From a virus: a stretch of 36,708 nucleotides of DNA. The DNA lies in the IMG/VR virus record IMGVR_UViG_3300020162_003413, positions 1-36,708 of that record; one strand, given 5' to 3'. The position numbers and the translations under genes are program-made. Positions 1 through 36,708 of the stretch are shown here, one piece after another (within the stretch, counting starts at the first letter, position 1; every line of letters starts with the position of its first letter). The notes beneath the pieces are model-generated. The model was not told the origin of the DNA and made no database searches. It was given only the letters and a program-made list of their open reading frames with translations.

Positions 1-354
1 GAGGAGCCGATCGCCATCCCCGGCGGCGAGGTGGGCTTCATCACCACCCGCGAGCGCATCCCACGTCCCGAGCTCGGCGAGATGCTCGCGCTGGCGTGGT
101 TCGGCGCCAGCGACCCGAAGACCTGGCGCGAGGCGAACCACTCCACCGACCAGTGGGTGGGCCTCCTGCAGACGCTGAAGCTCGGCGTCAACTCGGCAGA
201 GCAGGTCGCCAAGCTCCTGTACCCGTCCGGCAAGGGCCGCGACTGGCGCCCCCTCCGCGAGGCCCTCGTCTCGCAGTGTGTCGTGAGCCAACCGGCCACG
301 AAGTTCTCCATCGCAAAGCGCAACCACAAGGACGAAGACCATGACGAAGGATGA
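1..354 (+). CDS. C-terminal part of a nuclease-like protein (5' end cut by window)
   Basis: The frame is open from base 1 with no start needed. A GTG at 31 is in frame, but the residues before it (EEPIAIPGGE) read as ordinary protein, so the true start probably lies outside the window. The text after it (GEVGFITTRERIPRP) resembles the C-terminal segment that follows the cysteine motif in phage Cas4/RecB-type PD-(D/E)XK nucleases. The partial gene at 35803-36708 ends exactly in this phase, so the two are probably halves of one gene of about 419 residues split by an arbitrary cut in a circular sequence. The last part is basic and hydrophilic. It overlaps the next gene by 14 bp. The fragment alone shows no catalytic motif. 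Confidence 0.7.
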   Translation, partial: EEPIAIPGGEVGFITTRERIPRPELGEMLALAWFGASDPKTWREANHSTDQWVGLLQTLKLGVNSAEQVAKLLYPSGKGRDWRPLREALVSQCVVSQPATKFSIAKRNHKDEDHDEG

Positions 355-739
355 GATCAAGAAGGCCCGCGAAGCCATGCTCGAGGGGCTCAAGCAGGAG
401 CTCTCAGAGATCGGCAAGCAAGAGGCGGCCCGCCGCGCCGAGCTCGTGGAGCAGTTCAGCACGCTCCGCAACGAGGCGCGGGGCAAGCACGTGGCCCAGC
501 TTTCGGAGCTCCTCGACGCGGCCATGGAGCTGCTCGACGAGGACGCCGACCCGGCGCCGGCGCCGCCCCCCGCCGCGAAGACCGCCGCCCCGCTGAAGGC
601 TGCAGCCGAGCCGCAGGCCGCGCAGCCGACCGCACCGAAGACCGGCGGCCCCCGTCCGGTCGCGCGCACGCTGCCCTCCACGCCGAAGCCTGCCCCCGCT
701 GACAGCGAGCTGCCCGACGCCGGGTCGGTGTTCGGATGA
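341..739 (+). CDS. Small coiled-coil protein with Ala/Pro-rich tail, unknown function
   Basis: The protein has 132 residues. Residues 1-65 are strongly charged and helical (KKAREAMLEGLKQELSEIG) and should form a coiled coil. Residues 68-120 are a low-complexity Ala/Pro/Lys linker, and the end is acidic. The start at 341 follows an AAGGA-like ribosome site about 9 bp upstream and lies inside the end of the previous gene. The stop overlaps the ATG of the SbcC-like ATPase gene (ATGA), so the two are translationally coupled. It could be an accessory or DNA-tethering subunit of the recombination module, but this is inferred only from position. No known family is recognised. Confidence 0.8.
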   Translation: MTKDEIKKAREAMLEGLKQELSEIGKQEAARRAELVEQFSTLRNEARGKHVAQLSELLDAAMELLDEDADPAPAPPPAAKTAAPLKAAAEPQAAQPTAPKTGGPRPVARTLPSTPKPAPADSELPDAGSVFG

Positions 740-2583
740 TCGCCGCGCTCTCCCTCACCGGGTTCGCCGGCATTGAGCAGGCCGTGGTGGAGCTCGACCC
801 CACTGGCCACACCACCATCACCGGCCACAGCCAGGCCGGGAAGTCCACCCTCATCGAGGCGGCCTGCTACGCGCTCTGGGAGACCGGGACCGACGGCAAG
901 TCGCTCGACACCTCGGCGGTGCGGGACGGCGCCGAGGAGCTCGAGGTGGGCCTCCGCACCGCGAAGGGCGCCACCATCTGGCGCCGCATGCGCAGCCGCG
1001 GCGGCCACACCCGGTCGCTGCAGGCCTCGGACGCCGTCGAGCCGGCCCCCGTCCAGACCGCCGACCAGATGGCCGCGAAGCTCGGCGCCGTCGGACTGCA
1101 GGCGGACATCGGGCGGCTCATCCTCGCGCCGCTGGGCTGGGTGCCGCTCCTGCATGCCGAGCTGGGCCGCCCGCTGCGCGACCTGCTCTCGCAGCTGATG
1201 CCCGCCGGCGAGCTCCGCACGGTGGTGGAAGAGATGATGGAGGCCGCGGGGCAGCCCATGCTGCCGACCGACCCGCACACCACCGACGCCGCGCTGAAGC
1301 TCCAGACCCAGCGCAACGACGAGAAGAACCGGGCAGCCGGTCGGCTTCAGGCGATGCAGTCCGCGGCCGCCCAGGCGGAGACCGCCGGCCCGACGAACGA
1401 GGAGATCGAGAACGCCCAGAGCTTCATCACCATCGAGGAGCAGTGGGCAGCGTTCGACCGGACGACCGCGGCCGCTGCCGATGCGGTGGCGCGGTTCGAT
1501 GCCGCCAAGCGTGCGCGCGCCGAAGCGATGCGGGCCCTCGATGCGTGGCAGCAGCGCAAGGGGGCGCTCCCCGCGGCTCCCGCGCCGGACCTGAACCAGC
1601 AGACCGCCGTGCAGGAGATGCGCGCGGCCCGCGTGGAGCTGGAGCAGGCGCGCACGATGGCCGCCGACACGGAGCGGCTCGCGGTCCAGTCGCAGGCCAA
1701 GCTCGCGAGCGCCGAGGCTGCGCACCAGGCGCTGGCCGATGCGGGCGACGGCTGCCCCACCTGTCAGCGGGACGGCTGGGTCGGCGCGAAGGCCAAGCTG
1801 GAGTCGTCGGAGGCGGCGCTGAAGCTCCAGCGCGGCTCGGTCAACGCGATGGTGGACCGCGCGATGGGCGCCGAGGCTGCCCTGCAGGCGGCCCAGAAGC
1901 GCGCCGAGAAGGCCGAGGCGGCCGCGGCTGGCTTCCAGGACATGGAGCAGGCGAACGCGGCGTACCGTGCTGCCGTCGCGGCGCTGGGCCCCGAGCCCAC
2001 CGTGCCCGCCGAGCCCAAGGCGCCCGCCAAGCTCCCGGCGTCGCCGGACTTCGAGCGGCCGACCTCGGAGGAGTATCGCCACGCCCGCAGCGTGCTCGAT
2101 GCGGCGGCCGCGGCGCGCGGTGCGGCCGACCGGCAGGCCCGGGTGGCGGCCGAGCTCCAGCAGGCCGAGCAGGCGCTGGAGGCTGCGACGGCGGAGGCTG
2201 CCCGCGTGGTGGTGCTGGTGGACGCGAGCCGCCGGGCGCCCTCGGAGCTCGCCCGCAAGCAGGCCGACGTGTTCGGCGACACCGGCCCGGCCTCGCTGCG
2301 CTTCCCCCCGAAGGAGAACCGCAACACGCGCGAGATGGAGGTGCTCGTCGACGGCCGCCCGTGGCGGCGGGCGAGCCGCGGACGGCTCATCTACGCCGAC
2401 GCGGTCCTGCGGTGCGCCATCCGTCGCGCGGCCGCGGCGAAGTTCGGGCCGGCGTTCGGTCGCCTGCCCATCTTCGTCGACGACGTGCAATCGTGGACGG
2501 GCGAGTGGGACGGCATCGAGGCGCCCGCGGTGTACCTGGTGACGCAGGCCGACGTGGAGCTCAGCAGCTCGGTGGGTGCGTGA
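736..2583 (+). CDS. SbcC/Rad50-like SMC-type ATPase with zinc hook
   Basis: The protein has 615 residues. The N-terminus carries a Walker A motif (GHSQAGKST, residues 30-38). It is followed by long Ala/Glu/Arg-rich coiled-coil arms (about 190-330 and 345-500) meeting at a CPTC zinc-hook motif (Cys340, Cys343). A C-terminal ATPase lobe has a Walker B-like LPIFVDD (about 577-583). This is the SbcC/Rad50 layout, shorter than bacterial SbcC (about 1,000 residues). Such proteins dimerise at the hook, hold DNA ends and drive a nuclease partner. No Mre11/SbcD gene is nearby; instead the stop codon overlaps the start of a DnaQ-family exonuclease by 1 bp. The role is probably DNA-end processing or recombination. 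The SMC-like fold is secure; the partner is an inference. Confidence 0.88.
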   Translation: MIAALSLTGFAGIEQAVVELDPTGHTTITGHSQAGKSTLIEAACYALWETGTDGKSLDTSAVRDGAEELEVGLRTAKGATIWRRMRSRGGHTRSLQASDAVEPAPVQTADQMAAKLGAVGLQADIGRLILAPLGWVPLLHAELGRPLRDLLSQLMPAGELRTVVEEMMEAAGQPMLPTDPHTTDAALKLQTQRNDEKNRAAGRLQAMQSAAAQAETAGPTNEEIENAQSFITIEEQWAAFDRTTAAAADAVARFDAAKRARAEAMRALDAWQQRKGALPAAPAPDLNQQTAVQEMRAARVELEQARTMAADTERLAVQSQAKLASAEAAHQALADAGDGCPTCQRDGWVGAKAKLESSEAALKLQRGSVNAMVDRAMGAEAALQAAQKRAEKAEAAAAGFQDMEQANAAYRAAVAALGPEPTVPAEPKAPAKLPASPDFERPTSEEYRHARSVLDAAAAARGAADRQARVAAELQQAEQALEAATAEAARVVVLVDASRRAPSELARKQADVFGDTGPASLRFPPKENRNTREMEVLVDGRPWRRASRGRLIYADAVLRCAIRRAAAAKFGPAFGRLPIFVDDVQSWTGEWDGIEAPAVYLVTQADVELSSSVGA

Positions 2584-3206
2584 TGGACCTGTTCCGCGGC
2601 CAGCGCGTCTGCGTCCTCGACACCGAGACCACCGGCTTCGCGGGCCAGTCGTGGTCCCACGTCATCGAGCTGGGCGCGGTCATCCTCGACCCCGACGGCA
2701 GCGAGGTCGACAGCTTCGGCCATCTCGTGATTCCGCCCGTGCTGGACGAGCGGGCCGAGCCGGCGCTGGCGATCAACCACATCACCGCCGAGGAGCTGCG
2801 GCGCTTCGGCCATGTCCCCTCCTACGTGACCGGCGAGTTCTTCGACTGGCTATGGCAGCACCAGTGCAAGTTCGTAGCCGCCTACAACCGGCAGTTCGAC
2901 GAGGCGATGCTCCGGAAGATGGACGGATGGTCGGAGGTCGACGTCCGCTGGCTGAACTGCATCATGCTGGCCTCGATGGACGTAATGGCCGCGGCCGGCG
3001 CTGCCGAGCGGTTCAGCAAGCACGGGCGCGCGAAGTGGCCGAAGCTCTCGGCGTCGGCGGAGTTCTTCGGCGTCGAGGTGACCGGCCCCGCTCACCGCGC
3101 CGTCACCGACGCGCGCACGGCGGCCGGCGTGATGGTGGCGGTCGCCCGTCGCCGGCGGGCCGCTGAGGCCGCCGCGGACGCCGAACTGGCTCAGGCGACA
3201 GCATGA
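2583..3206 (+). CDS. DnaQ-like DEDDh 3'-5' exonuclease
   Basis: The protein has 207 residues. ExoI is seen at VLDTETTGF (Asp13, Glu15), ExoII at YNRQFDEAM (Asp106), and ExoIII at HRAVTDA (His171, Asp176). This is the full DEDDh catalytic set of the DnaQ/RNase T/DNA polymerase III epsilon superfamily, which removes nucleotides from 3' ends using two metal ions. The length fits a free-standing exonuclease domain. The ATG overlaps the stop of the SbcC-like ATPase gene by 1 bp, so the two products are made together and may act as a complex. No DNA polymerase gene is present, so a proofreading role for a phage polymerase is unlikely. The C-terminus is an Ala/Arg-rich helix. The TGA stop overlaps the next ATG (ATGA). 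Confidence 0.9.
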   Translation: MDLFRGQRVCVLDTETTGFAGQSWSHVIELGAVILDPDGSEVDSFGHLVIPPVLDERAEPALAINHITAEELRRFGHVPSYVTGEFFDWLWQHQCKFVAAYNRQFDEAMLRKMDGWSEVDVRWLNCIMLASMDVMAAAGAAERFSKHGRAKWPKLSASAEFFGVEVTGPAHRAVTDARTAAGVMVAVARRRRAAEAAADAELAQATA

Positions 3207-4711
3207 GCCTCGCCTCCGCCGCCTACGGTCCCGGCATCAAGAACAGCTCCGGCTCCCTCGCCTGCGAGGTCCGCGACTGCCCCGATCCCGGCACTCGGCA
3301 CGTCGAGTACCCGTACCCGGGCGGCGCGACCGAGCGCCGCTGGGTGTGCAAACCCCACGGCGACTTCATCGCCGCCGAGATCGCCAAGCTCCCTGCGCGC
3401 CAGCTGCGCCCCCTTCAGCGAATCACCCTTGTGGAAACCCCATGCGCACCCTCGTCCCCGCCATCGTCGACGACGACGGCAACGACCACACCTGCTTCAC
3501 CCACCGAGGCGCCTGCCGCTGCCGAATCAAGCTCCGCGGCGACGTCAACGTCGACTGCGACGGCGACCCCGGCCCCGATGCCTTCGCCCTCCTCGACGCC
3601 GAGTTCGCCGTCCGCGATGCCGTCGGACAGCGAGCCCGAACCGACGCCTACCACCGCCGCGACACCGTCCGCTCCCACCTTCGTCTCCTCCGCTCCTGAG
3701 GTCCTCATGTCCCCCATTCAGAAGCTCACCGCCTGCGCCTGGCCCAACTGCAAGAACACCCCCAGCGGCGCATGGTGCTCGCGCTGTCGAAAGCGCGTGC
3801 AGCGCCTGGGCCTCCCGACCGGCACGGACCAGCTGCCCGACGAGGAGACCCTCAGCCATCTGGACGACATGTGGGCCAGTCGGCCGGTCCTGGCGCAGTC
3901 CGCCACGATGGCGCCTGGCGACCTCGGCGACCCTCTCTGCGCGGTTGCTCGGATGGTTGGCGCCGACCCCGACGGCTCCGAGGCCGCCATCCTGAAGGCC
4001 GTGGGGTCGACGGTCAACGCTCTCGCCCTGCGAACCGACGAGGTTCGGCTGCTGGTCGAGCAGGTCGCCACGCTCCAGGGCGCCCTCGAAGACTCCCGGC
4101 TGGCGCGCTCGCAGCGCATCGAGGAGCGGGACAAGGCGCGCCGCGATCTGGCTGACGCAAGGGCCGCGCTTCGTCCGCGCTTCTCGGGCACCACGGAGAG
4201 CTTGACCGGCGACATCCAGGCGCTGCTGGCGTACGTCCGCAGCGTCGAGGAGGAGGGCGGCCACTACGCCCTGCTCTGCCAGCAGGCACACGACGAGCTC
4301 GACCGGGCCGGCGCGCGCAGCATCAACAACATGGGGCAAGGGACGCCGGCCGAACGCATCCGGCTGCTGGTGGCCGACCATGACACGGCCATGGGCCACC
4401 GCATCGCCGAGCGAGACCAGTCCAGGCTGGAAAAGCTCGAGCTGGACGGCAAGGTGGACCACCTCCAGCGGGAGATGTACTTCGTCCAGAACCCACCTGT
4501 CCGACCGCCCGACTACGTCCAGACGCAACCGAAGCACCACCCGTGGCTCGACGAGGTGACGTCTGGCTCGCTGGTCCTCACGGCGCGCGACGTCAAGATC
4601 GCGAAGCGGTCGCTGGACGCCCTCTGCGACGACAACGACATGACGGACATCACCTTCATCGCCGAAGTGCTCCGCGTGGTCCTCCACCTGGACGAGGTGC
4701 CCCGTGGGTAG
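3203..4711 (+). CDS. Long read-through frame: 80-residue Cys domain, S/T/P/A linker, coiled-coil protein
   Basis: The frame stays open for 502 codons. Residues 1-80 look like a genuine small domain (CEVRDC ... VCKPHGDF, a possible zinc site). Residues about 81-168 are almost only Ser, Thr, Pro and Ala. That is what a GC-rich gene in the neighbouring frame produces when misread, and the ORF at 3442-3699 is that gene. From codon 169 (ATG at 3707, with its own GAGG ribosome site) real protein resumes. At codon 81 the sequence is ATGC where a normal coupled junction would be ATGA, so an ancestral 80-residue product seems to have lost its stop. Either the fusion is made, or one product starts at 3203 and another at 3707. 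Function unknown. Confidence 0.5.
   Translation: MSLASAAYGPGIKNSSGSLACEVRDCPDPGTRHVEYPYPGGATERRWVCKPHGDFIAAEIAKLPARQLRPLQRITLVETPCAPSSPPSSTTTATTTPASPTEAPAAAESSSAATSTSTATATPAPMPSPSSTPSSPSAMPSDSEPEPTPTTAATPSAPTFVSSAPEVLMSPIQKLTACAWPNCKNTPSGAWCSRCRKRVQRLGLPTGTDQLPDEETLSHLDDMWASRPVLAQSATMAPGDLGDPLCAVARMVGADPDGSEAAILKAVGSTVNALALRTDEVRLLVEQVATLQGALEDSRLARSQRIEERDKARRDLADARAALRPRFSGTTESLTGDIQALLAYVRSVEEEGGHYALLCQQAHDELDRAGARSINNMGQGTPAERIRLLVADHDTAMGHRIAERDQSRLEKLELDGKVDHLQREMYFVQNPPVRPPDYVQTQPKHHPWLDEVTSGSLVLTARDVKIAKRSLDALCDDNDMTDITFIAEVLRVVLHLDEVPRG
3442..3699 (+). CDS. Small unknown protein nested in another frame
   Basis: The product has 85 residues, starting MRTLVPAIVDDDGNDH. Nearly every codon ends in C or G, the signature of a real gene in this genome, while the overlapping frame here gives only Ser/Thr/Pro/Ala. 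It has three cysteines (HTCFTHRGACRCRIK) that might bind metal, an Asp-rich middle and an Arg/His-rich end. The start follows a weak GGAAA at a spacing of about 5 bp. The stop is followed within 8 bp by the ATG at 3707, so it sits in the same operon. The family is not recognised. It may be expressed by coupling to the gene starting at 3203. Confidence 0.65.
   Translation: MRTLVPAIVDDDGNDHTCFTHRGACRCRIKLRGDVNVDCDGDPGPDAFALLDAEFAVRDAVGQRARTDAYHRRDTVRSHLRLLRS
3707..4711 (+). CDS. Zinc-ribbon / coiled-coil protein, internal start of the 3203 frame
   Basis: If translation starts at this ATG (GAGG about 6 bp upstream) the product has 334 residues. The N-terminus has four cysteines spaced like a zinc ribbon (CAWPNC, then CSRC near residues 10-28). 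The region at about 75-250 is rich in Glu, Arg and Leu and should be a coiled coil (IEERDKARRDLADARAALR, SRLEKLELDGKVDHLQ). A compact helical C-terminus follows. I recognise no family. The neighbours are small early genes of the rightward operon. This start seems more natural than the 3203 read-through because the stretch before it is shadow-like, but the two frames are the same and cannot be told apart by sequence alone. Confidence 0.6.
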   Translation: MSPIQKLTACAWPNCKNTPSGAWCSRCRKRVQRLGLPTGTDQLPDEETLSHLDDMWASRPVLAQSATMAPGDLGDPLCAVARMVGADPDGSEAAILKAVGSTVNALALRTDEVRLLVEQVATLQGALEDSRLARSQRIEERDKARRDLADARAALRPRFSGTTESLTGDIQALLAYVRSVEEEGGHYALLCQQAHDELDRAGARSINNMGQGTPAERIRLLVADHDTAMGHRIAERDQSRLEKLELDGKVDHLQREMYFVQNPPVRPPDYVQTQPKHHPWLDEVTSGSLVLTARDVKIAKRSLDALCDDNDMTDITFIAEVLRVVLHLDEVPRG

Positions 4712-4820
4712 CGCCATCCCGTCTGGCCTCGTGCGACTCTTCCACCGCGAGCTCGCCATCGCAGCGCTGGTGATGGCGTTCGCGTGCGGCGGTTGCTTGG
4801 GCTGGGTGGCCCATGGATAG
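4704..4820 (+). CDS. Tiny single-span membrane protein
   Basis: A GTG at 4704 inside the end of the previous gene opens a 38-codon frame. After a short polar N-terminus, the segment LAIAALVMAFACGGCLGWV is a clear transmembrane helix with two cysteines. The stop overlaps the ATG of the next gene by 8 bp, which fits the packed operon. The short length and lack of a strong ribosome site leave room for doubt. A role in membrane signalling or superinfection exclusion would be a guess. Confidence 0.5.
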   Translation: MGSAIPSGLVRLFHRELAIAALVMAFACGGCLGWVAHG

Positions 4821-5079
4821 CCGCCCCATGACCCCCGCCGACGCTCAGCGCCTGCTCGATGCTGTGCGGGAGGCCGAGTACGTGGCGCGGCACGACCGCG
4901 GCAGGTACAACAACGGCAACCGCGGCAACAGCGAGCAGCGCCGAGAGGATGCGCGCCGGGCGCTCACCTTCCGGGCGAAGGAGCTCACGCTCGGGCTGGT
5001 CGCCGCTGGCGAGGAGATCGCCCGACTCCGCAAAGAACTGCGGCGGGCGACGGCAGGCAGCGAGGTGTCCGATGGGTGA
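4813..5079 (+). CDS. Small charged helical protein, unknown function
   Basis: The product has 88 residues and is mostly charged helix, with an Asn/Gly-rich patch (RGRYNNGNRGNSEQRRED) in the middle. The first ATG (4813) follows GGGTGG, and a second in-frame ATG at 4828 is possible. The C-terminal helix (AAGEEIARLRKELRRA) could form a coiled coil. The end overlaps the next gene's ATG at 5072 by 8 bp. No family is recognised. It belongs to a run of small accessory genes between the recombination genes and the integrase. Confidence 0.65.
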   Translation: MDSRPMTPADAQRLLDAVREAEYVARHDRGRYNNGNRGNSEQRREDARRALTFRAKELTLGLVAAGEEIARLRKELRRATAGSEVSDG

Positions 5080-5281
5080 GCTCATCGAGCTGGAGCGCCG
5101 CCGAGTGCAGGAGGACGCGCGGGCCGAGGCGCCGCCGGGGTGGACTGTCGAGCGCGCCGGGGGCGGGTGGCGTGCCTCGCGCCGCTACATCGCGGGCGCC
5201 ATCTCCGGCGCCACGGTGTGGGCCAGAACCGCCGAAGAAGCATGCCAGGCTGCGCGGCGGTTTGAGGGGGCGCGGGAATGA
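5072..5281 (+). CDS. Small unknown protein
   Basis: The product has 69 residues beginning MGELIELERRRVQED. An acidic/basic helix comes first, followed by a Gly/Arg-rich middle (ERAGGGWRASRRYIAGAISG) and a helical end with a cysteine. The start lies in the last codons of the previous gene. The TGA stop overlaps the ATG at 5278 (ATGA), giving coupled translation into the excisionase-like gene. Function unknown. Confidence 0.65.
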   Translation: MGELIELERRRVQEDARAEAPPGWTVERAGGGWRASRRYIAGAISGATVWARTAEEACQAARRFEGARE

Positions 5282-5664
5282 CGCCCTGGCTCTCCACCGA
5301 CGCCGTCGCCGCGCACCTCGGCATCCCCTCGCGCACCCTGCTCGACATGGCGGACCGTGCGCCCGCCCAGCTTCCGGCCCCGCGCATCGGCGTCGGCACC
5401 GGCGTGCGGCGCATGACCTACCGATGGAAGCCGCTGCCCGTGGTAGAGCGGTGGCTGGAGGAGCTCACGCGATGGCGAGCATCGATCACCCCCGAGGACG
5501 TCCCCGCGTCCGGTGGAAGGACCCCGACGGCACGCCCCACAGCCGCACCTGCGCGACGGAGACCGCCGCGCGCCAGCTCCTCCGCGCCGTGCAGCTCTGC
5601 GAGGACACCGGCCGAATCTGGCAGCCTGAAAGCCGAGCTGCAACGCCTTCGCTCCGGGGGATAG
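5278..5664 (+). CDS. Excisionase-like HTH protein with read-through tail
   Basis: Residues 1-65 form a compact HTH protein (WLSTDAVAAHLGIPSRTLLDMA, then TYRWKPLPVVERWLEELTR) of the size and type of phage excisionase / MerR-like HTH_17 proteins. These bind DNA beside attP and steer the integrase toward excision. At codon 66 the junction with the integrase ATG reads ATGG instead of ATGA, so the expected TGA stop is TGG. The frame then continues for 63 more codons of Arg/Pro/Ala/Ser text that mirrors the integrase gene in another frame. The natural product is probably 65 residues, or was until recently. Its position directly before the integrase supports an excision or regulatory role. Confidence 0.6.
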   Translation: MTPWLSTDAVAAHLGIPSRTLLDMADRAPAQLPAPRIGVGTGVRRMTYRWKPLPVVERWLEELTRWRASITPEDVPASGGRTPTARPTAAPARRRPPRASSSAPCSSARTPAESGSLKAELQRLRSGG

Positions 5665-6587
5665 CGCTCAAGTGGATGGCGGCCATCGACCGCCGCCTCT
5701 CCCGCCGGACCGTCGACACCCGGCAGCAGCAGGTTGACCCGTTCCTCGACTGGTACGAGGAGCGCGAGGGCGTCGGCGCTGGCCCGGAGCACCTGTCGCG
5801 CGCGCTCATCGAGGCCTACTGGGATCACGTGCGGACACCGGCGACCGGCCGATACATCCACCGCCGCACCGAGACCACGGCCCGCAAGCACATCGAGACC
5901 TTGCACCTGTTCTGGGAGTGGGCCTTCGACCGCGAGGAGTACGAGGGGATCGTGCCCCGCTGCCGCAAGATGGAGCTCCCCCGGAAGCCAGCCACACGCC
6001 CGAGGCCGGCGCCGAGCTGGGCGGAGATGGACATGGCGATCAGTGCCGCGACCGGGTGGCGACGATGCCTCCTCGTGGTGATGCGGTGCACCGGGCTCCG
6101 CGTCCAGCAGGCGATGGGGCTGCGCTGGGCGGACGTCGAGGGCGCCCGTCTCACCATCGACGGCGAGCTCGGCAAGTCGGCGCAGGAGTCGCGCGGGCGT
6201 GTGGTGCCCATCGCCCCATCGCTGCTCGCGGAGTGGGCGCAGCCATCGATCGCCGAGTGGACGGACGACGCATGGATCGTCCCCTGCCCGCACGACCACC
6301 GGCTGGTCCGGTCGCGTGACGTGGCGCTCATCTGGACGCGCACCGAAGCCCGGCGCGCGGCATGGGAGGGCCGGCCCGATCACTGCTTCAGGGCCGGCTA
6401 CCAGACGGGCCTGCGTGCGCTCGGCGTGAAGCGCGAGGCCACCGAGTACCTCGTCGGTCACGCCCTGCCCGGCCTCGATGCGTCCTACATCGACCCAGAG
6501 CAGGCGCTCCACCTCACCGCGGCCGTGTCGCTGGTCCCGGCGTTCGCGGTGGCCGAGGCCGTACCGTCGCAACTGCGGCGCGCCTGA
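5472..6587 (+). CDS. int: Tyrosine-recombinase integrase
   Basis: The product has 371 residues. The catalytic set of the phage integrase family is visible: Arg210 (CTGLRVQQAMGLRW), a probable Lys235 (GELGKSAQ), His304-x-x-Arg307 (HCFRAG), His330 (LVGHALPG) and nucleophile Tyr339 (ASYIDP). Residues about 60-170 form the helical SAM-like core-binding domain. The N-terminus (RGRPRVRWKDPDGTPHSRT) looks like the short strand-rich arm-binding domain. The enzyme joins phage attP to a host attB through a 3'-phosphotyrosine intermediate. The start at 5472 is inside the excisionase-like frame. This is the last gene of the rightward operon, and the GTACCG-rich region follows at once. It shows the phage is temperate. 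Confidence 0.93.
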   Translation: MASIDHPRGRPRVRWKDPDGTPHSRTCATETAARQLLRAVQLCEDTGRIWQPESRAATPSLRGIALKWMAAIDRRLSRRTVDTRQQQVDPFLDWYEEREGVGAGPEHLSRALIEAYWDHVRTPATGRYIHRRTETTARKHIETLHLFWEWAFDREEYEGIVPRCRKMELPRKPATRPRPAPSWAEMDMAISAATGWRRCLLVVMRCTGLRVQQAMGLRWADVEGARLTIDGELGKSAQESRGRVVPIAPSLLAEWAQPSIAEWTDDAWIVPCPHDHRLVRSRDVALIWTRTEARRAAWEGRPDHCFRAGYQTGLRALGVKREATEYLVGHALPGLDASYIDPEQALHLTAAVSLVPAFAVAEAVPSQLRRA

Positions 6588-6606
6588 ATGTACCGGGCGC
6601 GTACCG
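6588..6606 (+). repeat. Left copy of the 19-bp GTACCG repeat
   Basis: ATGTACCGGG, three variable bases, then GTACCG. It matches the copy at 6785-6803 at all 16 non-spacer positions. It begins 1 bp after the integrase stop. Confidence 0.75.
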
Positions 6607-6784
6607 TTTTCGACGTACCGTCCGATTATGCAGGTTGTTCGCCGGTCTGGCGGCAGGCCATGAGAAACGACGTGGGCACCTGACGTGCCGGCGTTGATGC
6701 TCGCTCATGCAGTTATGAGGCCGGCTTTCCTATGATCTGTGGTCGGCGAGGAGCGACGCGATCGGGTGCGTTTGGCGGGCTTCG

Positions 6785-6803
6785 ATGTACCGGGGATGTA
6801 CCG
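6785..6803 (+). repeat. Right copy of the 19-bp GTACCG repeat
   Basis: ATGTACCGGG, GAT, GTACCG. It runs into a perfect palindrome GTACCGGTAC (6798-6807). That palindrome lies about where a -35 box would be for a GATAAT -10 box at 6825-6830, so the site could also be an operator for the gene at 6855. Confidence 0.7.
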
Positions 6804-6854
6804 GTACACGGGCCGGGGCGGCCGGATAATGGATGCTCTCCGGAGGTTGGCGAC

Positions 6855-7073
6855 ATGGACGACGTGACCGAGATTCGCGAAGCGCTCGAAGCCCACCCAC
6901 GCCTTGCCGGCCGAACGATCGAGGTGTGGAAGGAGGCGGCGAGCGGCAACATCTGCGTGGTGGTGTCCGCCGATGGGCAGAGGTACGGCTCCCAGTTCTT
7001 CGTCGGTGGGCGCACCCTCGTCACGCCCACCGCCATCGCCTCCATGTTCGCCAAGGCCCTTGGCCAAAGCTGA
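6855..7073 (+). CDS. Small unknown protein, solo gene beside attP
   Basis: The product has 72 residues (MDDVTEIREALEAHPRLAG...). A strong ribosome site CGGAGG (6841-6846) lies 8 bp before the ATG, and a GATAAT -10-like box at 6825 suggests its own promoter. The protein looks like a small alpha/beta domain with a central strand pair (GNICVVVSADGQRYGSQFFV). It is the only rightward gene after the integrase and ends 8 bp from the convergent lysis operon, with no obvious terminator between them. A gene placed between attP and the late region may be expressed in the lysogen (a moron), but that is inference from position. Confidence 0.7.
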   Translation: MDDVTEIREALEAHPRLAGRTIEVWKEAASGNICVVVSADGQRYGSQFFVGGRTLVTPTAIASMFAKALGQS

Positions 7074-7081
7074 CGGCGGGC

Positions 7082-7624
7082 CTACGACCACTCCACCAGG
7101 GTGACCGTGAACCGCGTCTGGCCGCTCGCCCGGCAGGCCTCCATCACCTTCGCTAAGTCGCTGGGGTTCGCGACTACGATGCAGCCCGCCGACCACGCGC
7201 CCACCACGGAGCTCTCCCGGGTCGCGCTGGCCCGGTGGATCTGCGTCGTCCTTGAGGTCGAGGGCGTGCCGGTGATGTCGGCCACCGAGCTGTAGCGCAG
7301 CACTGGGATGGGCCTCACCGGAACGAGGCACGAGTACTCGCCCTTGTGCTTGCCGAAGCCCAAGCCGTCCACCACCTGGCCGACCGCCCACACCGCGCAG
7401 CCGTCCGCGTTCATCGGCTTCTGGCGGTGCGCGAGGCCCGGGTCGGTCGTGCACCTGCAGGCGTGCACGAGGCGCTCGTCACCATCGACCACGCAGAGCA
7501 TGTCGTCGAAGGCGTCCAACGCGCCGCCGCGCTTCCGCAGCGCCACCAGGTGGAGGCCATCCGGCACGACATACCCGTGGTGTGAGAGCGCGGCGACGAG
7601 CTGCTCGATGGTCGGGATCCTCAC
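7082..7624 (-). CDS. Putative lysis enzyme with His...SAGC (L,D-transpeptidase-like) motif
   Basis: The product has 180 residues. Conserved-looking blocks are CTTDPGLAHRQKPMN (about 58-72) and, near the C-terminus, TTQIHRAS (His130) followed 15 residues later by WSAGC (Ser145-Cys148). The spacing resembles the YkuD L,D-transpeptidase site (His, then Ser-x-Gly-Cys). I recall abundant phage and prophage proteins of similar layout that sit in lysis cassettes and are little studied. A GTGA overlap with the holin-like gene and its place as last late gene support an endolysin role against peptidoglycan. There is no signal peptide, so a holin would be needed for export. The enzymatic activity is not proven. 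Confidence 0.6.
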   Translation of the reverse strand: MRIPTIEQLVAALSHHGYVVPDGLHLVALRKRGGALDAFDDMLCVVDGDERLVHACRCTTDPGLAHRQKPMNADGCAVWAVGQVVDGLGFGKHKGEYSCLVPVRPIPVLRYSSVADITGTPSTSRTTQIHRASATRESSVVGAWSAGCIVVANPSDLAKVMEACRASGQTRFTVTLVEWS

Positions 7625-7908
7625 GCGTCGCTCGTGCGGCGGCGGCTGCCCCGCTGCTCGAGGGCGTCGACCGACCGCTCGAGGAGCTTGCGGTCGGCGT
7701 CGCTGAGGTCAACCTGGACGGTGAGCCTCACCCCCTTGCCGAGCCAGAACGCGAGCGCGGCGATCGTGCCCAGCGGCCCGAGGCCGAGCAGGTACGTGGG
7801 CAGGTCGGCGGCGGACGCATGTTCTGCGCCGCCATCCTGCGCAAACGCGACGTTGTATGTGAGAAACCAGAGCGCAAAGGCGGCGACAGGAGCGGCGAGG
7901 CGGGACAT
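7621..7908 (-). CDS. Holin-like membrane protein
   Basis: The product has 95 residues from the ATG at 7908; a TTG two codons earlier is less likely. A first hydrophobic segment (residues about 5-22, ending AFAQD) could be a transmembrane helix or a signal peptide. A second runs from about 36 to 55 (PTYLLGLGPLGTIAALAFWLG), followed by a charged cytoplasmic-type tail (LSDADRKLLERSVDALEQRGSRRR). Two hydrophobic segments with a charged tail directly before the putative lysis enzyme, with a GTGA overlap, is the usual holin setting. Holins make membrane lesions that release the endolysin at a set time. The call rests on topology and position. Confidence 0.65.
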   Translation of the reverse strand: MSRLAAPVAAFALWFLTYNVAFAQDGGAEHASAADLPTYLLGLGPLGTIAALAFWLGKGVRLTVQVDLSDADRKLLERSVDALEQRGSRRRTSDA

Positions 7909-7929
7909 CGGCAACCTACGGTTGGGTGG

Positions 7930-9030
7930 TCACAGGAGCGGGAGGTAGCGTTTGGCGTAGGCGAATTCGAGGGCCTTCGATACGGCCTGATTCCAGCTAT
8001 AAAGCGTGTAATCAATCTTCGTTCCGGCACCTGGAAGAGTGGCCGAGATGGTGGCCACCTCGCGCGCCCCGGTGTCGCCCCGGATGAGCTCGACCACGAC
8101 CGAGCCTCCGGCCGTCCCGGTCAGGATGCAGATGTAGGGCACATCCACGACCGGGGCCGCAAACGCGCTGCCGATGGTCGTGGTCGTGCCGTCGCGGCTC
8201 GCCGGGACGAAGCCGGCATCACCCGCCGTCGAGGAGTATCGCAGGCCCACGAAGTGGCCGCTCGGCGTGTCGCTGTCCGCGGGGGTGGTGGAGCACAAGC
8301 CGATCCACATGCGCCGCGCCCCGATCGTCGTGGGGATCTTGAAGCAGATCACGGCCACGAAGCCCTCGGCGGTGTCGCACAGCCGGCCGCTGTTGAGCCA
8401 CCACGCGCATTGAGCCGCGCCAGTGTGGCGGTTCCATCGCCCGTTGCTCTGGCTGCCCGTGGAGCCGAATACAGCCGGAACCGCCCAGCCCCGGCTGACG
8501 TAGCCCCCGTTCCCGCTCAGCGCCTCGGAGACGTGGAAGCCATCGAGCGCAACCATCGCGCCGAGCCCGTAGAGCAGGTTCGATCCGAGGGAGAGCAGGC
8601 CACCAGATGCGCGGGCGGCTGCGGCGTTCAGCGCCGATGCAGTGCCCAGCGCAGCCTCCAGCGCGTAGGCCGGATGGGGGTCGCCCGCCGCCACGTGGGC
8701 AGCGATGCCGGCCGCCGAGGTGCCCACTGGGTCCGCCCCCACGCTGGCCGCTGATGGGGCGGTTGGGCTCCCGTGCGTGTGGTCCTGCCGCGCGTAGTTC
8801 TCGCTGGTGCCGACTGCGGGTGCTGCCCCGAACGACGTCTCCGACACCACTGACGAGGCGGGGGTGCCGCTCCCGCCCGCCGCCGAGAACGTGACGACCA
8901 AGCGGCCGTCGACCAGCTCGGTGGCGAACGTGACGCCGGTCCCAGCCTCGAGCACGAGCTCGCGCGCGGACTGGCCGCCGCCGTCGGCGATGCGGATGGA
9001 GGTCGGCCGAACTACGCGATCGTCAGCCAC
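7930..9030 (-). CDS. Tail fibre protein
   Basis: The product has 366 residues from the GTG at 9030, chosen because AGGGAG lies 7 bp upstream; a GTG at 9048 lacks this. The N-terminal part (about 10-50) is a small strand-rich attachment domain (TSIRIADGGGQSARELVLEAG). It is followed by typical fibre motifs NYARQDHTHGSP and HVAAGDPHPAYAL, where His residues in fibres often bind metal along the trimer axis. From about residue 140 a globular beta-rich head follows, likely the receptor-binding domain. It overlaps the end of the preceding tail gene by 8 bp and is the last virion gene before lysis. Confidence 0.8.
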   Translation of the reverse strand: MADDRVVRPTSIRIADGGGQSARELVLEAGTGVTFATELVDGRLVVTFSAAGGSGTPASSVVSETSFGAAPAVGTSENYARQDHTHGSPTAPSAASVGADPVGTSAAGIAAHVAAGDPHPAYALEAALGTASALNAAAARASGGLLSLGSNLLYGLGAMVALDGFHVSEALSGNGGYVSRGWAVPAVFGSTGSQSNGRWNRHTGAAQCAWWLNSGRLCDTAEGFVAVICFKIPTTIGARRMWIGLCSTTPADSDTPSGHFVGLRYSSTAGDAGFVPASRDGTTTTIGSAFAAPVVDVPYICILTGTAGGSVVVELIRGDTGAREVATISATLPGAGTKIDYTLYSWNQAVSKALEFAYAKRYLPLL

Positions 9031-10792
9031 GGCTGCGCTCCCTTGCACCGAGCATCACGAGCGACAGCTCGAGGGGCGCGTCGGTGCCGTACAGGACCTC
9101 CTCCACCATGCAGACCGCCTCGTCGAGGTGCACCCGCGAGTCGGTGACGGTGACGATCGCCCCCTCCGAGATGTGCTGGCAGCGCGACTCGTCAGCGACC
9201 AGGCGAAGGCGGCGAACCGGCAGCCCGAACGCCGCGGCGTACCAGCCGGCCACCGCGGCGGCCGTGCTGTCGCGGCTGACCACCGGCAGCTCGAGGTCTC
9301 GGTGCAGCACCAGCGGCTGGCCGTTCAGGTCGCGCAGCCGCTGCTGGGAGCGGCGAAAGGCCGGATCGGGCAGCTCGTCGCCGCGGGCTGCGTCGTAGTC
9401 CTTGCCGCCGAAGGTCACCGCGGCCGCCGTGCTCCCGGTTCGGCTGTTGCGAGCGTAGCGGATCGTCAGCTCGTTGCAGAGCCGGCTCGTGTCCGTGTCG
9501 ATGCCCCCGAGCCTTTCCACGTCGGTGGCGGCGTCCAAGTCGAAGTGCTCGACGGCGTCGCCGGCGGCTGCGTCGAACCGCCAGACCACGGGGTACACGC
9601 CGAGCGGGCCAACGGCGAGCGACACCGGCAACGCCGGGAGCAGCTGGGACTTGATGAAATCCCAGACCACGCAGCTGTCGTCGATCGCGAAGTCGAGCCG
9701 GTAGGTCGAGAGCAGCTGCTTCGCCGCAGAGAACATGCCCGCGTCGACCGGCAGGCCCATCCGCCGCACGAGGTATTCGAGCACCGAGCCGGCATCGCCC
9801 GCGAGCCCGCCGCGGCCGAGGTCCTCGTCGTCGACCCACGCGATGTGCAGCTCGGGCGTCGGCTCGCCCGAGTCCGCTCCGTTGATGGTGTCGGGCAGCG
9901 TGGCCGAGCCGAGCCCGTAGCTCATGGTTCCGTCGAAGTCGGTCAGGCCGTAGCTGTAGACGTACGTACCGAGGTCGTAGCTGTCGTGTGGGGCGGCGGT
10001 CGGATTGCTGGAGGCGAACCACGGCAGGAACGCGATGGGCTGTCCGAGGTCGTCGTAGCCGTTGACGACGTAGAGGCGGTAGGCGTCGCCGGTCTCGCCG
10101 TAGACGTACACCCGCTCGGCGTCGACGTGGTGGCCGGCGATGAGCGTCCGGATGGTCATGTAGTCGGATCCGTCCGCCACCGACCGCTGGTCGATCCATC
10201 GGCCCTTCGCTCCGGGCTGGCGCAGGGTGGCGTCGACGCGGCCCCCGACCATCCCCGGGCTCCCGAACACCACCGGGTAGACGCGGCCGAGGTGGTCAGC
10301 CGTCAGCGAAGACGCCCCCTCCACCGAGGTGTAGCCGGTCACCTGGTGCCCCGTCGGCGGGAGCACCGCGGTCGCGCTCCATGGCGGCGCCTCGATGGTC
10401 ACCGCGGTGGGCTCGTCGTCCTCGCCGTAGCTGGGATTGTTGACGTAGCCGTTCACCACGATCCGGCGGTCCTCGTAGTCGGAGCCCTCCACCCAGCGGG
10501 AAACCGTCGCCCTGGCGAACGCCAGCGGGTGCCCGGCCTCCACCAGCTCGGCCACAGCCACCGGCCAGACCGCCTCGAAGGAGAGCGACGGCGCCTCCTG
10601 CACGCCGCCGATCTCACTGAGCGCCACCGCCACCTCTAGATCCGGCAGGCAGCCAGCGAAGCGCAGCGAGGCGCCGGCCGAGGTCTCGACGACGATGTCC
10701 TCGGTGGACATGCGCACGACATCCCCGCCGAACTGGACCTCGACGAGCCAGAACACGCGCGCGCCGGCGGTGATGACGGACCGCCGAGCCAT
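9023..10792 (-). CDS. Tail-tip / hub-like structural protein
   Basis: The product has 589 residues from the ATG at 10792, with GAGGAGGAG just upstream and a 1-bp overlap with the preceding stop (TGATG). The N-terminal 150 residues are beta-rich (FWLVEVQFGGDVVRMSTEDIVVE). The middle has GRVYPVVFGSPG, a motif I associate with phage tail-tip proteins. The region at about 340-420 (LLSTYRLDFAIDDSCVVWDFI) resembles a hub domain. It stands between the large propeller protein and the tail fibre, where siphophages encode distal-tail and hub proteins. No enzymatic motif is seen. The specific role is inferred from gene order. Confidence 0.6.
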   Translation of the reverse strand: MARRSVITAGARVFWLVEVQFGGDVVRMSTEDIVVETSAGASLRFAGCLPDLEVAVALSEIGGVQEAPSLSFEAVWPVAVAELVEAGHPLAFARATVSRWVEGSDYEDRRIVVNGYVNNPSYGEDDEPTAVTIEAPPWSATAVLPPTGHQVTGYTSVEGASSLTADHLGRVYPVVFGSPGMVGGRVDATLRQPGAKGRWIDQRSVADGSDYMTIRTLIAGHHVDAERVYVYGETGDAYRLYVVNGYDDLGQPIAFLPWFASSNPTAAPHDSYDLGTYVYSYGLTDFDGTMSYGLGSATLPDTINGADSGEPTPELHIAWVDDEDLGRGGLAGDAGSVLEYLVRRMGLPVDAGMFSAAKQLLSTYRLDFAIDDSCVVWDFIKSQLLPALPVSLAVGPLGVYPVVWRFDAAAGDAVEHFDLDAATDVERLGGIDTDTSRLCNELTIRYARNSRTGSTAAAVTFGGKDYDAARGDELPDPAFRRSQQRLRDLNGQPLVLHRDLELPVVSRDSTAAAVAGWYAAAFGLPVRRLRLVADESRCQHISEGAIVTVTDSRVHLDEAVCMVEEVLYGTDAPLELSLVMLGARERSRG

Positions 10793-13700
10793 CAGAGCTC
10801 CTCCTCGATGCGGAGCACCGAGCCGCGCCACACGTCCTTCAGGAGGTCCTCGCCGTGGACGTGGTCGAGCCGGACCGACTCCGACATGAGCCGCCCGTAC
10901 AGCATCATGGTCGGGTGGCAGAGCGTCTGCTGCACACCCGACGACGACAGCGAGGGCAAGTACACCACCGGCGTCACCGCGCCGTCGAGGAAGTGCACCA
11001 GGCCGTGCAGCGAGCCGGGCTGGTCGGCCGGGATGCCCCAGGGCTGCCCACCCAGCGACGTGGCCACGAAGTCAGCCGCGGGCGCGGAGGCGGTGATCGG
11101 CTTGGTGACCATCGCGGAGGTGAACGGCAGGTCGACAGAGCGCCGCGCCGCTCCACGGCGGACCACTCGCCGAGCTCCGCGGCGGCTCTCGGTCACCCCC
11201 TGCTGCGGCGCCACCTCGAGCGCCCGGCCGTAGTCGTACGGGTGCGCGAACAGGAACACCGGGCCGAGCACCGCGGTGCCGATCTCGAAGTAGCCCTCGG
11301 CCGTCGCCTGCGCAGGGATGACCAGCTTGAACTGGTAGTAGCTGGTGTCGCCGGCCGCTGGGAGCACGATGCACACGTCGCGCGCGAGGATGGCGCCGGC
11401 GGCGCCGCTGGCGGGTGCCGCGTCCACCTCTTCGATGATGATGCGCGTCTGCATCGTCGAGGCCTGCCAGCTGCCCGCGCTGCTCTGCTCGATGAGGCGG
11501 ATGTCCGCGCCGTCGAAGTCGAAGTGCGCCCCCACGAGCTCGTGGAGCGCGAAGTGCCGCGAGGCCCCCGAAGAGCCGGGCAGCACCATCTTGCCCACGC
11601 GGGTGTAGGCGAGGTTCGCCTGGTCGGTCGAGGTGTCCACCGTGCCGAGCGAGACCCACGTGCCCAGAGTGTTGCGACCGTACAGCGTGGCCGAGCGGAA
11701 GTTCACCCGGCCGAGGAACAGCCCGAGCACCGGCGAGAGCTGGCGGGTGGCCGAGGCGGACGTGGCGCCGAAGGACCAGGTGATGGTCTGCTCGGTCTCG
11801 TCCGTGGAGCGCCAGCGCACCTCGGGCGAGGCCTGCGTGGCGGGGTCGACGTTGCCGATGGCGTAGGTGTGCCGCGGCTCGATGGACCAGGTCTCATCCT
11901 GGTAGGTCGGCCCGCCGAGCGCTGCGATCTGGAGCCCCTCGACCACCGACGTGGGGCGGATGGAGTAGGCGCGGCCGAGCAGGTCGTCCGGGTTCTCGGG
12001 CGACTCCGCCCAGCGCGGCGATCCCGTGAGGTTCCCCTCCGCGTAGCAGGCGATCCGGAAGTAGGCCTGAGCGGCGGCGAACCCGGTGGAGGTCCCCCAC
12101 TGCACCATGGATGTGGCCACGCTGCCCTTCGAGAGGGTGACCTGCACCTCGAGGCGGGTCCATTCCCGGTCCTCGCCGAGACCGCGCGGACGGAACCAGG
12201 CGCAGGCCGTGCCGTTTGTGCCGAGCACCCCCTCGCTGTTGTTCACCGCGAGCAGCAGCTGCACCCCGGTGGCCAGCGCCGTGGTGGCGACCGTGTCCTC
12301 GTCGACCCCGGCGACGACGTCCCGCAGCGTGATCGCGGTCGCGCTGATGGTGACCTTGACCTCGTAGCTATCGGCGCCGTTCGACGTCCGCACCGATAGG
12401 TACACCTCGGCGTTGGTGGCGTCGACGTCGAGCAGCGCGACGACACCGTCCGCCATGTTCGTGGTCGGCGAGGCCTGCCAGTTCGCCTGGTCGGCGCCCG
12501 TGATGTGGCTGACCTCCAGGCCCAGCGCGGTGATCGCCGCGACAGCAGAGCCACCGAGGAACTCGGTGTAGGGCGACGCGCCCGTCTCCGGCATATCCGC
12601 CGGGAGCCACGTGTACGACCAGCCGCACTGCGCTCGATACGTCAGGCTGGTCTCGTCGTAGAGCGGCAGGGTGAGCGTGGTGTACCCGCCGAGGGCCGTC
12701 ATGCAGAGCGAGTAGGGCGCCTGCCCGGAGCCGCTGCCGAGCGTCGCAAACGCATGGAAGAGCAGCGTGCGGCCGCGGTGGCTGATGGCGCAGAAGTCGC
12801 GGATGTAGAAGCTCGAGGACTCCAGCCGCCAGAAGTTGGCGCCGTCGCCGGTGCCGTTGCCGTGCCCGACCCCGAGCCAGGTCACGCCGCCATCACGGCT
12901 CGACAGGGTGTAGCCAGCGTGCTGGTCGTCGACGTCGCGACCGGCCATGAATAGCACGCCGTCATCGTCCACCCAGAGGGCCAAGTCGCCCGAGGTGAAC
13001 TCGCCGCCGCTCACCGAGCCAAACTTCGCGGAGCCCGCGTCGTCCACGATCACGATGTCAGCCGCGCTGAGCGCGTCGTAGGGCGAACCGAGCACCGCAG
13101 CGCGCGGCAGCACGGTGGGCGAGGCGGCCGCGTCGTACTGCAGCCAGGCCACGACGAACGATCCGTTCAGCTCGACGACCTCGGGGAAGTCGCAGATGTC
13201 GGCACTGTATTCCTCGATCTCGGTGAACGTGGCGCCGCCGTCGTCCGAGGCGAACTGGACGATGCGGTCCTCGACCGCGGCGAACATCACCATCCGGCCC
13301 CGGCTGTACGCCGCCCGGATGCGGCCCGGCTCGTCGGTCGAGCTGTCCACGCTGCTCGACAGGCACTCCTGCTGGCCGGTCTGCCAGAGGCCCCCCCCGT
13401 CGTCCGAGTAGGCCATGGCGATCTGGTACTCGTCGGCGGTCGCCTCGCGCCAGTAGAAGCACACCAGGCGGTCGAGCTCCGGGACGTACAGCACGCACGG
13501 GTGGCTGCCGTTGGCGCGCGTGAAGGCATCCGCCGGTGTGTGGATCGTGGCCGTCGACCACGCGCCGGTCGTCTCCCGACGCCAAGCCACGGTCTGCTGC
13601 TCGTCGAGACAGGCCACGACCACGACCGCGCCGCCGGGGAGCTTCACCGCATGCGGCTGCCGGTACGCCGCCGGCGAGGTGGCCGCGTCGTAGTCGATGT

Positions 13701-13998
13701 ATTCGAAGTGGGTGGGGGCGATCGGCCCGTCCCAGCCGCGCCATTCGCTCGACGGATCGCCGTAGCGCCAGACGAACGTGGCCCCCAGCGGAGCCGGGTG
13801 CCCGGCCCGCTGAGTCTGGACACGGACCTCCTCCGTCAGCGTCGTGGTGCCGGAGGTGTCCAGCGCCATGGAGCTCGCGCGGTCGCAGATCGCCCGGCCG
13901 GGGATCGGGCCGGCCTCGCTGGTCGCGGTCAGCTCGGCCGCACCGAGGCGGGGGTCCTGCACCAGCACGGCCTGGTTGTTCGCGCGAACGATCGACAT
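10792..13998 (-). CDS. Large tail protein with sialidase-like Asp-box propeller
   Basis: The product has 1,068 residues. Within residues 100-420 there are three Asp-box (BNR) motifs: SDDGGGLW (about 198), SDDGGATF (about 249) and SRDGGVTW (about 365), each following hydrophobic strand blocks. This is the signature of the sialidase-like beta-propeller. The last two thirds are beta-rich with no obvious enzyme motif and resemble tail-tip or fibre shafts. The start uses GGAG overlapping the TAG stop of the tape measure gene. Asp-box propellers occur in sialidases and other carbohydrate-binding proteins, so glycan recognition on the host is a fair inference. Catalytic Arg triad or nucleophile residues were not identified. 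Confidence 0.72.
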   Translation of the reverse strand: MSIVRANNQAVLVQDPRLGAAELTATSEAGPIPGRAICDRASSMALDTSGTTTLTEEVRVQTQRAGHPAPLGATFVWRYGDPSSEWRGWDGPIAPTHFEYIDYDAATSPAAYRQPHAVKLPGGAVVVVACLDEQQTVAWRRETTGAWSTATIHTPADAFTRANGSHPCVLYVPELDRLVCFYWREATADEYQIAMAYSDDGGGLWQTGQQECLSSSVDSSTDEPGRIRAAYSRGRMVMFAAVEDRIVQFASDDGGATFTEIEEYSADICDFPEVVELNGSFVVAWLQYDAAASPTVLPRAAVLGSPYDALSAADIVIVDDAGSAKFGSVSGGEFTSGDLALWVDDDGVLFMAGRDVDDQHAGYTLSSRDGGVTWLGVGHGNGTGDGANFWRLESSSFYIRDFCAISHRGRTLLFHAFATLGSGSGQAPYSLCMTALGGYTTLTLPLYDETSLTYRAQCGWSYTWLPADMPETGASPYTEFLGGSAVAAITALGLEVSHITGADQANWQASPTTNMADGVVALLDVDATNAEVYLSVRTSNGADSYEVKVTISATAITLRDVVAGVDEDTVATTALATGVQLLLAVNNSEGVLGTNGTACAWFRPRGLGEDREWTRLEVQVTLSKGSVATSMVQWGTSTGFAAAQAYFRIACYAEGNLTGSPRWAESPENPDDLLGRAYSIRPTSVVEGLQIAALGGPTYQDETWSIEPRHTYAIGNVDPATQASPEVRWRSTDETEQTITWSFGATSASATRQLSPVLGLFLGRVNFRSATLYGRNTLGTWVSLGTVDTSTDQANLAYTRVGKMVLPGSSGASRHFALHELVGAHFDFDGADIRLIEQSSAGSWQASTMQTRIIIEEVDAAPASGAAGAILARDVCIVLPAAGDTSYYQFKLVIPAQATAEGYFEIGTAVLGPVFLFAHPYDYGRALEVAPQQGVTESRRGARRVVRRGAARRSVDLPFTSAMVTKPITASAPAADFVATSLGGQPWGIPADQPGSLHGLVHFLDGAVTPVVYLPSLSSSGVQQTLCHPTMMLYGRLMSESVRLDHVHGEDLLKDVWRGSVLRIEEEL

Positions 13999-14000
13999 GG

Positions 14001-15986
14001 CTACTCCATCCCCACGGGGCCGAGGCGTTTCTGGATCGCCTGGCTCACGGGGTCGTTGCGCTGGATCCCGTCCTCCTTGTACCGGGTGGCGATGCGGCTG
14101 TGCTGGTACTGGGTGACCACGTAGGTGGGGGCGGAGCGCGGCGATACACCGGCGTTCCCGGCGTGCAGCTCGCGGTCCGAGCCCATCGTCGCCCGGCCCG
14201 TCGGCGTGAGCATGAACTCGTTCCGGCGGGCGGTGACGCCGACCTCGTCGGGGGCCATCACCTCGCCACCCTTGTGGAGCGTGAGCTGCGTGGCGCCGAT
14301 GGCCGCGAGCGAAGTGGCGCCCGCAGCGCCGGCGGCGATGGCGGCGGCGACACCCGCGGGCCCCGGGTTGCTCGCCAGCTGGTTGATCACCGCGAGGGCC
14401 GCCGCAGCAGTGGCCTCGGCCAGCTTCAGGTTCTTCGAGGTGTTGAACTGCTCGAGCGCCGCGTCCTTCGCTGCCGCCGCGCGCTTCTGGAGCTCTGCCT
14501 TCTGGGCTTCGGTGAGGTACTGCTCACTGGCGGCGAGCTGCTCCTCGAGGCTGCGCGCTGTCGCTGCCGCCTGCGCGGATGCGTCGCCCGCCGCGTCGCC
14601 GCCGGCTGCCAGCGCCTGCGTGACGTAGCCGCCGATCGCGTTCGTCATGTCGAGGCCGGCGCGCCGTGCCTCCTCGGCGGTTCGCTTGGCGAGCTCCACC
14701 GATGCCTTCGCCGCTGCGGCTCGCGTTGCCGCCTCCCTGGTCAGCAGCTCTTCGGTCTTCGCCGCGGCCTCAGCGTCGATCGCAGACATCGCCCGCTTGT
14801 GGTCGGCGTGGGCTACCTCGATGGCCGACTCGGTCGAGGCCACGGCCAGCCGCTCCTGTAGGAGCCTCGCCGCGGTGGCCTCGGCCGCCTGCCGGTCGCG
14901 CGCGATGCGCTCGCGGTCGGTGGCGATGGCGCGCTCGGCGGCCTCGGCGAGCGCCTCCTGCTGCTCGCCCACCTCGGCGAACGTCGCCGCGTTCTGGCGC
15001 CCGAGATCGCTCTCCCGCTGGATCTCGTCGTTCAGCGCGCGGAGGGCCTCAGTGCGGCGCTCCGTGGCGTTGCGGGCGGCCTCGTCGGCCTTGCGCTTCT
15101 TCTCTGCGGCCTTGAGGGCCTCCTCGTCGGCGTCCGCGCCCTCGAGCACGATCGACTGGTGCTCCAGCTCCTCCTTCGCCAGCGCCTTGAGCGTGGTGGT
15201 GGCCTCGCGCTGGGCCGAGGAGTAGCCGCCGTAGTAGTCGGCCGCGACCTGCAAGAACTCCGGCAGGGCCTCCAGCTGGGACAGCGTCCGCTCGGCCGCG
15301 AAGTAGGCCTCATTCGCCGCCGCAGCCTCCCCCTCCTGCGCCTGCTGGAAGTCCTCGATCGCGCGAGCAGCGCGGTCCTTTACCGCGAGCAGCGCGCCCT
15401 GCTCGGCCGAGAGCTTGCCGGTGGCGACGGCCGCGGCGAGCAGCGAGTCTTCCAGCGACCGCGAGGCGGCCTGCAGGGCGTGCAGATGCTTGGCCAGGAA
15501 CTCCGACCGCGCCGCGGCTTCGGCCTCCTCCCGCTGCATCACCACCAGCTGGCCGATGAACGGCGCCGCCGCGGCCACGACAGCCACCAGGCCAGCCCCC
15601 AGCGTGGCGATGCTGGCGCCCGTGGAGGCGGAGACCGCCCCGAGGCCCTCGGCGCCGTCCGCAAGGTCGGCGATCCCCATCAGCGCCTGCTGAGCTTCGG
15701 GGGAGATGATGCCCAGCGCCTGGGCGAACTTGCTCGCCGTGCTTCCGGCCTGCCCCGCCTTGTCGCCGAAGTCCTTGGTGGCGCCGGACGCCTTCGCGAT
15801 CTCCTCCTTCGCCGCCTTCGCTGCCTTCGCCGCTGACAGCTGCGCCTTCTCGGCGGCCTTCATCTGCTTGTTAAGCGCCGCGACCATCCGGCTGGCCTGC
15901 TCACCCGTGAGATCGCCGCTCTCGGCCAGCTGCTTCCGCAGCGCCGCGAGCTCGACCTGAATCCCGATCTTGGCCTCGTTCGACAT
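14001..15986 (-). CDS. Tape measure protein
   Basis: The product has 661 residues. It is long and helical, rich in Ala, Glu, Lys and Arg. It has coiled-coil stretches (about 1-80 and 260-480), one hydrophobic patch (about 118-142, SIATLGAGLVAVVAAAAPFIG) and a glycine/alanine-rich hydrophobic block near 560-590. The C-terminus (KGGEVMAPDEVGVTARRNEFML) matches the usual end of siphophage tape measures. Tape measure length sets tail length; at roughly 0.15 nm per residue this predicts a tail near 100 nm. It follows the G/GT chaperone genes by one gene. The ATG overlaps the preceding stop by 1 bp. Confidence 0.88.
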   Translation of the reverse strand: MSNEAKIGIQVELAALRKQLAESGDLTGEQASRMVAALNKQMKAAEKAQLSAAKAAKAAKEEIAKASGATKDFGDKAGQAGSTASKFAQALGIISPEAQQALMGIADLADGAEGLGAVSASTGASIATLGAGLVAVVAAAAPFIGQLVVMQREEAEAAARSEFLAKHLHALQAASRSLEDSLLAAAVATGKLSAEQGALLAVKDRAARAIEDFQQAQEGEAAAANEAYFAAERTLSQLEALPEFLQVAADYYGGYSSAQREATTTLKALAKEELEHQSIVLEGADADEEALKAAEKKRKADEAARNATERRTEALRALNDEIQRESDLGRQNAATFAEVGEQQEALAEAAERAIATDRERIARDRQAAEATAARLLQERLAVASTESAIEVAHADHKRAMSAIDAEAAAKTEELLTREAATRAAAAKASVELAKRTAEEARRAGLDMTNAIGGYVTQALAAGGDAAGDASAQAAATARSLEEQLAASEQYLTEAQKAELQKRAAAAKDAALEQFNTSKNLKLAEATAAAALAVINQLASNPGPAGVAAAIAAGAAGATSLAAIGATQLTLHKGGEVMAPDEVGVTARRNEFMLTPTGRATMGSDRELHAGNAGVSPRSAPTYVVTQYQHSRIATRYKEDGIQRNDPVSQAIQKRLGPVGME

Positions 15987-16543
15987 CAGCCGCCCCCCTG
16001 CTGACGCAGCACGATCTGCTCACCGAGCTTCGCGGCGATGCTCGGCACGCGCTTGAAGAGCGGCTTGCGAACGAGCTCGATGAACAGCACCTGACCGTCG
16101 GAGGACCCCTTGTTGTGGACGAGCGCGTAGTGCTTCCCGGTCTTCCTGGACTTCCACGCCTCGCGCGGCTTGGGGCCCTTCTTGATCCGCCCGTACTCGG
16201 CCCGGGTCACCTCCACCGTGCTGCGGGAGAGCGGCCCGGGGCGGTGAACCATCGCGGCCACCGGCTTCCCGCCGCGCACGCGGGTGTCCTTGCTCCGCAC
16301 CCCGACGATGACATCGCCCTTGTCGGTGAACGTCGTCACCACCTCGAGGTCGCCCGACTTGCCGGTCTCGCGCTCGACCTCCTGGTACCAGCGGCCGCGG
16401 GCGAACTCCATCACCTCGCGCGCTTCCGCCTCGAGCAGCGCGATGGTTTCGGCCTCAGCCGCGTCCATGAGCCCACGCATCCAGCGCTCGAGCCCGTCAT
16501 CGACGGTGACGGTCACACCTCCGCTGCGGTAACGCGTGGACAC
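15986..16543 (-). CDS. Tail-completion (HK97 gp10-like?) protein
   Basis: The product has 185 residues from a GTG at 16543, placed 1 bp after the TAG of the frameshifted chaperone product. An N-terminal helix (DGLERWMRGLMDAAEAETIALLEAE) precedes a mixed alpha/beta domain and a basic region (RIKKGPKPREAWKSRKTGKHYALVHNKGS). The pattern of helix then HY-x-x-V resembles HK97 gp10-like neck proteins, which normally lie nearer the capsid gene. Here it sits between the chaperones and the tape measure, so it could be another tail protein. Structural role likely; family call weak. Confidence 0.5.
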   Translation of the reverse strand: MSTRYRSGGVTVTVDDGLERWMRGLMDAAEAETIALLEAEAREVMEFARGRWYQEVERETGKSGDLEVVTTFTDKGDVIVGVRSKDTRVRGGKPVAAMVHRPGPLSRSTVEVTRAEYGRIKKGPKPREAWKSRKTGKHYALVHNKGSSDGQVLFIELVRKPLFKRVPSIAAKLGEQIVLRQQGGG

Positions 16544-16544
16544 C

Positions 16545-17113
16545 CTACACCTCTTTCAGCTCGTGGAGTGCCATCGTGATGGCTTGATCGTCGGGGGAGA
16601 GCTGGTGAAACCAGCCCGGGTCGTGGCCGAGCCGGAGGCTCAGGGTGAACGCTCGGCGGTCCCAGACGGCGGCGGGGTCGCCGCCGCTGAGGCTTTTCGC
16701 GCGGCGTCCGTGGCCTCCTGCAGCGAGAACCAAGCGTTCCGAGCAGCGAAGCACGCCGAGATGGCGACCTGGCCCTGCGTGTACAGCTCGGCATCCGCGA
16801 TGAAGCGCTGCGCCGAGAGGAACTCGTACGCCTCGCCACCGTACTGCAGGAGCGAGTACCCGCAGCTCGCGAGCGTGACGCGGCACTCCTCGCGGAGGGC
16901 CTTCTCGAGGCTCTCGGAGCAGAGCACGATGGCGGCGGACACCAGCCGAAGCAGGTGCTCGTCGCCGGTCTCGTTCAGCTTGGTGGCGACCTGCACGATC
17001 TGCTGCACGACGATCCGCCGAGCCGGCACCACAAGCGGGAATTCCACCCGCACGGGCGCCGACTCGGCCGACTTGCGACCGTGCAGCACAAGCACCTGGC
17101 CGTCGCTCAGCAT
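16545..17113 (-). CDS. Tail assembly chaperone GT, made by programmed -1 frameshift
   Basis: Translation starts at 17113 as for the G product. It slips back one base at CGA-AAA-G (16693-16699) and continues in the -1 frame to 16545, giving about 189 residues. The T-specific part (VWDRRAFTLSLRLGHDPGWFH) has the short W...RLG...W/F pattern typical of lambda gpT-like extensions. In lambda, G and GT proteins coat the tape measure and recruit tail tube subunits. Three signals support the shift: an AGGAGG 14 nt upstream of the slip site, the slippery A4 run, and an 8-bp GC hairpin 6 nt downstream. The unshifted product ends at 16640. Confidence 0.8.
16640..17113 (-). CDS. Tail assembly chaperone G
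   Basis: The product has 157 residues (MLSDGQVLVLHGRKSAES...). An N-terminal strand region (APVRVEFPLVVPARR) is followed by helices (QQIVQVATKLNETGDEHLL), then an Ala/Pro-rich end (ASAAATPPPSGTAERSP) that replaces the T domain when no frameshift occurs. Size, place between tail tube and tape measure, and the frameshift into a T frame identify it as the lambda gpG equivalent. The ATG at 17113 overlaps the tail tube stop by 1 bp (TGATG). Confidence 0.78.
   Translation of the reverse strand: MLSDGQVLVLHGRKSAESAPVRVEFPLVVPARRIVVQQIVQVATKLNETGDEHLLRLVSAAIVLCSESLEKALREECRVTLASCGYSLLQYGGEAYEFLSAQRFIADAELYTQGQVAISACFAARNAWFSLQEATDAARKASAAATPPPSGTAERSP
16667..16719 (-). promoter_or_regulatory. Programmed -1 ribosomal frameshift cassette
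   Basis: Read on the minus strand in order: SD-like AGGAGG (16719-16714); 14 nt; slip site CGAAAAG (16699-16693) read CGA-AAA in the zero frame, allowing AAA to re-pair one base back; 6-nt spacer CCTCAG; stem CGGCGGCG, loop ACCC, stem CGCCGCCG (16686-16667). All three elements have spacings known to promote -1 shifting. A CGA-AAG slip site with an upstream SD is known from Bacillus subtilis cdd. Confidence 0.82.
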
Positions 17114-17649
17114 CAGGTCACCGTCATCCAGTCGGTCTCGGTGGTGCCGATGCGGTAGCAGTGGCACGTGAGCTCCCCGGTCATCGCCTCGTCATCGCTT
17201 CCGCCTTCCGCGATGGTGAGCTCGAGGCGCGCGTAGTTGTACTCGACCGACTGGCTGGTGAAGTGGGCGGGGTCGGCGATGAACTTCGCCTTGTACGTCC
17301 ACGTCTCGGCGCCGCCGTTGGCCGACGGCAGCGTGGTCACCAGCGCGCTGCCGCTGTTCTTCCGCCGCACCCAGTCGAGGATGTTGTAGTCGGTCGCGTG
17401 CTTGAATGCCGAAATGCGGACCTTGCACTTGATGATCGTCTTCGTCGCCACCCCAGAGGGCACCACGGCGATCACGGAGCCGCGGTTCCGGTGCTCCGCG
17501 AACTCCTGCCCGCCGCCGTCGTTGAACTCCCCGAGGTCAATGGCCTCGGTGTACGGCACCACCATCGTGATGGGCGAGCCCGTCCCGTCGGTGAGCGTGA
17601 GCGACCCGTGCTTCGGGAGAATCGGGTTCGCAGCTGCCATCGTTGCCAT
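17113..17649 (-). CDS. Probable major tail tube protein
   Basis: The product has 178 residues. AGGAG 6 bp upstream selects the ATG at 17649. The protein is strand-rich with an early segment GSLTLTDGTGSPITMVVPYTE and later YNYARLELTIAEGG, as expected of tail tube folds. The size fits siphophage tail tubes (150-250 residues). It lies directly before the G/GT chaperone genes, the normal place of the tail tube gene. No motif proves it; the 299-residue gene just upstream is an alternative candidate or a decorating partner. Confidence 0.6.
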   Translation of the reverse strand: MATMAAANPILPKHGSLTLTDGTGSPITMVVPYTEAIDLGEFNDGGGQEFAEHRNRGSVIAVVPSGVATKTIIKCKVRISAFKHATDYNILDWVRRKNSGSALVTTLPSANGGAETWTYKAKFIADPAHFTSQSVEYNYARLELTIAEGGSDDEAMTGELTCHCYRIGTTETDWMTVT

Positions 17650-17678
17650 GTTTGCTCCTGAGCTTCAGTAGGGTCAGA

Positions 17679-18578
17679 TCAGACGGTGGTGTCGATGAGC
17701 GCTTCGGTGCCGATCAGCTCGATGCCGACGATGTCGAGCACGCCGGTCGCGGTGCCGTCGCAGCTCACGGCGAGCTCGATGCAGATGGGCTCGCTGTTCA
17801 GCCAGAGCGGCGAGGCGAACGTGCCGCTCATGGTGTGGTCGCCCTCGGCCTTGCGCTCGGCGGCGGTGTCGTGCGCGGCGTCGTAGGTCACCGCGCCGAG
17901 GCTGGTGGCCGCGGCCGGAGCCGCTCCCGTGGCGGGAGCGAGCTGCACCGCGCCGCTCACGGTGACGTCGTTCACGGCGGCGGTGCTCACCTTGTAGACG
18001 AGCTTGAAGCCGGTCACGCGGAAGCCCTTCGAGGCGGTGGTGCGGGAGCGAACCTGGAAGCGGACGCCGTACGTCTCCACCGCGGCCGCGGCGGTACGGC
18101 GGAGCCGGATCGAGGCGACGCCCTGGGAGGAGAGCGTCCAGGTTCCGGCGGACGCGAGGCCGAGGGCCAAGTCGCCGGGGATGGTGGTGTCGGTGTTGGC
18201 GCTCACGATCGCGGCCGCGGTGTCGACCAGGGCGGAGCTCCCGATCACCGACCACTGGGTGCCGTTGTACATCAGGAGCGCCCAGTCGGTGCCCTCGGCC
18301 AGCGAGATGGAGATGCCGCCGGGGGTGGCGATCTTGTTGGCGCCGATGGCGTGCTTGATCACCACGGTGCGAGCGGCGCTGGCGGGCCGCACAAGCACCA
18401 TCTGCTCGGCCTGTCCGCCGGTGATGCTGTCGAGGTCATCGCTCGCGGCGTCGGCCTCGGTGTCGATGGAGTGCACGAGCTGGGTGGCGGCGACGACGCC
18501 GGAGGCGATGGTCAGCTCGGAGGCCGCCATGCCGGTGAGCTTGCGGATCGCGAGCAGAGAGGACTTTCGGATGGACAT
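17679..18578 (-). CDS. Virion structural protein, beta-rich
   Basis: The product has 299 residues from the ATG at 18578, preceded by GGAGTAG where GGAG is the ribosome site and TAG is the stop of the previous gene. The first part (SDDLDSITGGQAEQMVLVR...NKIATPGGISI...GTDWALLMYNGTQWSVI) follows a pattern I know from phage head-decoration, tail and fibre proteins: a D-x-I-x-G-G turn, then strands ending in an N/D-G-x-x-W. The C-terminal half is another beta domain with many Ala/Thr. Its place between tail terminator and tube genes suggests a tail protein. Exact role unknown. Confidence 0.6.
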   Translation of the reverse strand: MSIRKSSLLAIRKLTGMAASELTIASGVVAATQLVHSIDTEADAASDDLDSITGGQAEQMVLVRPASAARTVVIKHAIGANKIATPGGISISLAEGTDWALLMYNGTQWSVIGSSALVDTAAAIVSANTDTTIPGDLALGLASAGTWTLSSQGVASIRLRRTAAAAVETYGVRFQVRSRTTASKGFRVTGFKLVYKVSTAAVNDVTVSGAVQLAPATGAAPAAATSLGAVTYDAAHDTAAERKAEGDHTMSGTFASPLWLNSEPICIELAVSCDGTATGVLDIVGIELIGTEALIDTTV

Positions 18579-18580
18579 GG

Positions 18581-19006
18581 CTACTCCAGAGGCTTCTGAT
18601 GAATTGCAGTGAAGAGGGACTCGAACCAGACGTGCGTGTCGGTGGCGGAAACCTCGCCATCCTCGACCCACACGATCGAAAGGTCAGCGTTCTGGTAGGC
18701 CACCAGCTGCTTGCAGATGGCGTCCCGGATCTCGCCGAGGTCATCCTCCGCCGTCAGATGGTCCTTGTGCTGCAGCTGCAGCACCACCATCACCTTGACC
18801 GCGGTGTAGCAGTACACGCCCTCGTCGACGCGCTGGCGGTTGTCGGCGGCCTGGCTCTTGCCGAGACCAACCACGAACGACCGGTGCACGGGCGAGCGGG
18901 CCCGCCGGGCCAGCCAGTACGGCTCGGCCATCTGGTCCAGGTCGGAGATGGTGGCCACCTCGGCGGCCACCAGCACGCGCACCTCATCAGCGCGAAGCAT
19001 GCTCAT
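18581..19006 (-). CDS. Probable tail terminator protein
   Basis: The product has 141 residues. The ATG at 19006 forms ATGA with the stop of the connector gene. The pattern of a short helix, central strands (VYCYTAVKVMVVLQLQHKDHL), then a helix DDLGEIRDAICKQLVAYQ and final strands (LSIVWVEDGE, THVWFESLFTAI) resembles lambda gpU / tail terminator proteins, which cap the tail and join it to the head. Size and gene order agree. No decisive motif is seen. Confidence 0.55.
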   Translation of the reverse strand: MSMLRADEVRVLVAAEVATISDLDQMAEPYWLARRARSPVHRSFVVGLGKSQAADNRQRVDEGVYCYTAVKVMVVLQLQHKDHLTAEDDLGEIRDAICKQLVAYQNADLSIVWVEDGEVSATDTHVWFESLFTAIHQKPLE

Positions 19007-19773
19007 CGCCGCACCGCCCCGACCTGCCGATACCGGCCAGTCCCGCGACCGGAGCCCAGCCAGAGCGCCGGCGAGGTCGAGGCGCGGCGTCCCGTGCGCT
19101 CCCACGTGGTGGGGTCCGCCTCGGAGAAGGTGAGGCCATCCCACGTGGTGGAGAACTTGCCTTCGTAGTCCTTGTACTCGGACCACTCGGCGGTCTGCTC
19201 ACCGCCGGTGGCCAGTCGGTGGTAGGCGATCTCCAGCGACTTGAGGATGTGGGCCTCGCGCAGCGCGTAGCTGTCGAGCACCAGGTACGGCCTGCGGCCC
19301 TTCTGGCGGAGCGCCTCGCAGATGAAAATCCACGCCTCGTCGATGGCGGCCTGGAGGAGGGCGGTCCGCTCGTCCTCGTCCTCCTTGATGTTGAGCAGCG
19401 CGTCGTGCCGGTCCTCAAGGGTGCCGACCGTGACGCACGGCTCGACCGTGTAGAGCACCACCGCGGCGGGCTGGATGAGCTTCTTCAACGCCGGGGTGGT
19501 GTCCAGGCCCAGCGTCCAGACGACCCGCCAGCCTTCGCCCGGGTCCTCGTCCTCGGTGAGCGAGCCGGCGAACGTGTGGCTCACGGTGTTGGTCGACGGC
19601 GTCGGCGTGCCGGTGGAGGCCACCGTGCCGTCGGGCTTCCAGAGCGCGACCGAGGCCGAGGTGATGTCGATGGCCTCGCCGCCCTGCTCGACCGTCACCG
19701 ACACGACGACGTCCTGACCGCGGAGGATGATCTCCGGGCCAGTCCAGTCGGTGGTGATGGCGAGGGCAGGCAT
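19003..19773 (-). CDS. Head-tail connector-like protein with Ig-like N-terminus
   Basis: The product has 256 residues. Residues 1-110 look like an Ig-like beta sandwich (DVVVSVTVEQGGEAIDITSA...SVALWKPDG). Residues about 125-205 are helical (RTALLQAAIDEAWIFICEAL...LREAHILKSLEIAYHRLA), a pattern shared with HK97 gp6-like adaptor proteins that bind below the portal. The C-terminus is basic and Ser/Gly-rich. The two-part architecture is unusual for a connector. Its place three genes from the capsid is consistent. The connector role is an inference. Confidence 0.5.
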   Translation of the reverse strand: MPALAITTDWTGPEIILRGQDVVVSVTVEQGGEAIDITSASVALWKPDGTVASTGTPTPSTNTVSHTFAGSLTEDEDPGEGWRVVWTLGLDTTPALKKLIQPAAVVLYTVEPCVTVGTLEDRHDALLNIKEDEDERTALLQAAIDEAWIFICEALRQKGRRPYLVLDSYALREAHILKSLEIAYHRLATGGEQTAEWSEYKDYEGKFSTTWDGLTFSEADPTTWERTGRRASTSPALWLGSGRGTGRYRQVGAVRR

Positions 19774-19776
19774 GGA

Positions 19777-20619
19777 TTAGTCCGGGGACATCGAGGGGCC
19801 TTCGGAGTCTTCCTCGGGCTCGCCATCGGGCAGGAAGTCAGCCGAGCGCGCGGGCGGCGTGGCGGCGGCCTTGGCGGGCACGGCGGGGGCCTTCGGGCCA
19901 GCCTTGGTGGGCGCCGGGGCTGCGGGCTTCGGAGCGGCCTTCGCCGGCGCCGGGGCTGCAGGCGCAGGGGCCGCCGCCGAGGTGCCGGTGATGTCCTGCG
20001 GCACCGGGGCGCCGCCGTCGCGCACGGCCTCCCAGGCGCGCAGCTCCCACGCCAGCGCGCGGGTCCGGTAGGACGCCCCGTGCGGGTCGCGGGCGCGCGC
20101 CTTGCCGAGGCGCTTGTCGATGTTCGAGATGCGGCGCGAGACCCAGAGCTCGTCCAGCTCGTAGGGCACGATGCCGTTCTCGCGCCACAGCGCGATGAAG
20201 TCGTCGAAGATGGCGGTGTCGAGCTTCGTCTCGGGGCGGCCGACACGGGGCACATCCCACGCCGCGCGGAACGCGACCACCTGGGTGTTGCCGCGGGGGG
20301 ACCAGGCGTCGAAGCGCTTGGCGTAGGACCCGTAGCGAGCCGAGACCATGCTCAGCGGGATTTCGGTCTGGCGGTAGCCCTCGAGGGCGCCCTGGAGGTG
20401 GTGAATCTGCCGCTTCACGTTGTCGCGGATGCTCTCGCCGATTCCGTGCTGGCCGGACTCGAGGCGGTACACCCGAAGCGAGGGGCGCGGCACACCGTCC
20501 GTGTGCATGGCCCAGTCGTTGGCGAAGGCCAACATGAACGGCACGCCCTGCTCCGCGTGCGGCATGAGCCGCCGAAGATCGGCCGGGGCGCTGGGTACGG
20601 TGAAGTCGGTCTCGGACAT
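19777..20619 (-). CDS. Virion-associated protein of unknown function with Ala/Pro/Lys tail
   Basis: The product has 280 residues. Residues 1-200 are a folded alpha/beta domain with many Trp and Arg (FANDWAMHTDGVPRPSLRVY, SYAKRFDAWSPRGNTQVV). Residues 205-262 are a long Ala/Pro/Lys tract, and the end is acidic (EPEEDSEGPSMSPD). It follows the capsid gene across a strong hairpin and has its own GGAG ribosome site. The position suggests a head protein, perhaps head decoration or an internal DNA-contacting protein with a flexible tail. I recognise no family. Confidence 0.6.
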   Translation of the reverse strand: MSETDFTVPSAPADLRRLMPHAEQGVPFMLAFANDWAMHTDGVPRPSLRVYRLESGQHGIGESIRDNVKRQIHHLQGALEGYRQTEIPLSMVSARYGSYAKRFDAWSPRGNTQVVAFRAAWDVPRVGRPETKLDTAIFDDFIALWRENGIVPYELDELWVSRRISNIDKRLGKARARDPHGASYRTRALAWELRAWEAVRDGGAPVPQDITGTSAAAPAPAAPAPAKAAPKPAAPAPTKAGPKAPAVPAKAAATPPARSADFLPDGEPEEDSEGPSMSPD

Positions 20620-20641
20620 CGTCTACTCCTGAGGGTGGGTG

Positions 20642-20669
20642 GGGCTGCCGGCGAGGAGGCCGGCAGCCC
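20642..20669 (-). terminator. Strong hairpin after the capsid gene
   Basis: A perfect 11-bp stem (GGGCTGCCGGC / GCCGGCAGCCC) closes a 6-base loop, 9 bp past the capsid stop. No U-tract follows, so it may be a partial terminator or an mRNA 3'-end stabiliser that raises capsid output over downstream genes. Confidence 0.6.
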
Positions 20670-20678
20670 GTCCTCCGA

Positions 20679-21593
20679 TCAGGCCGTGGTGGTCCAGAGC
20701 AAGCCGCCTTCCTGGGCCTTGTTCACGCCCATGAACGCGGTCCCGCGGATGGTGGTCTCGGGCTTGGTGGAGCTCCGGAGACGCTCGATCATCAGGGGCC
20801 CGAAGGCGTACTGATCGGCGGTCTGGGGCAGGTTCCGAGCCATGACCTTGAGCATCGCGCCGCGGGCGAAGATGCTGTTCTGGTACTTGCCGCCGCTCGT
20901 CGCCACCTGGTAGGTGGCGATGATGTCCGTGTTGCGGATGCGGCCGAGGTACGAGCCGCCGAGGCTCTTGGCCAGCGCCTGCACGCCCGGGTCGTCCTTC
21001 GAGAGGTTCGACTGCTGCGCGAAGAGCGCGTCCTTGATGAGCGCGCGGCCCACGTTCGGGTGCACGATCGCGATCTTCGGGAGCGACGGATCGACGTAGA
21101 GGTCTTCCATCTCCCCGACCGCATCGAAGTAGTCCTCGAGGTCCGGGTCGCCCGCACCGGCGTCGAGCGTCGCGGTGAAGGTCGCACCCTCGGTCGCCAG
21201 AAGACCGGTCCAGGTGTACTGCAGCGACTTCACGAGGCCGGCCGCGAAGCGCTCCGCGCTGAACTGCTGGTTGGCCAGCGTGTTGAGCAGGTCGGAGACG
21301 TTCCACTGCATGTAGCGCTGCCCGATGGAGGCGCTGTACAGTTCGGTCCCGATTGCGGTGTTGGTCGTCATCGACCCACCCTCGGACACGCTGGTCATCG
21401 AGCGGGGGGTGGTGACGTCGTCCTCGCGCATCTTCGCGGTGTCGGAGAACGACCCGGTCAGGTCGTCCATATCGATGATCGCGGGGTGGTTGCCGATGAA
21501 GGTCGGGTCGGCGAGCGCGTCGAGGACCAGCGAGGAGATGATCGTGCGCTGGATGTCGCTCGCGAGGGAGCTCCAGACTGCTTCGTTTGCCAT
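20679..21593 (-). CDS. Major capsid protein
   Basis: The product has 304 residues, in the size range of HK97-fold capsid proteins without a long delta domain. The N-terminus is helical (WSSLASDIQRTIISSLVLDALA). The middle has the pattern of E-loop and spine helix (SAERFAAGLVKSLQYTWTGLL, then YFDAVGEMEDLYVDPSLPK and VHPNVGRALIKDALFAQ). The end has TTIRGTAFMGVNKA, like the A-domain strands of HK97 proteins. It follows a scaffold-like gene, and no protease gene is seen, so assembly likely uses a separate scaffold. The ATG follows GGTGA at a short spacing. A structured 147-bp leader precedes the gene and a strong hairpin follows it. Confidence 0.85.
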   Translation of the reverse strand: MANEAVWSSLASDIQRTIISSLVLDALADPTFIGNHPAIIDMDDLTGSFSDTAKMREDDVTTPRSMTSVSEGGSMTTNTAIGTELYSASIGQRYMQWNVSDLLNTLANQQFSAERFAAGLVKSLQYTWTGLLATEGATFTATLDAGAGDPDLEDYFDAVGEMEDLYVDPSLPKIAIVHPNVGRALIKDALFAQQSNLSKDDPGVQALAKSLGGSYLGRIRNTDIIATYQVATSGGKYQNSIFARGAMLKVMARNLPQTADQYAFGPLMIERLRSSTKPETTIRGTAFMGVNKAQEGGLLWTTTA

Positions 21594-21603
21594 GTTTCAC
21601 CAA

Positions 21604-21632
21604 GAAGGAAAGAAGTTGCTGAACTTCCCTTC
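21604..21632 (-). promoter_or_regulatory. Hairpin in capsid mRNA leader next to the ribosome site
   Basis: On the transcribed strand GAAGG and GAAGTT pair with AACTTC and CCTTC around a CAGC loop, with a 3-base bulge. This gives 11 base pairs ending about 10 bp before the capsid ATG. It could shield or expose the ribosome site or protect the mRNA 5' end. Confidence 0.5.
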
Positions 21633-21706
21633 GTTTGGTGTCGCGGGCTCGACCGCGTGGGGTGGCTTGTGACCTACGTTTGTTATCGCGGGCTCGTCCG
21701 CGTGGG
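21632..21706 (-). repeat. Two direct 30-bp repeats in the capsid leader
   Basis: Copies at 21632-21661 and 21677-21706 (45-bp period) share CGTTTG, three variable bases, then TCGCGGGCTCG and CCGCGTGGG with one mismatch between. Each contains CGCGG/CCGCG arms able to form a small hairpin. They lie between the scaffold stop (21741) and the capsid start (21593). The rest of this stretch (21594-21740) holds no gene. Confidence 0.6.
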
Positions 21707-21740
21707 CTTTCCGCAAGCCTGACATCGCGGTGTTGGCGTG

Positions 21741-22481
21741 TCAAGGCTTTTTCGCGTGAGCAGCCCTCAGCGCCGCCGTGAGGTCGTTCATCCGCTTGCG
21801 GTTGTCGTCCGACTTGTTGGCGGCGAACGCGGCTTGCGCGGCCACGACCATCTCCACGGTGACCGTTGCGCCGGCGGGCGGAGGACTCGCGGCGACCGGA
21901 GGCAGCCCTGGGCGCGCGGGGGGCGCGGCGGGCGCGCCGGCAGCGGGAGCCGCAGCGCCGGCGGCGGGCGCGGGCATGAAGCCGAGCAGGGACCGCGGCG
22001 CCGTCGCCGTGCCGGCCTGCAGCTGCTGCCAGTACTCCACCGCGCTGGTGGGCTTGCCCTCCTCGGGCAGCTTGTTGAAGGCCACGAGCACCGCGTCGAC
22101 GTGCTCGTCGTCCACCACGCCCACACGCGCGAACGCGAGCTGCGCCTGAAGCGTGCTGAGCTGGCCCACCGCCGTGGCCCGCTCGGCCGCGGCAGTCTCG
22201 GCGGCAGCCTTGTACTCGGCGGCCTGCTTCTCGGCGTTGCGGGCCGCGCGCTTCTGCTCGTCCATGACGTGCTTCGGTACGGTGTGGCCCTTCACCTCGA
22301 CGTCGGGCGCCGCGGGCTTGGCGGGGGCCCCTCCCCCCGGAGTGCCCCCGCCGGCCGGCTCGGCGGTGCCACCGCCAGTTCCGGCCCCGGCCCCAGCGCC
22401 GGCAGCCACACCCGCGCCGCCTGCCCCCTCGCCCGAGCTGAGCAGGGGGAGATGCAGCCCCCACAGGCCACGCACGATCAC
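21741..22481 (-). CDS. Capsid scaffolding protein
   Basis: The product has 246 residues. After a short hydrophobic start and a Gly/Ala/Pro tract (20-60), a helical, highly charged core (about 75-115, EQKRAARNAEKQAAEYKAAAETAAAERATAV) should form a coiled coil. A Pro/Ala linker follows, then a basic C-terminal helix (KSDDNRKRMNDLTAALRAAHAKKP). A coiled-coil core with a basic C-terminal helix that binds capsid subunits is the typical scaffold layout. The gene lies directly before the major capsid gene. The start at 22481 overlaps the previous stop (ATGA). Confidence 0.72.
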   Translation of the reverse strand: MIVRGLWGLHLPLLSSGEGAGGAGVAAGAGAGAGTGGGTAEPAGGGTPGGGAPAKPAAPDVEVKGHTVPKHVMDEQKRAARNAEKQAAEYKAAAETAAAERATAVGQLSTLQAQLAFARVGVVDDEHVDAVLVAFNKLPEEGKPTSAVEYWQQLQAGTATAPRSLLGFMPAPAAGAAAPAAGAPAAPPARPGLPPVAASPPPAGATVTVEMVVAAQAAFAANKSDDNRKRMNDLTAALRAAHAKKP

Positions 22482-22828
22482 GAGACCACCTCCACGTCAG
22501 GGCTGACCGTCACGTCGGCCAGCTCGTAGGGCCTGTCCATCACGGTGGGCTCCTCGTCGAGGTCGTCGGGGTTGGTGTTGCCCACGAACACCACGGTCTT
22601 CGTGTAGGTCTCGCTGACCGGGTTCCACCAGCGGGCGCGGTCGCAGATCTGCGGCAGCTGCGCCTTCACGGCCGCCGCGATCTCGTCGCCGCCGAGGTCC
22701 TCGGCGTGCTCGATGGTCACATCGGCCACGCATTCGACCGTCACGCGAACGGTCGAGAACGCCTTCCCAGGCGAGGGCGTGAAGCCCTGCGGGGTGGCGG
22801 CTTCAGGCTGCGGCGGAGGCTTCGACAT
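22478..22828 (-). CDS. Small head-region protein, unknown
   Basis: The product has 116 residues (MSKPPPQPEAATPQGF...). The ATG at 22828 follows AAAGGA at 5 bp and lies 26 bp inside the end of the portal gene. The fold looks alpha/beta (TVRVTVECVADVTIEHAEDLGGDEIAAAVKAQL) with a Pro-rich N-terminus and an acidic end. It is coupled to the scaffold gene by ATGA. Its place between portal and scaffold suggests a head assembly role. No family is recognised. Confidence 0.6.
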   Translation of the reverse strand: MSKPPPQPEAATPQGFTPSPGKAFSTVRVTVECVADVTIEHAEDLGGDEIAAAVKAQLPQICDRARWWNPVSETYTKTVVFVGNTNPDDLDEEPTVMDRPYELADVTVSPDVEVVS

Positions 22829-24443
22829 CGTTGTCCTTTGCCGGCTCGCCCGGCGTGGGGTTGGGGTCGTCCGGGTTGGGCTGGCCGGACTCAGCGCTTG
22901 CCGCGGTGGCCAGCACCGTGGCGTACTTGGCCTTGTAGGCCACGATGGTGAGCGCCCCGTCGGCACCGCCGATGGGGGCGAGCCCGGCCGAGGCGCGGGC
23001 CTCGTCGACCGTCACCACGTTGGCGAGGTCGGTGGGCGCCAGCACGAGCTTCGGCCCGCCAGCACCAACCGCGGGGCCCTGCTCGGCGGTGATGCGCGCG
23101 AGCTCGGCGTCCACCTGGTCCGCCGACCAGCCGGGGTGCAGCATGGCGAGCGCGGTGCGCTTGCTGTACAGGCCGAGCGCGAGCCCTTCCTTCACCGCGG
23201 CGAGGCGCGCCGCGAGCTCGACCGGCCCGAGCTCCACCGCCTGGTACGACACCGACCAGACGTCGGGGCTCGCCGACACCGAGCCGAGCAGGTGGGCGCA
23301 GATGTGCAGGAGCTGCTGGTCGGAGCGGCGGAAGATGGGCGCGTAGATCGCCTGCTGCTCGGCGATGCTCTCGCGAGAGACCGCGAGGGAGTAGCCCGAC
23401 CGGATGTCGCTCTCGGTGCGGGTGGCGTCGGGCGTGCGCACGCCTGCGAGGAGCGCCACCTGCCGGGCGTACATCGCGATCACCCGGAACAGCTTCTCGG
23501 GGTCGGCCGGAGCCGGCCACGACAGGCACTGGATCGTCTTGTCGCCCTTCGAGACCGCCTTCAGCACCACCGCCGGGTCGGCGATGATGTGGACCGCGCT
23601 GGTGCTCTCGTCAACCTCCGCGCCCGTCTCGATGTCGCCGTCGGCCAGCACGCGCTGCTGCCAGGCGGTCTCCGAGATGAGGTGGCCCAGGTCGGTGTAG
23701 TACACCATCAGGCGGATGCAGCCGCGGGTCACGTCGCGGCCCGACGCCCAGTCCATGATGCGGCCCGAGTCGGCCGCGTGGTACAGCGCCACCGGGATGT
23801 ACGGGCGCCCCATCGGGTCGCGCCAGGCGTACGCTGGATCGGTCGGAAGGCTGCGGGGCTCGGCGCCCCAGGTGCGCGTGTCGGCCTCGGGGGTCGCGAG
23901 GTACGCAGGCGCCGGGTTGCCCTGGGCGTCCTCGAGCTGCCACTCGTGCAGCTCCCACGACGAGCCGCGCTCGATCCAGATCGCGATGTACGCCAGCTCC
24001 TTCGGGTCGTACACGCTGGCCCGGATGTCCCACCAGAGATCCGGCGTCACCCGCCGGAGCTGAATCTTGCCGCCCCGCTCGGAGGCCAGGATCGCCATGT
24101 CGCCGAGCGCGAGCGTTTCCACCTGCCCCTGCACCATCGCGGTCCAGTGGCCCGCGCTGGCCACCGCATCGAGCACCGCCTGGTCAGGGCCGGAGGCCTG
24201 CGGCTGGTGCACGTAGAGCGCCGCCAGCTGCCGATACAGCGCGAGGAAGTTGTTCGCCGCCTCGTCCACCGACTTGACCATCACGTCGGCCCGCTCGAGG
24301 CCGAACATTGCCTTGAGCGCGGCCTCGACGTCCGGGCGCTGCTCCCCCCGCATCAGGCGCAGGCGGAGCCGCAGCTCGTCGATGCGCAGCATGTCGGCGA
24401 GACGGTACGGGGCGGTGGGCAGCGGCGTGGAGATCGCGCTCAT
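22803..24443 (-). CDS. Portal protein
   Basis: The product has 546 residues, normal for a siphophage portal. N-terminal helices (RIDELRLRLRLMRGEQRPDVE) are followed by a mixed wing domain (HWTAMVQGQVETLALGDMAILASERG; YIPVALYH) and a stem/clip region (KTIQCLSWPAPADPEKLFRVI). A crown-like helical part (SKRTALAMLHPGWSADQVDAEL) precedes an acidic, Pro/Asp-rich tail. The portal forms a ring at one capsid vertex through which the terminase pumps DNA. The terminase gene ends 34 bp upstream and scaffold and capsid genes follow, so gene order agrees. Confidence 0.85.
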   Translation of the reverse strand: MSAISTPLPTAPYRLADMLRIDELRLRLRLMRGEQRPDVEAALKAMFGLERADVMVKSVDEAANNFLALYRQLAALYVHQPQASGPDQAVLDAVASAGHWTAMVQGQVETLALGDMAILASERGGKIQLRRVTPDLWWDIRASVYDPKELAYIAIWIERGSSWELHEWQLEDAQGNPAPAYLATPEADTRTWGAEPRSLPTDPAYAWRDPMGRPYIPVALYHAADSGRIMDWASGRDVTRGCIRLMVYYTDLGHLISETAWQQRVLADGDIETGAEVDESTSAVHIIADPAVVLKAVSKGDKTIQCLSWPAPADPEKLFRVIAMYARQVALLAGVRTPDATRTESDIRSGYSLAVSRESIAEQQAIYAPIFRRSDQQLLHICAHLLGSVSASPDVWSVSYQAVELGPVELAARLAAVKEGLALGLYSKRTALAMLHPGWSADQVDAELARITAEQGPAVGAGGPKLVLAPTDLANVVTVDEARASAGLAPIGGADGALTIVAYKAKYATVLATAASAESGQPNPDDPNPTPGEPAKDNDVEASAAA

Positions 24444-24477
24444 GCCCTACCAGTACGTCACGAGCCCAAAACTATTT

Positions 24478-25950
24478 TCAGGCCGCCGCCCGAATTGTCG
24501 TGTTCACGTTCGACCCGAACTTGAAGATCACCGGCTTGAGCGCGTACCGAAGCGCGTCCACGACGTCCTTGTACGGGTGCTCCTCGGAGTAGTCGAAGAC
24601 CTCGAAGGCCTTGATGAGGTGCTTGCAGCGAGGGTGCACCCAGAGCCGCTGCATCACCAGCTGGGCGTACAGCCACCTCGAGCCGGGGTGGCGAAGGCTC
24701 GCCATCCGGGGCCCGTCCTTCGCGCTCAGAATGTCCGGCTTGAGCGACTTCATAGGCACGCCCATCCGGCGAGCCAGCGCCCGCAGGGTGAGCTGGTTGC
24801 CCTTCGCGTCGTACATCGACGTCACCGGGTTGTCGCCGGTGGCCGTCGTGATGTCGCGCCAGGTGATGTTGTTGCGAGCCATCATCGACATCAGCTCGTC
24901 GGCGAACTGGTCGGTCGTCGCCGACCCCGAGAGCACCACCTCGTCGACGACGTGCACGTATGCGTCGTACCAGCCTGCCTTCCGCTTGATCTGAAGCACG
25001 CGACACAGCACCGCCACCTGCCCGAAGTCGCGGTCGGCCGCCGCGTAGTCGATGCCGAGCCGCCACGTGAGCTTGCAGTCGGCGTTCAAATTGTTGATTC
25101 GCACCAGGGCCTTCACGTGCTTGGTCGGGTCCCAGCAGCTGAAGAACACGCCCTCGGGCCTCATCTCCCACTCGCCGTCGAGAACCACCGGGGCGAACAT
25201 CGCCGGGGTCTTCGTCCGCTCCTCGGCGATCCAATCGTCGTCCATCGGTCGGCCGCTCAAGAGCCGCATCCGCTCGCCGCTCCCCCGGAACGTCAGCGCT
25301 CGGCCGTCCAGCGGCGCGTGCACCTCCTTGATGGAGCCCTTGTCGACCAGCTCGTGCAGCCACTCACAGGGCCGGTTCACCGGCGTGAGCGTGATGATGA
25401 GCGTGCCCTCCCGGCGCATCACGCGCTTCTGGAGCTCGCGGTACATCTCGATTTCGGTCGGCTCGTCGATCCACACCCAGTCGACCGTGGCGCCGGCGAT
25501 GGCGTCCGCACCCTGCTTCGTCGTCTTCCACCGGATGATGCTGCCGTTCTTGAAGATGAGCGCCGGGTTCTCCTTCCCGAAGCCCGTCCGCCGCTTGCAA
25601 ATCTGGCCCGGCTCCAGCTCGTCCTTCGGGGCGAGGTTCCAGACCTTGTGCATGATGGCGACGGCCTGCGACCAGGTCGTGCACACCACCCACGCCTCGA
25701 CCGGTACGTGCAGCCGCTTCCCGGTCGCCAGCTGCACCCCGAGGCAGCGCGAGATCGTCAGCGCCGCCCCGATGATGGTCTTCCCCACCTGGTTCCCCGC
25801 GCGGAACAGCGCGATCGTGTACGCCGCGACCAGCTCGGCGAACTCCCACTGCCGGTGGGTCCAGTCCATCCACGGCAGCGGGTTGTCCTCAACCCGCTCA
25901 GACAGGTCGGCGAGCTCCTCCTCGAGCTCGCGGAGCGCGGCGGCGCTCAC
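24478..25950 (-). CDS. terL: Terminase large subunit
   Basis: The product has 490 residues from the GTG at 25950, which overlaps the small subunit stop (GTGA). The ATPase domain has Walker A GNQVGKT (52-58) and Walker B WVWIDE (158-163). A C-terminal RNase H-like nuclease domain starts with GIDYAAADRDF (first metal-binding Asp, about residue 318) and ends with the late Asp motif DVVDALRYA. The enzyme cuts concatemeric DNA and drives it through the portal. The N-terminal PWMDWTHRQWEFAE block resembles the adenine-binding region of TerL proteins. Packaging type (pac or cos) cannot be decided from sequence alone. Confidence 0.93.
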   Translation of the reverse strand: MSAAALRELEEELADLSERVEDNPLPWMDWTHRQWEFAELVAAYTIALFRAGNQVGKTIIGAALTISRCLGVQLATGKRLHVPVEAWVVCTTWSQAVAIMHKVWNLAPKDELEPGQICKRRTGFGKENPALIFKNGSIIRWKTTKQGADAIAGATVDWVWIDEPTEIEMYRELQKRVMRREGTLIITLTPVNRPCEWLHELVDKGSIKEVHAPLDGRALTFRGSGERMRLLSGRPMDDDWIAEERTKTPAMFAPVVLDGEWEMRPEGVFFSCWDPTKHVKALVRINNLNADCKLTWRLGIDYAAADRDFGQVAVLCRVLQIKRKAGWYDAYVHVVDEVVLSGSATTDQFADELMSMMARNNITWRDITTATGDNPVTSMYDAKGNQLTLRALARRMGVPMKSLKPDILSAKDGPRMASLRHPGSRWLYAQLVMQRLWVHPRCKHLIKAFEVFDYSEEHPYKDVVDALRYALKPVIFKFGSNVNTTIRAAA

Positions 25951-26303
25951 GTGTCCCCGAGCTGCTCCGCCGCCAGTCGCTCCCGGAGCGCAGGCGACGC
26001 CTCGGCCCACAGGCGCTCGAGCAGCACCACGAACAGGGCCTGCGGCAGCCGGCGGGCGTGGCCCACGATGCGGCCGACTGCGTCGGTCTCGTTGCCCTGG
26101 CGAGCGGCCTCGGCGGCCAGCCGTGACTCAGCCTCGATGCGGGCCACCTCGGCGGCCGTTAGCTGCCGAGCGAGGGTGGCCACCGCGGTGAAGGACTCGA
26201 CCCGCTCGGCCAACGCGATCTGTCGGCGCAGCTCGGCGACGCGAGCCGTCCAAAACACCACGAGCTGGCTTGCGGGAGCACCGCTGGCGGTGGGAGTGTT
26301 CAC
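25947..26303 (-). CDS. terS: Terminase small subunit
   Basis: The product has 118 residues from the GTG at 26303, which overlaps the preceding stop (GTGA). It is almost wholly helical with coiled-coil character (WTARVAELRRQIALAERVES, VARIEAESRLAAEAARQ), consistent with the ring-forming helices of small terminase proteins that recognise the packaging site. It is directly upstream of the large subunit and coupled to it by GTGA. No clear N-terminal HTH is seen, so the call depends mainly on position. Confidence 0.65.
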   Translation of the reverse strand: MNTPTASGAPASQLVVFWTARVAELRRQIALAERVESFTAVATLARQLTAAEVARIEAESRLAAEAARQGNETDAVGRIVGHARRLPQALFVVLLERLWAEASPALRERLAAEQLGDT

Positions 26304-26647
26304 GCCACCGCCCCGAAATCCCAAAGTTTTCGGTCCGGCGCGCGCGAAACACAACGCGTGTCACCCCGGGTGGGGGGGGTCGGTTTCACACTCCACCCCC
26401 TTCGGGCCTCGCGGCGGGCGTGGTCCCGCAGCACCGACCGCGCCACCACCCGCACGAACACCGAGGCCGAGCCGCGGGTGTGGTCCCATGCCGTGCACGA
26501 CATGAGCTTGACCATCACGTCCTGCAGGTAGTCGTCCTCGGTGTAGGACGGCACGCTGGAGCGCTTCACGCGCAGCGCCTGGTACACGACGAGGCCGATG
26601 GCCAGGCCCGGCCGCAGCTCCGCCGTGCAGCGGACGAGCGCCCTCAC
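26300..26647 (-). CDS. Sigma-70 region-2-like small protein, possible late regulator
   Basis: The product has 115 residues from the GTG at 26647 (GTGA with the previous stop). Residues about 35-83 (YTEDDYLQDVMVKLM...TAWDHTRGSASVFVRVVARSVLRDHARREARR) closely follow the ECF sigma region 2 pattern: acidic DD-x-x-Q helix, W-x-x-x-R-G, then V-A-R-x-V-x-R-D-x-x-R-R. Region 4, which reads the -35 box, is missing; the C-terminus is short and unlike sigma factors. It sits just before the terminase genes, where phages often carry late-gene activators. It may bind host RNA polymerase or act on -10 boxes. A run of eight C residues in the 3' part is a possible sequencing or slippage point. Confidence 0.6.
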   Translation of the reverse strand: MRALVRCTAELRPGLAIGLVVYQALRVKRSSVPSYTEDDYLQDVMVKLMSCTAWDHTRGSASVFVRVVARSVLRDHARREARRGWSVKPTPPTRGDTRCVSRAPDRKLWDFGAVA

Positions 26648-27204
26648 GCTGCACCGAAGGAGCCGCGCATGCGGTCCGCGTTGGCGGCGATGGTGGCGAG
26701 CTGGGCATCGGCCCGAGCGCGAGCCGCGGCCCACTCGCCGAGGGGGCGACGCTGGTAGGGCTCGGGGTCAACGACCACGACCCGGTCGACCGTGTTCTCG
26801 CTCTGCTCCCAGCGCTGCTGCAGCGCGTCGTAGGCCATCTGCCCTGCGTGGCCGAGGCTCTGACCAAGGGCGCAGGTGCAGGCGCAGCTGAGCTCCTGGT
26901 GCGCGTGCCTGCCCTGTGCGTCGGTCGTGTGGCGCATGACCACGCGACGCCCCGAGCCCTTGCATCCGCCGCATCCTGTGCCGCCTGGCGCTGCCGTCTC
27001 ACCGAGCAGGTCTTCGAGCTCGCCGAGGGTGGGGCAGACGCGCTTGCGCCACTGCTTGGCCGCGGCCATGAGCGTGTCGTCGCTGGTGGCGTTGAGCCTC
27101 AGCACCCACGCCGAGGAGTACTTGTCGAGCGCTCGGCCAGCGTCGAAGCCGTTGCGGGCGGCCATCTCGCGGATGGCGTCGCTGACGCCGCGTACGGAGG
27201 CCAT
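26644..27204 (-). CDS. Zinc-binding protein of the replication module
   Basis: The product has 186 residues from the ATG at 27204; a GTG one codon earlier is also possible. A helical N-terminus (SDAIREMAARNGFDAGRALDKY) precedes a Cys-rich part: CGGCKGSGRR (about residue 78) and CACTC (about residue 107). This resembles half of a DnaJ-type zinc-ribbon pair (CxxCxGxG). The C-terminus is helical. It follows the helicase-loader-like gene by a 1-bp overlap (TGATG) and precedes the sigma-like gene (GTGA). It may be a DNA-binding accessory of replication; no specific family is recognised. Confidence 0.6.
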   Translation of the reverse strand: MASVRGVSDAIREMAARNGFDAGRALDKYSSAWVLRLNATSDDTLMAAAKQWRKRVCPTLGELEDLLGETAAPGGTGCGGCKGSGRRVVMRHTTDAQGRHAHQELSCACTCALGQSLGHAGQMAYDALQQRWEQSENTVDRVVVVDPEPYQRRPLGEWAAARARADAQLATIAANADRMRGSFGAA

Positions 27205-27743
27205 CACTGCACCTCGATGAGGCGGCGGGGGGCCTCGGCGAGGAGCAGGCGGGAGGTGCCCGCCTCGGCTGCGTAGGCCTTGCCGAACGCGCGGCGGGCG
27301 AACCCGTAGCCCTGCGGGTTGTGCACCGGGTCACCGGGGTCGAAGCTGGCCCAGCGACCGACCGCGGCGAGGCAGCGGTCGACGTCCTCGGGGTCGACGC
27401 CGTAGTGCACCAGGTGGTGGCGGGCCCGGGTGGGGTCGCTCCCGCAGCTCGAGCGGGCCTTCGCGACGGCTGCGAACAGCCGCTCGCCCTTGGCCTCGAG
27501 CTGCTTCGAGTCGGGGCGCTGGGCCGACTGCACGTCGGCGAGCAGCTCGCTGGGCGTGGGCCAGAACTTCGAGGCCCGCAGGTGGCGGGTGACGGCCTCC
27601 CGAAAGGCCCCGTCGTCGAGGTCGGGGCCGAGCAGCTCCATCCAGTCGGCGCAGAGCTCGACCATGCCCTCGGGCTCCGGCGGGTTCGCGGTGTTGCGGG
27701 CCAGCCGTTGCAGCTGAGCGAGGAGGACGTCAGGGGAGAGCAT
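27204..27743 (-). CDS. Helicase-loader-like replication protein
   Basis: The product has 179 residues. The N-terminal domain (DVLLAQLQRLARN...MVELCADWMELLGPDLDDGAFREAVTRHLRASKFWPTPSELL) follows the pattern of phage helicase loader/inhibitor proteins (G39P-like), including the typical aromatic-x-P-T-P-x-E-L block near residues 60-67. The remainder is helical and basic. CGGAG 8 bp upstream supports the ATG at 27743, which overlaps the initiator gene by 14 bp. Next to an initiator carrying iterons, this protein may load a host replicative helicase. The family match is from memory of the motif. Confidence 0.6.
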   Translation of the reverse strand: MLSPDVLLAQLQRLARNTANPPEPEGMVELCADWMELLGPDLDDGAFREAVTRHLRASKFWPTPSELLADVQSAQRPDSKQLEAKGERLFAAVAKARSSCGSDPTRARHHLVHYGVDPEDVDRCLAAVGRWASFDPGDPVHNPQGYGFARRAFGKAYAAEAGTSRLLLAEAPRRLIEVQ

Positions 27744-28566
27744 TGGTGGCTCCGAGGTTTTGGCGGGCGGTGGCGAGGGCGTCGAGCAGTCGCTTGCGGC
27801 GGTCGTTGGCGGGGCTGGCTCGGGTCGGTGGGCCTGTCGCGGCCACGGCGGGCTTCTCGGCGACCATGGGCACGCCGGCCTCGGCGAGCAGCTCGGCGAT
27901 CTGCCGCGCCCTCCTGGAGCCCATGCCGCGGCGGTACTGGAGCTCCTCCAGCGGCACGCGGCGCAGCTCGTCGAGGTCTCGGATGGCCGGGTCGGCGGGG
28001 TCGGTGGGCGCGAGCAGCAGCCGCAGCAGGTCGGGCCGGGTGCCCAGCGCCCGCACCAGGGCCGCGTTGGGCGACTCGGGGGGAGTCGATGCCGGAGCCG
28101 GGTCGGGGTCGCGCGTGTTCCCTCCCCCTTCGGGTGAGGGGTGATGGGTGATGGGTGAGGAGTAGAACGCGCGTGGCGGTTTGCTGGCGGCGGGCTGGCG
28201 GAACGCTGGCGGCGGGCTGGCGGTTTCTTGCTGATTGCCGGCGTTCGCGCTTGTCGCCGCTGGCGGCCGGCTGGCGGTTCGCTGGCGGTCCGCTGGCGGT
28301 TTGCTGGCGGAATTGTGCTGAACGAGTCCGTCGCGCCAGCTTTCCTCGTCGCGGAGCAGGCTCTTCACGGCCCAGTCGGTCCATCCCCAGTCCTCGGAGA
28401 GGGCGGGTCGGCCGGGGAAACGGATCGGGCGCCAGCCTTCGCGGGCAGTGGCCCGGTCGAGGTGCCATCGGAGATCCATGGCCGCGGCCTCCATCGGCCA
28501 GGGCTGCGGGATCGTGGCCCGGATGGTCTCCCACCACGAGGCCTGCATGGGCACGAAGCCGCTCAT
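27730..28566 (-). CDS. Replication initiator protein with origin inside its gene
   Basis: The product has 278 residues. Residues about 25-80 (DRATAREGWRPIRFPGRPALSEDWGWTDWAVKSLLRDEESW) form a winged-helix/HTH DNA-binding domain of the type found in phage replication proteins. Residues 85-165 are a Pro/Ala/Gln/Ser linker. The DNA encoding this linker carries nine 8-bp iterons at 11-bp spacing, as lambda O carries its origin. Residues 180-245 are helical and include LEELQYRRGMGSRRARQIAEL, like a helix-hairpin-helix or alpha-CTD element. The start overlaps the helicase stop (ATGA). It likely binds the iterons and recruits the helicase loader encoded next. Confidence 0.7.
   Translation of the reverse strand: MSGFVPMQASWWETIRATIPQPWPMEAAAMDLRWHLDRATAREGWRPIRFPGRPALSEDWGWTDWAVKSLLRDEESWRDGLVQHNSASKPPADRQRTASRPPAATSANAGNQQETASPPPAFRQPAASKPPRAFYSSPITHHPSPEGGGNTRDPDPAPASTPPESPNAALVRALGTRPDLLRLLLAPTDPADPAIRDLDELRRVPLEELQYRRGMGSRRARQIAELLAEAGVPMVAEKPAVAATGPPTRASPANDRRKRLLDALATARQNLGATNALP
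28133..28160 (+). repeat. Four tandem 7-bp units beside the iterons
   Basis: GGTGAGG, GGTGATG, GGTGATG, GGTGAGG lie head to tail within the initiator gene. The 7-bp period breaks the codon frame, so selection is likely on the DNA. They lie 22 bp before the first perfect iteron and may be part of the same origin. Confidence 0.6.
28183..28310 (+). repeat. Iteron array, putative replication origin
   Basis: Nine exact copies of GCTGGCGG start at 28183, 28194, 28205, 28216, 28259, 28270, 28281, 28292 and 28303. Spacing is exactly 11 bp within a group of four and a group of five. The 35 bp between the groups include a T-rich stretch (TTTCTTGCTGATT). Eleven bp is close to one helix turn and not a multiple of three, so this is a DNA feature rather than a protein repeat. 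Confidence 0.8.
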
Positions 28567-30419
28567 GCCGCCCCCCTGCGCTTCCAGCCGCCCTTGCGGA
28601 GCTGCTCGGCCACCCGGAACTTCCCGGGCTCCTCGCGCTCACGGATGCGGCGGGTGATGCGCGCGGCGTCGATGAGCATGGCGGCCTCACCGCGCGACAT
28701 GCCGACGGTCGAGCGTGTGACGCCGAGGCTCTGCAGCATGCGCTGGTGCATCGACGTGGCGAGCTCGGCGAGCGTCGGGTGATCCGGGGGGAGCACCTCG
28801 ACGCCGAGCGCCCGCACGTGGCTGTCTGCCCACGACAGCGCCACCTCGAGCTCGCGGCAGCGATGGCGCTCCACGAGGATGGAGGTCACCCCGTCGAGCT
28901 CCCAGACGACGTAGCCGCTGGCGCCAGGGCGAACGGCCACGACCTTGCGGGCGCCGCCGGTGCCGAGCACCTCGCCGCCGACACAGTGAGCGCCGGAGTA
29001 CTCGAAGAAGCCGATCCGGTCGCGCTTGCGGACGCCGGGCAGGAGGCACACCTCGTACAGCCGACCGGTGACCGACGCGAGCTTCATCGGCACGGGCTTC
29101 TCGGCCTTGTCGGGCGCGACGAAGGCCAGCTCGGGCCACGGGTGGGTGAGCTCCTCGCCGTCCTTGTGCACCGGGCCCGGCGGCCACTCGACAGTGGCGT
29201 AGCTCACGGTGCCGATCTGAACGGCCGCCACGACTCCGACACCCCAGTCGTCGTGATGGCGACGGCGGACCCGGTCGCCCTCGTGCAGCGCACGCTCGCC
29301 CTGGGCGTCCTCGGTGCTGCCGATCCCGAGGTTGGCCTCGACGGTCAGCACGAGGTCGCAGCCGTTGTCGACGAAGTCCACGAAGTTGCAGTGCGTCTTC
29401 CCGGGGTGCCGACGAAGGCCGCGGCCGACGGTCTGCACAAACACGATGATGGAGCGCGTGGGGCGCGCCTTGAGCACCTGCACGGTGGCCGGGGCGTCGA
29501 AGCCCTCGAAGAGCAGGTCCTTGCTGGTGAGCACCTGGATGCGGCCGGCCTGATAGTCGGCGACCACGCGGTCCCGGTCGTGCCGGGGCATCTCGCCCCA
29601 CGCCGCGGCGGCCTTGATGCCGCGATCCATGAAGGCCGCGGCGAGGTCCTGCGCGTGCAGCACCGACACGCCGAACACCAGCGCCTGCCCGCCGCCAAGC
29701 TCAAGGTACTTCTCGACCACGAGCTTGTTGCGCTCCTTGTCGTTGACGACCTTCGAGAGCTCGACCTGGTCGTAGTCGGCCCCCGACATCGGGACCTGCG
29801 AGAGGTTGATCTGCGTGTCGACCCGATGGGCCTTGAGCGGCACGAGCACGCCGTCTTCGATGGCGCGGGCGATGGGGTACTCGTAGACGATGGCCTCGAA
29901 GACCGAGCCGAGCCCAAGGGTGGTGCCGTTCTCGCCCGCTCGGTAGGGCGTGGCGGTGAGCCCGACGACGCGGCAGTCGGGGTTCACCGCACGGGCGGCC
30001 TCGATGACGATGCCGTAGCTGGGGGCAGTCGCGTGGTGGGCCTCGTCGATGATGACGACGGTGCGGCGGCCGATGCGAGCGAGCCGCGACACCGAGCAGC
30101 TCTGCACGCTCGCCACGACGATCGGGCAGTCCCATCCGTCGAGGTCGGCCTTCACGATGCCGACACGGGGCGCGCCGGGCACCTTCGCGATGCGCCGGGC
30201 AAGGTCCTGGATGAGCTCGTCGCGGTGGACGAGCACGACGACCTGCCCGTTGTGGAGGGCGGCCAGCACCGCGAGGCCTGCGAGCAGCGAGCCCTTCCCG
30301 GAACCCGTGGCGGCCGCGGCGAGCAGCGAGCGATAGCGCTGGAGGCCGGCGCGGATGGCGTCGAGGCACTCGATCTGCCAGCGCAGCGGGCTCTGCCCCT
30401 CGGGCAGCGGGAGACTCAT
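28563..30419 (-). CDS. SF2 DEAH-box helicase
   Basis: The product has 618 residues. The superfamily 2 helicase motifs are clear: Walker A ATGSGKG (37-43), DEAH (125-128), TAT (155-157), and QTVGRGLRR (about 325-333, motif VI). After the helicase core, HEGDRVRRRHHDDWGVGVV (about residue 375) resembles a KOW/Tudor-like module of the type seen at the C-terminus of UvrD/PcrA and in CarD. The last 200 residues are unassigned, with a helical basic end. It may unwind or remodel DNA in phage replication or recombination. It overlaps the RusA-like gene (TGATG) and the initiator gene (ATGA). Confidence 0.88.
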   Translation of the reverse strand: MSLPLPEGQSPLRWQIECLDAIRAGLQRYRSLLAAAATGSGKGSLLAGLAVLAALHNGQVVVLVHRDELIQDLARRIAKVPGAPRVGIVKADLDGWDCPIVVASVQSCSVSRLARIGRRTVVIIDEAHHATAPSYGIVIEAARAVNPDCRVVGLTATPYRAGENGTTLGLGSVFEAIVYEYPIARAIEDGVLVPLKAHRVDTQINLSQVPMSGADYDQVELSKVVNDKERNKLVVEKYLELGGGQALVFGVSVLHAQDLAAAFMDRGIKAAAAWGEMPRHDRDRVVADYQAGRIQVLTSKDLLFEGFDAPATVQVLKARPTRSIIVFVQTVGRGLRRHPGKTHCNFVDFVDNGCDLVLTVEANLGIGSTEDAQGERALHEGDRVRRRHHDDWGVGVVAAVQIGTVSYATVEWPPGPVHKDGEELTHPWPELAFVAPDKAEKPVPMKLASVTGRLYEVCLLPGVRKRDRIGFFEYSGAHCVGGEVLGTGGARKVVAVRPGASGYVVWELDGVTSILVERHRCRELEVALSWADSHVRALGVEVLPPDHPTLAELATSMHQRMLQSLGVTRSTVGMSRGEAAMLIDAARITRRIREREEPGKFRVAEQLRKGGWKRRGAA

Positions 30420-30928
30420 CAGAGCACCGGAGCGAGGGACTCGGGCGCAGGCGCGCGAGTCGGCTCGAAGACGAAGGCACGATCAGGCCGGTCGACGACG
30501 TCGTCGAGGGCGGCGATCACCAGCTCCACGTGCGGGCGCTCGCCCACCGCGGCGTACACCTGCTCCTCGCGGGAGCGGGCGACGCGGCAGTCGTCCTTCC
30601 AGACGCCCGACTGGTTCACGCCGTCCCACGTGGCCTTGATCACGTTGTCGAGGTCGACGCCCGAGCTCGAGAACGTGCGGCGACCAGTGGCCCACGCATC
30701 TGGCGACACGAACGAGGGCCGACGGATCGGCCGCGGCCAGACCGCAGTGATGCGGGTCTCGACCAGGCCGTCGAACTGCTGAAGCCCGCCGGCGGCGCTG
30801 CGGACCGCGGCGGCCACGTGCGACTGGTAGCTGCGGGTGCGGCCGGGGGTGCGGTGCTCCTTGTCCCGGTGGCGCTCCTTGCCCACGGGCAGGCCGTCGA
30901 TGTACACGAGGATGGTGGCGGTGTTCAC
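30419..30928 (-). CDS. rusA: RusA-like Holliday junction resolvase
   Basis: The product has 169 residues from the GTG at 30928 (GTGA with the previous stop). The RusA signature is clear: VDLDNVIKATWDGVN (Asp92, Asp94, Lys98) followed by WKDDCRV (Asp112, Asp113), the acidic residues that bind metal. RusA enzymes are dimers that cut four-way DNA junctions and are common in lambdoid phages. The N-terminus (ILVYIDGLPVGKERHR) matches the family's first strand. The C-terminus extends about 25 residues beyond the usual domain. The gene lies between those for an RdgC-like protein and a helicase, a coherent recombination set. Confidence 0.85.
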   Translation of the reverse strand: MNTATILVYIDGLPVGKERHRDKEHRTPGRTRSYQSHVAAAVRSAAGGLQQFDGLVETRITAVWPRPIRRPSFVSPDAWATGRRTFSSSGVDLDNVIKATWDGVNQSGVWKDDCRVARSREEQVYAAVGERPHVELVIAALDDVVDRPDRAFVFEPTRAPAPESLAPVL

Positions 30929-32085
30929 TGCGATCCCCCGACGGCCGCCGCGAGGTCCTCGCTGGCCTGCATGGCGAGGATCGTGCGGATGCTGCCGAGG
31001 TGCTGGGCGTAGCGGTCGGACCCGCGAAGGTTGCCGAACTTCGCCAGCAGGTCGAGCCAAGCCTCATAGGCGCTCTGCCGATCGAACACCTCGCCGAGGA
31101 GGATGTCCTCGACGGTGCCGGCCTTGCGCTTCAAGCCGCAGTGGATGCCGGTGAGGGCCAGCTGCTCCTCGCGGACCTCGATCTTCAAGGTCGCCACGGT
31201 CAGGTCGTTGACGAACAGGGCGAGCGAGCAGCCGCCCACCTGGTTGCCCTGCAGGAGCGCGAGCCGGGCCAGCGGGTCGCGGGCGGCGTCGTCCTGATGG
31301 AGCACTGCGCGCTTCTGGCCCGTCGACAGATGGAGGGTGAGTCCTCCTTCGAGGGCCCACGCCCAGTCGTTCTCCTGCGACCGGAACGAGGGCAGGGCCT
31401 CGGCGGAGTGCTGGTAGCCCCACCACGCCCAGGTCAGCGCCTGATGCGCCACGCCGCGCTCCATCTCGCGCGGGCGGGTCCCCTCCCCGTCCTCGGACTC
31501 GTCCGTGCTGACGGTGCCGGTGAGGCCCCGCTCTGCCTGCGGGTCGCGCGCCACCACCTGATCGGCGAGGCTCGGACGGGCGATTGTGATGCCGTCGCGG
31601 CGAAGCACCTTGGCGATGCCGTCGAGCACGGCCGGCTTGTGGGAGCCGACCAGCACCTGGTTCGACCAGAGGTCGAAGGCGACCAGCACGCCCTCGGTGG
31701 TCGGCGGGGTACGGCGACGGAGCTCGAACTCGGCTTCCTCGCGGACCTCGTCGACCTCGGCCTTGCTGAGCTTGCCGCCGGCTTCCATCTCGCGCATGGC
31801 GCAGAGCTGGGCTGTCAGGGTGTGGACGGCGGTCTTCGGGACCTTCTTCGTGTCCACCCGCCAGCAGACGGCCACGATGTTGCCTGCGACGCAGGCCTCG
31901 TGAGACATGGCGGCGGTGACGTCGAGCGGCGCGGCCCAGCCAGCGCTCGCGAGCTGGTCGGACATGACCGGCCGGAAGGCGGTGGTGGCGAGGGCCTCGA
32001 GCAGGACTACCGCCGTCCAGTCGCCCTGCAGCGTCCAGACGGTGAGGCCGTGCCAGTCGGCGCGGAGGGTGGTCGGCGACTTCAC
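30925..32085 (-). CDS. RdgC-like recombination-associated protein
   Basis: The product has 386 residues from the GTG at 32085 (GTGA with the previous stop). The early block FRPVMSDQLASAGWAAPLD, then the charged segment TKKVPKTAVHTLTAQLCAMRE and KAEVDEVREEAEFELRRRTPP, and FDLWSNQVLVGSHKPAVLDGI line up in order with RdgC. RdgC is a ring-shaped DNA-binding protein of beta- and gammaproteobacteria that limits RecA loading. Length fits (RdgC about 300) with an added C-terminal region. In a phage it may restrain host RecA or protect replicating DNA. The family call is from memory of the motif order. Confidence 0.7.
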   Translation of the reverse strand: MKSPTTLRADWHGLTVWTLQGDWTAVVLLEALATTAFRPVMSDQLASAGWAAPLDVTAAMSHEACVAGNIVAVCWRVDTKKVPKTAVHTLTAQLCAMREMEAGGKLSKAEVDEVREEAEFELRRRTPPTTEGVLVAFDLWSNQVLVGSHKPAVLDGIAKVLRRDGITIARPSLADQVVARDPQAERGLTGTVSTDESEDGEGTRPREMERGVAHQALTWAWWGYQHSAEALPSFRSQENDWAWALEGGLTLHLSTGQKRAVLHQDDAARDPLARLALLQGNQVGGCSLALFVNDLTVATLKIEVREEQLALTGIHCGLKRKAGTVEDILLGEVFDRQSAYEAWLDLLAKFGNLRGSDRYAQHLGSIRTILAMQASEDLAAAVGGSQ

Positions 32086-32540
32086 GCGGACCGCCGGCGG
32101 TTGGTGACGGCCTGCAGGGCCCGGCGCAGCTGGGCTTCGGCCTGAGCTGCCTGCATCTCGAGCCCTTCGACTTCCTCTTCGGTCAGCTGCCCATCGGTGA
32201 GGGCCTCCTCGAGGGAGGCGGAGAACCCGGCCATGGTGGCCGTCGCGCGGACGCTGGCCGACCGGGCGGTCGTCAGGAGCACCGCAGCAGCGGGGGCCTC
32301 GTGGCGGGCCATGAGCGGGGCGTACACGGCGGCGGCGCCGAAGCGGGAGGCCAGCCGGTCCAGCTCGGCGAGGCCGACTTCGCGGGAGCCGGAGCGCCAG
32401 CGACACACGAGGCTGGCGTCAACGCCGGCGACGTCCGCGAGCTCGCGGTCGGTGGGCATGCGGCGGCTGGCGGCCATCTCGGCGGCTTTGCAGGCGTCGA
32501 GGATGCGGCCCTGCAGGTCGGACAGATGGGCTTTCGTCAT
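32082..32540 (-). CDS. HTH regulator at the head of the leftward operon
   Basis: The product has 152 residues. Residues about 28-60 (PTDRELADVAGVDASLVCRWRSGSREVGLAELDRLASRFG) are a Cro/CII-type helix-turn-helix. The rest is helical and acidic with a basic end (TNRRRSA). It is the first gene of the long leftward operon and faces away from the small membrane protein gene at 32756. It could act like lambda CII or Cro to control the operon or the lysis decision. The ATG at 32540 has only a weak ribosome site. Confidence 0.7.
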   Translation of the reverse strand: MTKAHLSDLQGRILDACKAAEMAASRRMPTDRELADVAGVDASLVCRWRSGSREVGLAELDRLASRFGAAAVYAPLMARHEAPAAAVLLTTARSASVRATATMAGFSASLEEALTDGQLTEEEVEGLEMQAAQAEAQLRRALQAVTNRRRSA

Positions 32541-32755
32541 GGCGGGGTTTCCGAGGGGTCAAGGGGGGAGGCTGGTAGTTGTCGGGGGCCCGGGCGAAGC
32601 TGTAGCTATGGACTCAGACCTGTTTCGCTGCTGCCGGGAAACCCATCCCCCTGCCGCCCCACAAGGAGGTTGGTTGGGCGGCGACAGGAGGCTGGGCGGA
32701 GTCGTGGTAGGCTGGGGATTCGCGCCGACTTCAACCCACGGCGCTGGAGGGATTC
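32541..32755. promoter_or_regulatory. Divergent intergenic region ahead of the leftward operon
   Basis: These 215 bases separate the start of the leftward lytic operon from a rightward small gene, so they should hold divergent promoters. A TTGTCG / TAGCTA pair (32579, 32603; 18-bp gap) is a weak candidate for the rightward one. A GCGCCG/CGGCGC inverted repeat lies near 32731-32753. No gene is supported here. Confidence 0.4.
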
Positions 32756-32923
32756 ATGGCGAACGAGCAGCGAGTGATCGTGACCGACATCAACTTGACC
32801 GTGGACGGCTGGCTCAAGGTTCTGTGGAAGCTCGCCATGGCGCAGTTCGCGCTCGCGGTCATTGCCGCGGTGGTCTTCGGCATCCCGATGCTGATGCTGA
32901 ACGCGATGTTCGGCGGCAAGTAG
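32756..32923 (+). CDS. Small membrane protein of the lysogeny region
   Basis: The product has 55 residues (MANEQRVIVTDINLT...). A strong ribosome site GGAGGG lies 6 bp before the ATG. Residues about 20-50 contain a long hydrophobic stretch (MAQFALAVIAAVVFGIPMLML) that spans the membrane. It ends 8 bp before the stop of the convergent repressor gene. Small membrane proteins in this position are often superinfection-exclusion factors made by the lysogen, but there is no direct evidence. Confidence 0.7.
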   Translation: MANEQRVIVTDINLTVDGWLKVLWKLAMAQFALAVIAAVVFGIPMLMLNAMFGGK

Positions 32924-32931
32924 CTCCACGC

Positions 32932-33171
32932 TCAGACCGCCTGCGAGAGGTCGATGCCGGCCTCGGCAGGAAGCGCAACCGCCTGCCCCAGCTCGGTGGC
33001 GTTGAGGTTGAGAACGCGCGCCAGCCCAGGCAGTTGACCGAGGCGAGGGGTGCGGGTGCCGCCCTCCCAGCAGGTGTACGTCGAGGCATCCACGCCGACA
33101 GCTTCGGCGACGACCGCCTGCGTGAGCCCGAGGTCCTTCCGGGCTCGAGAGAGAAGCGAGGAGAGTGACAT
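32932..33171 (-). CDS. XRE-family repressor (leftward)
   Basis: The product has 79 residues. A complete Cro/CI HTH occupies residues 8-62 (ARKDLGLTQAVVAEAVGVDASTYTCWEGG...LARVLNLNATEL). There is no dimerisation or cleavage domain, so it resembles Cro more than LexA-type repressors. It is transcribed leftward from the 51-bp operator region shared with the gene at 33223. The leader is very short and lacks a good ribosome site (a TAAGGT box at 33183-33188 would start the RNA about 5 nt before the ATG), so it may be leaderless, as is lambda cI from PRM. Confidence 0.78.
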   Translation of the reverse strand: MSLSSLLSRARKDLGLTQAVVAEAVGVDASTYTCWEGGTRTPRLGQLPGLARVLNLNATELGQAVALPAEAGIDLSQAV

Positions 33172-33222
33172 GCCGCAACGTTACCTTACGCAACATTCGC
33201 GCGCAAGGGGCATCTGAGCAAG
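33172..33222. promoter_or_regulatory. Divergent repressor promoter / operator region
   Basis: Two direct copies, GCAACGTT (33175-33182) and GCAACATT (33190-33197), lie 15 bp apart between the divergent XRE genes. The same GCAAC(G/A) motif recurs at 33948-34073 in front of the rightward operon, which suggests one regulator binds both. A TAAGGT -10-like box overlaps this region on the minus strand. Confidence 0.6.
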
Positions 33223-33681
33223 ATGGACTCCATGCTCGACGATCTTCCCCGCACCCTGAAGGCGCTTCGACTCGCCACGGGCCGCACGCAGGCTCAGCTT
33301 GGTGAGGCCATCGGCTGCAAGCCCTCAACGATGACGCTGATCGAGCAGGGCAGGCGCAACCCGTCGCTGTCCGTTCTCAAGTCCTGGGTAAGCGAGTGTG
33401 GCGGCGACATTTCGATCGCCGCTCAGGACGGAAAGTCGCTGACACTCTCGCCGGAGCTACAATCGCTTCAGCGGAACCTGAGCGCCCTCTCGCCGGAGCA
33501 GGCTGCGCCCGTCGTTGAGGCCGCCCTCGCGCTCTCCTATCTCGCGGCCCTCAACGTCCAGCGAGCGAACCGCCATGCCCGATTCCTCCGTGAGGAGGCG
33601 AATGAGGCTCGAGCCACTATCGCAGAGGCTGAGGCGCGGGTGTTCGGGACTGCCGCTGAGCGGCGGAAGTCCCCAGCTTAG
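33223..33681 (+). CDS. XRE-family regulator (rightward)
   Basis: The product has 152 residues. The HTH occupies about residues 10-60 (LKALRLATGRTQAQLGEAIGCKPSTMTLIEQGRRNPSLSVLKSW). It is followed by a segment with strands (GGDISIAAQDGKSLTL) and a long C-terminal helix (NRHARFLREEANEARATIAEAEARV), likely for oligomerisation. It faces the gene at 33171 across a 51-bp operator region, the classic paired-regulator arrangement. A second ATG at 33232 is possible. Its 3' end overlaps the convergent gene at 33617 by 65 bp. Confidence 0.78.
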   Translation: MDSMLDDLPRTLKALRLATGRTQAQLGEAIGCKPSTMTLIEQGRRNPSLSVLKSWVSECGGDISIAAQDGKSLTLSPELQSLQRNLSALSPEQAAPVVEAALALSYLAALNVQRANRHARFLREEANEARATIAEAEARVFGTAAERRKSPA

Positions 33682-33865
33682 CACGGAGTCTGCGAAGCTC
33701 CTCGGTCAGAAAAAGCGCAGTAGGGTCGCCGCAAAGCGTACCGAGACGAAGGACGGAACGAACCTCCTCCTCGAACGCGACGCGGACGCCATCGCTCAGA
33801 TCGTCGACCCCGTGGTCGTTGAGTCGGGCAATGCGTGCGGCGCCGAGGGAAATGATGTCGGCCAT
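33617..33865 (-). CDS. Small protein convergent with the repressor gene
   Basis: The product has 82 residues (MADIISLGAARIARLNDHG...). AGGAG 5 bp before the ATG at 33865 is one of the best ribosome sites in this region, which supports it as real. It is helical (FEEEVRSVLRLGTLCGD, FLTEELRRLRAKLG) with a short Gln/Pro/Arg tail. Its 3' end overlaps the rightward XRE gene tail to tail by 65 bp, so the two RNAs are complementary there. Function unknown; a regulatory role is plausible from place. Confidence 0.6.
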   Translation of the reverse strand: MADIISLGAARIARLNDHGVDDLSDGVRVAFEEEVRSVLRLGTLCGDPTALFLTEELRRLRAKLGTSAAQRQSRTPAPQPLR

Positions 33866-34090
33866 GATGCTCCTGGGGTGGCGCCGGGAACGTATCGCCT
33901 GAACAGGCGCGCAGGTGCCATCAGATGGTCTGATTGGAAGTGATGGCCAGCAACGGCGATCGTTGCTGTTGACGCGTCACGCAAAAAGATTCGGTGTAGT
34001 CCGGGCTACTAAAGTGACGGCACGTAATGTTGCTCGTTGCAACGACGACCGACGTTGCATAGAGTCACGTTGTCACCCCGAGCCGCCCCG
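33866..34090. promoter_or_regulatory. Operator-promoter region of the rightward early operon
   Basis: This 225-bp stretch has lower GC and no gene. It holds a perfect inverted repeat with arms CAGCAACG and CGTTGCTG separated by 5 bp (33948-33968), directly abutting TTGACG (33969). A palindrome CGTTGCAACG lies at 34035-34044, with further CGTTGC copies at 34053 and AATGTTGC at 34026. Other inverted repeats are ATCAGA/TCTGAT (33920-33934) and GTAG/CTAC (33996-34009). A TTGCAA / CATAGA box pair (34037, 34058) could be the promoter of the gene at 34091. Confidence 0.65.
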
Positions 34091-34387
34091 ATGCCCGCCC
34101 CCCTCCCCCCGAACTTCTCACCCCGCGGCGATGATGCGCCCGCCTCGCGGTGCGTGGTGGCGCCGCACCTGTCGTTCGACATTGCCGAGGCTGCGGACCG
34201 CCGGTTTGCCGAGTCCGCACTGGACGCCGTTCGGTGGCGGTTCGCTGCTGACGAGGCTCACCTCGCGCTCGTGATGGCCAAGCGTTCCGAGGCCGAGCGC
34301 ATCGCCCGCCGTCTCGCCGACGAGCTGGCCCGCCGTTGCGCCACCGAGGCCGAGATCACCACCATCGTCCAGGAAGCCACCCGATGA
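34091..34387 (+). CDS. First gene of the rightward operon, small helical protein
   Basis: The product has 98 residues. The N-terminus is Pro-rich (MPAPLPPNFSPRGDD). From about residue 28 it is helical and rich in Ala, Arg and Glu (FDIAEAADRRFAESALDAVRW, AKRSEAERIARRLADELARR). No ribosome site is obvious; translation starts soon after the putative promoter, so the leader is short. It is coupled by ATGA to the next gene. Not recognised. As first early gene it may be a regulator or host-takeover protein. Confidence 0.65.
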   Translation: MPAPLPPNFSPRGDDAPASRCVVAPHLSFDIAEAADRRFAESALDAVRWRFAADEAHLALVMAKRSEAERIARRLADELARRCATEAEITTIVQEATR

Positions 34388-34536
34388 ACCGCACCTCTGA
34401 CCTCGTGCTGGGCGCCCTGCTCGGCGGGCTCGCCATCGCCGGAATCGTGCTCGCCTGGTGCGAGCCCGAGCCGAAGTCGCCGCCCGACTCCATCCTCGCC
34501 AGCGACTACGTGACGACCCTCGGGGCCCGGCCGTGA
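34384..34536 (+). CDS. Small membrane protein
   Basis: The product has 50 residues. Residues 7-25 (LVLGALLGGLAIAGIVLAW) form one transmembrane helix, followed by a Pro/Ser/Asp-rich tail outside it. The ATG overlaps the previous stop (ATGA) and the stop overlaps the next GTG (GTGA), which supports it as a real operon member. Function unknown. Confidence 0.65.
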   Translation: MNRTSDLVLGALLGGLAIAGIVLAWCEPEPKSPPDSILASDYVTTLGARP

Positions 34537-34910
34537 CGCCCCCCGCAGACAACCGGCGCCGTCGCGCGGCCATCTTCCTGCGTCGCCACGGTCGCGCCCA
34601 GATGGCGGCCGTCGTCGCTGCCTTCGAGGCCGGCGACAGCTCGGCGGAGGTCGCCCGCAAGTTCCGCATCTCCCGCCAGAACGCCTGGCTGTGGCGCGGG
34701 CTGCTCATGGACGACGACCCGCCGCCGCCCCGCCGCTGCCCCGAGGTCGCCTCCCTGCTCTCGGGCGAGAGGTCGCCGGCCGTCGAGCTGGTGAGCGTGG
34801 ACGAGCCAGCCGAGCCCCAGCCGCCCGTCGTCAGCGCTCGCCAGATGCGCTCGATCGGTCGCATCGTGCTCTCGGCGCTCCAGCGCCTGCTGCGCCTGGT
34901 GCTGCGATGA
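34533..34910 (+). CDS. Small HTH DNA-binding protein
   Basis: The product has 125 residues from the GTG at 34533 (GTGA with the previous stop). Residues about 25-58 (VVAAFEAGDSSAEVARKFRISRQNAWLWRGLL) form a homeodomain-like helix-turn-helix similar to those of transposase and resolvase N-termini. A Pro/Glu linker follows, then an Arg/Leu-rich amphipathic helix at the end (SIGRIVLSALQRLLRLVLR) that may bind DNA or membrane. It probably acts as an early regulator. The family is not certain. Confidence 0.65.
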   Translation: MTPPADNRRRRAAIFLRRHGRAQMAAVVAAFEAGDSSAEVARKFRISRQNAWLWRGLLMDDDPPPPRRCPEVASLLSGERSPAVELVSVDEPAEPQPPVVSARQMRSIGRIVLSALQRLLRLVLR

Positions 34911-35803
34911 CCCCGCAGGGCGAGCCCCGCGGCATCCCTCGGGACCGGCCCGCGCGCCTCCCCATCGGCGCGGCGCTCTCCATCGGCCGCAAGGGCCCGA
35001 ACGGCGCGCCCATCGACAAGGACCGCTTCTTCATCGTGCGACCCGTCGCCGATGCGCGCGGCAAGGACGGCCGGCGCGACCCGCACCCGCTGTACACCAC
35101 CTTCAACCAGCTGGCGCCCGAGGGCCCGGCCGCGAAGGCCCACAACGAGATGCGCGCCACCGTCCGCGGGGTGCTGGTTCACGCCGACCACCTCGACGCG
35201 TGGACCGAGAGCCTCGTGGCCGACAAGATTCAGGGCCACCTTCACCCGACCGGCGGCCCGTCCTGCAAGGGAGATGGCACCCGGGCGATGCGGTGGAGCA
35301 CCGAGATCGGCGACTACGGGCACCTGCCCTGCCCCGATACGAAGTGCCGGTTCCGCCAGCCCACGCAGGGCCAGAATGGTCGGCCCCAGCGTCCGGCGTG
35401 CCACCCGCACGCGAAGCTGATCTTCCAGCTGCGGATGAAGTCGGCGAGCCTGCTCTGCAAGTTCACCTCCAACGCCTGGGAGACCTCGGAGAGCATCAAG
35501 GGCTTCTTCGACTTCATCCACCAGCAGGCCGCGCTGATGGGCGTCGACCACGTGAACCACTACGGCCTGCCGTTCGCGCTGACGCTGGCGCAGCGCACCG
35601 GGCAGGGCTCCCGCTACTCCGTGGTGCACATGTCGCCGGACTTCGGCGAGGACCGCACGCTGCAGGAGTGGCTCGGCTCGCAGAGCGCCGCCCGCCGCCA
35701 GCTCGCCGCCGAGGTTGGCCTGCTCCAGCTGGGCACCGCGGCCACGCTCGACGACGACGCGGACGATGTGCCCGGCGACCTCGCATCCCTCGGCGTGGCC
35801 TGA
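34907..35803 (+). CDS. Recombination-directionality-factor-like zinc-binding protein
   Basis: The product has 298 residues. The order of blocks matches the phage Gp3-like / RDF-like family as I recall it: an N-terminal GRKGPNGAPIDKDRFFIV, then GPSCKGDGTRAMRW, a Cys cluster LPCPDTKCRF...PACHPHAKLIFQL (likely zinc), and TSNAWETSESIKGFFDFI. Family members are DNA-binding and often lie beside recombination nucleases. Here the next gene encodes such a nuclease, overlapping by TGATG. The family name comes from a few members that redirect serine integrases; this phage has a tyrosine integrase, so the role is more likely in recombination or ssDNA handling. Confidence 0.6.
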   Translation: MTPQGEPRGIPRDRPARLPIGAALSIGRKGPNGAPIDKDRFFIVRPVADARGKDGRRDPHPLYTTFNQLAPEGPAAKAHNEMRATVRGVLVHADHLDAWTESLVADKIQGHLHPTGGPSCKGDGTRAMRWSTEIGDYGHLPCPDTKCRFRQPTQGQNGRPQRPACHPHAKLIFQLRMKSASLLCKFTSNAWETSESIKGFFDFIHQQAALMGVDHVNHYGLPFALTLAQRTGQGSRYSVVHMSPDFGEDRTLQEWLGSQSAARRQLAAEVGLLQLGTAATLDDDADDVPGDLASLGVA

Positions 35804-36708
35804 TGCCCTCCGTTGGCCATCGCTCGACCAGCCTCCGCTACCTCGAGGACCACTGTCCGCGGGCGCTCGACCACTACGAGGCCGGCGCGCCCTACGACCG
35901 CGACGTCTTCCAGGTGGGCGTGGCCGCACATGCGGTGATCGAAATGGTCGGCAAGCACCCCGATCGCCCTCGCGAAGATCTAGCCCAGCAGGTGGCGGTG
36001 GCGCTGTGCACCGAGGGCCGCAGCTTCGAGGGCGAGCCCGAAGGCCCCCTCCGCCCGCAGCACGCGGTGGCCGGTCGCGACATCGCGCTCCGCTTCCTCG
36101 CCGCGCACGAGCTGAGCCCCAGCGCCATGTTCGAGCATGGCCTCGCGGTCGACCGGGAGTGGAAGCCGGTGCCGTACGACTCCGCCCAGGTCTACTACCG
36201 CGCCGCGATCGACATGCTCGAGGTGGTCGAGGACACCGACGAGGACGGGTACACCACCACCACGATCGTATCCACCGACTGGAAGTCGGCGTGGCCCACC
36301 TCGGCCGACGAGCTCGACACGCTGCAGCTCCACGGCCAGACGGCGCTCGCGCTCGCCCACTACCCCGAGGCGACCATCCTCCGCCGGCGGGCGGCGAACC
36401 TCCGCACGCTGGCCATCTTCGAGGCCGACGTATTCCTCGACGACGACGGACTGGCAACGGTCGGCAAGTGGCGCAAGGACATCGACCTGCTCATCGCCGT
36501 GGCCGAGCACCGCGGCGAGGACGGCCGCCGCCCGGCCCGCCCTGGTGCGAGCTGCATCGGCTGCCCGTTCCTCAGTCGCTGCGAGGCGGCTCGCGCGTGG
36601 CTGCGGGGCAGCCTCATCGACGGCTCCCCGGTTGCGCTGGCTACCCGGCTTGCGGTGGCCGACGCGGTCCGCAAGGAGCTCTGGGAGCAGGTGAAGGCCG
36701 TGGCCGGC
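35803..36708 (+). CDS. Cas4/RecB-type PD-(D/E)XK nuclease (3' end cut by window)
   Basis: 302 codons are open to the window edge. The N-terminus SLRYLEDHCPRALDHYEAG...GVAAHAVIE matches the 'S-x-L...C-P' and 'G-x-x-x-H' opening of RecB/AddB/Cas4-type nucleases. Further on, YYRAAIDMLEVVED and TIVSTDWKSAW fit the catalytic D...(D/E)xK core (Lys in DWKS), followed by the Q-x-x-x-YA-like LHGQTALALAHYP. The C-terminal cysteines CIGCPFLSRC resemble the iron-sulfur cluster ligands of Cas4 and AddB, with the upstream Cys of HCPRA as a likely fourth. It probably resects or cuts DNA ends. The 1-354 frame at the other end likely completes it. Confidence 0.8.
   Translation, partial: MPSVGHRSTSLRYLEDHCPRALDHYEAGAPYDRDVFQVGVAAHAVIEMVGKHPDRPREDLAQQVAVALCTEGRSFEGEPEGPLRPQHAVAGRDIALRFLAAHELSPSAMFEHGLAVDREWKPVPYDSAQVYYRAAIDMLEVVEDTDEDGYTTTTIVSTDWKSAWPTSADELDTLQLHGQTALALAHYPEATILRRRAANLRTLAIFEADVFLDDDGLATVGKWRKDIDLLIAVAEHRGEDGRRPARPGASCIGCPFLSRCEAARAWLRGSLIDGSPVALATRLAVADAVRKELWEQVKAVAG

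Follow-up and report, generated by a model that had tools for sequence, protein, structure and literature searches.

Why does a phage gene carry, deep within its coding sequence, nine copies of the same short unit at intervals of 11 bp, and what does this array do? The gene lies in an IMG/VR virus record of 36,708 bp and 71% GC, which was analysed at its full length and is called the window below. The exact unit, GCTGGCGG, is repeated in steps of 11, 11, 11, 43, 11, 11, 11 and 11 bp, forming groups of four and five, as an earlier note on this DNA had described; both the coordinates and the shuffles from which we derived chance levels bear this out, the window containing 21 copies in all as compared to 7.1 expected, a count that 0 of 100 shuffles reached. 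The highest 50-bp self-similarity in the window (lags 5 to 59) was likewise found at lag 11, at position 28257. A degenerate tenth unit, CGTGGCGG, stands in register at 28172-28179, so that the array comprises two clusters of five units each:

28259 to 28310, minus strand: iteron cluster 1, five units reading CCGCCAGC on the gene strand (28303, 28292, 28281, 28270 and 28259)
28224 to 28258, no strand assigned: inter-cluster spacer of 35 bp, the clusters being offset by 43 bp from start to start
28172 to 28223, minus strand: iteron cluster 2, exact units at 28216, 28205, 28194 and 28183, followed by the degenerate fifth

GC skew showed no turn at the array. The array is located in the linker-coding part of a minus-strand gene, between the regions encoding the N- and C-terminal domains, and the gene is surrounded by others with the following matches:

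27730 to 28566, minus strand: putative replication initiator of 278 amino acids, with a predicted helix-turn-helix N-terminal domain (residues ~1-80), a linker (~83-160) and a C-terminal domain (~166-230)
28563 to 30419, minus strand: SF2 DEAD/ResIII helicase gene, upstream of the initiator gene (PF04851, 3e-18; phrog_16, 1.5e-72)
30419 to 31060, minus strand: RusA-like Holliday junction resolvase gene, upstream of the initiator gene
30925 to 32406: RdgC-like gene, upstream of the initiator gene
27204 to 27743, minus strand: possible helicase-loader-like gene, downstream (phrog_2289 'helicase loader', E 0.026; phrog_9804, E 0.041)

The stop codon of the helicase gene overlaps the ATG of the initiator gene, whose own end overlaps the downstream gene. 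The product of the latter is weakly indicated to be a helicase-loader-like protein; a gene at the equivalent position in relative L032 matched phrog_9804 at 4e-11, and the two products matched each other weakly in blastp (E 0.008). In L027 and L032, too, a RusA gene lies upstream of that for the initiator; among the relatives there are also ERF annealing proteins, the SF2 helicase of L033 and, in two records, DnaB. Elsewhere in the window, a DnaQ-like exonuclease (2580-3203; E 7e-11) and a tyrosine integrase-like gene (5076-6584), whose E of 8e-6 falls just short of the curated cut-off, together suggest a temperate phage. A further gene (20679-21593) was taken from its position to encode the major capsid protein; tblastn matched it to none of 50,697 phage records, and no Pfam family was convincing.

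We next consider the protein itself. Its AlphaFold model contains a confident, all-helical N-terminal domain (residues 10-80, pLDDT mostly near 90, no beta strand), in which helices 53-60 and 64-72 are arranged like a helix-turn-helix, followed by a disordered linker and a C-terminal helical domain modelled at low confidence. The N-terminal helix-turn-helix proposed in the earlier note is thus supported by the predicted structure, though Foldseek searches of the full-length model (against the PDB and viral folds) and of the N-domain model (against the PDB) returned nothing significant, the best of the non-significant PDB matches being mostly helix-turn-helix proteins. A PDB sequence search with the N-domain profile gave a single spurious receptor match and nothing else. 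The window protein matched no Pfam family at E ≤ 1, hence no rolling-circle nuclease or Rep family, and no replication family in the Pfam and phrog searches. Its linker is of low complexity, rich in P, A and S, and its C-terminal domain, which differs from the C-termini of most relatives, is helix-hairpin-helix-like by a weak match (HHH_2, E 0.23). The C-terminal halves of three relatives did match replication proteins, namely 'replication initiation O-like' in L030 (3e-4) and 'replication initiation protein' in L023 (1.5e-4) and L027 (1.6e-3). The C-terminus of L035 (2073-2369), which resembled DnaA_N by eye, was set aside, having received no HMM or PDB sequence support.

Where the last unit ends, a short motif leads into a tract of different composition:

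28168 to 28175, minus strand: boundary motif CACGCGCG, which closes the last unit and recurs in most relatives
28132 to 28167, minus strand: candidate DNA unwinding element of 36 nt, with no G on the gene strand and with TCACCCA heptamers

By computed stability, no other 36-mer between 27.5 and 29.5 kb is as unstable as this tract. The 35-bp separation of the two groups given in the earlier note stands, and the least stable element is not this spacer but lies on the other side of cluster 2. The boundary motif takes the form CACGGGCG in L030 and L062, a variant occurs also in L031 and L024, and it is absent from L033; in most lineages it is followed by an A/C-rich unstable tract, often built of heptamers. 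Across the genes, lags 7 and 14 are prominent in this tract (combined z of 6.3 each), every gene is poor in G there, and in 12 of 13 lineages the tract ranks within the 4% of windows with the lowest stability in its gene, the exception being L047 (13.5%). A DNA-only search by the boundary pattern yielded 13 matches: six known members, six chance matches, none with an 11-bp array, and one new lineage, L047, which carries both the array and the N-domain. We also noted a second CACGCGCG beyond the heptamer tract, at 28110-28117 of the window (minus strand); the motif thus brackets the candidate unwinding element in the window and its 95% relatives.

Profile searches with the N-domain over 2.9 million viral contigs recovered three nearly identical records (95%) along with 12 more lineages, to which DNA-pattern scans added L047 and L062, giving 15 lineages with the window included; the relatives' contigs are uncultured and some are incomplete. 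The N-domains of the 14 other lineages are 31-48% identical to that of the window. A tblastn search of 50,697 deposited phage records found no member of the window's phage group, and 84,980 genomes of bacteria and archaea, scanned twice with narrow peptide patterns, yielded no relative. Lag 11 was the best of lags 5-30 in 16 of 16 genes tested (14 lineages), and its observed level was reached by 0 to 5 of 500 synonymous-codon shuffles per gene; the fifteenth lineage, L062, stood outside this test and was checked by eye, showing 11-bp repeats and a cluster offset of 43 bp. The offset is 43 bp in the window, L025, L026, L031, L033 and L047 as well, 44 bp in L027, L032 and L034, and 54 bp (L035) or 55 bp (L023, L030) in three others, that is, 43 or 44 plus 11, which fits the loss of one unit. 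L024 contains several extra blocks, and in L028/L029 the second cluster has a different core. A relative that kept the linker and lost the repeat would have spoken against the earlier note; we found none, the 11-bp phasing of the linker being retained in every relative of the N-domain recovered.

The units themselves differ. Consensus units among the lineages include CCGCCAGC, CCTCCAGC, TCTCCAGC, CGTCCAGC, CCTACCAC, CCTCCCAA and CCAACCG, and the sole position common to all 14 consensus units compared is C5. Over eight positions, units differ by 0.76 mismatches on average within a phage and by 2.86 between phages, and this is the pattern expected of sites that co-evolve with their own binding protein; the array sites may accordingly be read as tracking the protein of their own lineage. 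Suggestive in this regard are L033 and L034, two cases in which GTCCAGC-type units coincide with a change from W to R in the putative recognition helix, WGW.DW becoming WGW.DR. In the sequences compared, then, the layout is conserved across about 15 uncultured phage lineages while the unit sequence diverges.

We weighed three other explanations of these repeats. The simplest, a neutral tandem expansion or a feature of the linker at the protein level, draws on the P/A/S-rich, low-complexity linker and on the fact that GC-rich genomes generate low-complexity tracts. Yet the gene-strand unit falls in every codon frame (giving PPA, RQ and AS), and so the array cannot stem from protein repetition, a conclusion which the earlier note had already drawn and which the synonymous shuffles reinforce. 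The fixed cluster offset, the spacing conserved in 15 lineages despite diverging sequence, and a scan of 390 ORFs of at least 200 amino acids, in which lag 11 was best at 0.66 or above almost solely at initiator arrays, likewise argue against expansion, and we regard it as the least credible of the three. Alternatively, the array could be mainly an autoregulatory operator, through which the protein represses its operon, with no role as an origin. Initiators commonly autoregulate, and short 11-bp CTCCCAA arrays occur in apparently non-coding DNA of other phages; however, ten phased sites deep in coding sequence, beside conserved unstable heptamers, exceed what an operator needs, and no promoter has been demonstrated at the array, which makes this explanation improbable.

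Third, the array could serve in partition, as a centromere of the kind of parC on plasmid R1, in which a DNA-binding adaptor covers direct repeats of 10-11 bp and connects them with a segregation motor. R1 parC contains ten direct repeats, which lie in two regions around the promoter (PMC5016525 and the Dam and Gerdes title that it cites); R1 ParR needs two or more 11-bp repeats, and the sites of another ParR are 8-bp repeats with 3 bp between them (PMC9426499). The geometry is indeed alike, with about ten phased repeats of 10-11 bp in two groups. Set against this, the window protein is predicted to be helix-turn-helix rather than ribbon-helix-helix, the array lies inside a gene rather than ahead of a par operon and adjoins an unwinding-type element, the relatives' C-termini resemble replication initiators, and a search for ParA-type ATPases (PF13614), in which the control worked, found none in the window or in 11 relatives. 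A ParM search (PF06406) gave no match anywhere, its control included. A centromere seems to us as improbable as a mere operator.

We conclude instead that the segment 28132-28310 is, with high probability, a phage replication origin that lies inside its own initiator gene, in the part coding for the linker, as judged from sequence and its conservation. The anatomy observed consists of two five-unit clusters (asymmetric units of ~8 bp in 11-bp steps), a spacer, CACGCGCG and a G-free heptamer tract. On this anatomy, the helix-turn-helix domains of initiator monomers would dock onto the units head-to-tail, with one monomer for each helical turn, so that the ten sites would come to lie on nearly one face of the DNA. 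The complex wrapped over these sites would then strain and open the adjoining heptamer tract, and the C-terminal domain, variable among lineages, would recruit the replicative helicase or its loader. Far more tentatively, and with real doubt on our part, the array may represent a class of phage origin of its own. In such origins a ParR-like helical filament of initiator monomers would cover both five-site clusters in 11-bp phase; the scaffold geometry would be conserved, the site sequences specific to each lineage and the C-terminal recruitment domains interchangeable. This geometry may also have arisen, or been captured, with unrelated N-domains (Riemerella phage GRAP2). The literature covered was the open PubMed Central set, and 11-bp phage iterons may have been mentioned earlier.

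An origin of this kind would make origin and initiator predictable as a pair in a group of uncultured phages, and its layout would provide a sequence rule for locating origins inside phage genes. Since the geometry is fixed while the sites diverge, the set amounts to a natural experiment on the co-evolution of initiator domains and their sites, and, given the head-to-tail packing at 11 bp, the structure of an initiator filament can be tested directly.

Repeats with a step of 11 bp were also seen outside this family. Arrays of GCTGGCGG in L012, L013 and L015 were rejected, their steps being an irregular 7/11 bp and the records L012 and L015 lacking an initiator homologue. CTCCCAA occurs three times at 11-bp steps, apparently outside genes, in two groups of records (L052, L054, L055, L057 and L059; L056, L060 and L063); these arrays are unrelated to the initiator and are possible operator or excisionase-type sites. 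In L051 (12831-12870), a C1-type repressor gene carries four CTCCCAATCGT repeats at 11-bp steps in its linker.

Among known systems, the proteins of gut phage MT835900.1 and Riemerella phage GRAP2, which we take to be DUF6291-like, share 11-bp ACC-core linker repeats with the window protein's gene, but their N-terminal domain is unrelated; the GRAP2 repeats are followed by 6-bp AT-rich repeats. Within this DUF6291-like group lag 11 is clear in MT835900.1 and GRAP2, marginal in NrS-3 and not found in PJN03 and PJA1. ACC-core 11-bp linker repeats joined to an unrelated DUF6291-like N-domain were observed in L065 (2090-2900, clear), L066 (1501-2214, clear) and L067 (1504-2436, marginal), the last two with GTAAAT-type 6-bp repeats after them. 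RepB of pMV158 is a rolling-circle nickase, whereas the window protein matched no nuclease family. Iteron plasmids of the P1, RK2 and pSC101 type carry helix-phased direct repeats, bound by monomers, beside an A+T-rich opening region (PMC5043065). Their direct repeats are phased with the helix as in the window, although the window protein lacks a Rep-family match. To our knowledge, the iterons of such plasmids lie outside the initiator gene.

In lambda, the origin lies in the middle of the initiator gene, with tandem sites by an easily opened tract and replication genes downstream (PMC7466680, PMC5043065), and the iterons are inverted repeats of 18-19 bp (PMC5043065), as also annotated in the lambda record. 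The analogy to lambda O drawn in the earlier note holds for the mid-gene position and the adjacent unstable element (by computed stability here), and so does the difference it saw in the units: oriλ has four inverted-repeat iterons of 18-19 bp, bound by O dimers at steps of ~20-24 bp, and the window ten asymmetric direct repeats of ~8 bp at 11-bp steps, a geometry to which R1 parC is nearer. The best lags in the lambda O gene are 23, 24 and 20, lag 11 being at background, and 11-bp phasing was discarded as a general feature of O-like initiators, since lambda, Javan374, Javan290, FCL-2 and Ab9 do not show it. Lambda O and the window protein have no detectable N-domain homology, O-like matches being weak and confined to the C-terminal halves of relatives. 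The shared position and opening tract, together with the different iterons, argue for an origin that works like oriλ and an initiator that is not a member of the lambda O family, and the best reading of the array is that of an intragenic iteron origin of oriλ-like working, probably built on 11-bp head-to-tail direct repeats.
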